From Deltaproteobacteria bacterium (GTDB taxonomy: Bacteria; Myxococcota; Myxococcia; Myxococcales; SZAS-1), in contig JAFEBB010000019.1 in NCBI GenBank assembly GCA_018266075.1, positions 1 through 64,000 on the forward strand: a stretch of 64,000 nucleotides of DNA, in the 5' to 3' direction. The notes beneath the pieces were generated by a model. That model did not search any database and had not been told where the DNA came from. It saw only the letters and a list, made by a program, of their open reading frames with translations. The translations under genes and the position numbers were made by a program. Shown piece by piece: positions 1 to 64,000 of this stretch. How positions within the stretch are numbered: position 1 is the stretch's first letter; each line of letters begins with the position of its first letter.

Positions 1-55
1 ACTCGGTCATGCCCTGGCCAGCCTGGCTCTTCATCATCTTGCGCATGGTCTTCAT
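1..55 (-). CDS. flp: Type IVb (Flp) pilin, N-terminal fragment
   Basis: Reading leftward from ATG 55-53 gives MKTMRKMMKSQAGQGMTE before the window edge. A short basic leader followed by G-Q-G-M-T-E is the classic prepilin-peptidase site of Flp/TadE-family type IVb pilins, which form tight-adherence (Tad) pili. A Shine-Dalgarno GGGAG lies 6-7 bases upstream. Only 18 codons are visible, so the hydrophobic helix and the rest of a tad locus would be outside the window. A TadE-like pseudopilin is the main alternative. Confidence 0.72.
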   Translation of the reverse strand, partial: MKTMRKMMKSQAGQGMTE

Positions 56-211
56 TTTGGACTCCCGGGTTGGGGTGTTCGGAGCGGCAAGCTCCATGAA
101 CCCAGTATCTCGCGCTCCCGCCAGCGCAAACATCGGTCATCGGGAGGAGGGAAATCCGGTGATCGCGCGCACAAGAGCTGACGTAAGCCCTTGAAATGCT
201 GTCGATCCACC

Positions 212-571
<360 letters not shown>

Positions 572-630
572 CTAGCCGTTCCGCCGTTCAGGCTCCAGGC
601 GAAGCAGCTGGCGCCACCCCGCCGGCAAGC

Positions 631-659
631 TTGACGCTGCCCGGCCACTGTCCCATAAG
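631..659 (+). promoter_or_regulatory. Predicted sigma-70-type promoter of the liv operon
   Basis: TTGACG (631-636) and CATAAG (654-659) are separated by exactly 17 bases and match the -35 and -10 consensus at 5/6 and 4/6 positions. Transcription would begin near 666, giving a leader of about 59 bases before the ATG at 725. This is a prediction from sequence only. Confidence 0.5.
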
Positions 660-724
660 TTCCCGCTCCCCGAACGTTTTCGCCGCGCCCGCGTGGCGCG
701 CAGCCCGTGAAACCGGAGCTCGTG

Positions 725-1927
725 ATGAAGCGACTTATCGGCTTGGCAGCGGCGGCGCTGGCGCTCTGCGCCTGCGAGAAGAAGACGACCTCGCCCGAGA
801 ACACCACCGGCGCGACGCCCCAGCCCGCGGCCACCACCGCCGCTCCCGCCAACCCGGCGCCCTCGAGCGACGACGTGTGGCGCGTGGGCGAGGTGGGCTC
901 GCTCTCCGGCCAGCAGGCGACCTTCGGCCAGAGCACGCACCACGGCATCGAGCTGGCGATGAAGGAGATCAACGACGCCGGCGGCGTGAAGGGCAAGAAG
1001 TTCAAGCTCACGACCTACGACGACCAGGGCAAGCCCGACGAGGCCGCCAGCGCCACGCTGCGCCTCATCAGCCAGGACCACGTGCAGGTGGTGCTCGGCG
1101 AGGTGGCGTCGACGAACTCCAAGGCCATGGCGCCGCCCTGCCAGAACAACAAGGTGCCGATGATCAGCCCGTCGTCGACGAACCCGGAGGTCACCGCCAT
1201 CGGCGACTACATCTTCCGGGTGTGCTTCATCGACCCCTTCCAGGGCACGGTGATGGCCAAGTTCGCCCACGACAACCTCAAGCTCAACAAGGTCGCCATC
1301 CTCAAGGACGTGCGCAGCGATTACTCCATGGGTCTGTCCAAGTACTTCACCGAGACCTTCACCAAGCTGGGTGGCACGATCGTGAAGGAGGCGAGCTACT
1401 CGCAGGGCGACATGGACTTCAAGGCGCAGCTCACCGAGCTCAAGAGCGCGCAGCCGCAGGCCATCTACCTCCCCGGCTATTACAACGACGTGGGCCTCAT
1501 CGTGAGCCAGGCGCGCGACCTGGGCATCACCGCGCCGTTCATGGGCGGCGATGGCTGGGACTCCTCCAAGCTCTACGAGCTCGGCGGCAAGTCGCTCAAC
1601 GGCAGCTACTTCTCCAACCACTCCACCAACCAGGACCCGAACCCCAAGCTCCAGAAGTTCATCGCCGACTACAAGGCCGCCTACGGCGAGCCGCCCGACG
1701 CGCTGGCGGCCCTGGGCTACGACGCCATGCGCGTGGCGGCGGATGCGTTCGCGCGCGCCAAGAGCGGCGCCGGCCCCGACGTGCGCGAGGCCATCGCGGG
1801 CACCAAGGACTTCGACGGCGTGACCGGAAAGATCACCCTCGACAAGGACCGCAACGCGGTGAAGCCGGCCGTGGTGCTCGAGCTCCAGGACGGCAAGCAG
1901 GTCTACCAGACCACCATCGCGCCGTAG
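725..1927 (+). CDS. livK: Branched-chain amino acid ABC transporter substrate-binding lipoprotein
   Basis: Periplasmic-binding protein of the LivJ/LivK (type I fold) family, about 400 residues. It captures Leu/Ile/Val or related compounds for the LivHMGF permease encoded next. The mature part begins VWRVGEVGSLSGQQATFG and contains the typical STNPEVT hinge region. The ATG at 725 was preferred over an upstream GTG at 707 because GGAG lies 7 bases ahead and the protein then begins with a compact lipoprotein signal (MKRLIGLAAAALALCAC). The lipobox LCAC is slightly atypical, with Cys at -2. A Thr/Pro/Ala-rich linker follows the acylated Cys. First gene of the liv operon. Confidence 0.9.
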   Translation: MKRLIGLAAAALALCACEKKTTSPENTTGATPQPAATTAAPANPAPSSDDVWRVGEVGSLSGQQATFGQSTHHGIELAMKEINDAGGVKGKKFKLTTYDDQGKPDEAASATLRLISQDHVQVVLGEVASTNSKAMAPPCQNNKVPMISPSSTNPEVTAIGDYIFRVCFIDPFQGTVMAKFAHDNLKLNKVAILKDVRSDYSMGLSKYFTETFTKLGGTIVKEASYSQGDMDFKAQLTELKSAQPQAIYLPGYYNDVGLIVSQARDLGITAPFMGGDGWDSSKLYELGGKSLNGSYFSNHSTNQDPNPKLQKFIADYKAAYGEPPDALAALGYDAMRVAADAFARAKSGAGPDVREAIAGTKDFDGVTGKITLDKDRNAVKPAVVLELQDGKQVYQTTIAP

Positions 1928-1942
1928 CCGCACCGATCATCG

Positions 1943-2842
1943 ATGAGCGAGTTCTTTCAGCACCTGGTGAACGGCCTCTCGCTGGGCACGATCTACGCGC
2001 TCATCGCGCTCGGCTACACCATGGTGTACGGCGTGCTGAAGCTCATCAACTTCGCGCACGCCGACGTCTTCATGATCGGCGCCTACACGGGCCTGTTCAG
2101 CGCTCGCGCGATCGGCGGCGAGGGCGAGGGCAGCTACGCGCGCGCAGGGGCGGTGCTCGTCATCTCCATGCTGGTGAGCGCCGGGCTGGGCATGCTGATC
2201 GAGCGGCTCGCGTACCGGCCGCTGCGCGCGCGCCCGCGGCTCACCGCGCTCATCACCGCCATCGGCGTGAGCTTCTTCCTCGAGAACGGCGCGCAGCTCC
2301 TGTGGAGCCCGGATCCGCGGCGCTTTCCGCGGCTCTTCGAGTCGCACACGTTCTTCCTCGGCAACACGGCGATCTCCAGCATGCAGATCATCGCCTTCCT
2401 CGTGGCCGTGGCCATGATGGCCGGCCTGCAGTACCTCGTGTTCCGCACGCGCTTTGGCTTGGCGATGCGCGCGGTGTCCTTCGAGCCGTCGACGGCGGCG
2501 CTCATGGGCGTGCCTGTCGACCGGACGATCTCCATCACCTTCGCCGTCGGCTCGGCGCTCGCTGCGGGCGCGGCCATCCTCTTCGGCTTGCAGTACCCGC
2601 GCGTGGAGCCGTTCATGGGCCTGATGCTCGGGCTCAAAGCCTTCGTGGCCGCGGTGCTCGGCGGCATCGGCAACGTGCCCGGCTCGATGGTGGGCGGCCT
2701 GGTGCTCGGCCTCGCCGAGGAGTTCGTGGCCGGCTACGGGCTCTCCAGCTACCGCGACGCCGTGGCCTTCGCGATCCTCATCGCCATCCTCATCTTGCGG
2801 CCGGAGGGCATCTTCGGTCGCAGCGTGGCGGAGAAGGTGTAG
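1943..2842 (+). CDS. livH: Branched-chain amino acid ABC transporter permease LivH
   Basis: Inner-membrane permease of 299 residues with 8 or so hydrophobic segments. The opening FFQHLVNGLSLGTIYALIAL and the later EAA-type segment GGIGNVPGSMVGGLVLGLAEE (about residues 238-258) are diagnostic of LivH. With LivM it forms the membrane channel. It starts 15 bases after livK without a strong ribosome-binding site, so coupled translation is likely. Confidence 0.93.
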   Translation: MSEFFQHLVNGLSLGTIYALIALGYTMVYGVLKLINFAHADVFMIGAYTGLFSARAIGGEGEGSYARAGAVLVISMLVSAGLGMLIERLAYRPLRARPRLTALITAIGVSFFLENGAQLLWSPDPRRFPRLFESHTFFLGNTAISSMQIIAFLVAVAMMAGLQYLVFRTRFGLAMRAVSFEPSTAALMGVPVDRTISITFAVGSALAAGAAILFGLQYPRVEPFMGLMLGLKAFVAAVLGGIGNVPGSMVGGLVLGLAEEFVAGYGLSSYRDAVAFAILIAILILRPEGIFGRSVAEKV

Positions 2843-3849
<1,007 letters not shown>

Positions 3850-3853
<4 letters not shown>

Positions 3854-4662
3854 GCGCGCCGGCGATGGTGCCCGAGGCGCGGCCCGAAGTGCTGGTCGCG
3901 AGCAAGGTGTCGATGGTGTTCGGCGGCCTGCGCGCGCTGAACGAGTTCTCCATCGACATCCGCACCGGCGATCTGCAGGGCCTCATCGGCCCCAACGGCG
4001 CGGGCAAGACCACCGCGTTCAATGCGCTCACCGGCGTGTACCTGCCGACCGAAGGCGAAGTTCGCGTGCGTGGCGAGCGCGTGAACGGCAAGCGTCCGCA
4101 CCAGATCTGCGCGCGCGGCCTGGCGCGGACGTTCCAGAACATCCGCCTCTTCAAAGAGCTCACCGCGCTCGACAACGTGCGCATCGCCTGCCACCACACC
4201 GCCAAGGCCGCGTGGCTGCAGGCGGTGCTGCGCACGCCGGGCTTCCTGCGCGAGGAGGCGGCGATCACCGAGCGCGCGGAACATTACCTTTCTGTGATGG
4301 GCCTCTCGGCCAAGCGCGACGAGCAGGCCAAGAACCTGCCCTACGGCGAGCAGCGTCGATTGGAGATCGCGCGCGCATTGGCCACCGGCCCGAGCGTGCT
4401 GCTCCTCGACGAGCCGGCCGCGGGCATGAACACCCGCGAGAAGGCCGACTTGATGCCGCTCATCCGGCGGCTGCGCGACGAGTTCAAGCTGGGCATCCTG
4501 GTCATCGAGCACGACATGAAGCTGGTGATGGGCGTGTGCGAGACGATCACTGTCCTCGACCACGGCGTCACCATCGCGCGCGGCACGCCGGAGCAGGTGC
4601 GCGCCGATCCCAAAGTCATCGAGGCCTACCTCGGCGCGCCGGCCGCGGAGAAGCACGCGTGA
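3850..4662 (+). CDS. livG: Branched-chain amino acid ABC transporter ATP-binding protein LivG
   Basis: ATPase subunit of 270 residues. Walker A is GPNGAGKTTAFN. It has the LivG-specific GLARTFQNIRLF, the signature YGEQRRLEIARAL, Walker B VLLLDEPAAGM and the H-loop VIEHDM. The ATG at 3850 overlaps the livM stop (ATGA). The frame is open further upstream, but that part lies within livM and lacks family similarity. A local AT-rich patch (TTACC-N5-GTG, 4284-4296) interrupts the otherwise GC-rich codons. Confidence 0.94.
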
Positions 4663-5375
4663 GCACGCTCCTCGAGGTGGAGAACCTCTTCGTGAGCTAC
4701 GGCGCCATCGAGGCGCTGCGGGGCGTGTCGCTGAAGGTCGAGACGGGCCAGGTGGTGGCGCTCATCGGCGCCAACGGCGCGGGCAAGACCACCACCCTGC
4801 GCGCGGTGAGCGGCATGGTCCGCGCGGGCAAGGGCTCGCGGATCGTCTTCGACGGCCAGGAGCTGGGCCGCTCCAAGCCCAACGACCTGGTGGGCCGCGG
4901 GCTGGCGCACGCGCCCGAGGGCCGCGGCATCTTCTTGAACCTCACCGTCCGCGACAATTTGGAGCTCGGCGCCTACCTGCGCCGCGACAAGGACGGCATC
5001 GCCGCCGACCGCGAGAAGATGTTCGGGATCTTCCCCGTGCTCAAGGAGCGCGAGAGCCAGATCGCGGGCACGCTCTCCGGCGGCGAGCAGCAGATGCTGG
5101 CCATCTCGCGCGCGCTGATGTCGCGGCCGCGGCTGCTGCTCCTCGACGAGCCTTCGCTGGGACTCGCGCCGCAGGTGATCCAGAAGATCTTCCAGACCCT
5201 CGCCGATGTGAACAAGCAGGGCGTGTCGCTCTTGCTGGTGGAGCAGAACGCGCACCTCGCGCTCGGGCTGGCGCACCGCGCGTACGTGCTCGAGACCGGC
5301 CAGGTGGTGATGCAGGGCACCGGGCAGGAGCTCCTCGCCACCGAGGACGTGCGCAAGGCGTACCTGGGCGAGTAG
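4659..5375 (+). CDS. livF: Branched-chain amino acid ABC transporter ATP-binding protein LivF
   Basis: Second ATPase subunit, 238 residues, starting at GTG 4659 that overlaps the livG stop (GTGA). Walker A GANGAGKTTT, signature LSGGEQQMLAISRALM and Walker B LLLLDEPSLGL are intact, and the LivF marker APEGRGIFLNLTVRDNLELG is present. It closes a complete five-gene import operon. No clear terminator follows; the short spacer 5376-5438 holds only the palindrome AGATATATCT and the promoter of the next gene. Confidence 0.94.
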   Translation: MSTLLEVENLFVSYGAIEALRGVSLKVETGQVVALIGANGAGKTTTLRAVSGMVRAGKGSRIVFDGQELGRSKPNDLVGRGLAHAPEGRGIFLNLTVRDNLELGAYLRRDKDGIAADREKMFGIFPVLKERESQIAGTLSGGEQQMLAISRALMSRPRLLLLDEPSLGLAPQVIQKIFQTLADVNKQGVSLLLVEQNAHLALGLAHRAYVLETGQVVMQGTGQELLATEDVRKAYLGE

Positions 5376-5425
5376 AAGAAACAGATATATCTCGTTGTCC
5401 GATCAGGCGCGCCGCGGCCCGGTGT

Positions 5426-5431
5426 TAGGAT
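5426..5431 (+). promoter_or_regulatory. -10-like TAGGAT, leaderless-type
   Basis: TAGGAT ends 7 bases before the ATG at 5439 and no Shine-Dalgarno is present. If it is used, transcription would start at or next to the start codon. Confidence 0.45.
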
Positions 5432-5438
5432 TCGACCC

Positions 5439-7460
5439 ATGCGTGCTCTGGCGTTGGCTGCGCTCTTCCCGGCGATGGCGTTCGCCGCGGCGCCGCACGT
5501 GGGAAACTCGCTCGACCCCGGTGGCGCGTTCGCGGGCGGCAACCCGCCGTCGTACCCGAGCACCACGAACCCCGAGATCGACTTCGATGCGCTGCGCTTC
5601 GTGTCACACCACAGTGCCCAGGTGAGCTCGGTGGCGGTCGGCACGTTCGGGCCGGACGTCAACGCTTCCAACGGCTCGCGGTTCCAGGTGGACGTGCGGC
5701 CCGCGCTGACCGACGGCGGCCCGGATCTCTCCACCAGCCTGTGGAACGGCTCGTTCACGGGGGCCGATGTCTTGAATGGCACGGGCTTCATCGCCGCGAG
5801 CGCGAGCGGCGCCAGCACCGCGCCGCTCACCGCGGGCCAGACCTACTTCGTGGTGGTGAAGAAGACCGTGGCCGGCCAGAGCTACCTGCCCCTGATCGCG
5901 CCCAGCGGCAGCGCGACGGATCCCATCTTCGGCGGCACCGACGGCGTGTCGCGCACGCTCCTCGAGGGCACGGCGCTGATCGTGGGCGGCGAGCCGGTGC
6001 TCCAGGGCTGGAACGACACGCACACCGAGCCCGCGTTCATCGTGCGCTATGCGGGCAGCGACACGTGTCCGTCGACCACGCTGGGCAGCGTCACCGAGGC
6101 GCCCGTGGACGGGATGGGCTACGCGAGCACCGGCTCGCGGACGCTGCCGTCGGATCCGAACATCATCTACGCGGGCGAGGCCTTCGACCCGCTGCTCATC
6201 GGCTACCCGGCGGCGGTGGACCAGCGCGTCTTCGCCATCGAGCTGCCTCTGCACTTCAACCAGGGCGGCGTGGCCACGCTCTTTCTCTCCACGGTGACGA
6301 GCCACACCATCCTCGGCAGCGGCAACAACAGCGACACCGGCGAGGCCTACCTGGGCGGCGCCTACACTTGGCACCGCGCGGTGATCACCGACGCCACCAC
6401 GAGCGCAGTGGATCTGTCGGCGCAGACCGACCGACTCTTCGTGGGCGCCGCCTACTCGCTCTTGCAGGACCCTGCGGCCAACTTCACGCTCCCCACGCTC
6501 GCCTCCACCGACGGCACGCCCTGCGCCAACGTCACCCGCGGGCAGTTCCAGCTCGGGCCGCAGCACGCGCTCGCGGCCGAGGGCGCCCTCGCCGGAAACC
6601 CCACCACCTTCCCCGATCGCGACATCCCCTTCCGGCTCTGCACCAGCGAGATCCTCGGCGACGGCATCGACCAGGACTGCAGCGGCGCCGACGAGACCGA
6701 CGCCAGCCAGGTCTTCAACGCCTGTCGCGACGCCGACGGCGACGGCCACGGCAACCCCGCGGACGTGCTCGTGCTGTCGAAGAGCGCCTGGCAGGCGAAC
6801 GTCCCCGCGGGCTACGTGGCCGACTGCACCGACTGCGATGACACCAACCCGCTCCTCACCACCAACTGCGGCACGACGACGACCACCACGGGCACAACGA
6901 CGACCACGACGACGTCGACGTCGACCACCACCGGCACGACGGGGACGACAACCACCACCACGACGTCGACCACCAGCACGGCGTCCTCGAGCGGCTCCAC
7001 CACCGCCAGCTCCTCGGGCAGCAGCGCCTCGTCGACCACGTCCTCCAGCTCCGGATCTGGATCTGGATCCGCCAGCACCACGAGCGGCTCCAGCGCGTCG
7101 GGCAGCGGCGCCACCGGCAGCTCGAGCAGCAGCAGCGCCAGCAGCACCGGGAGCGTCGCGGGCTCCAGCGGCAGCGCCAGTGCGTCGAGCGCGTCCAGCG
7201 CGACGGGCAGCTCGAGCTCGGCGACCGGCGGGAGCACCGAGGGCAGCACCGGCGGCGCGACCACCGGAAGCGGCGTCAGCACGGGCGCGAGCACCGGCGC
7301 GAGCGGCACCGCAGGCGCGGGGGGCAGCTCGGGCAAGCCCGACACCAAGCCCGCCAACTTTGCCTTGAGCGGCTGCGGCTGCAACGGCGCGGGCGGCAGC
7401 GAGCTCGCCGCCCTGGGCCTGGCCCTCACCGCCCTCTGGCGCGGCCGCCGTCGGCGCTGA
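5439..7460 (+). CDS. Secreted MYXO-CTERM-type surface protein with Ser/Thr linker
   Basis: A 673-residue exported protein of unknown function. A signal peptide (MRALALAALFPAMAFAAAP) is followed by a beta-rich region to about residue 400, then a MopE-like metal-binding stretch (DGIDQDCSGADE near 410 and DADGDGHGNP with DCTDCDDTNP). Next comes a low-complexity Thr then Ser/Gly/Ala linker of about 155 residues. The protein ends with ANFALSGCGC, a short hydrophobic helix and RGRRRR. The tail matches the logic of MYXO-CTERM sorting signals, which are thought to be cleaved and retained at the cell surface. The next gene is a paralogue in architecture and tail. Confidence 0.78.
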   Translation: MRALALAALFPAMAFAAAPHVGNSLDPGGAFAGGNPPSYPSTTNPEIDFDALRFVSHHSAQVSSVAVGTFGPDVNASNGSRFQVDVRPALTDGGPDLSTSLWNGSFTGADVLNGTGFIAASASGASTAPLTAGQTYFVVVKKTVAGQSYLPLIAPSGSATDPIFGGTDGVSRTLLEGTALIVGGEPVLQGWNDTHTEPAFIVRYAGSDTCPSTTLGSVTEAPVDGMGYASTGSRTLPSDPNIIYAGEAFDPLLIGYPAAVDQRVFAIELPLHFNQGGVATLFLSTVTSHTILGSGNNSDTGEAYLGGAYTWHRAVITDATTSAVDLSAQTDRLFVGAAYSLLQDPAANFTLPTLASTDGTPCANVTRGQFQLGPQHALAAEGALAGNPTTFPDRDIPFRLCTSEILGDGIDQDCSGADETDASQVFNACRDADGDGHGNPADVLVLSKSAWQANVPAGYVADCTDCDDTNPLLTTNCGTTTTTTGTTTTTTTSTSTTTGTTGTTTTTTTSTTSTASSSGSTTASSSGSSASSTTSSSSGSGSGSASTTSGSSASGSGATGSSSSSSASSTGSVAGSSGSASASSASSATGSSSSATGGSTEGSTGGATTGSGVSTGASTGASGTAGAGGSSGKPDTKPANFALSGCGCNGAGGSELAALGLALTALWRGRRRR

Positions 7461-7482
7461 CCGCACCCGGGCCGATGCGGGG

Positions 7483-7488
7483 TATCAT
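7483..7488 (+). promoter_or_regulatory. -10-like TATCAT upstream of 7519 gene
   Basis: TATCAT matches the -10 consensus at 5/6 positions and lies in the 58-base spacer before the second surface-protein gene, leaving room for a short leader with GAGG near 7510. No convincing -35 element was found. Confidence 0.35.
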
Positions 7489-7518
7489 CAGGAACGAGCC
7501 GCTGTCCCCGAGGTCCTC

Positions 7519-9624
7519 ATGTGTCGGTGCATCCTCGCTGCGCTGATCGTTGCGCTGCTGGCTGGACCCGTGGGCTGCCTGGGCTGCAGCAGCAACGAGG
7601 CGCCCGCGCCCGCGGCGTCCGCCGTGCACCGCGACGCGCTGGTGCCCCAGCCTGGCTGGTGGGGCAACCCGGCCGACCTCACGGCCGTCGGCGACGGCCA
7701 GCAGATCAAGGCGGTGGGCACCGCGACCAATGCCTGCGCGCCCGATCTCTTTTGGGCCTACTTCTTCACCGTGCCCATCGCCGGCGTGCCCAGCGACGCG
7801 GACGTGTACTTGTGGAGCTTCAGCACCAGCAAAGGCAACGACACCCTCGCCGCCGAGGTGTGCCCGGTCATCTCGGGCCAGCCCGACTGCACCCAAGTGG
7901 TCGCGGCCGGTGCGGATACCTTCTCCAGCACCAACCCCATCTGGGCCACGTTCACCCTGGTGGCCACCGGCAACGGCACGCTGACCGCGGGCTCCCAGGC
8001 CGCGCTGGTGATCCACGCGCTCCGCGTCCCTGGCGGCCCCGGCTGCGCCACCGGCGACCAGCACACCTTCGTCCTCCCCAACATCGGCCCGGATCTGCCG
8101 CTCGGCCCCGATGGCGTGAGCGACAACCAGCTCTGGCTCGACGGTGGCTCGGCCTTTGTCCAGGACACCGCCTACGAGCCCTGCTTCGGCGTGAGCTTCA
8201 CCCTGCCCGACGCCGGCAGCCTTGGCGTGGGCACCCCGTACGCCGGCGGCCGCGTCACCGACGGGTTCGATGGTGCGGTCCGCGCGCAGAGCTTCACCCT
8301 GAGCACCCAGACGCAGCTCTTCAGCGCAGGCATCTCGGTGTCCAACATTGGCAACGCCACCGGCACGATCAACGCGGAGATCACCAACGGGAGCGGCAGC
8401 GCGGTCTTCACCGACGGCGGCCCGGGCGCCCTCACCTTCGCCGCGAACACCGACGGCGGCCACTTCATGTGGGCCAGCTTGAGCCCGCCCCTGATCCTCC
8501 CCGCGGGCAGCTACCGCCTTCAGTTTCCGCAGCAGGGCACAGGTCCCCAGCACTGGAGCTGGCACCGCGACGTGACCGATGAGGGACACGCCCTCAACGG
8601 CGACATCGCCGCCGACGCGGCGAGCTTCGAGGGCCGGACCGCGCGCGCGGTCTCCAGCGGCGCGGGCGGTCCGGGCGGCGGCGCCACCGGTGACGACTAC
8701 GTCTTCGTCTTCGACACCCTCTCCTGCACCGACTCGAGCGGCAACGCCGTGGCCGAGATCTGCGACGGCCTGGACAACGACTGCGACGGCGTCGTGGACG
8801 ACAACCTCACCGACCAGGCCTTCTGCAGCGCGAGCGGGCCCTGCGCGAGCATCCCCGAGACCTGTCCCGCCGACGGCGGCGCGTATTTCTGCGACCCGGG
8901 TTCGCTCTTCGACGCGGGCATCACCGACTGCAGCACCACCACCACCACGACCACCACCGGCACGTCGTCCACCTCGACCACGACCACGACGACCGGCACC
9001 TCGTCGACGTCGACCACGACGGGCAGTACTGGGACCTCGTCGACGTCGAGCACGTCGAGCACGACCACCACCGGCAGCTCGTCGACGTCATCGACCTCGA
9101 GCACCTCCAGCACCTCGTCGACGTCGAGCACCTCCTCGACCTCGAGCACCTCGTCGACGTCGAGCACCTCCTCGACCTCTTCGACCTCGAGCACGTCGTC
9201 GAGCTCCAGCACGACGGGCACATCCTCCAGCGCGAGCAGCACGGGCACGTCCTCGAGCTCGAGCAGCACGGGCACATCCTCGAGCTCGGGCAGCACCGGC
9301 TCGTCGTCGAGCTCCAGCACGACCGCGTCGAGCAGCTCGTCGTCCACCACCGCCACGGGCAGCAGCAGCGCCGCGAGCTCCACGGGCTCCAGCCACGGCG
9401 CGAGCTCGGGCACGGAATCGACGGGCACCTCCGGCACCAGCGGCTCGGCGAGCGGAACCGCTGGCTCCGGCTCCAGCGGCGGCGCGGCGGCCGCGGGCGG
9501 AAGCTCCGGCGGCACACCCGCAAACTTCGCGCTCAGCGGCTGCGGCTGCAGCTCGCTGATGGATCCCGGCTTCGGCGCGGTGGCCCTGCTGCTCCTCGCG
9601 GCGCGCAAGCGGCGTCGCGACTAG
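7519..9624 (+). CDS. MYXO-CTERM-type surface lipoprotein, tandem paralogue
   Basis: 701 residues. The hydrophobic leader MCRCILAALIVALLAGPVGC could be a lipoprotein or Sec signal. A beta-rich ectodomain is followed by a MopE-like element (ICDGLDNDCDGVVDDN near residue 415) and a Ser/Thr/Gly linker of roughly 190 residues encoded by near-repeats of TCGACGTCGAGCACC. The tail ANFALSGCGC, a hydrophobic segment and ARKRRRD match the preceding protein almost word for word at the GCGC motif. Function is unknown; a cell-surface structural or binding role is inferred. Confidence 0.76.
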   Translation: MCRCILAALIVALLAGPVGCLGCSSNEAPAPAASAVHRDALVPQPGWWGNPADLTAVGDGQQIKAVGTATNACAPDLFWAYFFTVPIAGVPSDADVYLWSFSTSKGNDTLAAEVCPVISGQPDCTQVVAAGADTFSSTNPIWATFTLVATGNGTLTAGSQAALVIHALRVPGGPGCATGDQHTFVLPNIGPDLPLGPDGVSDNQLWLDGGSAFVQDTAYEPCFGVSFTLPDAGSLGVGTPYAGGRVTDGFDGAVRAQSFTLSTQTQLFSAGISVSNIGNATGTINAEITNGSGSAVFTDGGPGALTFAANTDGGHFMWASLSPPLILPAGSYRLQFPQQGTGPQHWSWHRDVTDEGHALNGDIAADAASFEGRTARAVSSGAGGPGGGATGDDYVFVFDTLSCTDSSGNAVAEICDGLDNDCDGVVDDNLTDQAFCSASGPCASIPETCPADGGAYFCDPGSLFDAGITDCSTTTTTTTTGTSSTSTTTTTTGTSSTSTTTGSTGTSSTSSTSSTTTTGSSSTSSTSSTSSTSSTSSTSSTSSTSSTSSTSSTSSTSSTSSSSSTTGTSSSASSTGTSSSSSSTGTSSSSGSTGSSSSSSTTASSSSSSTTATGSSSAASSTGSSHGASSGTESTGTSGTSGSASGTAGSGSSGGAAAAGGSSGGTPANFALSGCGCSSLMDPGFGAVALLLLAARKRRRD

Positions 9625-9627
9625 AAT
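9622..9627 (+). promoter_or_regulatory. -10-like TAGAAT, leaderless-type
   Basis: TAGAAT (5/6 match to TATAAT) overlaps the stop codon of the preceding gene and ends exactly 6 bases before the ATG at 9634. No Shine-Dalgarno lies between. Confidence 0.5.
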
Positions 9628-9633
9628 TGGGCC

Positions 9634-9939
9634 ATGTCCGGATCCCGACCCCAGGCTCTCGCGCGGCTGCTCCCGCTCGGCGCGCTCGCGCTGCTCCCGG
9701 GCTGCATGCGCTTCCTGGTCGACGGCCGTACCGGGCCCTACCGCGGCGAGTACGCGCCCTGGGCGCCGCACGTGGGCTTCATCGGCTTTCTGGTGATGGT
9801 GGCCGACGTGTGGGCCTGCGTGCACGTGTGGAGCAGCAAGAAGCGCGGCGTGGTGGCCAAGCTGCTCTGGACGCTGCTCATCTGGTGCTTCCCCTTCGGC
9901 GGCTTCATCCTCTTCTTCCTCTTCGGCTGGGAAGGCTGA
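9634..9939 (+). CDS. Small membrane protein with PLDc_N-like segment
   Basis: 101 residues. The start resembles a lipoprotein signal (LALLPGC). Two hydrophobic helices follow, near residues 45-63 and 75-98. The second, LLWTLLIWCFPFGGFILFFL, resembles the PLDc_N element found alone or at the N-terminus of cardiolipin synthases. There is no catalytic domain. It sits between the MYXO-CTERM pair and the BtuF-like gene, with a 6-base gap to the latter. A membrane-embedded helper is possible; its function is not known. Confidence 0.55.
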   Translation: MSGSRPQALARLLPLGALALLPGCMRFLVDGRTGPYRGEYAPWAPHVGFIGFLVMVADVWACVHVWSSKKRGVVAKLLWTLLIWCFPFGGFILFFLFGWEG

Positions 9940-9945
9940 GCGCCC

Positions 9946-10812
9946 ATGGGCGTGGACGCGCTGCTCGGCGCGGCGCCGCCCTACCCGCGCCGCGTGGTCT
10001 GCCTCACCGAGGAGACCACCGAGGTGCTCTACCGAATCGGCGCGGGCGACCGCGTGGTGGGCGTCTCGGGCTACACCGTGCGCCCCAAGGAGGCGCGCCA
10101 GAAGCCCAAGGTCTCCAGCTTCCTCGACGCCGACTTCGAGAAGATCCTCGCGCTGAAGCCGGAGCTGGTGCTCGGGTTCTCGGACCTGCAGGCCGAACTC
10201 GGTCGCGAGCTGTGCAAGCGCGGCGTGCCCGTCTTCCTCTTCAACCAGCGCTCGCTCGCGGAGATCCTCCAGGCGATCCGCATCACCGGCGCGCTCGTCG
10301 GGCTGGCGGCTGAAGCGGACGCGCTCGCGAAGGAGCTCGAGGCCAACCTGCGCCGCCATGCGGACGCCGCGTCGAAGCTACCCAAGCGCCCGCGCGTGTT
10401 CTTCGAGGAGTGGCACGAGCCGCTCATCGCCGGCATCCGCTGGTGCAGCGAGCTGGTGGAGCTGGTGGGCGGCGACGACGTCTGCGCAAACCTGCGCACC
10501 GAGCAAGGCGCCAAGGGCCGCATCGTGGACGCGACCGACATCGCCGCCCGCGACCCGGAGGTCGTCATCGCCAGCTGGTGCGGCCGCAAGGCGCAGGAGA
10601 AGCTCATCCGCGCGCGGCCCGGCTGGGAGAGGGTGAGCGCGGTGAAGCACGACCAGCTCTACGAGGTGAAGAGCACCTTCATCCTCCAGCCCGGGCCGGC
10701 CGCGCTCACCGACGGCGTGGACCAGCTCGCGAAGATCATCGCCGCCGCCGCGCACGGCCAGACGCTGCCTCGGCTACGCCCCGGCGATCTCCGCCGCGCG
10801 GACGGCCGATGA
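9946..10812 (+). CDS. BtuF-like cobalamin/metallochelate-binding protein without signal peptide
   Basis: 288 residues of the type III periplasmic-binding fold used by BtuF/FhuD-like proteins. It shows RRVVCLTEETTEVLYRIGAG at residues 15-34, ILALKPELVLGFSD, an interdomain helix, and VELVGGDDVCANL in the second lobe. Such proteins normally carry a Sec or lipoprotein signal; here the N-terminus goes straight into the fold, so a cytosolic role or handling of a corrinoid or haem-like ligand is possible. No BtuCD permease or ATPase is nearby. It overlaps the next gene (ATGA). Confidence 0.72.
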   Translation: MGVDALLGAAPPYPRRVVCLTEETTEVLYRIGAGDRVVGVSGYTVRPKEARQKPKVSSFLDADFEKILALKPELVLGFSDLQAELGRELCKRGVPVFLFNQRSLAEILQAIRITGALVGLAAEADALAKELEANLRRHADAASKLPKRPRVFFEEWHEPLIAGIRWCSELVELVGGDDVCANLRTEQGAKGRIVDATDIAARDPEVVIASWCGRKAQEKLIRARPGWERVSAVKHDQLYEVKSTFILQPGPAALTDGVDQLAKIIAAAAHGQTLPRLRPGDLRRADGR

Positions 10813-11213
10813 GCGCGCGCGTCGAGCTGCCCGAGCCGCTGCGGGCCTTCGCCGATTCGGCCATGCCCGAAGTGGGCGGCGTGGCGAATGTAACCTTTCT
10901 GTTTGGTCCGACGTTGCCGTTCGATTGGCTGCCAGGAGATCGGAAGCGGTACTCGGCCATGACCTTGTGGCGCACCATCCACGTGCGCGATCGCGGCGAG
11001 CCCTTCGAGCCCTTGGCGCCGCGCTGGTTGGAGCTGGTGCTGCACGAGCTGGTGCACGTGGCTCAGGTGGCGCGGCTGGGTGACGTGGGCTTTCCGGCGG
11101 CCTACCTCTTTGGACTCGCGCTGCACGGCTACCAGGACCACCCGCTGGAGCGCGAGGCGCGCGAGAGGGCGAGCGAGCTCGTCGCGCGTTTTCACGCGGC
11201 ACACCCGCGGTAA
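10809..11213 (+). CDS. Small HExxH-containing protein (DUF4157-like)
   Basis: 134 residues starting at ATG 10809 inside the stop of the BtuF-like gene, so the two are translationally coupled. It contains one zincin-type motif HELVHVAQ (His79, Glu80, His83), as in DUF4157/eCIS-core-like putative metallopeptidases, but it has no signal peptide and is very short for a protease. The ATG-proximal part contains an AT-rich patch (TAACC-N5-GTT, 10891-10903). Substrate is unknown. Confidence 0.6.
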   Translation: MSARVELPEPLRAFADSAMPEVGGVANVTFLFGPTLPFDWLPGDRKRYSAMTLWRTIHVRDRGEPFEPLAPRWLELVLHELVHVAQVARLGDVGFPAAYLFGLALHGYQDHPLEREARERASELVARFHAAHPR

Positions 11214-11216
11214 TCT
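11211..11216 (+). promoter_or_regulatory. -10-like TAATCT, leaderless-type
   Basis: TAATCT overlaps the preceding stop codon and ends 6 bases before the ATG at 11223. No ribosome-binding site is visible. Confidence 0.42.
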
Positions 11217-11222
11217 GAAACC

Positions 11223-14053
<2,831 letters not shown>

Positions 14054-14065
14054 TTAATTCGTCAA

Positions 14066-14824
14066 TTACTTCGGCGGTTCGGGAAGCTCCACGAAGGCCT
14101 TCCGCGCGGCCTCGAGGTCTTCCGGGGTGTCCACGCCGAAGCCGGCGTAGGGCGAGGCCAGCACGCGGATGGGCACGCCGTGCTCGAGGGCGCGGAGCTG
14201 CTCCAGCTTCTCCGCCTTCTCGAGAGGCAAGCTGCGCAGCTCGGCGAACTCGTACAAGAACTCGCGCCGGAAGCCGTAGATGCCCACGTGGCCGAGGTAC
14301 TCATGCCGGCCGCCGTCGCGCACGAAGGGGATGGCCGCCCGCGAGAAGTAGAGCGCGTCGTGCTTGCGGTTGCGCACCACCTTCACCACCTGGGGCTTGC
14401 TCAGCTCGCTCGGCGGCAGGGCGCGCGCGAGGGTGGCCATCTTCACGGCCGCGTCGGAGAAGGCGCTGCAGAGGATCTCCAGGGCCGTCGGATCCAGCAG
14501 CGGCTCGTCGCCCTGCACGTTGAGGATGATCCCAAAGTCTTCCGGCAAGGTCCGCGCGGCCTCGGCCACGCGGTCGGTGCCGGTGGCGCAGTGCTCGCTG
14601 GTCATGACCGCTTCGCCGCCCGCGGCCTTCACCGCGTCGGCGATGCGCGGGTCGTCGGTGGCCACCAGCACGCGATCGACCGTTCGCGCCCGCTGCGCGC
14701 GCTCGAGCACGCGCACGACCATGGGCTTGCCGTGGATGTCGGCGAGCGGCTTTCCGGGGAGGCGTTCGGAGGCAAAACGGGCGGGAATGATCACCGCGAC
14801 GCGCTGACCCGTGCTCGTAGTCAC
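14066..14824 (-). CDS. kdsB: 3-deoxy-manno-octulosonate cytidylyltransferase
   Basis: 252 residues. It activates Kdo with CTP to CMP-Kdo for lipid A/core synthesis in the cytosol. The nucleotide-binding start VAVIIPARFASERLPGKPL, the SEHCATGTDRVAEA motif, VQGDEPLL and the late LEQLRALEHG motif are all present. Translation appears to begin at GTG 14824 with AAGGG just upstream. Gene order with pyrG supports a shared operon. Confidence 0.95.
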   Translation of the reverse strand: MTTSTGQRVAVIIPARFASERLPGKPLADIHGKPMVVRVLERAQRARTVDRVLVATDDPRIADAVKAAGGEAVMTSEHCATGTDRVAEAARTLPEDFGIILNVQGDEPLLDPTALEILCSAFSDAAVKMATLARALPPSELSKPQVVKVVRNRKHDALYFSRAAIPFVRDGGRHEYLGHVGIYGFRREFLYEFAELRSLPLEKAEKLEQLRALEHGVPIRVLASPYAGFGVDTPEDLEAARKAFVELPEPPK

Positions 14825-14877
14825 GGGAGACCCTTGTACGCGGCGGGCGTGCGGGCGTCAACGACGGCGATGTCTTC

Positions 14878-16011
14878 CTAGCTTTGAGACATTGCGGTTG
14901 CGGCTTCGCGGTACGCAGCGACGTAGAGCGCGCCCGAGGCCTCCAGCGACAGCTCGCGCGTCACGAACGCCCGCGGCCGATAGTTCGGAAGCGCCGCCTG
15001 AAAGCGATCGAGGGCCTCGGGGAACGCCGATGCGTCGCGGAAGGTGGTGCCACAGGTCTCGTCGAAGAACGGAACCGAGCTCGCCGGCACCGGCTCCTTC
15101 TCGAACTGGGGCCGGATGGGATCCAGCCAGAAGCCGTTGTCCCAGGCCAGCACCGGCACGCCGCACGCGAGCGCCTCCTGGTAGGCGAGGCCCTGCGTCT
15201 CGTGCTCGCACACGAAGACCATTCCCTTCGCGCGCGCGAGCAGCGAGCGGTACTGCGCGTGGTCGTAGTGCCGGTAGCGGATGGTCTCGTGACGCAGGCC
15301 GCGGCGGTCGAGCTCGGCGAGGAGCGGCTCGAGCAGCGCAGGCACGTAGTGCTCCCTTTGCCAGCGGATCTTGTCGTAGACGAGCAGGTCGAGGTCTTTC
15401 GGCCCGTGGGTGAGGTCGGGCCACTTCTCGAGGTCGAGCCCGGAGAACCAGAGCGCGCAGGCATCGCCGTAGCTCTGGGCGAACATCTGCTTCATCCACG
15501 AACAGGGCACGAGGTAGCGGCGGTAGCGCGGATCGCGCATCAGCGTCGGCGCGAGCTGCGGATGATCGAAGAGCCCGGGCCCGAGCACGGCCGGGTTGGG
15601 CAGCGTCCAGGACTCGAGCACGTGGGTGTAGCCGGCGAGACCCACCGGGTAGTGCGGGTTGCGCCGCGCGAGCTCCGGGTCGTTGACGATCACGCGCCAG
15701 CCCAGCTTCTCGAGGCCGCGCACCAGCCCAAGGAACGCCACCTGGAAGCCGCTGACGTTCTGCCCGTCGCGCAGCACGTGGTACGCGCGGCGCAGCGCGC
15801 GGCGGAGTTGGCGATCGTTCTTGATGAACGTATCGCGCTCGACGTCCTCGAAGAAGAGCAGCGCCACCTTGTCGCGCTCGAGCTCCAACGGCCGGGCGTA
15901 GAGGTCGCGCTTGAGGAGCTGGTCGGCGCGCCGCCGCGCCAGGTTGCCGACGCCCGCCGCAGTGAGCTGCGCGAGCTCGGAGCTCGCCTGGGCCAGTCGG
16001 GACGTTCGCAT
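14878..16011 (-). CDS. Glycosyltransferase (GT4-like)
   Basis: 377 residues. The C-terminal half carries the GT-B donor-site pattern FVCEHETQGLAYQEALACG followed by VPVLAW, in which Glu residues contact the nucleotide sugar. The first half (GFQVAFLGLVRGLEKLGW) looks like the acceptor Rossmann domain. ATG 16011 follows GAGGAG by 3 bases. The frame is open further upstream, but that region belongs to the DUF4136 gene. It is followed by kdsB at 53 bases, suggesting surface polysaccharide or LPS work; donor and acceptor are unknown. Confidence 0.75.
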   Translation of the reverse strand: MRTSRLAQASSELAQLTAAGVGNLARRRADQLLKRDLYARPLELERDKVALLFFEDVERDTFIKNDRQLRRALRRAYHVLRDGQNVSGFQVAFLGLVRGLEKLGWRVIVNDPELARRNPHYPVGLAGYTHVLESWTLPNPAVLGPGLFDHPQLAPTLMRDPRYRRYLVPCSWMKQMFAQSYGDACALWFSGLDLEKWPDLTHGPKDLDLLVYDKIRWQREHYVPALLEPLLAELDRRGLRHETIRYRHYDHAQYRSLLARAKGMVFVCEHETQGLAYQEALACGVPVLAWDNGFWLDPIRPQFEKEPVPASSVPFFDETCGTTFRDASAFPEALDRFQAALPNYRPRAFVTRELSLEASGALYVAAYREAATAMSQS

Positions 16012-16070
16012 GGGCTCCTCGGAGCGCGACACGTTAGGGACGATGCGCGTGGGCGCAAGGGCGGCCGCGC

Positions 16071-16619
16071 TCAGTGCGGCGGGTAGCGGTCGAACGCCTT
16101 CTGCACCGCGGTGAGGATGAGCTTGGGATCCACGCGGTTGCCGATGGGCGTCGTGAGATACGCGCGCCAGATGATCTGGTGCGTATGCGCGTCGGAGACG
16201 TCGATGACCAGCGTGCCTTCCGTGTACGTCGTGCTCCAGAAGGTCTGGTACGCCGGGCCCCACCACGCCGAGGTGTCCCACGGCGACACGCCCCAGGTCG
16301 CGTACACGGGCGGCGGTGCGGCCTCGAGCTCCGTGCGCTGCCGCGCGCCGGCGACGTAGGTCACCAACACATCCGGCGCGTCGCGATTCTCGGTGAGGCC
16401 GCGCTGCGGAAGCGTCTGTTGAATCGCAGCCTCGATGGCGCCCATCACCTGCTGCTCGCGCGGGCCGGGCGGCAGACCGTTCAGACCGACCACGGAGCCT
16501 GGGCTCATGGCGTAGGTCTTGAAGCCCGCGAAGTTCACGTCGGGGTTGTGATCGGTGCGCACGTTCACCGCGGTGCACGCGGTGCAGGCGAGCCATCCCA
16601 GGACGAGCCATCGCGACAT
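16071..16619 (-). CDS. DUF4136 lipoprotein
   Basis: 182 residues. The short leader MSRWLVLGWLACTAC ends in a plausible lipobox. The mature part has the DUF4136 hallmarks: DHNPDVNFAGFKTYA at the start, a central GLTENRDAPDVLVTYVAG and a late GTLVIDVSDAHTHQIIWRA. Members are small periplasmic or outer-membrane lipoproteins of unknown function. The chosen ATG (16619) places the leader correctly; upstream in-frame codons have no family resemblance. A TATTTC hexamer lies 6 bases upstream. Confidence 0.82.
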   Translation of the reverse strand: MSRWLVLGWLACTACTAVNVRTDHNPDVNFAGFKTYAMSPGSVVGLNGLPPGPREQQVMGAIEAAIQQTLPQRGLTENRDAPDVLVTYVAGARQRTELEAAPPPVYATWGVSPWDTSAWWGPAYQTFWSTTYTEGTLVIDVSDAHTHQIIWRAYLTTPIGNRVDPKLILTAVQKAFDRYPPH

Positions 16620-16791
16620 CCGAGAGAAATAGGAATCGCCGCTCCCGCTCGGAAGCCCGTCCGTCGGGCATCGAGCAAGGCGAGCGCGCGACGTCCACCA
16701 TCGAGCTGATTCGATTGCCCTCTTGGGGGTTCCGCCTGCACGCCAAGCGAGCGATCGCCAGTGTGATCGCACGTCGAGGAGTCACACGAAC

Positions 16792-16986
16792 ATGCGCGTT
16801 CCCCTCCTGGTGCTGGCTGCTGCGCTCGCGCTGTCGCTGGGCACCGGCTGTATTTGCCCGTGGCTGCAGTACGGCTGGCAGGCGAAGTCGGAGCAGGCCC
16901 CGCAGGCCGCCGCGACGCCCAAGGCCGCGCCGACTCAGCCGGCCACGCCAGCGCCTGCTCCCGCAGCTCCTGTGGCCACGCGCTAG
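16792..16986 (+). CDS. Small Pro/Ala-rich lipoprotein
   Basis: 64 residues. MRVPLLVLAAALALSLGTGC is a clean lipoprotein signal (lipobox GTGC). The mature part is about 45 residues of Gln/Pro/Ala/Thr repeats with no fold. AGGAG lies about 10 bases upstream. It may be a wall-spanning or anchoring peptide; function is unknown. Confidence 0.6.
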   Translation: MRVPLLVLAAALALSLGTGCICPWLQYGWQAKSEQAPQAAATPKAAPTQPATPAPAPAAPVATR

Positions 16987-17046
16987 CGAGAACCCTACCG
17001 CCCGTGCGGTGTTTGGCTATGCTCCCGCGCCTTCCGTGGAGCTGCC

Positions 17047-19083
17047 ATGCGCCTCAGCCTCGTCTCGTTGCTCTTGCTCGTGCCCGCCCTCGCGGCCGCC
17101 GAGGACAAGCCCCTCACCGCGCTGCCGTACGAGCCCAGCCTGAACCTCGAGTCGCTCGATCGCAGCGTGGATCCCTGCGTCGACTTCTACACCTACAGCT
17201 GCGGCGGCTGGCAGAAGCGCAACCCCATTCCGCCGGACCAGTCGGCGTGGAGCGTGTACGGCAAGCTGGAGATGGAGAACCTCCAGTTCCTCTGGGGCGT
17301 GCTGGAGCAAGCCGCGCAGGACAAGGCCGGCCGCAATGCCGTCGACCAGAAGATCGGCGACTACTTTGCGAGCTGCATGGACACCGCGGCCATCGACAAG
17401 CTCGGCGCCGCGCCGCTCAAGCCCGATCTCGACGCCATCGCCGCGCTCAAGTCGATCAACGACCTGCCCGCGCTGCTGGGCAAGCTCCAGCGCAGCACGA
17501 GCTCGTCGGGGATGCTCTTCGCCTTCGGCTCCGACCAGGATTGGGAGAACTCGGAGAAGGTGATCGGCGAGTTCGGCGCGGGCGGCATCGGTCTGCCGGA
17601 TCGCGACTACTACTTCCGCACCGACGCGAAGTCCGTCGAGATCCGACAGAAGTACCAGGCGCACGTGCAGAAGATGATGGAGCTCCTCGGCGACAAGCCC
17701 GCGGATGCCGCCAAGGAAGCCGAGGCGATCCTCAAGCTGGAGACCTCGCTGGCGAGCGCCTCGCTGACCAACGTCGAGAAGCGCAGCCCGCACAACCTCG
17801 CGCACCACGCCACGCTCAAGGAAGCGCAGGCGATGATGCCCTCGTTCTCGCTGGCGGCGTACCTGCCCGCGGCGGGCGCTGGCAGCGTGGACTTCTTCAA
17901 CGTCACCGAGCCCAAGTTCCTCGCCGAGGTGGAGAAGCAGCTCCATGCCACCTCGCTCGACACCTGGAAGGCGTACCTGCGCTGGCACCTGGTGCACCAC
18001 GAGGCCACGGCGCTCTCGAGCGCGTTCGACGACGAGGACTGGAACTTCTACGCGAAGACGCTGCGCGGCGCGCAGGTGAAGGCCCCGCGGTGGAAGCGCT
18101 GCGTGCGCTCGGTGGACGGAAACCTCGGCGAGGCGCTGGGCCAGGCCTTCGTGGCCAAGGCGTTCCCGCCGGAGATGAAGCAGCGCACCGTGGATATGAC
18201 CAAGCTCGTCGAGAACGCCATGGAGGACGACCTCAAGGGCCTCTCGTGGATGAGCGAGCCCACGCGCAAGGCCGCGCTCGCCAAGCTGCACACCATCGTG
18301 AACAAGGTGGGCTACCCGGAGCACTGGCGCGACTACACCAAGCTCGCCATCGCGCGCGGCGACCACGCGGGCAACGTGCGGCGTGCGGAGACCTTCGAGT
18401 GGGATCGGCAGCTCGCCAAGATCGGCAAGCCGCTCGACCGCGGCCAGTGGGACATGACGCCGCCGACGGTCGACGCCTACTACAACCCGCAAATGAACGA
18501 CATCAACTTCCCCGCGGGCGTGCTGCAGCCGCCGCTCTTCGACAACAAGCTCGACGACGCGCCGAACTACGGCAACACCGGCTCCACCGTGGGCCACGAG
18601 CTCACCCACGGCTTCGACGACGAAGGCCGCCAGTTCGACGCCAAGGGCAACCTCAAGGACTGGTGGACCGAAGCGGATGCCAAGGCCTTCGAGACGCGCG
18701 CGCAGTGCATCGTGGACCAGTATGGCGGCTACGTGGCCGTCGACGACATCCACGTGAACTCCAAGCTCACCCTCGGCGAGGACGTGGCCGACCTGGGCGG
18801 GACCATCCTCGCGTATGTGGCGTGGAAGGCCGCGGTGCACGACAAGAAGCTCGGCAGCGCCGACGGCTTCACCCCGGATCAGCGCTTCTTCGTGGGCTTC
18901 GCGCAGTGGGCGTGCAGCAACGAGCGACCCGAAGAGGTGCGGCTGCACACGCTCACCAATCCGCACTCGCCGCCGAAGTACCGAATCAACGGCGTGGTCG
19001 CGAACATGCCGGAGTTCGCGAAGGCGTTCTCGTGCAAGAAGGGTTCGCCGATGGTGCGAGAGAAGCCCTGCCGCGTCTGGTAG
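17047..19083 (+). CDS. pepO: M13-family zinc metallopeptidase (PepO/neprilysin-like)
   Basis: 678 residues, typical of M13 endopeptidases, with a cleavable signal peptide (to about residue 18) placing it outside the cytoplasm. The catalytic core is complete: HELTH with His517, Glu518 and His521, then GEDVADLGG supplying Glu578 and Asp582. The N-terminal DPCVDFYTYSCGGW and the terminal CRVW are family signatures. GGAG is placed 5 bases before ATG, and a TATGCT hexamer at 17018 could be the -10. It is expected to cleave short peptides. Confidence 0.93.
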   Translation: MRLSLVSLLLLVPALAAAEDKPLTALPYEPSLNLESLDRSVDPCVDFYTYSCGGWQKRNPIPPDQSAWSVYGKLEMENLQFLWGVLEQAAQDKAGRNAVDQKIGDYFASCMDTAAIDKLGAAPLKPDLDAIAALKSINDLPALLGKLQRSTSSSGMLFAFGSDQDWENSEKVIGEFGAGGIGLPDRDYYFRTDAKSVEIRQKYQAHVQKMMELLGDKPADAAKEAEAILKLETSLASASLTNVEKRSPHNLAHHATLKEAQAMMPSFSLAAYLPAAGAGSVDFFNVTEPKFLAEVEKQLHATSLDTWKAYLRWHLVHHEATALSSAFDDEDWNFYAKTLRGAQVKAPRWKRCVRSVDGNLGEALGQAFVAKAFPPEMKQRTVDMTKLVENAMEDDLKGLSWMSEPTRKAALAKLHTIVNKVGYPEHWRDYTKLAIARGDHAGNVRRAETFEWDRQLAKIGKPLDRGQWDMTPPTVDAYYNPQMNDINFPAGVLQPPLFDNKLDDAPNYGNTGSTVGHELTHGFDDEGRQFDAKGNLKDWWTEADAKAFETRAQCIVDQYGGYVAVDDIHVNSKLTLGEDVADLGGTILAYVAWKAAVHDKKLGSADGFTPDQRFFVGFAQWACSNERPEEVRLHTLTNPHSPPKYRINGVVANMPEFAKAFSCKKGSPMVREKPCRVW

Positions 19084-19085
19084 GC

Positions 19086-19099
19086 CAGGCTTCAGCCTG
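19086..19099 (+). terminator. Short hairpin after pepO
   Basis: CAGGC-TTCA-GCCTG forms a 5-bp stem with a tetraloop three bases after the pepO stop. No T-run follows, so termination is uncertain. Confidence 0.3.
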
Positions 19100-19175
19100 A
19101 CACCAGACCTGCGCGCGTCACGGCGCCTCGCGAATCGCTTGCGCGCTCGCGGGGCCCGGGAAATGCTCCCTGCGC

Positions 19176-21086
19176 ATGTCGACTGCCAGCGCCCCCGCCG
19201 CCGAGAGCCCTGCCGCATCCAAGTACCGGTTCGTGCGCATCACCCAGCGCGTCGAGGACTGGGCCGTGGTCGCCGTCGTCCTGGCGATGGCCCTGCTGCC
19301 CACGTTCCACGTCCTGATCCGCAAGATCAACGGAAGCGGAATCCCCAGCGCCCAGGTCCTGGTGCAGCACCTCACCCTCTGGGTGGGCATGCTCGGGGCC
19401 CTGCTCTGCACCCGCGAGCAGAAGCACCTCTCGCTCTCGACGTCGGAGCTGCTCCACGGGAAGGTGCAGCTCTACGCGCAGCTGTTCCGCGGCATCGTCG
19501 CGGCCGTCATCACCGCGCTGCTCGCCTACGCCAGCACCGAGCTGGTGAAGGCGAACATGAGCTCGCCCAACACCATCGTGGGCTCGCTGCCCGAGTGGGC
19601 GAGCCAGGCCATCATGCCCGCGGTGCTGTTCGTGATGGCCATCCGCACGGCGATTCACGCGTCGCCGAAGTGGCCAGGCCGCGTCGCCGCGCTGTTGTGC
19701 TGCGCGCCCTTCCTCATCTACCCGCTGCTGGAGTGGAAGGCGCCGGGCACCGCCGCGGCCATCATGGCCAAGGTGGACGCGCTGCCTGCGGGCAGCCTGA
19801 AGTGGCCACTGGGCATCGTGATCCTGCTGGCGCTGCTCGCGGGCGCGCCCATCTACACGGGCATGAGCGGCCTGGCGATGCTGCTCTTCTTCGCCGAGCA
19901 GACGCCCATCGCCAGCGTCCCCACGCAGACGATGGACCTGGTGCTCTCGCCCACGCTGCCGGCGATCCCGCTGCTCACCGCTGCGGGCTACGTGCTCGCG
20001 GAAGGCGGCAGCGCCAAGCGCGCCATCAAGGCCTATCGCGCGCTCTTCGGCTGGGTACCCGGCGGACTCGCGGTGATGACCTGCCTCATCTGCGCAGTGT
20101 TCACCACCCTCACCGGCGGCTCGGGCGTGACGATTCTTGCGCTGGGCGGGCTCGTCTATCCGCTGCTGCGCGAGGAGCAGTATCCGGAAGGCTTCTCGCT
20201 CGGCCTGGTGACGGCGTCGGGCTCGCTGGGCTTGCTCTTCTATCCGTCGATTCCGGTCATCCTCTACGGCGTGGTCGCGCAGATCCCCGACCTGAACCAG
20301 CTCTACGTGGCCGGCCTGGTGCCGGGCCTGTTCATGCTCATCCTCGTGTGCGCGTACTGCGTGTACGTCGGCCGCAAGTCGCCCAGGAGCAAGTTCGACG
20401 GCAAGGCGGGCATCAAGGCGCTCATCGACCTCAAGTGGGAGCTGGTGCTGCCGCTGGTGCTGGTGGTGCCGTACGTGGCGCACATCGCGACGCTCATGGA
20501 GTGCGCCGCGCTCACGTGCACCTACGCGATCATCAGTCAGGTGTTCCTCACCAAGGACATCCCGCTCAAGGAGCTGCCGGCCACGCTCGCGCGCGCGGCG
20601 GCGCTGGTGGGCGCGGTGATCATCGTGCTCGGCGTGGCGCTCGGCTTGACCAACTACCTCGTCGACGCCGAGGTGCCCGCCTCGGTCGTGACCTGGGTGC
20701 GCGCGCACATCCACAGCGAGGTGGGCTTCCTGCTGACGCTGAACTTGATGCTGCTCGTGCTGGGAAGCGTGCTGGAGATCTACTCGGCGATCTTGATTCT
20801 CGCGCCGCTGGTGGCGCCGCTCGGGCAGAGCTACGGCGTCGACAAGATCCACCTGGCGATCGTGTTCCTCGCGAACCTCGAGCTGGGCTTCCTCTTCCCG
20901 CCGGTGGGGTTGAACCTGTTCTTGTCGGCGTCGCGGTTCAACAAGCCGCTGCCGCAGCTCTACCGGAATGCGGCGCCGTTCCTGGCCATCATGGCCGCGG
21001 CGGTGCTGCTGATTACGTACTGCGAGCCGATGACCACGGGCGTGCTCAAGCACTTCTACCCGGGCTACGGCGCGGCGATTCCTTAA
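19176..21086 (+). CDS. TRAP transporter, fused DctQ-DctM permease
   Basis: 636 residues with about 16 hydrophobic segments. Residues 20-190 resemble the four-helix small subunit DctQ (LPTFHVLIRKING, VQHLTLWVGMLGAL). The remainder is the large subunit DctM, with GGSGVTILALGGLVYPLL and a late LELGFLFPPVGLNLFL. Such fusions import organic acids using a sodium gradient. No DctP binding protein lies nearby, so the ligand cannot be guessed. The stop codon TAA begins a TAACC-N5-GTG motif. Confidence 0.85.
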   Translation: MSTASAPAAESPAASKYRFVRITQRVEDWAVVAVVLAMALLPTFHVLIRKINGSGIPSAQVLVQHLTLWVGMLGALLCTREQKHLSLSTSELLHGKVQLYAQLFRGIVAAVITALLAYASTELVKANMSSPNTIVGSLPEWASQAIMPAVLFVMAIRTAIHASPKWPGRVAALLCCAPFLIYPLLEWKAPGTAAAIMAKVDALPAGSLKWPLGIVILLALLAGAPIYTGMSGLAMLLFFAEQTPIASVPTQTMDLVLSPTLPAIPLLTAAGYVLAEGGSAKRAIKAYRALFGWVPGGLAVMTCLICAVFTTLTGGSGVTILALGGLVYPLLREEQYPEGFSLGLVTASGSLGLLFYPSIPVILYGVVAQIPDLNQLYVAGLVPGLFMLILVCAYCVYVGRKSPRSKFDGKAGIKALIDLKWELVLPLVLVVPYVAHIATLMECAALTCTYAIISQVFLTKDIPLKELPATLARAAALVGAVIIVLGVALGLTNYLVDAEVPASVVTWVRAHIHSEVGFLLTLNLMLLVLGSVLEIYSAILILAPLVAPLGQSYGVDKIHLAIVFLANLELGFLFPPVGLNLFLSASRFNKPLPQLYRNAAPFLAIMAAAVLLITYCEPMTTGVLKHFYPGYGAAIP

Positions 21087-21107
21087 CCGTTTGGTGAACC
21101 AGCATCC

Positions 21108-21472
21108 ATGAGCGAGAACGTCTCCGCCGGCATCGCCGTCGCCATGAGCTGGGTGATCAACGCGCTCGTGGGCTTCTCGTTCTTCGCCGCCGGCTTCAAC
21201 GGCGGCAAGACCGACAGTCAGGGCCTGTGGTCTTGCTCGTGGCCGACGTAGTCCTCGGCCTCGCCATCGGCGCGATGCTGCGCGAGCTCCGCCCGACGCT
21301 CTTGCTCGCCTCGGTCGCGCCGCTGCTGTTCTTCTCGCTGCTCTTCGCCAACAGCGCGCTCGAGCACCACGAGTACGGTGTCGCCGTGGGCATCGGCGTG
21401 GCGCCGCTGGTGATGCAGGGGGTGCCCTGGGCTGCGACCGCCTTCGCCTCGGCGCAATTCAAGAAGAAGTGA
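21108..21472 (+). pseudogene. Small multi-helix membrane protein, apparently frameshifted
   Basis: Frame 1 from ATG 21108 encodes a first helix (SWVINALVGFSFFAAGF) and stops at 21249. A second frame, open from GTG 21227 to 21472, encodes three more helices and ends FKKK. Joining them near 21225 gives one plausible four-helix protein of about 120 residues; a single missing base would explain the break. Alternatives are two overlapping coupled genes or a sequencing error. The 3' end overlaps the converging hydrolase gene by 14 bases. No family was recognised. Confidence 0.5.
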
Positions 21473-22334
21473 GGAACGTCGCCAGGCGCTGCGAGAGCCA
21501 GCGACGGAACTCGTCCGTCGTCGGCGGACAGTGGTTCGACTGCTTCAAGAGCTCGCTGTCCTTCAGGCCCTTCAGCAACTCCGGCGCGCGCTTCAGGATC
21601 GGCGCGCCCGGAAACTGGCAGTCCTGATCCGCGGCAATCACCAGTGCCGGCCCGGTGAAGCCCGCGAGCTCCTCGACCGTCGCCAGCGGCGGCACGCGCA
21701 TGTCGAGCGTGTACGAGAGGAACGCGTCGCCCAGGTACCCGGTCCAGTCGTCGCCGTGGGTGGTCAGCAGGTGCCGCAGGAAGCGCTCCAGCCGCGCCGG
21801 CGAGGGAAACGCGCGGTACATCATCATCGGCAGGCCGACCTTGAAGAGGCCATCCATCGCCGGACTCGCGACCATGCCCGCGGGCACGAGCAGCGCGAGC
21901 CGATCGATGCGCGCAGGCGCGTGCGCCGCGAGCCGCAGCGCTGCGAAGCCTCCCCAGCTCACGCCCAGCACGTGCGCGCGCGGGAGCGAGAGCGCGTCCA
22001 TCACTTCGCTGAGCCATATTCCATAAGCATTTCCCGCGACCGGCGGCCGGACGTCGGCGCTCATCACCGATTGCCCGAGCACGTCGACCGAATGCACGCG
22101 GAACTTGTCGAGCAGCGGCCCGAGCTCGCCCAGCATGTGCGCCGACGACGCCAGCGCGCCGTGCAGGGCAACCAACGGCGGCGCGTTCTCGGGACCCGCG
22201 CTGAGCACGTGCGTCTCGCCGAGGCTGGTGGCCACGCGGCGCGCGCTCGTCTCGACGGGGATCTTGGCGCGGAAGCGCTCGTGCCAATCCGCGACCTTCT
22301 GGCGGCCGGCCTCGCTGCGGAACATCACGCCCAT
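21459..22334 (-). CDS. Alpha/beta hydrolase
   Basis: 291 residues. The oxyanion motif is VALHGALASS, the nucleophile elbow GVSWGG (Ser126), the acid AADQDCQFPG and the catalytic His in QSNHCPP. A GAGGGAG ribosome-binding site lies 7 bases upstream of ATG. The closest types are cytosolic esterases or peroxidases of the proline-iminopeptidase/BioH style; substrate is not predictable. Confidence 0.82.
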   Translation of the reverse strand: MGVMFRSEAGRQKVADWHERFRAKIPVETSARRVATSLGETHVLSAGPENAPPLVALHGALASSAHMLGELGPLLDKFRVHSVDVLGQSVMSADVRPPVAGNAYGIWLSEVMDALSLPRAHVLGVSWGGFAALRLAAHAPARIDRLALLVPAGMVASPAMDGLFKVGLPMMMYRAFPSPARLERFLRHLLTTHGDDWTGYLGDAFLSYTLDMRVPPLATVEELAGFTGPALVIAADQDCQFPGAPILKRAPELLKGLKDSELLKQSNHCPPTTDEFRRWLSQRLATFLTSS

Positions 22335-22383
22335 CGCGCGCTCCCTCGGGATGCGCGCTGCGTAGCACAGGATGTCTGTTCGG

Positions 22384-23157
22384 TCAGTGCGTCACGGCTG
22401 CCACGTCGTGCGCGCGCGGCTGGGCCAGGAAAGCGCGCACGCCCCCGAGGAGCGCGTCGGCCACCTGGTCCTGGTACTCGGCGGTGCTGAGCTTCTTGCC
22501 CTCCTCGGGGTGGCTGATGAAGCCCACCTCGCAGAGGATCGCCGGCATCTGCGCGCCCATCAGCACCACGAACGGCGCCTGCTGCACGCCGTGATCCACC
22601 GCGTGCAGCTTGGTCACCAGCGATCCGTGCACCGCCTTCGCCAGCCGCGAGGCGTCCTGGTGCGCGGCGGTGAGCGTGAGGTCGTCGAGGATCATCGAGA
22701 GATCGTTGGCCGACTTCTTCTTCGGGCCGTCGTCGGCGTTCTCCATCGCCGCCACCTTCGCCGCCCGCTCGTCCGACGCATCCGCCGAGAGGAAGTACGT
22801 CTCGATGCCCTCCACGTGCTGCCGCTCGTAGCGCGTGGGCATCGAGTTCAGGTGGATGCTCAAGAAGAGGTCCGCGCCGTGCGAGTTCGCGAAGGCGATG
22901 CGCCGGCCGAGGAAGAGGTGCTCGTCGGTCTCGCGGGTGAGCAGCACCACCGCGCCCAGGTCGGTGCGCAGCCTGGCCGCCAGCTTCTTGGAGATGGCGA
23001 GCGTGAGGTCCTTCTCCCAGACGCCCTTTGCCACGCCCGGCGCGCCGTCCTGCGGCCCGCCATGGCCCGGGTCGATGACCACGGTGAGCTTGTGCTCCTC
23101 CGCCTGCGCGAGCGCGGGCGCGACGAGCACTGCCAAGCTGAGGAGGACCCAGCGCAT
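22384..23157 (-). CDS. N-acetylmuramoyl-L-alanine amidase (Amidase_3)
   Basis: 257 residues with a signal peptide (MRWVLLSLAVLVAPALAQA). The zinc-amidase core runs from VVIDPGHGGPQDGA through NSHGADLFLSIHLNS and ends with AILCEVGFISHPEEG, carrying the metal ligands and catalytic Glu. It cleaves peptide side chains from peptidoglycan during cell separation. There is no AMIN targeting domain, so it is a short AmiA-like version. The ATG at 23157 was chosen for the signal peptide; upstream codons are non-homologous. Confidence 0.92.
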   Translation of the reverse strand: MRWVLLSLAVLVAPALAQAEEHKLTVVIDPGHGGPQDGAPGVAKGVWEKDLTLAISKKLAARLRTDLGAVVLLTRETDEHLFLGRRIAFANSHGADLFLSIHLNSMPTRYERQHVEGIETYFLSADASDERAAKVAAMENADDGPKKKSANDLSMILDDLTLTAAHQDASRLAKAVHGSLVTKLHAVDHGVQQAPFVVLMGAQMPAILCEVGFISHPEEGKKLSTAEYQDQVADALLGGVRAFLAQPRAHDVAAVTH

Positions 23158-23167
23158 GATCTGGATC

Positions 23168-23173
23168 AGCCTA
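23168..23173 (-). promoter_or_regulatory. -10-like TAGGCT upstream of the amidase
   Basis: On the minus strand TAGGCT ends 10 bases before the amidase ATG, and no Shine-Dalgarno is present. A leader of about 3-4 bases is implied if it is used. Confidence 0.32.
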
Positions 23174-23263
23174 GCCGGATCCCGCAGGGGCGCCAAAATC
23201 ACGGCCCTGGCGGATCCGACCGGATCCGGCGATCAGGGCTCACGATCTGACACGGGTACCCCG

Positions 23264-23269
23264 TAGAAT
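23264..23269 (+). promoter_or_regulatory. -10-like TAGAAT upstream of dnaB
   Basis: TAGAAT ends 9 bases before the dnaB ATG at 23279. No ribosome-binding site lies between, suggesting a leaderless or nearly leaderless message. Confidence 0.42.
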
Positions 23270-23278
23270 CGCCCGGCC

Positions 23279-24640
23279 ATGCTCGAGTCGCCTCCGTCTT
23301 CCCCGCCCGCAAACAGCAAGCACGTGCCCCAGGACTACGCCGCCGAGCGCGCGGTGCTGGGCGGCATCCTCGCCGACAAGCGCAAGATCGCCGACGTGGC
23401 CACCATCGTCCGCCGCGACGACTTCTTCTACGAGCCGCACGCCGAGATCTTCGAGGCCTGCCTCAACCTCGAGGGCCAGCTCCGCCCCATCGACACGCTC
23501 ACGCTCGCCGAGGAGCTCAAGACGCGCGGCACACTCGCGCAGGTGGGCGGGCTCGCGTACCTGGCGGACCTCGACTCGGCCGCGCCCACGGCTGCGAACG
23601 CCACCGAGTACGCGCGCATCGTGGCCGACAAGGCCCTGCGCCGGCGCCTGCTCGATGCCGCGCGCGGCGTCGTCGAGCTCGCCGCGAAAGAAGAAGGCCC
23701 CACCGACGAGCTCCTCGACGAGGCCCAGAAGCGCATCTTCGCGATCGGTGAGGAGCGCGTCACCGGCGAGCCCAAGAAGATCGTCGAGGTGATGGAGAAG
23801 ACCCTCGACCTCCTCGACAAGCTCCGCCAGACGCGCGGCGGCATCACCGGCCTGCCCACCGGCTTCTACGACCTGGACAAGCAGCTCACCGGCCTGCACG
23901 GCGGCGAGCTCATCGTGCTCGCCGCGCGCCCCGGCGTCGGCAAGACGAGCTTCGCCCTGAACATGGCCATGCACGCCGCCGTGAAGGAGAAGAAAGGCGT
24001 CGCGATCTTCTCGCTGGAAATGCCCGCGGACCAGCTCGCGCTGCGCTTGCTCGCGAGCGAGGCGCGCGTGTCGCTGAAGCGCCTGCGCGAAGGCGGCCTC
24101 TCCGACCACGACATGGGCAAGATCAACACCGCCGCGGCCGAGCTCTACCAGGCGCCGATCTACCTCGACGACTCGGGCTCGCTGAACGCCTTCGACCTGC
24201 GCGCCAAGGCCCGGCGCCTCAAGCAGCGCGAGAAGACGCTCTCGCTCATCGTCATCGACTACCTGCAGCTCATGAGCGGCGCCGGCCGCTCCGACTCGCG
24301 CGAGCAGGAAGTCGCGCAGATCTCCCGCGCGCTCAAGCAGCTGGCCAAGGAGCTGGAGATCCCGATCGTCGCGCTCAGCCAGCTGAACCGAAAGGTCGAA
24401 GAGCGCAAGGACGGCCGGCCCATGCTCAGCGACCTGCGCGAGTCGGGCGCCATCGAGCAGGACGCCGACGTGGTGATGTTCATCCACCCCGAAGAGGCCG
24501 ACGGCGAGAGCATGCAGGGCACCACGCCCATCGAGCTCATCGTGGCCAAGCAGCGAAACGGCCCCACCGGCGGCGTGCCCCTCATCTTGCTCCAGGAGTA
24601 CACGCGGTTCGAGAATCGGGCCCGAGGGGACATGCAGTGA
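23279..24640 (+). CDS. dnaB: Replicative DNA helicase DnaB
   Basis: 453 residues, normal length and no intein. The N-terminal domain (PQDYAAERAVLGGIL) is followed by the RecA-fold helicase with Walker A LAARPGVGKTSFALN, Walker B LIVIDYLQLMSG, and the QLNRKVEERKDGRP and LRESGAIEQDADVVMFIHPEE motifs. The hexamer unwinds the replication fork and recruits primase. It overlaps the next gene by GTGA. It is not next to rplI, its usual neighbour in many bacteria. Confidence 0.97.
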   Translation: MLESPPSSPPANSKHVPQDYAAERAVLGGILADKRKIADVATIVRRDDFFYEPHAEIFEACLNLEGQLRPIDTLTLAEELKTRGTLAQVGGLAYLADLDSAAPTAANATEYARIVADKALRRRLLDAARGVVELAAKEEGPTDELLDEAQKRIFAIGEERVTGEPKKIVEVMEKTLDLLDKLRQTRGGITGLPTGFYDLDKQLTGLHGGELIVLAARPGVGKTSFALNMAMHAAVKEKKGVAIFSLEMPADQLALRLLASEARVSLKRLREGGLSDHDMGKINTAAAELYQAPIYLDDSGSLNAFDLRAKARRLKQREKTLSLIVIDYLQLMSGAGRSDSREQEVAQISRALKQLAKELEIPIVALSQLNRKVEERKDGRPMLSDLRESGAIEQDADVVMFIHPEEADGESMQGTTPIELIVAKQRNGPTGGVPLILLQEYTRFENRARGDMQ

Positions 24641-25542
24641 GCCGACCTCCCACCCGACCGCCGCCCGACGGCACGCCGCCCGCGCGGATCCTCGTCGTCG
24701 ACGACGACCTGCACACGCGCGAATTGCTGCGCGAGCTCTGCGAGAGCCAGGGCCACACCGTGCAGCTGGCGGCCGACGGCCACGCGGCGCTGGCCGAGGT
24801 GGGAACGTTCCGGCCCGACCTGGTGCTGCTCGACGTGATGATCCCCGGCATCGACGGGTTCGGCGTGCTCAGCCAGCTCCGCGGCGATCCCAAGACCGCC
24901 AAGCTGCCGGTGATCATCCTCACCGCGGCCACCGATCTCGAAGGCAAGATTCGCGGCATCGAGCTCGGCGCCGACGATTATATAACCAAACCGTTTCGTT
25001 TGTTCGAGCTCACCACCCGCGTGCGCTCGACGTTGGTCGTGCGCGCGTACCAGGAGCGGCTGCAGGCCGCCGAGGCCGAGCTGGAGGGCCTGCGCACCGG
25101 TGATCCGCTCACGGGCACGGGCAGCTACCCGCAGCTCCGCGCTGGCCTGGTGTACGAGCTGGCGCGCGCGCGGCGCTACGCGCGGCCGCTCGCGGCGATG
25201 CTCATCACCATCGAGAACTTCGACGAGCTGCGCGGCCAGCTCGGCCGCAGCGAGATCGATCGCTTCACGCACGGGCTCAGCGGCGCCCTGCGCGCGGGCC
25301 TGCGCGAGACGGACCGGCTCTTCCGCATCGACCTCGACGAGTTCGTGGCCGTGCTCCCCGAGACCGACGCCGCCGGCGCCGAGGCCGCGCGCGCCCGGGT
25401 GCTCGGTGAGTTGCAGAGCCACAAGGCTGGCTTGAAGGTCAGCGCGGGAATCGGCCTCGTCGGCGACCCCAAGACCGCCACGCCCGAGGAGATCATGCGC
25501 TCCGCCCAGCGCGATCTCGAGGCCCGCCTCAAGGTCGGATGA
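24637..25542 (+). CDS. Response regulator with degenerate GGDEF-like output domain
   Basis: 301 residues. The REC domain is complete (acidic DDD at 22-24, phosphoacceptor Asp66, Thr96, Lys118 in ITKPF). A GGDEF-type fold follows from DPLTGTGSYPQLR at about residue 155, but the active-site loop reads FRIDLDEF instead of RxGGDEF. Diguanylate cyclase activity is therefore unlikely; it may bind nucleotide or a partner. It starts at GTG inside the dnaB stop and overlaps thpR by ATGA. Codons at 24975-24996 are AT-rich and include a rare ATA. Confidence 0.82.
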   Translation: MSRPPTRPPPDGTPPARILVVDDDLHTRELLRELCESQGHTVQLAADGHAALAEVGTFRPDLVLLDVMIPGIDGFGVLSQLRGDPKTAKLPVIILTAATDLEGKIRGIELGADDYITKPFRLFELTTRVRSTLVVRAYQERLQAAEAELEGLRTGDPLTGTGSYPQLRAGLVYELARARRYARPLAAMLITIENFDELRGQLGRSEIDRFTHGLSGALRAGLRETDRLFRIDLDEFVAVLPETDAAGAEAARARVLGELQSHKAGLKVSAGIGLVGDPKTATPEEIMRSAQRDLEARLKVG

Positions 25543-26102
25543 GCGTCCGCGCGTTCGTGGCGCTGGAGTTGCCGGAGCCCGTGCGCGACGCGCTCGCGGC
25601 CGCCGCGGAGAGCGCCAAGGCCCACGCGCCGGGCAAGCTCTCCTGGACCGCGATTGAGAAACTGCACCTGACGCTGGTGTTCCTCGGCGCGAGCGAGCCC
25701 GAGAAGCTGACCGAGCTCCAGAAGAGCCTCGACGAGGAAGCACGCGCAACGAAGCCCTTCTCGCTCGCGCTCGCGGGGCCGGGTGTCTTTCCGAGTCCAC
25801 GCAAGCCGAGCGTGTTGTGGATCGGGCTGCAGCCATCGCCTGAGTTGGTGGCGCTGCAGGCTGGCGTGGCCAAGCGCTGCCAGGCGCTCGGCTGGACGCT
25901 CGAGGATCGCGCGTACGCGGCGCACCTCACGCTCGCTCGCGTGAAGTTCGCCGGGCCGCCGGGCAAGCTCTGGGACGCGTGGAAGGACGTGAAGCCGCCG
26001 GAGCTGCGCTGGGACGTGCACGAGCTCACGCTGATGCGGAGCGACACCACGCCGGGCGGCGCCGTGTACAGCGCGCTTGGCCGCTCGCCGCTCGGACGCT
26101 GA
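25539..26102 (+). CDS. thpR: RNA 2',3'-cyclic phosphodiesterase (LigT/ThpR)
   Basis: 187 residues, the usual size. The two catalytic HxTx motifs are intact: HLTL at His43/Thr45 and HLTL at His129/Thr131. Members hydrolyse 2',3'-cyclic phosphate RNA ends and act as weak 2'-5' ligases in vitro. Its ATG overlaps the stop of the response-regulator gene, so it is the last gene of the dnaB operon. Confidence 0.93.
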   Translation: MSVRAFVALELPEPVRDALAAAAESAKAHAPGKLSWTAIEKLHLTLVFLGASEPEKLTELQKSLDEEARATKPFSLALAGPGVFPSPRKPSVLWIGLQPSPELVALQAGVAKRCQALGWTLEDRAYAAHLTLARVKFAGPPGKLWDAWKDVKPPELRWDVHELTLMRSDTTPGGAVYSALGRSPLGR

Positions 26103-26112
26103 GTCGCGTGCC

Positions 26113-26118
26113 TAACTT
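26113..26118 (+). promoter_or_regulatory. -10-like TAACTT, leaderless-type
   Basis: TAACTT ends exactly 6 bases before the ATG at 26125 and no Shine-Dalgarno is present. It supports the small downstream ORF being expressed. Confidence 0.35.
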
Positions 26119-26124
26119 CGTCCC

Positions 26125-26367
26125 ATGTGGCGAATGGCTCTCCTCGCGTTGACGCTGGGTGTCCCGGGCGAGCCCGAGACGCCCGCGAAGCTCGTATGCG
26201 CGCCGGCGTCGAAGCCGCTTCGCTTCATGCCCGACGCAGGGCCCCCGCCTGGATTCGATCGGATCCGCTGCGGGCTCGAGGCGCCCAGGCCGCCGCCCAA
26301 CATCACGCCGCCGAGCGTGGTCGACCAGCCCGCCGGCCTGCCGCTCAACCTCTACACGGGCCGCTGA
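26125..26367 (+). CDS. Small exported Pro-rich protein, uncharacterised
   Basis: 80 residues. A weakly hydrophobic start (MWRMALLALTLGVPG) could act as a signal. The rest is Pro-rich with two Cys (near 25 and 49) that could pair. No family was recognised. Support comes from the TAnnnT hexamer placed exactly before the ATG and from its fit between thpR and the biotin operator. The stop codon begins the dyad TGACAG-GCG-CTGTCA. Confidence 0.4.
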   Translation: MWRMALLALTLGVPGEPETPAKLVCAPASKPLRFMPDAGPPPGFDRIRCGLEAPRPPPNITPPSVVDQPAGLPLNLYTGR

Positions 26368-26374
26368 CAGGCGC

Positions 26375-26404
26375 TGTCAACCTCACTCGAGTCGACGGTT
26401 GACG
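26375..26404 (+). promoter_or_regulatory. BirA-like operator before bioF
   Basis: TGTCAACC (26375-26382), a 14-base spacer and GGTTGACG (26397-26404) form an inverted repeat with perfect 7-base arms GTCAACC/GGTTGAC. The arms match the biotin repressor BirA box (GTnAACC ... GGTTnAC). The right arm overlaps the predicted -35 element of bioF, the usual place for repression. A second dyad, TGACAG-GCG-CTGTCA (26365-26379), overlaps the left arm. Confidence 0.7.
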
Positions 26405-26427
26405 GTGCTGGGCTCGGCCAGTAGCTT
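26399..26427 (+). promoter_or_regulatory. Predicted bioF promoter
   Basis: TTGACG (26399-26404) and TAGCTT (26422-26427) are 17 bases apart. The -10 ends 9 bases before the bioF ATG, and no ribosome-binding site is present, implying a leader of only a few bases. Confidence 0.5.
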
Positions 26428-26436
26428 GCCCGGCGC

Positions 26437-27588
26437 ATGGGCGTGGCCGATCGCATCGCCGCTGAAGAGCTTTCGCGGCTCGAGGCCGAGGGACTGCTGC
26501 GTGCGCTCGAGCCACTGGAGTCGCCGCAGGGTGCCCGCGTGCGCGTGGGCGGGCGCGAGCTCGTCAACCTCTCCAGCAACGACTACCTGGGGCTCGCGAA
26601 CGCGCCGGAGCTGGCGGAGGCCGTCGCGCGCGCGGCTCAAACGGGCACGGGCGCAGGCGCGTCGCGGCTCATCGTGGGCTCGCTGCCGATTCACGCGGAG
26701 CTCGAGCGCGCGCTGGCCGAGCACGAGGGCGCCGAGGCCGCACTGCTCTTCGGCTCCGGATATTCGGCGAACGTGGGCGTGGTGCAGGCGCTCGTGGGCG
26801 CCGGCGACGCGGTCTTCTCCGACGCGCTGAACCACGCGAGCCTCATCGATGGCGCGCGGCTCTCGCGTGCGACGGTGCATGTCTATCCGCACCTCGATCT
26901 CGCGGACCTCGAGCGCGCGCTCGCGTCGTCGACCGCGCGCCGCAAGCTCATCGCCACCGACTCGGTGTTCAGCATGGACGGCGACCTCGCGCCGCTGCCC
27001 GAGCTGGTGGCGCTCGCGAAGAAGCAGAACGCGATGCTCGTGGTCGATGAAGCCCACGCGACCGGCGTCTTCGGCGCGCGCGGAGGCGGGCTCTGCGAAG
27101 CCGAGAGCTGCGCGGCGGACATCGACGTGCGCGTGGGCACGCTCTCCAAGGGCGCGGGCTCGTACGGCGCGTTCGCGGTCGGCTCGCGCACGGTGATCGC
27201 CCTCCTCGCGAATCGCGCCCGCTCGTTCGTCTTCTCCACCGCGCTGCCGCCGACCGTCTGCGCCGCGTCGCTGGCCGCGCTGGAGCAGATTCGAAATCCC
27301 GCTCGACGCGAAGCGCTCTGGCGCAACGTGCACCACTTCGCGCGCGGCCTGCGCGCGCTCGACCTGCCGGCTGAGCCGCGCTCGCCCATCTTTCCCATCG
27401 TGCTCGGGACGCCGGAGCGCGCGCTGGACGCCGCGTCGAAGCTGCGCGCGCGGGGCGTGCTCGCCAAGGCCATTCGGCCTCCGACGGTGCCGCCCGGGAC
27501 GAGCCGGCTGCGGCTCTCGCTCTCCGCGGGGCACACGCTCGCCGACCTCGACCTCGCGCTCGATGCCCTGCGAGCCGCGCTCCGATGA
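26437..27588 (+). CDS. bioF: 8-amino-7-oxononanoate synthase
   Basis: 383 residues. A PLP enzyme that condenses pimeloyl-ACP/CoA with alanine, the first committed ring-building step in biotin synthesis. Signatures are [13 protein letters not shown] near residue 44, [12 protein letters not shown], the PLP-contact [13 protein letters not shown] and the Schiff-base lysine in [11 protein letters not shown]. It heads the biotin cluster behind the BirA-like operator. Paralogous alpha-oxoamine synthases (Kbl, HemA) are excluded by context with bioA and bioD. Confidence 0.94.
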
Positions 27589-27623
27589 CCGGAAGCGATC
27601 GAACAATCCGGACGGATCTGGGT

Positions 27624-27629
27624 TAGCGT
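27624..27629 (+). promoter_or_regulatory. -10-like TAGCGT, leaderless-type
   Basis: TAGCGT ends 6 bases before the ATG at 27636, with no Shine-Dalgarno. It hints that the unknown gene inside the biotin cluster has its own promoter. Confidence 0.33.
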
Positions 27630-27635
27630 CATGAC

Positions 27636-27995
27636 ATGCCCGTCCCCAAGATCCCTCTCGCCGAGGCCATGGCGCAGCTTCAGACCCTCGGGCCCGTGCG
27701 CGTGCTGGTCAGCTCCGGCGTGGCCACCGCGGTCCTCGACGGCAAGCTCGGCTTCGAGCAAAAGGGGAACGACGCCGTCTTCAGCGTGGGCTGCGCCTGC
27801 CGCATCTCCGTCCCGCGCGAGCGCGTCCGCCACGTGGTGCTCTCCGAGAAGGAGCACGACGGCGCCAACGTGGCCCACGCCCAGCTCTTCGACGGCAACT
27901 ACGACAAGCTGTGCGCGCTCATCTTCCCCCAGGGCGTGGAAGGCGCGCGCCAGATGGTCCAGAAGCTCGACGGCAACGACTTCGAGATCGGCTAG
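27636..27995 (+). CDS. Uncharacterised protein inside the biotin cluster
   Basis: 119 residues, soluble and probably alpha/beta, with no signal peptide. It contains VGCACRISVPRERVRHVVLSE in the middle with a Cys pair (CAC), and ends KLDGNDFEIG. A faint resemblance in layout to a half HutX/ChuX haem-handling fold was considered but is not secure. It lies 47 bases after bioF and 21 before bioA. A role in biotin synthesis is only a guess from position. Confidence 0.6.
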   Translation: MPVPKIPLAEAMAQLQTLGPVRVLVSSGVATAVLDGKLGFEQKGNDAVFSVGCACRISVPRERVRHVVLSEKEHDGANVAHAQLFDGNYDKLCALIFPQGVEGARQMVQKLDGNDFEIG

Positions 27996-28016
27996 CCGTC
28001 TCTCCCGAGGACAGCG

Positions 28017-29372
28017 ATGAGTCGCGAACGCCACGCGCGCCTGGCCGCGCTGGACAAGGCACACGTCTGGCACCCGTTCACCCAGATGCAGGGCTGGGAC
28101 GAGGAAGATCCGCTCATCATCGAGCGCGCCGAGGGCAGCTGGCTCATCGATGACGAGGGCAAGCGCTACCTGGATGGCGTCAGCTCGCTCTGGGTCACCG
28201 TGCACGGCCACCGCAAGAAGGAGCTCGACGACGCCGTGTGCGCCCAGCTCGATCGCGTGGCGCACTCCACCCTGCTCGGACTCGCGAGCGTGCCCTCGCT
28301 GGAGCTCGCCGCGGAGCTGGTGAAGCGCGCGCCCGCAGGCTTAACCAAAGTGTTCTATTCGGACTCGGGCTCCACGAGCGTCGAAGTGGCGCTGAAAATG
28401 GCGTTCCAGTTCTGGCGCCAGAGCGGCCGGCCCGAGAGAAAGCGCTTCCTCGCGCTGGGCGAGGCGTACCACGGCGATACGCTGGGCTCGGTGAGCGTCG
28501 GCGGCATGGAGCTCTTCCACGACATCTTCCGGCCGCTGCTCTTCGACGTGCTCCGCGCGCCCACCAGCTATTGCTACCGCTGCCCGCTGGGGAAGACGTT
28601 CCCCTCGTGCGAGAGCGCGTGCGCCGGCGAGATGGAGCGGATGATCGCGGAGCACGCGCACGAGCTGGCGGCCGTGGTCGTGGAGCCGTTGATGCAGGGC
28701 GCCGCGGGGATGATCGCCCAGCCCAAGGGCTACCTCGCGCGCGTGGCGGCCGCGTGTCGCAAGCACGATGTGCTGCTCGTCGTCGACGAGGTGGCGACGG
28801 GATTCGGTCGAACCGGGACGCTCTTCGCCTGCGAGCAGGAGGGCGTGACGCCGGATCTGCTCTGCGTCGCGAAGGGGCTCACCGGCGGCTACCTGCCGCT
28901 CGCGGCCACGCTGGCCACGCAGAAGATCTTCGACGCCTTCCGCGGGCCGTTCGAGAGCAGGCGCACCTTCTTCCACGGGCACACCTACACGGGAAACCCG
29001 CTCGCGTGCGCGGCCGCGCTGGCCAACCTGGCGCTCTTCGATCGCGAGCACACGCTCGATCACGTGCGCGATCTCGAGCCGACGATGCAGCGCGGGCTCG
29101 CGGCCATCGCCGAGCTGCCGCACGTGGGCGACATTCGCCGACGCGGGATGATGATCGGCATCGAGCTCGTCAAAGAACGCGCCACGAAGAGCGAATACGA
29201 CTACGCGACGCGAATGGGTCATCGCGTGATCTGCGAGGCGCGCGAGCGTGGCGTGGTGATCCGGCCACTGGGAAATGTCGTGGTGCTGATGCCGCCGCTG
29301 TCCATCTCCAGCGACGAACTGGCGCTGCTGCTCGACGTGACGCGCGCGTCGATCGAGCGGGTCACGGCCTGA
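28017..29372 (+). CDS. bioA: Adenosylmethionine-8-amino-7-oxononanoate aminotransferase
   Basis: 451 residues. It transfers an amino group from SAM to KAPA, giving DAPA, with PLP. HVWHPFTQM near the N-terminus is a BioA hallmark. YLDGVSSLWVTVHGH, the DEVATGFGRTG motif and the PLP lysine in CVAKGLTGGYLPL are intact. It uses a TTA leucine codon in the patch 28341-28354, which is very unusual in this GC-rich setting. It overlaps bioD by one base (TGATG). Confidence 0.96.
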   Translation: MSRERHARLAALDKAHVWHPFTQMQGWDEEDPLIIERAEGSWLIDDEGKRYLDGVSSLWVTVHGHRKKELDDAVCAQLDRVAHSTLLGLASVPSLELAAELVKRAPAGLTKVFYSDSGSTSVEVALKMAFQFWRQSGRPERKRFLALGEAYHGDTLGSVSVGGMELFHDIFRPLLFDVLRAPTSYCYRCPLGKTFPSCESACAGEMERMIAEHAHELAAVVVEPLMQGAAGMIAQPKGYLARVAAACRKHDVLLVVDEVATGFGRTGTLFACEQEGVTPDLLCVAKGLTGGYLPLAATLATQKIFDAFRGPFESRRTFFHGHTYTGNPLACAAALANLALFDREHTLDHVRDLEPTMQRGLAAIAELPHVGDIRRRGMMIGIELVKERATKSEYDYATRMGHRVICEARERGVVIRPLGNVVVLMPPLSISSDELALLLDVTRASIERVTA

Positions 29373-30052
29373 TGCGCGGGCTCTTCGTCACCGGCACGGA
29401 CACCGGCGTGGGCAAAACCGCGGTGAGCTGCGCGATCGCGGCGCATGCGCGCGCCCATGGCGTGGCGCTCGCGGTGATGAAGCCGGCCGAGACGGGCTGC
29501 ACCGACACGGCTCCGGAGGACGCGCTCGCCCTCCGCGACGCCGCCGGATCCACGGATCCGCTCGAGCTGGTGTGTCCCTATCGCTTGCCCGAGCCGCTCG
29601 CGCCCGCGGTGGCTGCGCGGCGCGCCGGGCGGACGCTCTCGATTTCGCACGTCGTCGACTGCGCTCGGAAGCTCGGCGAGGCGCGGCCGCTGCTCGTGGA
29701 AGGTGCAGGCGGCCTGCTGGTGCCGTTCACGGAGCGTGAAACCAACGCCGACCTCATTGGCGCGCTGGGCTTGCCCGTGCTGGTCGTGGCGCGTGCGGGG
29801 CTGGGGACCATCAATCACACCGCGCTCACGGTGGAGGCGCTGCGCGCGCGCAAGCTGGAGATTCGCGCGGTGGTGCTCAACGCCACCAGCGAGCCGGATC
29901 TCTCCGCGCAGGACAACGCGCGCGAGATTGCGCGACTCACCGGTTCGCAAGTTTTCGGACCGCTCGCATTCGTGTCGGATCCGCGCGCGCGACGAGATCA
30001 ACTTTTCCGATTTGCGGGCGGAAAAATCGATCCGCTGATTTGGCTCGCCTAG
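29372..30052 (+). CDS. bioD: Dethiobiotin synthetase
   Basis: 226 residues. It closes the ureido ring of dethiobiotin from DAPA, CO2 and ATP. The P-loop FVTGTDTGVGKTAVS is at residues 5-19, followed by VMKPAETGC and LLVEGAGGLLVPF. ATG 29372 lies in the bioA stop. bioB and any bioC/bioH are not in the window, so the cluster is split. Confidence 0.95.
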   Translation: MRGLFVTGTDTGVGKTAVSCAIAAHARAHGVALAVMKPAETGCTDTAPEDALALRDAAGSTDPLELVCPYRLPEPLAPAVAARRAGRTLSISHVVDCARKLGEARPLLVEGAGGLLVPFTERETNADLIGALGLPVLVVARAGLGTINHTALTVEALRARKLEIRAVVLNATSEPDLSAQDNAREIARLTGSQVFGPLAFVSDPRARRDQLFRFAGGKIDPLIWLA

Positions 30053-30102
30053 ATTCCTTTTCACCTCGCGCGGCATCGCCGCCGAGCTCCGGAAAAGGAC
30101 TC

Positions 30103-30384
30103 ATGACCGACGTCATCGACCTCTCGCTGCTCCAGGAGTCCCGAAAGCTCCTGCGCTCCATGCTCGACCGCCGCGGACTCACCTGGTTCCTCGACAAGGA
30201 GGGCCAGCGTCCGCTGTTCTCCATCGAGGCCTCCAAGCTCGAGACCGTGTTGAAGAGCAGCGCTGCCAAGATCGAACGCAAGGGCCGCTCGGTGCACCCG
30301 CGCGCCATGGAGCACTGCCGCAACGAGCTGCGCCGCGAGCTCATCCGCCGCGTGACGGAAGCGATGATGCGTGTCGGCTACTGA
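30103..30384 (+). CDS. Small basic helical protein, uncharacterised
   Basis: 93 residues, probably all helical (DVIDLSLLQESRKLLRSML ... RRELIRRVTEAMMRVGY). GGAAAAGGA lies upstream of the ATG at 30103, which supports this start over an earlier in-frame ATG inside bioD. A TAGATT hexamer next to the bioD stop could be its own -10. No family recognised. Confidence 0.55.
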   Translation: MTDVIDLSLLQESRKLLRSMLDRRGLTWFLDKEGQRPLFSIEASKLETVLKSSAAKIERKGRSVHPRAMEHCRNELRRELIRRVTEAMMRVGY

Positions 30385-30468
30385 GACGGCGTCAGAGTCC
30401 GAGAACCCCGCCGGTTGTCACAGCCGCCCAAGGCGGCGTGCCTGGAAGTCGGGTTTTCGGACGGGGTT

Positions 30469-30894
30469 CTATGGAGTCCAGATGCGCTGGGTGATGATCT
30501 CCATGCGCTGAAGCCGCCGCCGGAGCAGCTGATCCGGCGGGCCCTGGTTGCTCCAGCGCGGCACCACGAAGTGCAGCTCCGCGCCGTAGAGCTTCGCGGC
30601 GCTCGAGAGCAGCGTCCAGCGATGCTCGAGCTCGGGCATCTCCAGCTCGCTCGGCGGCACCACCTCGAGGATCAGCGCCGTGCGCGCGTGGTTCGCCTGC
30701 CGACAGGTGAGATCCGGCCGGTGATCCTCCAACGTTCCGGAGAGGATCTGCGGCGGGGTGAAGCCCGGCAAGCGGGCGCGCAGGTCGCTGCAGCCGATGG
30801 TGCGGAAGAACTCCGCCATGAGCCAGAGCAGCTTGCGCCGCTGTTCGTCGGCGACGACGGTCTCGCAACCAGGGCTGACGGTCTCAGTTTCCAC
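30469..30894 (-). CDS. Uncharacterised protein, possible PD-(D/E)XK-like fold
   Basis: About 141 residues from GTG 30894; ATG alternatives lie further inside. The order PDLTCRQANHARTALILEV followed by helices and GAELHFVVPRW recalls the core of restriction-endonuclease-like folds (Asp, then Glu on the next strand), but the expected Lys is replaced by Val. Any nuclease activity would therefore be lost. The frame remains open upstream by chance. It is divergent from the superoxide dismutase gene, with a 216-base spacer (30895-31110) that holds no other clear signal. Confidence 0.45.
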   Translation of the reverse strand: METETVSPGCETVVADEQRRKLLWLMAEFFRTIGCSDLRARLPGFTPPQILSGTLEDHRPDLTCRQANHARTALILEVVPPSELEMPELEHRWTLLSSAAKLYGAELHFVVPRWSNQGPPDQLLRRRLQRMEIITQRIWTP

Positions 30895-31110
30895 GGTACC
30901 GAGAACGTGGGGTCGCCCCGCTGCAGGGGCAATGGCGGGTCGCTTGCTCCACCGTCCGCTCCGCCTGCCCAACCGAGGCGACCAGCGGCGCACGAACGGC
31001 CGCCCTTTCGCTTGACCTCCAGGTGAGCGGGCAGTACTCAAATCGCCATCCTGCGCACCGGGCAAGCTGCCCCTGCGCGAATTCCAACGCCAACCGAGAC
31101 GGGGCCACAC

Positions 31111-31710
31111 ATGTCCGAGAAGAAGTACGAGGCGAAGACCTATCCCCACCTGAAGGGCCTCAAGGGCATCAGCGACGCGCTGCTGGAGACCCACTTCGCG
31201 CTCTACGCGGGCTACGTGAAGAACACGAACCTGCTCACCGACGAGCTCCAGAAGCTGCTCAAGGAGGGCAAGGCCGCGGGCGCGAACCCGGCGTACGCCG
31301 AGATGACCCGGCGCCTGGGCTTCGAGTACAACGGCATGGTCCTGCACGAGTACTACTTCGGCAACCTGAAGCCCTCGGGCGGCGACCTCGATCGCTCCAG
31401 CAAGCTGGCCAAGGAGATGGAGAAGTCGTTCGGCTCCGTCGACACCTGGCTCACCGACTTCCGCGCGGTGGCCACCATGCGCGGTGTGGGCTGGGCGATC
31501 ATGTTCCAGGACCCGACCACCAAGCTGCTCAGCAACCACTGGGTCACGCTGCACAACGACGGCAACCCGGCGGGCTACACGCCCATCCTGGTGATGGACG
31601 CCTGGGAGCACGCGTTCGTGCCGGACTACAAGCCCACCGAGCGCGCCAAGTACGTGGACTCGTTCTTCCAGAACATCGACTGGAAGGCCGCCGAGTCGCG
31701 CCTCCGCTAG
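31111..31710 (+). CDS. Fe/Mn superoxide dismutase
   Basis: 199 residues. The four metal ligands are visible: His28 (LETHFALY), His79 (MVLHEYYFG), Asp163 and His167 in VMDAWEHAFVPDY. It removes superoxide in the cytosol (no signal peptide). The C-terminal DAWEHAFVPDY differs from the common DVWEHAYYLDY, marking a divergent subfamily whose metal cannot be deduced here. A hairpin terminator follows. Confidence 0.9.
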   Translation: MSEKKYEAKTYPHLKGLKGISDALLETHFALYAGYVKNTNLLTDELQKLLKEGKAAGANPAYAEMTRRLGFEYNGMVLHEYYFGNLKPSGGDLDRSSKLAKEMEKSFGSVDTWLTDFRAVATMRGVGWAIMFQDPTTKLLSNHWVTLHNDGNPAGYTPILVMDAWEHAFVPDYKPTERAKYVDSFFQNIDWKAAESRLR

Positions 31711-31729
31711 TTCAGCTTGCGAAGAATCG

Positions 31730-31767
31730 AACGGGGACTGCGCGCGAGCGCGGTCCCCGTTTCATTT
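31730..31767 (+). terminator. Rho-independent-type terminator between sod and lolA
   Basis: AACGGGGAC (31730-31738) pairs perfectly with GTCCCCGTT (31753-31761). The loop itself contains a GCGCG/CGCGC pairing, and TCATTT follows. It lies between converging genes and would act mainly for the dismutase. Confidence 0.65.
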
Positions 31768-31770
31768 CCG

Positions 31771-31798
31771 CCAGCCACGAGCCACCAGCCACCAGCCA
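31771..31798. repeat. Heptamer tandem array (CCAGCCA x4)
   Basis: Four consecutive 7-base units: CCAGCCA, CGAGCCA, CCAGCCA, CCAGCCA. It is intergenic, between the terminator and the 3' end of lolA. Related arrays occur at 40442, 49793 and 53588. Confidence 0.8.
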
Positions 31799-31804
31799 CA
31801 GCTT

Positions 31805-32635
31805 CTACTGGGCCGGCGTCTTGGTCATGTCGATGACCTGGGTGCCCTCGGGGACCTTCGGCACGAAGCGCTCGTTCGGCACGTTCTGGTCCAGCTTCAC
31901 GTTGCTGAAGGTCATGTGGTTGGTGGATCCATCCGGATCCACCACGGTGGTGCCGATCACCTGGAACGTCTTGGGATCGACCTCCATGAAGATCCGGTCG
32001 AAGCGCGGGTCCGACTTCTTGGGCACGAGCTGCAGCACCACGCCGGGCTTGTCGGCCAGGCGCGTGATGTAGAACTCGTTCGCGAGCTGGCCCTGGCCCC
32101 AGAGGAAGGTCACGCTCGCCGACAGCTTCTGCATGTTGAGCGGCGCCTTGGTGAGCTGCTGCGCCTCGGGCTGGTACATGTACACGAGCCCGCCGGTGAC
32201 CACGATGCTCTTGGGATCCGGCTTGTCGTAGTCCCAGCGCATGGCCGGCGCGAGCAGCTCGCCGTTGCCGTTGGGACGCGGCTTGCGGAACACGACGGTG
32301 CCCGAGCTCTGCTGCGTCCGGTTGAACGTGGCGTAGTGGTAGCTCTGGTCGAAGTGGGCCTCGAAGTCCTGGTTCTTCTCGTAGAAGGCCTGCATCGCAT
32401 CCACGATCTTTCTTACTTCCGGATCCATGGCCACGCCCGCCGAAGCCTCGGCCTTCACCTCGGGCTTGGCCGTCGCCACGGGCTTGGCCGTCGCCGCGGA
32501 CTTCGTCGCCGCCGCGGGCTTGAGCTTCGGCGCGGGCTTGGCGCCGGTGAAGAGCACGAGCGAAACGAGCGCCATCGACACCACGGTCCACCTCGCGAAC
32601 AGCTTCCCCTTCGACTGCCCGACCTGCGCGTGCAT
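31805..32635 (-). CDS. lolA: Outer-membrane lipoprotein carrier protein LolA
   Basis: 276 residues. A long N-terminus with one hydrophobic segment (about 15-32, signal or anchor) and an Ala/Lys/Pro linker to about residue 65 precede the LolA domain. That domain has FYEKNQDFEAHFDQSYHY, PAMRWDYDKPDP and YMYQPEAQQL, and ends IDMTKTPAQ. LolA ferries lipoproteins through the periplasm, fitting this lipoprotein-rich genome. Its ATG directly follows the trmH stop (TGAATG) with GGAGG upstream. Confidence 0.9.
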   Translation of the reverse strand: MHAQVGQSKGKLFARWTVVSMALVSLVLFTGAKPAPKLKPAAATKSAATAKPVATAKPEVKAEASAGVAMDPEVRKIVDAMQAFYEKNQDFEAHFDQSYHYATFNRTQQSSGTVVFRKPRPNGNGELLAPAMRWDYDKPDPKSIVVTGGLVYMYQPEAQQLTKAPLNMQKLSASVTFLWGQGQLANEFYITRLADKPGVVLQLVPKKSDPRFDRIFMEVDPKTFQVIGTTVVDPDGSTNHMTFSNVKLDQNVPNERFVPKVPEGTQVIDMTKTPAQ

Positions 32636-34284
<1,649 letters not shown>

Positions 34285-34386
34285 TCACGCGGGCAGGCGT
34301 CTCGCCTGGCCGCTGGATGCACGAAGGCCGCAGCAGGGCGGGAAGCGCTCCACCGCGGCCTCGTTCTGGTTTGCAGCGGGCGGTCG

Positions 34387-34647
34387 TTACGCCTTGGCGG
34401 CGACGACCGAGACCTTCTTGCGGTCCTTGCCCAGCCGCTCGTACTTCACCACGCCGTCCTGCACGGCGAAGATGGTGAAGTCGCGGCCCATCTGCACGCC
34501 GGTGCCGGGGTGGATCTTGGTGCCCACCTGGCGAACCAGGATGTTGCCGGAGACCACTTCCTCACCGCCGTAGACCTTTACCCCGCGCCGCTGCCCAGCC
34601 GAGTCGCGGCCGTTTCGCGAAGAGCCCTGACCTTTTTTGTGAGCCAT
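34387..34647 (-). CDS. rpmA: 50S ribosomal protein L27
   Basis: 86 residues: [20 protein letters not shown] at the start, then [19 protein letters not shown]. This is the bacterial L27 that reaches the peptidyl-transferase centre. There is no N-terminal extension, so no processing is needed. GAGG lies 6 bases upstream. Confidence 0.98.
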
Positions 34648-34692
34648 GAGAGACCTCGAATTCGATATATCGAAAAGTGTGCGGCTTCGGGC

Positions 34693-35001
34693 TTAGCCCT
34701 TGATGCCGGTGATCTTCAGCTCGGTGAACGGCTGCCGGTGACCCTGGCGGCGCGTGAAGCCGAAGTAGTTCTTGATGAAGTGCAGGACCTTGCGGTGCTT
34801 GCCCTGGGTGACGATGGTGGCCTCGACCACGGCGCCCGCGACGGTGGGCTTGCCCACCTTCGCCGCGTCGGTACCGCCGACCATGAGCACCTCGTTGAAG
34901 GTGACCTTGCCGCCCTTGTCGCCGGCGAGCTTCTCGACGCGGAGGGTGTCGCCCTCCTGAACCCGGTACTGCTTTCCGCCGGTCTTGATGACTGCGTACA
35001 T
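34693..35001 (-). CDS. rplU: 50S ribosomal protein L21
   Basis: 102 residues: [31 protein letters not shown], and the C-terminal [20 protein letters not shown], typical L21. GAGGAG lies upstream. The leader just upstream folds as a small CGCCG/CGGCG hairpin (35022-35036 region). First gene of the ribosomal/GTPase operon. Confidence 0.98.
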
Positions 35002-35080
35002 GCGTGACTCCTCAGAGACGCCGCTTGGGCGGCGGGGGTGAACCCGCGCTTCTTGAGCCCTGTGCGAGCGAAGGGGCGTG

Positions 35081-35109
35081 GATTTACTGGGGAGGGCGGC
35101 TCAAGTCAA
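35081..35109 (-). promoter_or_regulatory. Predicted rplU operon promoter
   Basis: On the minus strand TTGACT (35109-35104) and TAAATC (35086-35081) are 17 bases apart. The -35 matches at 5/6 and the -10 at 3/6 positions. The leader would be about 70 bases. Confidence 0.45.
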
Positions 35110-35145
35110 GTTGGTGGGCGGGCTGATCGGGCAGCGGGCGGCCGA

Positions 35146-37359
35146 TCAGGGGCCGGCGTCGGCCAAGCAGAACGCTTTCACCTCGACCAGGCCGCCGCCT
35201 CCGGACGAGAAGAACAGTCGCGACCGGCCAGAACCGTCGACATCTGCGGGAACACCATTGGCCGCACCGACAGGGCTCACCGGGATGGGCCACCACGTCG
35301 AGGCCCACGGACCCGGCTTTGGCCCGCCCTGAATGATGCCAAGCCCAAGCGAGTTGTCCGGGCCGTACACGAGAAGCGTGAGCTCAGCGGCCCCGTCGCC
35401 GTTCAGATCCGCCGCCACCATGCCGAATCCGGACGGCACCAATGCGTTGGAGGTGGAGAACGTGCCGTCGCCCAGCCCAAAGAGCACCTCGGGCGTATGG
35501 AAGTCGACGGCGACGATATCGGCGAGGCCATCTCCGTCGAAGTCGCCCGTCGTCGGCACCGCATCTTGCCCAAGGCTCACGAATCCCGCGTCGACGAGCC
35601 CTGCGGGCGTGCCGAGCAGGACACCTCCGGCCGACGTCACGAGATCTGAAAAACCATCCCCGTTGAAGTCTCCGACAGCCATGTTGCCGAATCCGCTGGG
35701 TGAGGCGATGGTCGTGGCGTCGAAGCCGCCGTCGGGCGCGAGCGACAGCACGCGAAGCCCCAGCCCGGTTCCGGAGACGGGGTTGTTGACGTCCGCGAGC
35801 CGATCAGAGCCACCCGGCACGTGGAGCACGCCGATGCGGTGGGATTGAAGGGGAATATCCGTGACAGTGATGGGCCCCGTGAACTCACCTGTGCCGTCGC
35901 CCAGGACGTAGGCGAAAAACGTTTTCGAGCTGAGCGTGGTCCAGGTGAACAAGAGGTCCAGGTGGCCATCGCCGTTGAGGTCGGCGAAGAACGGGGCTGA
36001 GCCGCGAACAGCGAGGGATTCGATCTGCACGCCGCCATCGCTGGCCCAGCTGAACTTGCCGAAGCCGGCGTCCGTCATCGTGACGATCAGGTCATCCCTT
36101 CCGTCTTCGTCAACGTCGCCTGCCGCAAGGTCGGTCCACCGCCACACGTCGCTCCCGAGCACCTCCGGAGCCTGCAGGTGACCGAGGCCGTCGTTTCGGA
36201 GAATCCAAAGCTTGTTGCCAACGACGATGCCGAGGTCGGGAGCGCCGTCGCCATCCAGATCGGCGACATGGAGCAGCGTGCCCTTCTCCCAACGGTACTG
36301 CGTCTCAACTTGCAGACCTCCGTCCGGCGAGAGCGACAACACTTGGATGTCGCCGGATTGCATTTGAGTGACGAGCTCATGGTGACCATCGCCGACGAGG
36401 TCGATCGGGGCAGCGCGATCCCCCGTGTAAAAAGTGCCCTGGACCACCAGCACCGCCCCGAATCCGCCATCTCCATATCCAAGCGCCACCCCACCCGAAG
36501 GCCCGACCTCATCGGCGCGACCGTCCCCATCAAGGTCCACGAAGTGTGACGCCCCAGCCATCCCTCCCATGGGCACATCGGGGCCGAGGCTCTCGCACGA
36601 GACGCGCATCCATGTGAGTCCGACTCCGCCGAGAATCAGGTCCGGTTGGCCGTCGCCATCGACGTCCGCAACGCTCAGACGATTCGCCGCAGGGGTGGGT
36701 GCCGAGGCCCTCAGCAGCCCTTGGGTCCCATCCCATTTGACGAGCTCGACGACGCCGTCACGGCGCAGCGCGACGAGGTCGTCGTGGCCGTCAAAAGGGA
36801 GCGCACCGAGCGCGGTGACGGGAGCCCCGGCTGCATAGCTCGCCGTCAGGAAGCCACCATCAGGCTGCATCATCGTCAGGTCGATGGAATTGGTTTCCGT
36901 CGATGTCGCGAGGTCGACCCGCCCATCGCCATTCCAGTCGCCGACGGTAAAGAGGGTCGGCACATCGCCCGAAACCTCCCTGGGCATGTCGAACGTCCCG
37001 TCGCCATGGCCTCTCGCGAACTGAATGCCATAGTCCTGAAAGACCATCAGGTCGGGCTTCCCATCTCCATCGAAGTCCGACGCGATCCACTCCAACGGCG
37101 CAATCGCCAGGCCCGTCGGAGGAAGCCCGAACTCCTGCATCGCCGGCGAGCACGTGGGCGCGCTTGGGCGCACGCGAGCACCTGCGTCGCGCGGCGGGCC
37201 CGCAGTGCAGAAACCACCGTCTAGCAATCCGGCATCAAGGCTTGAGCCGGCATCGAGACTTGAGCCGGCATCGAGGGCTGGGCCGCCCTGCGCCTTCGGC
37301 CGCAGGCACCCTGCCCCGAGCAACGCCACGCCCACTGCCATCAGCCGAATCGCCCGCAC
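35146..37359 (-). CDS. FG-GAP/VCBS-repeat lipoprotein
   Basis: 737 residues from GTG 37359 (GGGAG 7 bases upstream). The lipoprotein signal ends LLGAGC. A linker encoded by three 18-base repeats (37231-37284, SSLDAG units) follows. At least ten calcium-loop motifs are then spread across the protein (DFDGDGKPDL, DWNGDGRVDL, DVDGDGQPDL, DLNGDGHLDL, DFNGDGFSDL, DFDGDGLADI and others), as in integrin-alpha-like FG-GAP propellers. It is probably a Ca2+-dependent surface binding protein. Codon choice is visibly less GC-rich than in its neighbours. Confidence 0.82.
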   Translation of the reverse strand: MRAIRLMAVGVALLGAGCLRPKAQGGPALDAGSSLDAGSSLDAGLLDGGFCTAGPPRDAGARVRPSAPTCSPAMQEFGLPPTGLAIAPLEWIASDFDGDGKPDLMVFQDYGIQFARGHGDGTFDMPREVSGDVPTLFTVGDWNGDGRVDLATSTETNSIDLTMMQPDGGFLTASYAAGAPVTALGALPFDGHDDLVALRRDGVVELVKWDGTQGLLRASAPTPAANRLSVADVDGDGQPDLILGGVGLTWMRVSCESLGPDVPMGGMAGASHFVDLDGDGRADEVGPSGGVALGYGDGGFGAVLVVQGTFYTGDRAAPIDLVGDGHHELVTQMQSGDIQVLSLSPDGGLQVETQYRWEKGTLLHVADLDGDGAPDLGIVVGNKLWILRNDGLGHLQAPEVLGSDVWRWTDLAAGDVDEDGRDDLIVTMTDAGFGKFSWASDGGVQIESLAVRGSAPFFADLNGDGHLDLLFTWTTLSSKTFFAYVLGDGTGEFTGPITVTDIPLQSHRIGVLHVPGGSDRLADVNNPVSGTGLGLRVLSLAPDGGFDATTIASPSGFGNMAVGDFNGDGFSDLVTSAGGVLLGTPAGLVDAGFVSLGQDAVPTTGDFDGDGLADIVAVDFHTPEVLFGLGDGTFSTSNALVPSGFGMVAADLNGDGAAELTLLVYGPDNSLGLGIIQGGPKPGPWASTWWPIPVSPVGAANGVPADVDGSGRSRLFFSSGGGGLVEVKAFCLADAGP

Positions 37360-37393
37360 GCCACGTCTCCCGGTTTTCCGAGAGTAGCAGGAT

Positions 37394-38050
37394 CTATCCC
37401 GTCGGCACCGGCAGCACGGGCGTCTCCACACACGCTCGACAATCCGGCGTGCACACCCACTGGTGCTCGCGACACACGCACGTCGACGGCTTGCACCCAC
37501 CCGGCACGCCGCAATCCGCAGGCGATGGCCCGGGACACCCGTCCGTCGGCAGTCCCACGCGCGAAGTCTCCGGGGTCGAACCGGCATCGATCGGCGGCTT
37601 GGGCTTGGTGATGATAGGCGCTGGCCGCGTCCAATCATCACGAACGCGCGTCACACAGGCGCCGGCCACGCACGCGACTGCAATATCCCGAGGCGGATAC
37701 GACGCGCTGTCCCTCGTCGACTGGCCGTCCTCGGCCCGCATCGGCCGCGCCATGCACTTGCAGACCGCCCTCGCGCCACAGAGGCCGCCCTCGGCGTCCA
37801 ACCGCGCGCGCTCCGAACGATTGATTCCAATCGCGATCGACGAGCCGCAGCAATCGAGCAGCTGACCGCCGATGCCGCAGTCGTCGTCGCTGCGGCAGCC
37901 CTTGTCGTAGGTGGCCACGCGGCCGCCGTCGACGTCCACGCCGTAAGGACAGCTCACGCTCCCGCTCCGTCCGCTGGAGCTCGTGCGCTCACCGCACGCG
38001 TTCGCGCAGCCCGTCAGCGCCAGCAATCCGACGAGTCCCGCGCGCCACAT
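37394..38050 (-). CDS. Cys-rich lipoprotein
   Basis: 218 residues. MWRAGLVGLLALTGC is a lipoprotein signal. Over 20 cysteines follow, in clusters such as CRSDDDCGIGGQLLDCC and CKPSTCVCREHQWVCTPDC. These suggest a disulphide-knotted surface domain, resembling other myxobacterial DxxC-type lipoproteins, of unknown role. It lies 34 bases before the FG-GAP lipoprotein gene, likely one transcript. Confidence 0.65.
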   Translation of the reverse strand: MWRAGLVGLLALTGCANACGERTSSSGRSGSVSCPYGVDVDGGRVATYDKGCRSDDDCGIGGQLLDCCGSSIAIGINRSERARLDAEGGLCGARAVCKCMARPMRAEDGQSTRDSASYPPRDIAVACVAGACVTRVRDDWTRPAPIITKPKPPIDAGSTPETSRVGLPTDGCPGPSPADCGVPGGCKPSTCVCREHQWVCTPDCRACVETPVLPVPTG

Positions 38051-38056
38051 GCGGTG

Positions 38057-38062
38057 ACTCTA
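38057..38062 (-). promoter_or_regulatory. -10-like TAGAGT, leaderless-type
   Basis: On the minus strand TAGAGT ends 6 bases before the ATG of the Cys-rich lipoprotein (38050). No Shine-Dalgarno is present. Confidence 0.42.
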
Positions 38063-38158
38063 TTCGTTCACCTCGCACGCGCCCACGATCGGCCCAAAAC
38101 ACTTCGGGGCCGCCGCCTCTCGGCAGCAGCCCCGCGCGCACAGCGGATCCGAAGGCGC

Positions 38159-39445
<1,287 letters not shown>

Positions 39446-39717
39446 GCAACGCCTCCGTGCATCTCGCTACCGCGCCACAGCCGCGCGGCCCAAACGGTCT
39501 CACCCAAGGCTACTACACCCGCGCGCGCCGGCCACCTTTGCACCGTCCGCGCCGTCGCCCTTCCATAACGGGGTGGGATCTGCCCCGCAGCAAGGCCATC
39601 CGCAAGAAAGATAAAGCAGTCGACCGGCCAAAAGAAGCGCGGCCTCGTCGGTTCCTACCTCGCTGCCGCGCCCGCTCTTGACGCGGACCGTCTCAACCGT
39701 TCTCCACCCGCCAGAAT

Positions 39718-40344
39718 TCAGGCCGGATTGTTCTGGGCGGCGGCCAGCTCCTCGAGGTCCTCGGCCAGGGCGGCGGCGCGCTCGGCGATGGTGTCGGGCA
39801 CCTTCTTGGCCGAGCGCAGCTCCTCCGCGAACCGCTTGGCCGTATTCGCCAGCCTGCGCAGCTGCACGGCGGGCTCGGGCGCCGCGGGCTCGGGCGCCGG
39901 GAAGCGCTGCGACAGCTCGCGCGCCACGGCGGCGGCCGGGCGCTCGTCCTTCCAGATCTCGTCGCGGATGGTCTGGTAGTCGCGCTCGTTGAGCTGGCCG
40001 CGCTCCTCGGCCTTGGCCAGCACCTCGACCACCTCGAAGGCGGGCCGCTCCTCCACGGGCTTGTTGAGGATCTCCCGCTCGTGCCGCTCCAGGAAGGCGT
40101 AGCTGTTGGTGAGCTTGAGCGCCGTCTGGCGCTTGATGTGGAGCTCCTTGAGGCAATAGGCCTCGAAGGTGGAGTAGCCCCACTGCTCGAAGCTCGCCTC
40201 TTTGCGCACGCGGACGAGGAGCGAGCCGAGCTCGGTCCAGCTGCTCTTGAAGCGCCGTGCGGCGGAGACCACCTCGTGCCGGAACGTGCCCGGCGGGATG
40301 TTCTTCGCCGACTCCATCAGCTCCTTCTCGACGCGGCTCGCCAC
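39718..40344 (-). CDS. Uncharacterised helical protein
   Basis: 208 residues, predicted mostly helical, soluble and charged. The first 90 residues (FRHEVVSAARRFKSSWTELG, FEQWGYSTFEAYCLKELHI) resemble in layout the small DNA-associated helical domains that precede coiled coils. An Ala/Pro hinge near 150 and a last helix follow. No domain was recognised with confidence. It precedes clpX on the same strand with 272 bases between. Confidence 0.6.
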   Translation of the reverse strand: MASRVEKELMESAKNIPPGTFRHEVVSAARRFKSSWTELGSLLVRVRKEASFEQWGYSTFEAYCLKELHIKRQTALKLTNSYAFLERHEREILNKPVEERPAFEVVEVLAKAEERGQLNERDYQTIRDEIWKDERPAAAVARELSQRFPAPEPAAPEPAVQLRRLANTAKRFAEELRSAKKVPDTIAERAAALAEDLEELAAAQNNPA

Positions 40345-40421
40345 GGCGCTTCCTCCGGATGTTCAGATCTGGATCTGGCGATCTAGCAGAGCCGCCTGAC
40401 ACGTCGAGCACGAAACGGATC

Positions 40422-40441
40422 CGGATCCGATTTCGGATCCG
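40422..40441 (-). terminator. GGATCC hairpin after the metallophosphoesterase
   Basis: CGGATCCG-ATTT-CGGATCCG: two self-complementary octamers pair into an 8-bp stem with a 4-base loop, 28 bases beyond the stop of the minus-strand gene at 40470. Read on the minus strand it is followed by GGATCCGTTTCG, so a terminator role is plausible. Confidence 0.5.
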
Positions 40442-40469
40442 CCAGGAACCAGGAACGAGGAACCAGGAG
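40442..40469. repeat. Heptamer tandem array (CCAGGAA x4)
   Basis: CCAGGAA, CCAGGAA, CGAGGAA, CCAGGAG in perfect 7-base register, immediately 3' of the metallophosphoesterase stop. It has the same single CGAG variant as the array at 31771. Confidence 0.8.
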
Positions 40470-41618
40470 CTACGAAGCCTTGAGCTCGAACACGCTCACT
40501 TCCGTCGGAGCGCCCAGCCGCAGCGGCAGGGTGTTCGCCGTCCCGCGCGAGACGTACAGCGCCGACAGCCCCTGCCGATAGAGCCCGGCCACGAACGGCG
40601 TGATGATCCGCGCGAGCGACAGCGAGGGATGCAGCTTCACCAAGCCCACCTGGCCGCCGTGGGTGTGGCCGGAGAGCGTCCACTCCACGTTCTTCGCGAC
40701 GGCCTGCGGCCACAGATTCGGATCGTGCGCGAGCAGCAAGGTGGGGATGCCCGCGGGCTTGTCCGCGAGCGCGGCGTCGAGATCGTCCGAGCTGGTCCAG
40801 GTGTCATCGACGCCTGCGAGCCACAGCGCGCCATCGCCGCGCCGGATCACCTCGCCGCGATTTCGCAGCACCTGGATGCCGTGGCGCTCGAGCACCTTCG
40901 CCACCCCGTCGCCGGAGACGAAGTGATCGTGGTTCCCAAGGCACGCCCACACGCCAAACGGCGCCTCCAGCTCGCCCAGGATCTCGCCCGCGAGCTCGGC
41001 CTCCGAGGGACTGGAGTTCACGATGTCGCCGGTGATGACGATGAGGTCGGGCCGGAGCTTGGTCACCTTGGCCGCGATCCGACGCAGCCGCCGCTCGCCC
41101 ACCAGGCCGCCCGCGTGCAGATCCGAGAGCTGCACCACGCGCAGACCTTCGAGCCCCGCGCCCAGCCCGCGCAGCGCCATCTCGATGCGCTCGACGCGCG
41201 TCCAGAGCTGGCCCGCGCTCGCGCCGTGGACCGCTAGCGCGAACGGCAGCGCGAGCCCCATCGCCTGCCACATCGGCGTCGGCTCCGGCATGCCCATGGC
41301 CAGGCGGCCAATCGAGAAGATGCCGCCGAAGAAGCCGTACGCCGCGCACGCGAGCACGAAGAGGTAGCTCGGCGCCAGGAAGCCCAGCACCCAGCCCGGC
41401 AGGCGGATGCCCTGAAGCATCGTGGGCACGTGCGCGAACGGCCCCAGCGCCAGCAGCAACGCCATCACGGGGAACACGTGCGTGAGCGCGTAGCCAACCG
41501 ATGGATTGCTCGCCAGCTCACCCAGGTGCACCGCGGTGCGGACGACGTCGATCTCGCAGAGCGTGAAGAGGATCAGCACTGCGAAGATGATGGTCGGGCG
41601 ACGCCGGCGTCTGGCCAT
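40470..41618 (-). CDS. Membrane metallophosphoesterase (YkuE/YaeI-like)
   Basis: 382 residues. Four or so membrane helices (to about residue 145) precede a calcineurin-like phosphoesterase. Metal ligands appear in LSDLHAG, VITGDIVNSS, CLGNHDH and LSGHTHGGQ. Family members act on phospholipid-type or UDP substrates at the cytoplasmic face; the substrate is not known here. TACCAT lies 7 bases before ATG 41618 and no Shine-Dalgarno is visible. Upstream in-frame codons are not conserved-looking. Confidence 0.86.
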   Translation of the reverse strand: MARRRRRPTIIFAVLILFTLCEIDVVRTAVHLGELASNPSVGYALTHVFPVMALLLALGPFAHVPTMLQGIRLPGWVLGFLAPSYLFVLACAAYGFFGGIFSIGRLAMGMPEPTPMWQAMGLALPFALAVHGASAGQLWTRVERIEMALRGLGAGLEGLRVVQLSDLHAGGLVGERRLRRIAAKVTKLRPDLIVITGDIVNSSPSEAELAGEILGELEAPFGVWACLGNHDHFVSGDGVAKVLERHGIQVLRNRGEVIRRGDGALWLAGVDDTWTSSDDLDAALADKPAGIPTLLLAHDPNLWPQAVAKNVEWTLSGHTHGGQVGLVKLHPSLSLARIITPFVAGLYRQGLSALYVSRGTANTLPLRLGAPTEVSVFELKAS

Positions 41619-41625
41619 GGTCGAG

Positions 41626-41631
41626 ATGGTA
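41626..41631 (-). promoter_or_regulatory. -10-like TACCAT, leaderless-type
   Basis: On the minus strand TACCAT ends 7 bases before the ATG at 41618, with no ribosome-binding site. Confidence 0.38.
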
Positions 41632-41690
41632 ACGCGCAGGGCCCTTCGTTCGCATGTCGACGTCGCCAGGTGCGATGCGCGGCCGCGTGC

Positions 41691-41696
41691 TATGGA
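41691..41696 (+). promoter_or_regulatory. -10-like TATGGA before the rlmI-like gene
   Basis: CTATGGATGCGCCGATG closely parallels CTATCGTGGGCCCGATG at cstA (hexamer, 7 bases, ATG), favouring ATG 41704 over 41692 as the start. Confidence 0.35.
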
Positions 41697-41703
41697 TGCG
41701 CCG

Positions 41704-42966
41704 ATGCATCCCGATCGTCGACCGAAAGGCCGTCCGCACGGCAAGCCGAAGGGCCCGTCCCGCGACGCGCGCCCGTTCAAGCCGCTCGACCTCAAGGCCG
41801 ACGATCCGAGCGTGGTCGTCTCGCGCAAGGGCCAGGAGCGCATCACCCGCGGCCAGCCGTGGATCTACAAGAGCGACGTCGACCAGCTCTCGCCCGGCCT
41901 CACCGGCGGCGCGTCGGTGAAGGTCCTCGACAGCCGAAGCTGGTTCCTCGCGCGCGCCTTCTATTCGGACGCGAGCCAGATTTCGCTGCGCGTCCTCAGC
42001 CGCGAGGACATGGAGGTCGATCGCGATTTTCTCCGCGAGCGTCTGCACGCTGCCCTCGAGCTGCGCCAGCGCGCGTTCCCCGGCGTCGACGCGTATCGCT
42101 GGGTGCACGGCGAAGCGGACGGCCTGCCCGGGCTCGTGGTCGATCGCTACGGCGATCACCTGAGCGTGCAGTTCCTCGCGCAGGCGATGGAGGTTCGTCG
42201 CGAGCTCGTGGTGGAGCTGCTCGAGGAGCTTTTGAAGCCCGCGTGCATCGTCGAGCGCAGCGACGTGAAGGTGCGCGCGCACGAGAACCTGCCGCAGCGC
42301 AAGGGCGTGCTCCGTGGCGCGCCGCGCGCGAACCTCACCTACAAGGAAGGCGACGTCGAGCTCGGGCTGGATCTGCTCGAGGGCCAGAAGACGGGCACCT
42401 TCCTCGACCAGCGCGAGAACCACATTCTCGCCGGCGGGTACGCGCGCGGGCGTTGCCTCGATTGCTTCAGCTACGTGGGCGGCTTCGCGCTGCAGATGGC
42501 CAAGGCCGGCGGCGACGTGACGGCGGTGGAGATCAGCGAGCAGGCCTCGGCGCTGATCAAGTCGAACGCCGAGCGGAATTCACTCCGCGTGAACGTCGTC
42601 ACCGCGAACGCCTTCGATTTTCTGCGCGATCAGCTCGACGCCGGCGAGCGCTACGACACGATCGTGTTGGATCCGCCCGCGTTCGCGAAGTCGAAGGACG
42701 CCATCGACGCGGCGATTCGCGGCTACAAAGAGATCAACCTGCGCGCGATGCAGCTCCTGCAGCCAAACGGCATTCTGATCACGGCGAGCTGCAGCTACCA
42801 CGTCGACGAGGCCGCGTTCGAAGCGCTGCTCGCCGACGCCGCCGCCGACGCGAAGAAGAACGTGCAGATCGTCGAGCGCCGCGGTGCCGGGCGCGACCAT
42901 CCCGTGCTCGTGTCGCTGCGCGAGACGCGCTACCTCAAGTGCTACGTGCTGCGCGTGCTCGGATGA
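41704..42966 (+). CDS. rlmI: SAM-dependent rRNA methyltransferase (RlmI-like)
   Basis: About 420 residues. A basic, disordered head (HPDRRPKGRPHGKPKGPSR) precedes a PUA domain (VVSRKGQERITRGQPWIYKS). A central domain and a Rossmann methyltransferase follow, with GRCLDCFSYVGGFALQMAK, the catalytic-loop VLDPPAFAKSK and ASCSYHV. RlmI forms m5C1962 in 23S rRNA; the RlmK/YccW relatives cannot be excluded. It overlaps the next gene by ATGA. Confidence 0.85.
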   Translation: MHPDRRPKGRPHGKPKGPSRDARPFKPLDLKADDPSVVVSRKGQERITRGQPWIYKSDVDQLSPGLTGGASVKVLDSRSWFLARAFYSDASQISLRVLSREDMEVDRDFLRERLHAALELRQRAFPGVDAYRWVHGEADGLPGLVVDRYGDHLSVQFLAQAMEVRRELVVELLEELLKPACIVERSDVKVRAHENLPQRKGVLRGAPRANLTYKEGDVELGLDLLEGQKTGTFLDQRENHILAGGYARGRCLDCFSYVGGFALQMAKAGGDVTAVEISEQASALIKSNAERNSLRVNVVTANAFDFLRDQLDAGERYDTIVLDPPAFAKSKDAIDAAIRGYKEINLRAMQLLQPNGILITASCSYHVDEAAFEALLADAAADAKKNVQIVERRGAGRDHPVLVSLRETRYLKCYVLRVLG

Positions 42967-43562
42967 TCGAGACCGTCCTTCTGGATCTCGGCAATGTGCT
43001 CGTGCCCTTCGACTTCGGGCGCGGCGCGCACGCGTTCGCGCAGCTCACGGGGCTCGAGCCGGTGGAGCTGAAGGCGCTGATGACCGGGCCCAAGCTGCAC
43101 GAGATCTGCGCGGGCGCGCTGCATCCGTTCGCTTTCTTCGACGAGCTGGCGCAAAAGGTCGGCCGCACGATCGATCGCGAGCGCGCCCAGCATGCTTGGT
43201 GCGACATCTTCACGCCCGACGCGGAGATGATCGCCCTCGCCGACGCGCTGGCGTCCCGCCACCCCACCTTCCTCTGGTCGAACATCGACCCGCTGCACCG
43301 CGCGTTTCTCTGGCCACAGCTGCCGTGCCTGGAGAAGTTCCGCGGGCTGCACCTCTCGTACGAGCTCGGCGCGGCCAAGCCTGCGCGCGAGTTCTACCTG
43401 CGCGCGCTGGAGAGGGGCGGCATCGATCCCAAGCGCGCCGTCTTCGTGGACGACGTGCCTGCGAACCTCGCCGCAGCCGCCGGGCTGGGTATAACCGTTG
43501 TGTTACATCGCTCGGCCGCCGAGACGCGCGAGAAGCTCGCCGCGCTCGGGGTGACGCCGTGA
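42963..43562 (+). CDS. HAD-family phosphatase (YihX-like)
   Basis: 199 residues. Motif I is LLDLGNVLVPFDF with nucleophile Asp8, motif II LWSNID, motif III a Lys in GAAKPAREFY and motif IV VFVDDVPANLAAA, matching haloacid-dehalogenase sugar-phosphate phosphatases such as YihX. Translation is coupled at both ends (ATGA and GTGA). A patch with ATA and TTA codons carries the TAACC-N5-GTT motif (43492-43504). Confidence 0.86.
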   Translation: MIETVLLDLGNVLVPFDFGRGAHAFAQLTGLEPVELKALMTGPKLHEICAGALHPFAFFDELAQKVGRTIDRERAQHAWCDIFTPDAEMIALADALASRHPTFLWSNIDPLHRAFLWPQLPCLEKFRGLHLSYELGAAKPAREFYLRALERGGIDPKRAVFVDDVPANLAAAAGLGITVVLHRSAAETREKLAALGVTP

Positions 43563-44017
43563 ACGATCCGCAGCGCCGCCTGGCCGAGCGCCGCGCGCTG
43601 CAGGCCCTGGACGCCGTCTATCGGGAGGTGGAGTCGCTGCAGGCCGGCTGGGGCTGCGCGCGCTCGGGCGAGTGCTGCCAGCTCGCGAAGACCGGCCGCG
43701 AGCCGTACGCGTGGACCGTCGAGTGGCTTCGCGTGCGCGCGGCGCTCGAGCGCGCGGGTCGAAGCATTCCGCCACCTCGTGACGACGGCGCGTGTCCGCT
43801 GCTCGATGCCACGGGTGGCTGCAGCGTGTACGCGGACCGGCCGCTGGGGTGTCGCACGTTCTTCTGCGAACGCGGCCACGGGCCGAAGAAGATCACCCGC
43901 GAGATGATCACGTCACGGATGGTGAAGGTCGAGGCGGTGGCACAGGCGCTCGAGCCGGAGGAATCCGCGCCGCGACGGCTGGTAGATTGGCTTCGGGAGG
44001 CAGCCCATGCCCCATGA
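43559..44017 (+). CDS. YkgJ-family Cys-cluster protein
   Basis: 152 residues. The metal-binding pattern is complete: GCARSGECCQ near residue 28, then CPLLDATGGCSVYADRPLGCRTFFC around 80-105. Members bind zinc or an iron-sulphur centre; function is unsettled. GTG 43559 overlaps the HAD stop, and the gene overlaps the next by 11 bases. Confidence 0.82.
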   Translation: MNDPQRRLAERRALQALDAVYREVESLQAGWGCARSGECCQLAKTGREPYAWTVEWLRVRAALERAGRSIPPPRDDGACPLLDATGGCSVYADRPLGCRTFFCERGHGPKKITREMITSRMVKVEAVAQALEPEESAPRRLVDWLREAAHAP

Positions 44018-44309
44018 ACACCCGATGCTGCCCAACGCGAAGCTGCTCCGGCTCTCCGAGCTGAGCATCTCTCGTGAAGGCGACGACCTCATGGTCGATG
44101 CCTACTTCCAGGGGCCCGGTCACGAGCGCACGCACCTCGCGTTCGTGGGCGTGAAGGATCTGCGCGTGGCGAAGTACGAGCCTGAGGCGCGGGGCTATCA
44201 GCTGCTCGATGTGCGCGATTTGGGGAAGCGTGGGCGGACCGTGCGACTGGTGCCGCCGAAGGGAAAGGGTGTCGCGCTCGAGGCACGTGTGGTGATGAGC
44301 GTCGACTAG
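44007..44309 (+). CDS. Uncharacterised small protein
   Basis: 100 residues, probably beta-rich, with no signal and no Cys. The pattern GDDLMVDAYFQGPGHERTHLAF and a late GKGVALEARVVMSVD suggest a small barrel. GGGAGG lies 6 bases before ATG 44007, a strong start within the end of the YkgJ gene. Last gene of the rlmI operon. Confidence 0.65.
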   Translation: MPHEHPMLPNAKLLRLSELSISREGDDLMVDAYFQGPGHERTHLAFVGVKDLRVAKYEPEARGYQLLDVRDLGKRGRTVRLVPPKGKGVALEARVVMSVD

Positions 44310-44315
44310 CCCTGC

Positions 44316-44612
44316 TCACTTCTCCGCGATGAAGATCTCCACGCGGTCCGGCTTCGCCGGATCGTGAATCTCGAGATCCACCGAGTACGCGCGCTCGTGC
44401 GGCCCGTTCTCGTAGAAGTGCCAGATCTCGCCCCAGGTGCGAATCAGCGCGGCCGGCATCTCGCCCACCGCTTCGAAGCGGCGGAACTTGCCCGCGGGCA
44501 CGCGGCCCCAGTGCGCGCCCAGCTTCGCGGTCTCGGGCTTCATCTCCGCGGCGTTCGTGGTTCGCACACCGAGGCCCACCACGCGCATCGCCGCGCGCTC
44601 GACGGTGCTCAT
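44316..44612 (-). CDS. GyrI-like effector-binding domain protein (short)
   Basis: 98 residues. VVGLGVRTTNAAEMKPETAK and the terminal AYSVDLEIHDPAKPDRVEIFIAE resemble the GyrI/SOUL-like effector-binding domain found at the C-terminus of AraC/MerR activators and in free-standing forms. It is about two-thirds of the usual 150 residues. ATG overlaps the plsC stop (ATGA) with GGAGG upstream. A ligand sensor or sequestering role is inferred. Confidence 0.6.
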   Translation of the reverse strand: MSTVERAAMRVVGLGVRTTNAAEMKPETAKLGAHWGRVPAGKFRRFEAVGEMPAALIRTWGEIWHFYENGPHERAYSVDLEIHDPAKPDRVEIFIAEK

Positions 44613-45307
44613 GGCGCCTCCATCATCTTCGCGATCTCGCTGCGCAACCGGTCGGTGAGCTCACCTCGCTGCTCGAGCGTCATGCCCGCGGTCGGGATCG
44701 GCTTGCCGATGCGCAGCCGCACCTTGCCGCCGTGGATCTGGTTGAAGCCCTTGGGAAGGATGTGCCGCGTGCCCTCGATGGCCATCGGCACCAGCGGCAC
44801 CTGCGCTTGAATCGCGAGCACCGCCGCGCCCTTCTTGAACGTCCCGAGCTCGCCCGTCTCCGAGCGCGTGCCCTCGGGAAACAGCACCACGGAGATGCGC
44901 GTACGCAATTCGTCGAGGTGCTCGTTGAGCCGCTCGCGCGCCTCGGCCGAGTCGCCGCGATCGATCGGAATCTGCCCCGAGCGCCGCAGCGCCGCGCCGA
45001 ACAGCGGGATCTTGAAGAGGCTCTCCTTGCCCACGAACCGCAGGTGCCCGGGCAGCGACACCATACAGCTCGGCGGATCCACGTGGCTCTGGTGGTTGCA
45101 CGCGTAGACGTAGGGCTGGTTGGGATCGAGGTTCTCGCGCCCTTCGACCGTCAGCTCCACCCCGAGCCCACGCAGCATCACCCGCGCCCACGAGCGCGCC
45201 AGGTCCTCGGTGAGATCGGGCGAGACGAAGCTCGCGCCCACCACGAGCGGCGCGTGCACCGCGGTGTCCACCACGGCCGTGGTGAGGGCAATCAGCGTGC
45301 GCACCAT
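44609..45307 (-). CDS. plsC: 1-acyl-sn-glycerol-3-phosphate acyltransferase
   Basis: 232 residues. The acyltransferase block HX4D is NHQSHVD, followed by VGKESLFKIPLFG, LFPEGTRSETGELGTFKKGA and VPMAIEGTRHILPKG, which makes phosphatidic acid from lyso-PA at the inner membrane. GGAGGGG precedes the ATG. It lies 15 bases after purK, an unusual coupling of lipid and purine genes. Confidence 0.93.
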   Translation of the reverse strand: MVRTLIALTTAVVDTAVHAPLVVGASFVSPDLTEDLARSWARVMLRGLGVELTVEGRENLDPNQPYVYACNHQSHVDPPSCMVSLPGHLRFVGKESLFKIPLFGAALRRSGQIPIDRGDSAEARERLNEHLDELRTRISVVLFPEGTRSETGELGTFKKGAAVLAIQAQVPLVPMAIEGTRHILPKGFNQIHGGKVRLRIGKPIPTAGMTLEQRGELTDRLRSEIAKMMEAP

Positions 45308-45322
45308 GTTCCCCTCCTGCGT

Positions 45323-46459
45323 CTACTTGCCCACCAGCGCCTGTCGCGCTGCGCGCACGCGGGTGAGCGCTTCTTCCGGCGTATCCGCCACGGCGAGCAG
45401 GTGCCCCATCTTGCGCCCCGGCCGCGCCACGCGCTTGCCGTAGAAGTTCACCTTCACGCCCGGCAACGCGAGCGCGCGATCGATCGGCAGCGGCTGGTCG
45501 CCCTGCCAGAGATCACCGAGCAGGTTGTAGATCGCCGTGGGCTTCACGACCTCGGTCGAGCCGAGCGGCAGATCGCACACCGCGCGAATGGCCTGCTCGT
45601 ACTGGCTGGTGACGCAGGCCACGTCGGCCGCGTGGTAGCTGTTGTGCGGCCGCGGCGCGAGCTCGTTCACGAAGAGCGAGCCGTCCTTGGTGAAGAAGAG
45701 CTCCACCACGAGCAGCCCTTCAATCTGCAGCTTCTCCGCGATGCCGCGCGCGATCTCGGCGGCGTCGGTGCGCACGCGCTTGGGCAGCGGTCCGGGCAGC
45801 ACGCTCCACTCGAGGATGCCCTGCGTGTGCAGGTTGAGCGCCGGCGGGTAGACGGCGAGCTCGCCGCTCGGACGCCGCGCCACGAGCACCGAGCACTCGG
45901 CCTCGAGGTCCAGCGCGAGCTCCACCACGCACGGCCGCCCGCCAATCTCCTGGAACGCGCGCGCCGCATCGGCGGCGGTCTTCGCGCGCGCCTGGCCCTT
46001 GCCGTCGTAGCCCTCGCGCGTGGTCTTCACGAAGCACGGCCCGCCCAGCATGGTGATGGACTCGGCGATGCCCTCAGCGCTCGCGGCGTCGCGGTATGGC
46101 CCGAGCGGGAAGCCGTGCTCGGTGAGCCAGCGCTTCTGGTGCGCGCGGTCTTGAATGATGGCCAGCACCGCCGAGCCCGGACGCACGGGCGCGAGGCGCT
46201 CAGCGGCTTGCATGGCAGGCAGCGCGATCTTCTCGATCTCGATCGTCACCACCGAACAATTCTTCGCGAGCTCGGCCACGGCGGCCGCGTCATCGAAGGG
46301 CGCGGTGATGAGCCGGTTGAGCACGAAGCGCGCGGCGCAGCTCGGATCCGGATCCAGCGCGTCGATGGAGTAGCCGAGCGGGCGCGCGGCCATGGCGAGC
46401 ATGCGGCCGAGCTGGCCGCCGCCGAGGATGCCCACCGTCGCGCCGGGAAGGATGGCCAT
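45323..46459 (-). CDS. purK: N5-carboxyaminoimidazole ribonucleotide synthase
   Basis: 378 residues, ATP-grasp family. The start VGILGGGQLGRMLAMAARPLG, TTREGYDGKGQ and the metal-site ELFFTKDGSLFVNELAPRPHNS are diagnostic. It makes N5-CAIR from AIR, bicarbonate and ATP. It lies 15 bases after purE. Confidence 0.96.
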   Translation of the reverse strand: MAILPGATVGILGGGQLGRMLAMAARPLGYSIDALDPDPSCAARFVLNRLITAPFDDAAAVAELAKNCSVVTIEIEKIALPAMQAAERLAPVRPGSAVLAIIQDRAHQKRWLTEHGFPLGPYRDAASAEGIAESITMLGGPCFVKTTREGYDGKGQARAKTAADAARAFQEIGGRPCVVELALDLEAECSVLVARRPSGELAVYPPALNLHTQGILEWSVLPGPLPKRVRTDAAEIARGIAEKLQIEGLLVVELFFTKDGSLFVNELAPRPHNSYHAADVACVTSQYEQAIRAVCDLPLGSTEVVKPTAIYNLLGDLWQGDQPLPIDRALALPGVKVNFYGKRVARPGRKMGHLLAVADTPEEALTRVRAARQALVGK

Positions 46460-46474
46460 GGCGTTCGAAGAAGA

Positions 46475-46978
<504 letters not shown>

Positions 46979-46993
46979 GCTGCGCAAGTTACC

Positions 46994-48046
46994 TCAAGGC
47001 GGGTCGCCCTGCCCCACGAACTCGAACGCGGGAAAGAGCAGCACCTCGGCGATGGATCGCTTTCCGAGGAGCAACATCAGCATTCGATCGAGTCCAACCG
47101 CGACGCCACCTGCGGGCGGCATGCGGCCCACCGCCTCGAGGAAGCGCTCGTCGAGCGGGTAGACCGCGCGCCCCGCATCGCGACGCTGCTGCTGCTCTTC
47201 TTCGAAGCGCGCGCGCTGCTCGGCGGCGTCGGTGAGCTCGGAGAAGCCGTTGCAGAGCTCGACGCCGGCCACGTACAGCTCAAAGCGCTCCGCCACGCGC
47301 GCGTCGCCCGGCTTGATGCGCGCGAGCGAGGCCTGCGAGCGCGGATAGTCCACGAGGAACGTCGGCCGCTCCCAGCCCAGCGTGCGCTCCACGCGGTCGA
47401 GGAAGACGGTGAAGAAGACGTCGTCGAAGCTGGTGGCGTTCTCGGAGACCTGGATGCCGATCGCGCGCGCGGCCTTGGCGAACGCGGGGCCGTCGCCGAG
47501 GAAGTCGTAGATGTCGAGGCCGGTGCGGCGCCTCACCGCATCCCGGACGGGGAGCCGCTCGAACTCGTCCCAGAGCCGCACGCGCTGCTCGCAGCCGGTC
47601 GCGTCGGCGCGGATCGCGTACGGCCTCTCCAGCTTGCGCGCGGCCTCGCCGACGAGGCGCTCCACGTCGTCCATGATGAGGTCGTAGTCGGCGTCGGCCC
47701 GATAGAACTCGAGCATCGAGAACTCGGGGTTGTGATCGCGCGCGACCTCGCCATTTCGGAAGACCTTGCAGATGCTGAAGATGCGCTTGAACCCATCCGC
47801 GAGCAGCCGCTTCATCGCGTACTCGGGTGAGGTGTGCAGGTACAGCTTCTGCGCGCGCGCGTGCGAGGTCTCGGGCACGAAGTCCGCCTCGAACGCGGTG
47901 ATGTGCGGCTCCATGCCCGGCGCAGGAATGAGCAGCGGCGTGTCGACCTCGAGGAACGCCTCGCGCGAGAAGTCGTCGCGCAGGGCCTGGACCATGCGGC
48001 TGCGGGCGTGGGCGACTTCTCGCCGCTCGTAAGAACCGTCCGCCAA
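46994..48046 (-). CDS. epmA: EF-P lysine ligase (EpmA/GenX-like)
   Basis: 350 residues, a class II synthetase core without the tRNA-binding N-terminus of LysS. It has FLEVDTPLLIPAPGMEPH (motif 1 region), FRNGEVARDHNPEFSMLEF (motif 2) and GVELCNGFSEL with GVAVGLDRMLM (motif 3), the EpmA pattern. It activates (R)-beta-lysine for EF-P. The best start is TTG 48046 after GAGG. Neither efp nor epmB is in the window. It heads the purEK-plsC operon. Confidence 0.9.
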   Translation of the reverse strand: MADGSYERREVAHARSRMVQALRDDFSREAFLEVDTPLLIPAPGMEPHITAFEADFVPETSHARAQKLYLHTSPEYAMKRLLADGFKRIFSICKVFRNGEVARDHNPEFSMLEFYRADADYDLIMDDVERLVGEAARKLERPYAIRADATGCEQRVRLWDEFERLPVRDAVRRRTGLDIYDFLGDGPAFAKAARAIGIQVSENATSFDDVFFTVFLDRVERTLGWERPTFLVDYPRSQASLARIKPGDARVAERFELYVAGVELCNGFSELTDAAEQRARFEEEQQQRRDAGRAVYPLDERFLEAVGRMPPAGGVAVGLDRMLMLLLGKRSIAEVLLFPAFEFVGQGDPP

Positions 48047-48126
48047 GACGACCTCGTGCCGGGACTGCGCTCGCGCGACCCGCTGTTATGCTGCGCGCCC
48101 TTCTACCACGCGAGAGCCCGCTCCTC

Positions 48127-49773
48127 ATGCGCCTGCACCACGCCTGCTCCCTGCTCCTCGTCGCGTCCGCGTGCACCACCGGCGCCGAGTACACGCGCGT
48201 GGTGCCTGCCTCGGAGGCGGCGCCGGATGCGGGTCCGGTCGCGGCCGCGCCGGTCGATGCGGGACCTCCTGCGCCGAAGATCGATGTCGACGCGCTGCGC
48301 GCCGAGGCCAAGAGCCTCCTTCAAAAGCAGGCTGAGCTCTCGTGGAAGAGCTGGACCGCGGGCGAGCCGCTGGATCTCGCCAGCACCTACGCGGGCCACG
48401 ACGCGCTCTTCTCGGCGGACAGCGTCGCGGCCGTGCAGGCGAAGGCCCAGGCCGAGTCGGATCCTGCGGCGAAGCGCGCGCTCGGCAATCTGGAGCTGTA
48501 CCTGACGAGCGAGCACCTGGCCAAGGAGACGGCGGCGCTCGACGACCAGCTCGCGGCGCTCGAGGGCTCGGCGACGGTCACCGTCGACGGCGTGGAGCTC
48601 CCGTATCGCAACGTCGAGTCGATGCTCGCCAACGAGCCGGATCACGCCAAGCGGCTCGCGCTCCAGAACGCGACTTCACCCGTGGTGAAGAGGCTCGCGG
48701 CCGTGCTCGAGAAGCGCGACGCCAGGCTCGACGAGCTCATCCAGGCGCTGGGCTATCCGAGCTACGCGGCGCTGAGCGCGCGGCTGCGCGACTGCGATCT
48801 CGACGCGCTCGCCAAGCAGGCCGACGCGGTGCTCACCCAGACCGACGCGCCCTACAAGAAGGCGATGGCGGACGCCGTTCACAAGGAGCTGGTGCTGCCG
48901 CTCACCGACATGCACCGCGCCGACGTGCCGCGCTTCTTCCACTCCTCGGCGGTGCAGAGCGCGTTCCCCGGCCCGCAGATGGTGACGCGCTTCAACGCGT
49001 TCCTCGCGGGCATGGGCGTGGACCTGGTGGCGCTCAAGCTCACCGTCGACAGCCGCGACATGCCGCGCAAGAACCCGCGCGCGCTCTGCATCCCGGTGTC
49101 GGTGCCGGGCGACGTGCGGCTCTCGTTCAAGCCCAAGGGCGGGGTCGACGACTACGCGCAGCTGTACCACGAGGGCGGGCACGCGGTTCAGTTCGCGGCC
49201 ACCACCACGCCGGTGTGGGAGTTCCAGCAGCTCGGCGACAGCGCCGTCGCGCAGGCCTTCGCGTTCTTGTTCGAAGACCGGCTCGAGGATCCGCGCTACC
49301 TGGCCGAGCTGGGCATGACCGGCGAGCTCCTGCACGGCTGGGTGCGCAGCGCCGCGGTGAAGAAGCTGTACCTCTTGCGCCGCGCGGCGGCGAAGGTGCT
49401 CGTGGCGCAGGCCCGACACGGCGCGCAGCCGCTCGCGGGGGCGGCGCTCGTCGCCAAGGATCGCGAGCTCATGGGCCGCGCCGAGGGCTTCGCGCTCACC
49501 GACGCCGATGCCGAGCGCGATCTCGTGGAGCCCGACGACTTCTTCGCCGCCGCCGACGAGCTCCGCGCCTGGATCCTCGCGGCCCAGCTCGACGCCGCGC
49601 TCTCGAAGAAGTTCGGGGAGAGCTGGTGGCGCTCGCCGCAGGCTGGCCAGATGTTGCGCGGCCTCTGGGCACACGGCAGCGAGCTCACGGCCGAGCAGAT
49701 GGCCCAAGCCGTCGGCGCCAAGGATCTCGACGCGGCGCCGCTGCTGAACCGGCTTCAGAGAGCGCTTCAGTAG
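48127..49773 (+). CDS. Putative gluzincin metallopeptidase lipoprotein
   Basis: About 548 residues. A signal with possible lipobox (LLLVASAC) and an Asp/Ala/Pro linker precede a helical region. The zincin motif DYAQLYHEGGHAVQF follows (His348, Glu349, His352), then QQLGDSAVAQAFAFLFED, where a downstream Glu could be the third ligand as in M2/M3 peptidases. The family is not certain. ATG 48127 gives the better signal; ATG 48088 is possible. Confidence 0.68.
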   Translation: MRLHHACSLLLVASACTTGAEYTRVVPASEAAPDAGPVAAAPVDAGPPAPKIDVDALRAEAKSLLQKQAELSWKSWTAGEPLDLASTYAGHDALFSADSVAAVQAKAQAESDPAAKRALGNLELYLTSEHLAKETAALDDQLAALEGSATVTVDGVELPYRNVESMLANEPDHAKRLALQNATSPVVKRLAAVLEKRDARLDELIQALGYPSYAALSARLRDCDLDALAKQADAVLTQTDAPYKKAMADAVHKELVLPLTDMHRADVPRFFHSSAVQSAFPGPQMVTRFNAFLAGMGVDLVALKLTVDSRDMPRKNPRALCIPVSVPGDVRLSFKPKGGVDDYAQLYHEGGHAVQFAATTTPVWEFQQLGDSAVAQAFAFLFEDRLEDPRYLAELGMTGELLHGWVRSAAVKKLYLLRRAAAKVLVAQARHGAQPLAGAALVAKDRELMGRAEGFALTDADAERDLVEPDDFFAAADELRAWILAAQLDAALSKKFGESWWRSPQAGQMLRGLWAHGSELTAEQMAQAVGAKDLDAAPLLNRLQRALQ

Positions 49774-49792
49774 TCGGCCCGATCGTGGCTGA

Positions 49793-49806
49793 CGACCCAC
49801 GACCCA
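49793..49806. repeat. Heptamer pair CGACCCA x2
   Basis: Two adjacent CGACCCA units 20 bases after the gluzincin stop. It is a short member of the 3'-flank heptamer series. Confidence 0.5.
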
Positions 49807-49831
49807 GGGTCAACGATCGGTTGAAACGAAT

Positions 49832-49862
49832 CGGGCGCCGCGATCTTCCGATCGGACGCCCG
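49832..49862. terminator. Hairpin between converging genes
   Basis: CGGGCG (49832) pairs with CGCCCG (49857) and CGATC with GATCG around the loop TTCC, with a small internal bulge. It lies between the gluzincin and SPFH genes, which face each other. No T-run follows. Confidence 0.42.
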
Positions 49863-49886
49863 CTCGATACATCTAGATATGTCTAC

Positions 49887-51002
49887 TCAGCCTTGCGGCT
49901 TGCCGCAGTTGCCGCAGAACTTGGCGCCCGGAGCGAGCTCGTTGCCACACTCGGTGCAGTGGCGCGGGCCGGCCACCGCGAGGGGCGCGCCGCAGCCCGC
50001 GCAGAACTTGCCCGCGGGCACCTGCTGGCCGCACTTGCCGCACGAGACCAGGTTGCCTGCCGGCGCCTGGCCCTGCTGCGGATTGCCGCGCTGCTGCTGC
50101 ATCTGCTGCTGCTGCTGGGTGAACATGTTGGCCATGCCGAAGCCCATGCCCATGCCCATGCCGGCCATGGCGTTGCCCGAGCCCTCGCCGCCCTTGGCCA
50201 TGCCCTCGCCGGCGCCCATCATCATCTTGGCCTGCGCGTAGCCCTGCAGGCCGGGGTTCTGGCCCAGGTCGGCGTAGCTCTCCATCTCGGTGCGCTGCTG
50301 GAGCTTCTGGGTGTCGGCGTCGGAGAACGCGACCTCCACCGAGCCCAGCCGGGTGATCTGCACGCCGTAGCCCGCGACCTCGTTCTGCACGCGCGCCAGC
50401 ACCGCGGCCTCGATCTCCGAGTTGTGCGCCGACGAGGAGACCTCGAAGAGCGAGATGCGCTTCTTCACCACCAGGCTCGCCAGCTCCTCGCGGATCACCT
50501 TCTTGAGCTGCTCGGTGAACCAGTGCAGGAAGAGGTCGTCCTGGCCGCCGGCCGCGAGGCCCGCCAGGTTCACCACCAGCTTCTGGGGATCGGTCACCTT
50601 CACGCTGAACTCGCCGTGCACCAGGGGCGTCACGGCGATCTTCAGCTGCGGGTCCTGCATCATGCCCACCGGGCAGCCGAAGCGCAGGTTGGGCACCTCG
50701 CGCGTGAGCACGAAGAAGAGCTCGGCGATGAAGAGGTTCCCGCCCGTCACGCCCTCGAGCAGCTTGCTCAAGAAGGGGATGTTGTGGGTCTCCAGCGAGT
50801 AGGTGCCGTCCTTGGGCGGCAGCACGCCGGCCACGTTGCGGTTCTTCACGAACAGCGCGACCTCGTCACCGCCCACGGTGAGCTGGGTCATCATGCGGAT
50901 GTTGTGGTCGGGCCACTTGAAGACGATGGTGTTCGCCTGGTCGGGCGGACGGGCCACGAAGTTGCGCTGCGCCTCGCCCTTGATCGAGTCAAACAGGCCC
51001 AT
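49887..51002 (-). CDS. SPFH-domain protein with two C-terminal zinc ribbons
   Basis: 371 residues. The SPFH/virion-core-like domain occupies residues 1-250 (MGLFDSIKGEAQ, KWPDHNIR, LGSVEVAFSDADTQKL). A Met/Gly/Gln linker (GMGMGMGFGMANMF) comes next, then ribbons CGKCGQQVPAGKFCAGCG and CTECGNELAPGAKFCGNCG. Such proteins scaffold membranes and stress complexes. GGGAG precedes ATG 51002. Confidence 0.83.
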   Translation of the reverse strand: MGLFDSIKGEAQRNFVARPPDQANTIVFKWPDHNIRMMTQLTVGGDEVALFVKNRNVAGVLPPKDGTYSLETHNIPFLSKLLEGVTGGNLFIAELFFVLTREVPNLRFGCPVGMMQDPQLKIAVTPLVHGEFSVKVTDPQKLVVNLAGLAAGGQDDLFLHWFTEQLKKVIREELASLVVKKRISLFEVSSSAHNSEIEAAVLARVQNEVAGYGVQITRLGSVEVAFSDADTQKLQQRTEMESYADLGQNPGLQGYAQAKMMMGAGEGMAKGGEGSGNAMAGMGMGMGFGMANMFTQQQQQMQQQRGNPQQGQAPAGNLVSCGKCGQQVPAGKFCAGCGAPLAVAGPRHCTECGNELAPGAKFCGNCGKPQG

Positions 51003-51173
51003 GTGGGGACTCCCGGTTGGAGCGGCGGCCATGCAACTGCCCGGCCGAACGACCGCTTTCGAGCGGCGATTGTGGAGCAGCCGCCCACCTGGGTCAAACC
51101 GCGCCGTGGCCCGGTTTGTGCCGCTCCCGGGTTGTGTTACGGGTTGGGCTCACCGCGAATTTCAGACACCGCC

Positions 51174-52004
51174 ATGGCCCCCGTTCGCGACAGTCAGAGC
51201 CGCCTCTCCCTCGCCCTCGCCGGCGCCGAGCCGGATCTCGCGGGCGCGGCCCTGGCCATCTCGCTCGACGAGTACCCCGACCTCGACGAGGCGGCGGTCC
51301 AGGCCCAGCTCGACGCCCTCGCCCAGCAGGTCCGTGGCGAGCTCGCGCCCGACGCGCGGCTGGAGCAGCAGCTGGAGGCGCTCTCGCGCGTGCTCGGCCA
51401 GGACCACGGCTTCCACGGCACGGCGCAGTCGTACGGCGAGGCGACGAGCTCGTTCCTCCACGAGGTGCTGGCGCGGCGCACGGGCATCCCCATCGCGCTG
51501 GGGCTGGTCTACACCGAGGTGGCGCGACGCGCGGGCGTGGAGCTCTCGGGCATCGCCTTCCCCGGGCACTTCCTGGTGGGCGGCGGCTCGGGCAGCTCGC
51601 GGCGGGTCTTGGATCCGTTCCACCGCGGGCGGCACCTCGGCCCCGACGATCTCCGTTCGCTGCTCTCGAAGACGGCGCCCGGCGTGACCTTCTCGCCGCA
51701 GCTGCTGCGGCCGGCGTCGTCGCGGCAGATCATCTTCCGCATGCTCACGAATCTCAAACACCTCTACATCGGCGCCGAGGATTGGCCCCGGGCGCTTCGG
51801 GTGGTGGAGCTCCTGCTGATCGTCGCGCCGGAGCACCCGGGCGAGCTGCGGGTGCGGGCGAGCGTGCGCCAGTCGCTGGGCGCGTATGCGGCGGCGCTCC
51901 ACGACGTGCAGCACTGTCTGGCGCTGTCGCCCGATGCGCCGGACGCGGCCGTCCTGCGCTGGACCGCCCAGGCGCTCGCCAGCCGGGCCGGTTGGCGGAG
52001 CTGA
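51174..52004 (+). CDS. SirB1-type transglutaminase-like/TPR protein
   Basis: 276 residues. The transglutaminase-core-2 region (SFLHEVLARRTGIPIALGLVY, GIAFPGHFLVG, LDPFHRG) is followed by a tetratricopeptide-like helical tail (DWPRALRVVELLLIVAP ... YAAALHDVQHCLALSP). SirB1 relatives are known mainly by neighbourhood and have no proven activity. The long frame continuing upstream is not part of the gene; ATG 51174 begins the conserved domain. Confidence 0.82.
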   Translation: MAPVRDSQSRLSLALAGAEPDLAGAALAISLDEYPDLDEAAVQAQLDALAQQVRGELAPDARLEQQLEALSRVLGQDHGFHGTAQSYGEATSSFLHEVLARRTGIPIALGLVYTEVARRAGVELSGIAFPGHFLVGGGSGSSRRVLDPFHRGRHLGPDDLRSLLSKTAPGVTFSPQLLRPASSRQIIFRMLTNLKHLYIGAEDWPRALRVVELLLIVAPEHPGELRVRASVRQSLGAYAAALHDVQHCLALSPDAPDAAVLRWTAQALASRAGWRS

Positions 52005-52120
52005 GCCGTTCGGTCGCGCGCGGACGTCGCCGCGGTTACACATCCGGGGCTTGTCGTTGACCGGCAGGGCCCGGGTGCAGAGAATGCGCGCCCGTTTCAC
52101 CGCAGGAACCGAGGCGCACG

Positions 52121-52495
52121 ATGTCCGTCGAACGAGCACGCCGCTGGCCCCCGCGACAGCGCATCCACCTCACCCCCGAGGGCGAGGCGGCGCGCACCGC
52201 GTACCAGCAAGTGGTGAGCACGGCGCGCGGGGCCAACCTGGCCGCCGCCGAGCTCGACGCCAAGCTCGACGCCTGGGCCGGCCAGCTCGGCGTGCGCGCG
52301 AGCGACGGGGTGCTGCTCGAGGAGCTGGGCACACGGCCGCTCTCGGTGAACGACCTCGCGCGCGCGGTGGAGCCCTGCGGCCAGCGCGCCAGCGACGTGA
52401 AGGCCGGCGTGGATCGGCTCTACGGATCCGGGCTGGTGCAGCCGCCGCCGGCGCAGGAGCAGCCGGTGCCCCAGTCGAGCCCCTGGCGATATTAA
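52121..52495 (+). CDS. Small protein with winged-helix-like segment
   Basis: 124 residues. A basic start (RARRWPPRQRIHLTPEGEA) precedes a helix. Residues 60-105 (GVLLEELGTRPLSVNDLARA ... VDRLYGSGLV) have the spacing of a winged helix-turn-helix, suggesting DNA binding. GAGG lies 6 bases upstream. The stop TAA starts a TAACC-N5-GTT motif. Confidence 0.55.
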   Translation: MSVERARRWPPRQRIHLTPEGEAARTAYQQVVSTARGANLAAAELDAKLDAWAGQLGVRASDGVLLEELGTRPLSVNDLARAVEPCGQRASDVKAGVDRLYGSGLVQPPPAQEQPVPQSSPWRY

Positions 52496-52601
52496 CCGAT
52501 TGGTTTCACGCAGTCGTGGCTCGTCGGAGTCGCGAGCTTGCGCTCGGCCGCGGGAACACGCGCGCCACGTCGAGCGGAACGCGCCGCTGGGCTGGGTGGG
52601 C

Positions 52602-53429
52602 TTAGCGCTTCTTGCCGGCTTTCTTCGGCGCAGGCTTCTTGGTCGCCTTCGGCTTGGCCGCGCGGGCGGGCTTTGCCGGCTTGGCGCTCTTCGCGCTCGG
52701 GGCGGGCTTCTTCGGCGCCGGACGCGGCGCCACCTCTTCGGGCGCGGCCTCTTCTTCGACGTCGACGGGCTCCGGGCGCGGCGCAGGCGCTGCCGTCGCG
52801 ACCTCGGTGCTGGCCACCTCGATGAGGATGGGATCGCGCAGGTAGGTGCGCGCGAACGCGGCCAGGGGATCGATCAGCGAGCGGGTGAAGATGAGCGTCT
52901 GCCGCCGCGGCGGGAGCCGGGTGACGATGCGCTTGAGCTGCGGCAAGAGCCCGTCGGCGACCATGTCGTCGGCGGCGTCGAGCACCACCATCTCGATCGA
53001 CGAGAAGTTCACCGCGCCCTTGTCCATGTGCTCGGTGAGCCGCTGGGGCACGGCGAGCAGCAGGTGGCGGCGCTCGCGGAGCTCGTTCTCCTGGGCCTGC
53101 ATCGCCCCGCCGGGGAGGATCTCCGTGACCTTGAACGGCCGCCCGTGGGCGAGCTGGTCGAAGTGCTCGTGGATCTCGGCGATGCGCTGCTTGGTGCGCG
53201 CCAGCACCAGGGCGCGGGTGCCGGCGAGGTGGCCCAGGCGCTCGATGAGGCCGATGAGGAAGGCGGTGGTGCGGCCCGAGCCCGGCGCCGAGACGGCGAC
53301 GATGTCCCGCCCCAGCAATGCCGGGGGGATGACCTTCATCTGCAGCGGCGTGGGAAGGCCGAGCTTCGCGCGCGCGATGTTGGTCATCGTGTCGCGGGTC
53401 AGACCCAGCGAAGCAAACCCCTCGCTCAA
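52602..53429 (-). CDS. Degenerate DEAD-box protein with Lys/Ala-rich tail
   Basis: 275 residues. Only the first RecA lobe of a DEAD-box helicase is present. The Q motif is kept (GLPTPLQ, Gln30). Walker A reads APGSGRTT with Arg53 in place of Lys, the DEAD box is DAAD (151-154) and SAT is replaced by TRS (182-184). A helicase C lobe is absent. Residues 215-275 are acidic Pro/Ala, then a Lys/Ala/Pro tail like histone H1. ATPase activity is unlikely; RNA or DNA binding is inferred. It starts at TTG 53429 with GGGAG upstream. Confidence 0.75.
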   Translation of the reverse strand: MSEGFASLGLTRDTMTNIARAKLGLPTPLQMKVIPPALLGRDIVAVSAPGSGRTTAFLIGLIERLGHLAGTRALVLARTKQRIAEIHEHFDQLAHGRPFKVTEILPGGAMQAQENELRERRHLLLAVPQRLTEHMDKGAVNFSSIEMVVLDAADDMVADGLLPQLKRIVTRLPPRRQTLIFTRSLIDPLAAFARTYLRDPILIEVASTEVATAAPAPRPEPVDVEEEAAPEEVAPRPAPKKPAPSAKSAKPAKPARAAKPKATKKPAPKKAGKKR

Positions 53430-53587
53430 GACTGCACTCCCTCGGAACAAGTGTACTTCTCGGGGGCGAGATTCTCCCCCACATGCGGCCGAGGCACAAA
53501 GGAATTCCACTCGCGGCCGGAGGGTGGATCGGGGGCCAGGCTTTCCCTGCGTCGGTTCGGGGCGCGCGCGTGCTTGGGGAACGGTAC

Positions 53588-53615
53588 CGGTGATCGGTGT
53601 GCGGTGATCGGCGCG
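53588..53615. repeat. Heptamer tandem array (CGGTGAT-type x4)
   Basis: CGGTGAT, CGGTGTG, CGGTGAT, CGGCGCG in 7-base register, 12 bases beyond the greB stop. It belongs to the same class of 3'-flanking heptamer arrays. Confidence 0.65.
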
Positions 53616-53626
53616 GGATCAGCCCG

Positions 53627-54124
53627 CTAACGCCACACCACGCGCACGATGCTCAGCTCTTCTTCCCCGCTCGGCTTCTGCACCACCACCCAATCGCCCA
53701 CCTTCCGCCGCAGGAGCGCGCGCCCCAATGGGCTCTGCCAGCTCACCTTGCCCGCCGCCGCGTCCACCTCGTCCACGCCGACGATCTGGTAGGTCTTCTC
53801 GCGGCCGTCCTCGCCTTCCACGGTCACGGTCGCGCCGAACAGGACCACCTTGCCCTTCTGCGTCTTGGGGTCCACGACCTGGATCTTGTCGAGCCGCTTG
53901 TTCAGCCACTGCAGCCGCGAGTCGATCTGGCGAAGCTTGCGCTTGCCGTAGATGTACTCGGCGTTCTCGCTGCGATCCCCGTGCGCCGCTGCCGTGGCCA
54001 CCTCGTCCACGATCTTCGGACGCTCCACCGTGAGCAGCCGCTCCTGCTCGTCGATGAGCTTCTGGTAGCCCGCAGGCGTGATGTAGTTCGGCCCCTGCGG
54101 CCGCGGCTCCTCGTCGTCGCTCAT
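53627..54124 (-). CDS. greB: Transcript cleavage factor GreB
   Basis: 165 residues. The coiled-coil N-domain (YITPAGYQKLIDEQERL, GDRSENAEYIYGKRKL with the acidic tip) and the C-terminal FKBP-like domain (DWVVVQKPSGEEELSIVRV) are intact. YIYGKRKLRQID marks GreB rather than GreA. It rescues backtracked RNA polymerase. It lies 3 bases after ldcA, so the two are coupled. Confidence 0.93.
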   Translation of the reverse strand: MSDDEEPRPQGPNYITPAGYQKLIDEQERLLTVERPKIVDEVATAAAHGDRSENAEYIYGKRKLRQIDSRLQWLNKRLDKIQVVDPKTQKGKVVLFGATVTVEGEDGREKTYQIVGVDEVDAAAGKVSWQSPLGRALLRRKVGDWVVVQKPSGEEELSIVRVVWR

Positions 54125-54127
54125 GGG

Positions 54128-55048
54128 CTAGCGCGTGGGCGCTTCGTCGAGCGCGAAGGTCTTGGCGTCGGCGTCGAGCGTGGCCGAGATGCCCAGCGGC
54201 AAGATCGCGCTCGAGCGGTAGTGCCCGAACTCCGTCATCTTCAGCACCGGCACCGGGCGACCCTCGAGCGCGAACTGCACGAACTCGTCCTGGGCGTGCC
54301 CACGCTCCTCCTGCTCGATGCCCTCCAGGTGCCCCACCGCCATGCCCGCAATCCTCGACAGGTGCCCGCTGATGCGCAGGTGGTTGAGCATGTGCCCGAG
54401 GTCCTCGAGGTCCTCGTGCAGCTCTTCCCAGGCGAGGATCGCGCCGTCGAAGCTGGGCAGGAACGGCGTGCCGATGAGCCCGCGCAGCGTGAACAGGTTC
54501 GACGCGATGAGCTTTCCCGTCGCGCGCCCCGGCATCCACGACGCGCGCTCGCCCTCGTCGGGGATCGGGCCGGCCTCGGGCTTCAAGAACGTGCGCGAGA
54601 AGTGCGCCTGCGTGGCCTTGCGCGCCTTCGAGAGGCCCCACATCACGTTCTCGCCCAGATAGGTGACGAGGTCCGCCTTGGCGTTTGCGGCGAGCAGCAG
54701 CGCGGCGATGTCCGAGCTGCCCATGATCACCTTGGGATCGCGGGCGAAGTCGGAGAAGTCGAGCAGCGGGAGGATCTCCGCGGTCGTGGAGCCGCCGATG
54801 AGGCCGAACAGCCCGCGCACGTTCGGATCGCGGATGAGGGCCATGACGTCGTCGGCGCGCTCGCCCCGCGGACGGCACGAGTAGCCGGGCGTGCCCGTCA
54901 CGCTCTTGCCGAGCACGACCTTGAGGCCAAAGCCCTCGAGGAACTTCACGCCCTGCTTGGTGGGCTCGAGGCCCCAGCGGCCGGTGCCCGCCGAGGCGAA
55001 GACGGCCACCGTGTCGCCGGCCTTGAGACGAGGAGGAACGAGCGCCAT
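54128..55048 (-). CDS. ldcA: LD-carboxypeptidase (S66)
   Basis: 306 residues. The nucleophile motif is MGSSDIAALLLA (Ser112), with Glu in LAWEELHED and His in FGHYRSSAILPLG completing the Ser-Glu-His triad. It trims the terminal D-Ala from muropeptides in peptidoglycan recycling and is cytosolic (no signal). A MccF-like immunity role is the alternative. TACCTT lies 6 bases before ATG 55048. Confidence 0.9.
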   Translation of the reverse strand: MALVPPRLKAGDTVAVFASAGTGRWGLEPTKQGVKFLEGFGLKVVLGKSVTGTPGYSCRPRGERADDVMALIRDPNVRGLFGLIGGSTTAEILPLLDFSDFARDPKVIMGSSDIAALLLAANAKADLVTYLGENVMWGLSKARKATQAHFSRTFLKPEAGPIPDEGERASWMPGRATGKLIASNLFTLRGLIGTPFLPSFDGAILAWEELHEDLEDLGHMLNHLRISGHLSRIAGMAVGHLEGIEQEERGHAQDEFVQFALEGRPVPVLKMTEFGHYRSSAILPLGISATLDADAKTFALDEAPTR

Positions 55049-55054
55049 GCGCGG

Positions 55055-55060
55055 AAGGTA
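55055..55060 (-). promoter_or_regulatory. -10-like TACCTT, leaderless-type
   Basis: On the minus strand TACCTT ends 6 bases before the ldcA ATG. No Shine-Dalgarno is present. Confidence 0.38.
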
Positions 55061-55142
55061 ACACGCGGCTTCTGGCGTGCAGGCGAATTGGCGACCGCAC
55101 GCTTTCCGCGGCGTCTTGAAGCTCGCTCTCGTGCGGAGTCGA

Positions 55143-55171
55143 TTGGCCGCTCGGGGACCCGGCGCTATCGT
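55143..55171 (+). promoter_or_regulatory. Predicted cstA promoter, leaderless-type
   Basis: TTGGCC (55143-55148) and TATCGT (55166-55171) are exactly 17 bases apart. The -10 ends 7 bases before the ATG at 55179 without a Shine-Dalgarno. Confidence 0.5.
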
Positions 55172-55178
55172 GGGCCCG

Positions 55179-56984
55179 ATGTGGCCCGCGCGCGCCTTGC
55201 CCTACATGCTCTTCGCGCTCTGCGCGATGCTCGTCGCGTACCGGTACTACTCGGCGTTCATCGCGGCCAAGATCTTCGCGCTCGATCCCGCCGCGCCCAC
55301 GCCCGCGCACCGCCTCAACGACGGCCAGAACTACCACCCGACGAAGAAGTGGGTGCTCTTCGGCCACCACTTCGCGGCCATCGCCGGCGCGGGCCCGCTC
55401 ATCGGCCCGGTGCTCGCGGCCCAGTTCGGATTTCTGCCGGGCCTGCTGTGGATCGTGGTGGGCGTGTGCCTCGCCGGCGCGGTGCACGACTTCGTGGTGC
55501 TCTGCTCCAGCGTGCGGCGCGACGGCAAGTCGCTCGCGGAGATCGCGCGCACCGAGGTCTCGCCGCTCACCGGCGCCGTGGCGATGGTGGCGATCCTCTT
55601 CGTCGTGGTGATCGCGCTCGCCGGACTCGGGATGGTCGTCGTGAACGCGCTCGCGGAGAGCCCGTGGGGCACGTTCACCATTGCGATGTCCATTCCGCTC
55701 GCGCTCTTCATGGCGCTGTGGATGTACCGGCTCCGGCCCGGGCGAATCGCCGAAGCCAGCGCGATCGGCGTCGCGGGGCTGCTCATCGCCGTCGTGGTGG
55801 GCGGCAACCTCGAGGGCACCGCGCTCGGCGCCGCGCTCACGCTCTCCAAGGGCCAGATCCTCTTCGCCATGGCCGCGTACGGGCTCATCGCCAGCGTGCT
55901 GCCGGTGTGGCTCCTGCTCTGCCCGCGCGACTACCTCTCGAGCTACTTGAAGATCGGCACCATCGGCGCGCTGGTCCTCAGCGTGCTGCTCGTGAACCCC
56001 ACCCTGCACGCGCCGGCCATCTCCGCGTTCGTCGCCGGCGGCGGGCCGCTGGTGAAGGGCAAGGTCTTCCCCTTCGTGTTCATCACCATCGCGTGCGGCG
56101 CCATCAGCGGCTTCCACGCGCTGGTCTCGAGCGGCACCACGCCCAAGATGCTCGACAAGGAGCCCGAGGCCCGCATCATCGGCTTCGGCGGCATGCTCAT
56201 GGAGGGCCTGGTCGGCGTGTGCGCGCTGCTCTGCGCCGCCTCGCTCGAGCAGGGCGACTACTACGGCATCAACGCGCCACAAGCGCTCGCGCAGCTCGGG
56301 CTCACCGACGAGCACCTCCAGCTCATGGCCCAGGCCGTGGGCGAGGCCACGCTGAAGGGGCGGACCGGCGGCGGCGTCTCGCTGGCCCTGGGCATGACCC
56401 AGATCTTCAGCGGCCTGCCCGGCCTCGCGGCGCTCGCGCGGTACGCGTACCACTTCTGCGTGATGTTCGAGGCGCTCTTCGTGCTCACCACCATCGACAC
56501 CGGCACGCGCGTGGGCCGCTTCCTGCTGCAGGAGCTCGCGGGACGGGTGTACGCGCCGGCGGGCCGTCCGGACTGGGTGCCGGGCGCGATCGGCGCGAGC
56601 GCGATCATCGTCGGCGGGTGGACGGCGTTCATCCAAACCGGCAGCGTGTCGACGATCTGGCCCATGTTCGGCATCGCCAACCAGCTATTGGCAGTGATAG
56701 CGCTGAGTGTGGGGACCGCCGTGATCTTGAACATGGGCCATCGCCGCTACGCGTGGGTGACGCTCGCGCCGCTGCTCTTCCTGGCGGGCGTGACGCTCAC
56801 CGCTGGCGTGGAGTCCATCAACGGGACGTTCCTGCCCCTCGCCGCCACCAAGCCCATGCAGGGCTACCTCGACGCCGCCCTCACCGCCGCGCTGATGCTG
56901 GCGGTGGTGATCATCCTCGCCGACTCCGCGCGCCGCTGGGTGCGCGTGGCCCGCGCGCAGCCCGCGCGCGCGCAGCCCGCCTGA
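55179..56984 (+). CDS. cstA: Carbon starvation protein CstA (pyruvate/peptide transporter family)
   Basis: 601 residues, about 16 helices, shorter than the 701-residue E. coli protein. Signatures are YRYYSAFIAAKIFALDP, PAHRLNDGQNYHPTKKWVLFG, GHHFAAIAGAGPLIGPVLAAQ and ISGFHALVSSGTTPKM. Family members take up pyruvate or peptides on starvation. GTG 55170 is an alternative start. There is no sensor kinase (BtsS/R type) nearby. Confidence 0.92.
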   Translation: MWPARALPYMLFALCAMLVAYRYYSAFIAAKIFALDPAAPTPAHRLNDGQNYHPTKKWVLFGHHFAAIAGAGPLIGPVLAAQFGFLPGLLWIVVGVCLAGAVHDFVVLCSSVRRDGKSLAEIARTEVSPLTGAVAMVAILFVVVIALAGLGMVVVNALAESPWGTFTIAMSIPLALFMALWMYRLRPGRIAEASAIGVAGLLIAVVVGGNLEGTALGAALTLSKGQILFAMAAYGLIASVLPVWLLLCPRDYLSSYLKIGTIGALVLSVLLVNPTLHAPAISAFVAGGGPLVKGKVFPFVFITIACGAISGFHALVSSGTTPKMLDKEPEARIIGFGGMLMEGLVGVCALLCAASLEQGDYYGINAPQALAQLGLTDEHLQLMAQAVGEATLKGRTGGGVSLALGMTQIFSGLPGLAALARYAYHFCVMFEALFVLTTIDTGTRVGRFLLQELAGRVYAPAGRPDWVPGAIGASAIIVGGWTAFIQTGSVSTIWPMFGIANQLLAVIALSVGTAVILNMGHRRYAWVTLAPLLFLAGVTLTAGVESINGTFLPLAATKPMQGYLDAALTAALMLAVVIILADSARRWVRVARAQPARAQPA

Positions 56985-56989
56985 ACGCC

Positions 56990-58906
56990 ATGGACGACGC
57001 GAGCGAACTCGAGCCCGCCGACGTCCTGGCCCAGGCCACCCGCCTGCCGCGCTCGCTCTGCGCCTTCGTGCTGCGGCTCACCGGCTACGACCAGACCGCC
57101 AGCCGCACCGTGCTGGATCGCGTGCTCACCGAGATCCCGAGCTGGTCGCGCTTGCCGCAGGGCGTGCTCTGGAAGCAGGTGCAGACACTGGTCGCGCACT
57201 CGCCATCGGCGCAGGCGCATCCGTCCGAGGACGTGGACCTCGACGTCGACGTGGACCTGGATGACGACGCGTCGCCGCCGCCCATCGCCTCCGCCGCCGA
57301 CGCGCTCTTCGACGACGAGGTCATCGATCCCGAGTCACCCTTCGAGGCCGCACGCGCGCGCGCCGTGACCGCTGCCGAGGCGGTGATCGCCGCCGGCCGC
57401 TACGAGCTGCGGAGCAACGAGCCGCTCAAGGACGTACCCGCCGCGTGCCCGGCGTGCCTGAGCGTGCGCAACACCTTCCCCGGCGAGTCGCCGCGCAGCT
57501 GCCCCACCTGCGGCGGGCCGATGATCCTCACCTTCTTCGCCGGCGAAGAGGCCGACAGCTCGCGCGCGGTGTACTGCGAGGCCTTCAACGCGCGCACGAT
57601 CGAAGAGGTCCGCAAGAACATCGACGCCGGCTTCGACCCCGCGCTGCTCGGGCCGGTGGAGGAGCGCGAGGGCACGCTCGAGCACGAGCAGGAGGAGCCC
57701 ACCCGCGAGATCCAGCGGCCCAAGCTGCCCGAGCTGGAGCTGCCTGGCGATCTGAACCTCGACCTGCCCACCCAACAGGTGGCCAGGCCGTCGACGCCGG
57801 AGGACGACTTCGACGCCGTGCTCCGGTCGCTGGGTGAGCTCGACAAGCCGAACGAGCCGCCCGCCGACGATCTCTTCGCCATGCCGCTGGAGATCCCCGG
57901 CGATCCGCTGCCGCCCATTCCCGGCGTGGAGGAGCTGCCGACGTCCACGTCGCTGCCGCCGCCGCTGCTCGCGCTCGACGAGGTGCAGCCCGCGAACGAG
58001 CTGGAGCGCGCGGTGCTCGAGGCCGACGACTGGCGGCAACCGCTCCTCGGCGTTCCCTTCGAGCTCGACGCCCTGGTGGCGGTGCGCAAGCGCGCGGCGC
58101 TCGATGCCGAGCGCGAGCTGGCCGCGGGTGTGCCGCGCCGGGTGAAGGCCGGCGAGGCCGACTGGGAGCGCTCGCAGGGCGATTGTCCGACCTGCCTGCA
58201 GAGCTGGATCTTCCCCGGCGGCGCGCGCATTGAAGGTTGCCCCACCTGCGCCACGACGCTGGTGCGCCACGCGGCGCTCGTCGGCGAGGTGGACGAGGCC
58301 GCGCTCTCCTATGCGTCGGCCTACAACGAGGCGGTGCTCGCCGGCCTGCGCGGCCAGAACCCGCGCTTCGCGTGGCACCTGCTCTCCGAGGCGCCGGGCT
58401 CCATCGCCGGGCGGCTCTCGGCGCAGAGCGGCGTGGCCGTGCCGCTCGCGGGCCTGGCCTACGACGTCTCCAGCGGCGACGAATCCGCGACGCTCGAGCT
58501 GCTCGGGTGGCTGCGCGGTCGCGTGACGGCCGACGGCAAGTCCGACGCGGAGCTGCTCGAGGCCGCGCAGAACGCGCTCGCGGAGATCGGCGCCGAGCCC
58601 GACACCAACGAGGTCAATGGCCGCCACCACGCCGAGCGGCTCCTGCAAGAGGGCCAGCTGGTGATGCACGTACCCGACGGCGAGTTCCAGGTGTGTCCGA
58701 GCTGCCTGAAGCGCTGGCCAGCAACCGACGGGCTGGTGGGCGCGTGTCCGCAGTGCGGCGGGCCGATGATCGCCGAGCGCCCGCTGGGCGACGACGCCGA
58801 CGAGACCCAGCGCGCGGTGCTCGCGGCGCTCAACGCCCGCATGGTCAAGCAGATCCGTGCCCAGCTCGCGCCGGACTTCGATCCTGCGAACGTGCAGAAC
58901 GAGTGA
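56990..58906 (+). CDS. Triple zinc-ribbon protein, uncharacterised
   Basis: 638 residues, soluble. Three related CxxC-x14-x13-CxxC ribbons occur: Cys153/156/171/174, Cys399/402/417/420 and Cys569/572/586/589. Each is followed by a helical segment (SRAVYCEAFNARTIEEVRKN; ALSYASAYNEAVLAGL; TQRAVLAALNARMVKQIRAQ) that looks repeated. Between the first two lies an acidic/Pro linker. This suggests a repeated ribbon-plus-helix module. No match to a known family was recognised. It starts 5 bases after cstA, so they are cotranscribed. Its stop abuts the rpiA stop. Confidence 0.7.
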   Translation: MDDASELEPADVLAQATRLPRSLCAFVLRLTGYDQTASRTVLDRVLTEIPSWSRLPQGVLWKQVQTLVAHSPSAQAHPSEDVDLDVDVDLDDDASPPPIASAADALFDDEVIDPESPFEAARARAVTAAEAVIAAGRYELRSNEPLKDVPAACPACLSVRNTFPGESPRSCPTCGGPMILTFFAGEEADSSRAVYCEAFNARTIEEVRKNIDAGFDPALLGPVEEREGTLEHEQEEPTREIQRPKLPELELPGDLNLDLPTQQVARPSTPEDDFDAVLRSLGELDKPNEPPADDLFAMPLEIPGDPLPPIPGVEELPTSTSLPPPLLALDEVQPANELERAVLEADDWRQPLLGVPFELDALVAVRKRAALDAERELAAGVPRRVKAGEADWERSQGDCPTCLQSWIFPGGARIEGCPTCATTLVRHAALVGEVDEAALSYASAYNEAVLAGLRGQNPRFAWHLLSEAPGSIAGRLSAQSGVAVPLAGLAYDVSSGDESATLELLGWLRGRVTADGKSDAELLEAAQNALAEIGAEPDTNEVNGRHHAERLLQEGQLVMHVPDGEFQVCPSCLKRWPATDGLVGACPQCGGPMIAERPLGDDADETQRAVLAALNARMVKQIRAQLAPDFDPANVQNE

Positions 58907-59584
58907 TCAGCGCGCCAGCCGCTGCACGCCCTGCTCGGACGCGACCAGCACCACATCCGCGCGCTTCACGAAGAGGCCCACCTCCACCACGCCGGGAATG
59001 CCGCGCAGCTGGGCCTCCAGCGCGCCCGGATCCGGGATCACCCCGGCCTTCAGGTCGTAGATGAAGTTGCCGGAGTCGGTGCGGAAGACCGCGCCGTTCT
59101 TCTCGCGCCAGGTGGGCGTGCCGTACCTGGCCAGCGCCGCCGCGGTGGCGCCGCGTCCGAAGGGCAGCACCTCCACCGGCACCGCCCACTTCTCGCCGAG
59201 CAGCTTCGAGCGCTTGCTGGCGTCGACGATGATCACGTTCTTCTTCGCCGCGGCGTTCACGATCTTCTCGCGGGTGTGCGCGCCGCCGCCGCCCTTGATG
59301 AGGTCGAGCGCGTCGCTCACTTCATCGGCGCCGTCCACGCAGACGTCGATCGCCCACGGGCCCACGTCATCGAGCAGCGGGATGCCCAGCGCTGCGGCCT
59401 GCGCTCGGGAGGCCTCCGACGTCGGCACCGCCTGGAAGCGCCGGCCGGCCCTCACCAGCGGGCCGACCAGGTCGATGAAGAGCTTCGAGGTGGAGCCTGT
59501 CCCCAGGCCGATCACGCCGTGCTCCGGGAGCTCCGCCAGCGCGGCCTGGGCTGCCGCGCGCTTCGCCTCGTCGAGGGTGGCCAT
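58907..59584 (-). CDS. rpiA: Ribose-5-phosphate isomerase A
   Basis: 225 residues. VIGLGTGSTSKLFID, DGADEVSDALDLIKGGGGA (catalytic Asp/Glu and Lys) and FGRGATAAALARYG are typical of RpiA. It links ribose-5-phosphate and ribulose-5-phosphate in the cytosol. It lies 6 bases after a lipoprotein gene, the last of a three-gene minus-strand unit. Confidence 0.95.
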   Translation of the reverse strand: MATLDEAKRAAAQAALAELPEHGVIGLGTGSTSKLFIDLVGPLVRAGRRFQAVPTSEASRAQAAALGIPLLDDVGPWAIDVCVDGADEVSDALDLIKGGGGAHTREKIVNAAAKKNVIIVDASKRSKLLGEKWAVPVEVLPFGRGATAAALARYGTPTWREKNGAVFRTDSGNFIYDLKAGVIPDPGALEAQLRGIPGVVEVGLFVKRADVVLVASEQGVQRLAR

Positions 59585-59590
59585 GCCCGC

Positions 59591-60496
59591 TCAGTACAAC
59601 GGCAGGGCCGCCGGACGGAAGTAGTGGAGCACGGTGACGACCGCCAGCGGACCGCCGTCGTCGTCGGCGCGGTCGCGCAGGCTGTCGAAGCGAGCGAGCA
59701 CCACGAAGTCCTTGTTCGGCTCGAAGAACGGATCGGCCGCGTTCATCCTGCCCAGCGCCTGGCGACCGGTCTCCACGTCGTCGGTCGTCGTGCGCCGCTC
59801 GGTGACGTGGTCGCGCTGCTTGGTGACGGTGCGATCCGTTCCGCTGGCCGGCCACTCGCGGTAGCCGTGGTTGGTGGTGGTGGTGTGAAGCGTGCCCGGG
59901 CCCACGGCGGCGTAGACCACGTCGGAGCTGTGCGAGTACTCGTCGAGCTCCACGGTCACCGCGCCATCGCGCTTGCGCAGATCCGACACGCGCGCGCGCA
60001 TCATCACGTAGCGGCCCGCGTAGACCTCGGGCTGCTCCTGCGCGTCAGCGAGGCTGAAGATGGGAACCTGGTGCTGGTGGAGCAGGCCGAGGTCGCAGTC
60101 CACGTCGCCGCCGCGCGCGGCCACCAGGCGCGTGAGGAGCTCGCCCGCGTCGGTGCGGCTGCGCAGCTCGGCGTCCCAGGGACCGTCGAGGAGCGCGCGC
60201 AGCTCGGTGAAGTCGCCGCGGTCGATGCAGGCGCGCAGGAGCTGCCAGCCGCGATCGGGGTTGCGCGACTTGAGGCGGCGGGCCTCGATCTCGCAGTCGG
60301 CGGCGTGATCGAAGCGGTGGGCCTCGGCCTTGGCGTCGAAGTCGGTCGTGCTCGCCAGATCCGGCGCGGGCCGCTCGATCACGCGAATCGGCGTTCCGTT
60401 GGGCGGAACGGCGTCCCCTGAGCCCGTCGAGGGCGTCGTGGCGCAGGCCGCGAAGCCCAGGGCAGCGATGACGTTCAGCGCGCGAACCGGGCTCAC
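59591..60496 (-). CDS. Lipoprotein, uncharacterised
   Basis: 301 residues from GTG 60496 with GGAGG 5 bases upstream. The signal ends LGFAAC (lipobox-like). The mature domain is mixed alpha/beta with Cys near 64, 84 and 125, and a beta-rich end (YAGRYVMMRARVSDL, VTVELDEYSHSSDVVYAA). It may be an OB- or TPR-like small surface protein. GTGA overlap with the preceding gene. No family recognised. Confidence 0.55.
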   Translation of the reverse strand: MSPVRALNVIAALGFAACATTPSTGSGDAVPPNGTPIRVIERPAPDLASTTDFDAKAEAHRFDHAADCEIEARRLKSRNPDRGWQLLRACIDRGDFTELRALLDGPWDAELRSRTDAGELLTRLVAARGGDVDCDLGLLHQHQVPIFSLADAQEQPEVYAGRYVMMRARVSDLRKRDGAVTVELDEYSHSSDVVYAAVGPGTLHTTTTNHGYREWPASGTDRTVTKQRDHVTERRTTTDDVETGRQALGRMNAADPFFEPNKDFVVLARFDSLRDRADDDGGPLAVVTVLHYFRPAALPLY

Positions 60497-61107
60497 TTGG
60501 TCCTCCGGGGGCTGGGCGACTTCTCGGCGGGCGCAGCGGACACCAGCTCGGCGCACGCGGCGACGCACGCGTCTCCGCCGCAGCTCGCCGCGAATGAAGC
60601 TCCGGTCGCGGCCGCCACGCACGACGGCCCTGAACCCTGGCAGTGATGCTGAGCGAGGCACGCGCAGCACGAGGGCGCAGCGCTGGCGAGGCTCTGGGCC
60701 TGCGTGCGCGCTTCGACGAGGCTCCGGTAGCAAGCCGCGCCGTCGGCGGTGAAGTGGCCGGTGGCGTCGAGGACGGTGCCTTCTGCGGCGCAGCGCTGCA
60801 CGGCGGCGTCGAAGCGGGAGAGGCAAGCCTTCTGGAGCGCAGGCGCGTCGGCGGGCTCGGCGTCCTTGAGCGCGCCGGCGCAGGTCTGTGGCCCGAGCGT
60901 GCGCAGGTGCTGGGCGTTGTCTGCGGCGCTGGCGCGCGCGCCGCCCTTGCCTTCGAAGACGCACTGCTCACCATCGGCGAGCGTCTTGGCCGTACACGCA
61001 AAGGCCGTCGGTGCATCGTCGACGCGCGGGGGATCGAAGAGCTTGCCCGACTCGGCCCATGCGGCCAGGGGCAGCAGCAGGAGCACCGCTCCAGCGAGGC
61101 GTCTCAT
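60493..61107 (-). CDS. Exported Cys-rich protein, uncharacterised
   Basis: 204 residues. MRRLAGAVLLLLPLAAWAES is a Sec signal (ATG 61107 with GGAGG 4 bases upstream). About 14 Cys follow, including the cluster PSCCACLAQHHCQ and further C(x)nC pairs near the end. Disulphide-rich, likely periplasmic or secreted. It overlaps the next gene by GTGA. Confidence 0.6.
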   Translation of the reverse strand: MRRLAGAVLLLLPLAAWAESGKLFDPPRVDDAPTAFACTAKTLADGEQCVFEGKGGARASAADNAQHLRTLGPQTCAGALKDAEPADAPALQKACLSRFDAAVQRCAAEGTVLDATGHFTADGAACYRSLVEARTQAQSLASAAPSCCACLAQHHCQGSGPSCVAAATGASFAASCGGDACVAACAELVSAAPAEKSPSPRRTK

Positions 61108-61238
61108 GGAATCCTCCGGCGAACGCACCACCCGCAAACCGCTTGGACGCCCGCTCGCTAGAGCTTATTCAAATGCGCACGCTCGCGTCGCTTCAGGTCT
61201 CCGAAGGCCCGAGGCGTCGCGCACTTGCGGAGGTATTC

Positions 61239-61658
61239 GTGGCCACCCTGTTCACCAAGATCATCAACGGCGAGATCCCCGGGCGCTTCGTGTGGAAGGA
61301 CGAGCAGGCGGTGGCGTTCCTCACCATCCGGCCCATTCAGGATGGGCACACGCTCATCGTCCCGCGCGCGGAGATCGATCACTGGCTGGAGCTGCCGCCA
61401 GCGCTGGCCAGCCACGTGATGCACGTGTCGCAGGAGGTCGGGCGCGCGATCCAGAAGGCGTTCAATCCGACCAAGGTCGGGGTGGCGCTGGTGGGGCTCG
61501 AGGTGCCGCACTGTCACGTGCACCTGGTGCCGATGTGGAGCCCGAGCGATCTCGACTTCGCCAAGCAGCACGACGTCCCCGCCGCGCAACTCGACGCCGC
61601 CGCCGAGAAGATCCGCGTGGCCCTGCGCGCGATGGGGAAGCGCGAGGTCGCCGGTTGA
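61239..61658 (+). CDS. HIT-family nucleotide hydrolase
   Basis: 139 residues from GTG 61239, favoured because GGAGG lies 5 bases upstream and the family starts TLFTKIINGEIPGRFVWKD. The catalytic histidine triad is VPHCHVHLVPMW. It cleaves AMP-type conjugates, as HinT does. A longer in-frame start at ATG 61173 lacks family support. A GGGCC-TTC-GGCCC hairpin (61665-61677) lies just after the stop. Confidence 0.92.
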   Translation: MATLFTKIINGEIPGRFVWKDEQAVAFLTIRPIQDGHTLIVPRAEIDHWLELPPALASHVMHVSQEVGRAIQKAFNPTKVGVALVGLEVPHCHVHLVPMWSPSDLDFAKQHDVPAAQLDAAAEKIRVALRAMGKREVAG

Positions 61659-62019
61659 CGGCACGGGCCTTCGGCCCTGCGGGCGGCGCTGCGCTCGATC
61701 GGATCCGTGGATTCAAATCGGCGACTCGAGTCTGGCTTCTGGGAGAGGGCTGCTCCTCGGGATGACGAGTTCGAGGCTCTGTCGATCCGCCGGGTTGTTG
61801 GAGTTCTGTCACGATATGGCTTAACAATTGGCAATAACAATCTGCCATATCAGCACAAATCTCAAACAGCCTCACGAGCACCCTCGGCAGCCTTGAGCGG
61901 GGCTCAATCCCGAATTCATCGACAGCGCCCGCTCGAAGCAAGGCCCGAGGAGATCGCCCCTCGCCCAGAGGCGGGTCGGAGCGTGCTTGGGATCCGAGTT
62001 GGCCCTCGCGCATCCCGGC
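61659..62019. other. Long gene-free stretch with AT-rich palindrome
   Basis: The only gap over 300 bases, between converging genes. It holds a hairpin (61665-61677) and an AT-rich core (about 61805-61875) with the inverted repeat GATATGGC (61813) and GCCATATC (61844), 23 bases apart. Short ORFs on both strands show no coding features. No tRNA or IS was recognised. Confidence 0.5.
61665..61677 (+). terminator. Hairpin after the HIT gene
   Basis: GGGCC-TTC-GGCCC, a compact stem six bases after the stop, without a T-run. Confidence 0.35.
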
Positions 62020-62520
62020 TCAATGCTCGACCGGCGGGCCAATGTCCGGCCCATCTCCCTGCTGCCTCCGTCGCCGCAAGACATAGCGCCGCGTGAAGCG
62101 CTGCTCGACGGGCAGCGCCGAGAGCACGCCCAGCCCCATCACCGCACCCACCACGCCGACCGCCCACTGGCCCGCGCCCGCCGCGCCGCCCAGCGACGCC
62201 GCGAACCACAGCGCCGCCGCCGAGGTGAGTCCGCGCACCTGTCGGCCCTGGCCTCGCAGAATCAGCCCCGCGCCCAGGAAGCCCACACCCGTGACCAGGC
62301 CCTGGGTGATCCGCGAGAGCGACGCCGCAGAGTCGCCGTCGTGGGACACCATGGTGGTGCCGAGCCAGGTGAACATCGCCGCGCCCATGGACACCAGCGC
62401 GAAGGTTCGCGGCCCAGCCGGCTTGCGGCGCATGGTTCGATTCAGGCCCAGCAACGCGCCGAGCACCATGGCGATCGCCAGGCGATCGAGCCCCTGGAGC
62501 ACCTCATGGACCGGAACCAT
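62020..62520 (-). CDS. MgtC/SapB-family membrane protein
   Basis: 166 residues. LDRLAIAMVLGALLGLNRTM, PAGPRTFALVSMGAAMFTWLG and GLVTGVGFLGAGLILRGQG are the MgtC membrane signature. Virulence-related MgtC inhibits the F-ATPase, but many members lack that role; the C-terminal cytoplasmic ACT-like domain is absent here. ATG 62520 has weak upstream context; the gap to the HNH gene is 41 bases. Confidence 0.85.
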   Translation of the reverse strand: MVPVHEVLQGLDRLAIAMVLGALLGLNRTMRRKPAGPRTFALVSMGAAMFTWLGTTMVSHDGDSAASLSRITQGLVTGVGFLGAGLILRGQGRQVRGLTSAAALWFAASLGGAAGAGQWAVGVVGAVMGLGVLSALPVEQRFTRRYVLRRRRQQGDGPDIGPPVEH

Positions 62521-62561
62521 GGCTGGGCTCAACTTGCGCCGCGGCCCCGCGCGCGGCCCGG

Positions 62562-62921
62562 CTACTCGTCCGGCTCCCGCCAGCGCGCCAACCGCCGCGC
62601 CTGCAAGGTGGCGATCACCGCCTCGAGCGTGGGATCGCCGCGCCGCCGCGGGTCGAGCCGCACGCCCTTCTGGTGGTTGCAGCGCGCGCACGCCAGCGCC
62701 AGGTTGCGCGCCTCGTTCGTGCCCCCGTGCGTGCGCGGCAGGATGTGCTCGATGGTGGCGCGCGAGATGGGCTCGCCGTCGGCGCCAATGGTGAGGTGCG
62801 AATTGCAGTGGATGCACTTGCCCTGCCACACCGCGGCGCCGCGGACCTCGAGCTTCTCGAAGGTCCGGTCGGTGGCCACGATGCTCAAGATGGCCTTGCG
62901 CGTGGCGGTGCGAGAGCTCAA
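62562..62921 (-). CDS. HNH endonuclease
   Basis: About 119 residues from TTG 62921 with GGAG 5 bases upstream, overlapping the previous stop (TTGA). The HNH core is complete: CIHCNSHLTI (Cys36/39), ISRATIEHILPRTHGG (His59 region) and LACARCNHQKG (Cys78/81). It is a free-standing nuclease of the McrA-like type. Role unknown: DNA repair, defence or a homing relic. Confidence 0.82.
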   Translation of the reverse strand: MSSRTATRKAILSIVATDRTFEKLEVRGAAVWQGKCIHCNSHLTIGADGEPISRATIEHILPRTHGGTNEARNLALACARCNHQKGVRLDPRRRGDPTLEAVIATLQARRLARWREPDE

Positions 62922-63961
62922 CTGCGCTCCCGCTGGCGCGTCGGATCCGGATCCGCCGACGCCACCTCGCCGATGGGCGACACGTCGCCGCGGTTCACCG
63001 CCTCCATGGCCTCGGCCACCGCCTCCATCTCCTCGCCGAGCTGGGCCAGGCTCTGGCGCAGCGCCGCGCTCGCGGGATCGTGGCTCGCCGAATCGGCGCT
63101 CTTGAGGCGCAGGATCTGGGTGTAGAGGCTCTCCAGCGTGTAGGCGATGCGCGTGTGCTCCGCCTCGAAGCGCGCCGCGGCCGTGGTCAGCTCGCCGCGC
63201 TGGCGCACGTTCTGGTCCAGCGCCTCGAGCGCGCTCGTGAACCGCTGCTTGGTCACCTCGTCGCGCTCGGCGGCGATGCGCGAAGCGAGCTGCTCGCGTT
63301 CCTTGACCAGCCGCTCGGCGTCGGCGGGATCCACGAGCGCGCGCAGCTCGCGCTCGCGCAGGGTGAGGCTCCGACATGTCTCGCGCAGCGCCTCGATGGT
63401 CTTGTCGCTCTTGCCCACCAGCTCCTTCACCGACGCGGGCGCGGCCTTGAGCTCCGCGAGGATCTTGGCGCACACGCCATCCACGCGGGCGTCGCGCGGA
63501 TCGCTCGCACTCGCGGGCGCGCGCTCGGGCTGCGGCGACGGCGCAGGGAGCGCGGTGTCCTTGCGCTGGCTGAGCTTGGCCTCGATCGACTTGGCGCCGT
63601 TCAACCCGATGCCGAAGGCCGGGAAGATGAGCCACCACACGTCGTGCGCGTACATCACCGAGAGCGTGCCCATCACGCCTGCCACCGCGAGCGAGAAGAT
63701 GCCGCCCACGATCGACGCGCTCTGCGCCGCGCGCTCCCGGTGCCGCGCCTCGCGCGCGAGCCGCTTGGCCTCGCGCTTCTCCCGATGCAGCCGTTGCTTG
63801 TATTCGGCGCGCGCCAGCTTGCGCTCGAGCTTGGCCTTCCAGCGCGCGTCGGCGTTCTCGCGAATGGAGCGGGCCATGCTCTCGCGCGCCTGCGCCCAGA
63901 GCGGCGCCGAGCCGTGCTTCGCCAGGTCAGACAGCCAGGGCTCGCCCGTGTGCTGGGCCAT
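62918..63961 (-). CDS. Coiled-coil membrane protein, N-terminus possibly outside window
   Basis: 347 residues from ATG 63961, but the frame stays open to the window edge, so the true start may lie beyond 64000. GGAG precedes this ATG by only 3 bases. A very basic helix (ADARWKAKLERKLARAEYKQ and on) precedes two hydrophobic segments near residues 80-120. After a Pro/Ala linker come three helices of heptad-like coiled coil. XpaC/TelA-like proteins look similar, but identity is unsure. It is coupled to the HNH gene. Confidence 0.6.
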   Translation of the reverse strand: MAQHTGEPWLSDLAKHGSAPLWAQARESMARSIRENADARWKAKLERKLARAEYKQRLHREKREAKRLAREARHRERAAQSASIVGGIFSLAVAGVMGTLSVMYAHDVWWLIFPAFGIGLNGAKSIEAKLSQRKDTALPAPSPQPERAPASASDPRDARVDGVCAKILAELKAAPASVKELVGKSDKTIEALRETCRSLTLRERELRALVDPADAERLVKEREQLASRIAAERDEVTKQRFTSALEALDQNVRQRGELTTAAARFEAEHTRIAYTLESLYTQILRLKSADSASHDPASAALRQSLAQLGEEMEAVAEAMEAVNRGDVSPIGEVASADPDPTRQRERS

Positions 63962-64000
63962 GGTCTCCAGGAGCTTGGCGTTGCGGCGCGCGGCGCGGTC

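Follow-up and report, generated by a model that had tools for sequence, protein, structure and literature searches.

A putative pseudohelicase reduced to a single RecA-like lobe is encoded in the genome of a Deltaproteobacteria bacterium (Myxococcales; SZAS-1), and the protein is very probably maintained and non-catalytic. It may well be a diverged extra copy of an RhlE-like helicase without lobe 2, kept as a single-lobe pseudohelicase whose lobe perhaps serves for docking, tethered by its tail. The stretch analyzed, called the window here, comprised 64,000 nt of contig JAFEBB010000019.1 (assembly GCA_018266075.1). The features of the locus are listed in Table 1. The start of the gene was a TTG at 53429 with the ribosome-binding-like AGGGAG 7 nt upstream. 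If translation began instead at the in-frame GTG at 53510, the protein would be 27 residues longer (302 aa).

Table 1. Coordinates of the single-lobe pseudo-DEAD-box gene, its parts, and its neighbors in the window.
Feature	Position	Strand	Basis
Pseudo-DEAD-box gene, single-lobe, 275 aa	52602..53429	-	ORF call, Pfam, sequence reading
RecA-like lobe 1, residues 1-206; motifs I, Ia, GG, Ib, II, III altered, Q motif intact	52812..53429	-	Pfam, alignments, AlphaFold2, Foldseek
Altered Walker A PGSGRTT, residues 49-55; catalytic Lys to Arg	53265..53285	-	Sequence, alignment
Altered DEAD box LDAAD, residues 150-154; catalytic Glu to Ala	52968..52982	-	Sequence, alignment
Acidic Pro/Ala/Glu linker, residues 207-237, pI 4.1, predicted disordered	52719..52811	-	Composition, AlphaFold2
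Basic Lys/Ala/Pro tail, residues 238-275	52605..52718	-	Composition, AlphaFold2; similar tails elsewhere in genome
GreB-type transcript cleavage factor, upstream neighbor, same strand, 197-bp gap	53627..54124	-	Pfam, NCBIfam
S66 LD-carboxypeptidase, upstream of greB	54128..55048	-	Pfam, NCBIfam
Convergent 124-aa ORF, downstream of pseudo-DEAD-box gene	52121..52495	+	ORF call

The reading frame matched Pfam DEAD at residues 27-183 (91 bits, E 8.2e-26), in agreement with the single RecA lobe that a preliminary description had assigned to these coordinates. All 11 NCBIfam models listed were DEAD-box RNA helicases; the matches were far below cut-off, and each ended with lobe 1. The window protein shared lobe 1 homology over 206 residues, the Q motif, and the fold with RhlE-like helicases of the same order, among them L001 of the host genome (contig C15; 561-aa frame; 39% identity) and L010, the best match outside the window among the matches scored (46% identity). 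These relatives differed from it in having GKT, DEAD, SAT, and the C lobe intact, and in carrying Arg/Gly-rich tails instead of Lys/Ala/Pro.

The motifs were compared with those of 40 homologues, comprising 37 RhlE-like genes of the same order (host genome included), 2 other helicases of the host genome, and 1 Acidiphilium gene; one of these rows, L031, was cut by a contig end. The family consensus was K53, E152, and S182 in 40/40 and A183 and T184 in 39/40. The window protein showed K53 to R (GKT to GRT), E152 to A (DEAD to DAAD), and SAT to TRS, and the loss of the Walker Lys, the DEAD acid, and SAT described earlier was thus borne out. The RNA-contact motifs were altered as well: Ia from PTREL to RTKQR, GG to PG, and Ib from TPGR to VPQR. 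As read from these motifs, the loss reaches RNA contact as well as ATP chemistry. The claim that all catalytic motifs had decayed went too far, since the Q motif (PTPxQ), which the preliminary description did not mention, and upstream Phe5 were intact and Gly50, Gly52, Thr54, Asp151, Ala153, and Asp154 were kept.

Among the lobe columns conserved in at least 95% of the 40 homologues, 24/60 were changed in the window protein; the next most deviant row, a distant helicase, had 16 changed. With motif boundaries assumed by us, the losses were 15/26 in motifs I, Ia, GG, Ib, II, and III, 9/30 elsewhere, and 0/4 in the Q motif (motifs versus elsewhere, one-sided Fisher p 0.034). The aligned residues suggest that the losses are modestly concentrated in the motifs; many conserved sites outside them were changed as well.

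The C lobe (motifs IV-VI) was absent from the protein, as had been proposed, and when C lobes taken from two intact relatives were run against the whole window by tblastn, the best E was 0.18. This search thus found no separately encoded C lobe in the window. Compared with an active DEAD-box helicase, the window protein had the lobe 1 homology and the fold and lacked the Walker Lys, the DEAD Glu, SAT, and lobe 2. Asp151 and Asp154 remain, and a split helicase is conceivable, in which an active atypical ATPase would work with a separate C-lobe protein. However, three catalytic elements are lost together, the window holds no C lobe, and the GKT-to-GRT change alone abolishes the ATPase of E. coli PriA (PMC4504706). 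An active enzyme is extremely improbable.

The lobe was searched against 60 genomes of the order, 147 of the class, and 195 of the phylum; the sets overlapped, each included the host genome, and at most 17-23 candidates per genome were scored in the class and phylum searches. No orthologue was found among the matches scored in the 195 phylum genomes, a result that applies to other families only, because all genomes besides the host's belonged to families other than its own. A scan of wider genome contigs gave no orthologue and one distant helicase (26%), and a scan of viral contigs with the window lobe gave no match. The pseudo-DEAD-box gene is known from one species only.

Motifs were read in 32 matches besides the window gene. 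DEAD was present in 32/32, and SAT and motif VI in 31/32, the exception being the truncated L031. L002, which was missed by the P-loop pattern, read TGTGKT. The preliminary description had suggested looking for the same substitutions in orthologues; the relatives whose motifs were read were intact. When the 27 DEAD-type loci of the host genome were scanned by regular expression, P-loop and motif II were recognized in 18, of which 17 had GK and only the window gene did not; the other 9 gave no pattern match.

As candidates for other half-helicases, the five shortest frames among the class-search matches listed (in G047, G064, G130, G136, and G133) were read, and none was a like case; the remaining class-search matches were judged by frame length alone. 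All five had GKT and DEAD. The frame in G064 ended at a contig end before SAT, and those in G130, G136, and G133 kept SAT and entered or completed the C lobe before their contigs ended. L067 (G047:C542), an RhlE-like gene in a low-completeness genome, kept SAT and lost its frame inside lobe 2, which may be a sequencing error.

Since the host genome keeps an intact RhlE-like gene, the window gene looks like a diverged extra copy. The terminal branch of the window protein was the longest in the lobe 1 tree (3.12 changes per column; next 1.46). Its placement beside a family f3 group had weak support (92/68) and could reflect long-branch error. A recent degradation, revealed by intact orthologues, had been named in advance as the case against a repurposed protein. 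Intact homologues do exist, but the host has its own intact copy besides the window gene, and a branch of this length makes a recent break unlikely.

A decaying pseudogene, here a helicase duplicate now drifting after the loss of its C lobe, would fit that branch, the lack of an orthologue among the matches scored in the 195 phylum genomes of other families, and the changes at 24/60 conserved columns, non-motif ones included. The base composition and the reading frame argue otherwise. The GC3 of the lobe was 0.973 (178/183), and that of seven neighboring reading frames was 0.91-0.97, whereas the flanking intergenic stretches had an overall GC of 0.68-0.73. If 0.70 is taken as the neutral value, a lobe GC3 this high would arise with a chance of about 1e-21. 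A GC3 like that of the neighboring genes argues against a decaying gene. The frame ran through 275 codons uninterrupted by stops or frameshifts, although the protein was 39-46% identical to intact homologues, and the chance of 275 neutral codons without a stop was about 0.005. The confident predicted fold, the AGGGAG before the TTG, and the orderly acidic-then-basic tail also stand against decay. Given the GC3, the open frame, and the divergence, recent decay is unlikely, and a decaying pseudogene in general is highly improbable.

AlphaFold2 gave a confident DEAD-box domain 1 with a pTM of 0.72 and five models in agreement. The pLDDT block means were 88-98 over residues 11-200, except for one block at 75, and 169/275 residues had a pLDDT of at least 90. 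Low pLDDT from residue 209 on indicated a disordered tail. The alignment used had 14 rows, all others being ordinary helicases, and the prediction may be pulled toward the family fold. The best PDB matches of the predicted lobe in Foldseek were DEAD-box domain 1 structures, and the retained fold of the preliminary description was upheld at the level of prediction. Descent from a helicase, loss of catalytic residues, and a kept fold, the last by prediction, mark the protein as a candidate pseudohelicase. From GC3, the open frame, and the modeled lobe, the repurposed protein proposed earlier appears maintained, folded, and non-catalytic. That proposal included RNA or DNA binding or helicase regulation; with the lobe's canonical RNA-contact motifs altered, any nucleic-acid binding would have to come from the tail.

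A role as an adenine-nucleotide sensor was also considered, in which the Q motif and a partial P-loop would bind AMP, ADP, or ATP unhydrolyzed and switch a tail-tethered factor. The Q motif lost 0/4 conserved columns, G50, G52, T54, D151, and D154 were kept, and isolated Hera domain 1 was crystallized with AMP, according to the entry titles (PDB 2gxs, 2gxq). However, the P-loop Lys is gone, and retention of 4/4 Q-motif columns is not significant, with a chance of about 0.13 when 36/60 are kept overall. Such a sensor is improbable.

The tail had 69 residues in total, not the approximately 60 described earlier, and the layout of an acidic segment followed by Lys/Ala/Pro was as described. Its basic part contained 13 Lys and 2 Arg and no acids. 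The arrangement of HMGA- and H1-like tails, an acidic segment and then a basic unfolded tail, was present by composition and pLDDT. Tails counted in eight relatives were Arg-rich, mostly Arg/Gly-rich; on this comparison of sequences, the Lys/Ala/Pro tail did not come with the helicase and was replaced or newly acquired.

When the tail was searched as a protein in the host genome, only itself matched. The codon pattern K[PA]AKK[PA]AK occurred at 8 places in this genome, and a reversed-pattern control gave none. Five of the eight were read and showed Lys/Ala/Pro stretches on a glyoxalase-like, an EcsC-like, and an SRPBCC-like protein (fold names assigned by eye), a free Lys-rich protein, and a frame on contig C87; the remaining three places lay in the same C87 stretch. 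Judged by composition, the tail type is common in the genome and not special to the pseudo-DEAD-box gene. With same-type tails on unrelated proteins, the earlier term histone-like is a fair description, but the uniqueness is gone. Lys/Ala/Pro stretches resembling histone H1 tails were noted at L106 (G000:C13), L107 (C1), L108 (C20), L109 (C30), L110 (C61), and L111 (C87).

In the CarD of the host genome (L106), a long acidic run preceded a Lys/Ala/Pro tail. M. xanthus CarD has an acidic segment and basic repeats that form an unfolded DNA-binding tail (PMC4374960). It resembles the window protein in the order of folded N-terminal domain, acidic segment, and basic unfolded tail, and differs in its longer tail and in an unrelated folded domain, which binds RNA polymerase and CarG. 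Tail composition alone is no proof of nucleic-acid binding.

The preferred explanation, the docking lobe tethered by its tail, would proceed as follows. A duplicate of a myxobacterial RhlE-like DEAD-box helicase would have lost lobe 2 together with the residues that hydrolyze ATP and grip RNA in the canonical way. The basic tail would anchor the protein to DNA or RNA, and a partner protein, most likely one from the RNA-metabolism or transcription machinery, would dock on the RecA lobe. An adenine nucleotide may still bind via the intact Q motif without hydrolysis. The combination of tail tether and docking lobe draws on analogy with published pseudohelicases and is offered as a tentative possibility.

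Two published pseudohelicases were compared. The GKT-to-GRT change marks Deinococcus radiodurans PriA as a pseudohelicase (PMC4504706). Like the window protein, it is a bacterial helicase derivative with GKT changed to GRT and motif II altered. It differs in its membership of a DNA helicase family whose pathway is known, in changes that are phylum-wide, and in an ATPase loss that was measured. Yeast Utp25 is a two-lobed DEAD-box pseudohelicase that has been proposed to be a helicase cofactor or scaffold (PMC9539457). Utp25/Def shares the DEAD-box fold, decayed motifs, and a disordered extension with the window protein; it differs in having both RecA lobes and an N-terminal extension and in being eukaryotic, essential, and conserved. 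These two examples suggest function through a partner and not by unwinding.

The dead lobe might act as a helicase decoy or regulator, competing or pairing with the intact RhlE-like helicase of its own genome. The intact paralogue L001 is kept, Deinococcus PriA shows evidence of binding the replicative helicase DnaB (PMC4504706), and Utp25 contacts the helicase Dhr2 (PMC9539457). However, the protein has no lobe 2 and has lost much of its RNA-contact surface, and this role is rather unlikely. A further reading, of fairly low probability, is a single-lobe pseudohelicase tethered to the nucleoid or RNA by an H1-like tail, with its lobe reused for docking, acting as a non-catalytic RNA-metabolism cofactor that perhaps controls the RhlE-like paralogue.

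Pseudohelicases are rare in print, and no bacterial single-lobe DEAD-box pseudohelicase appeared among the papers listed by literature searches. Pseudohelicases as such are already known; the new aspect is one reduced to a single lobe. If true, the bacterial one-lobe DEAD-box example would mean that half a helicase is useful without ATP chemistry, and the protein would be a small test object for roles of the DEAD lobe apart from unwinding. The recurring basic tails also point to a tether module in the lineage.

The neighboring greB hints at a transcription role for the pseudo-DEAD-box gene. Among 18 genomes searched, greB adjoined a helicase match only in the host genome, and elsewhere the two were in different places; the neighborhood therefore gives no clue to function. 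A promoter and terminator scan found none, and the convergent ORF had no match in Pfam or NCBIfam. The upstream GreB-type gene scored over the NCBIfam greB cut-offs, and two further Gre-like matches occurred in the same genome.
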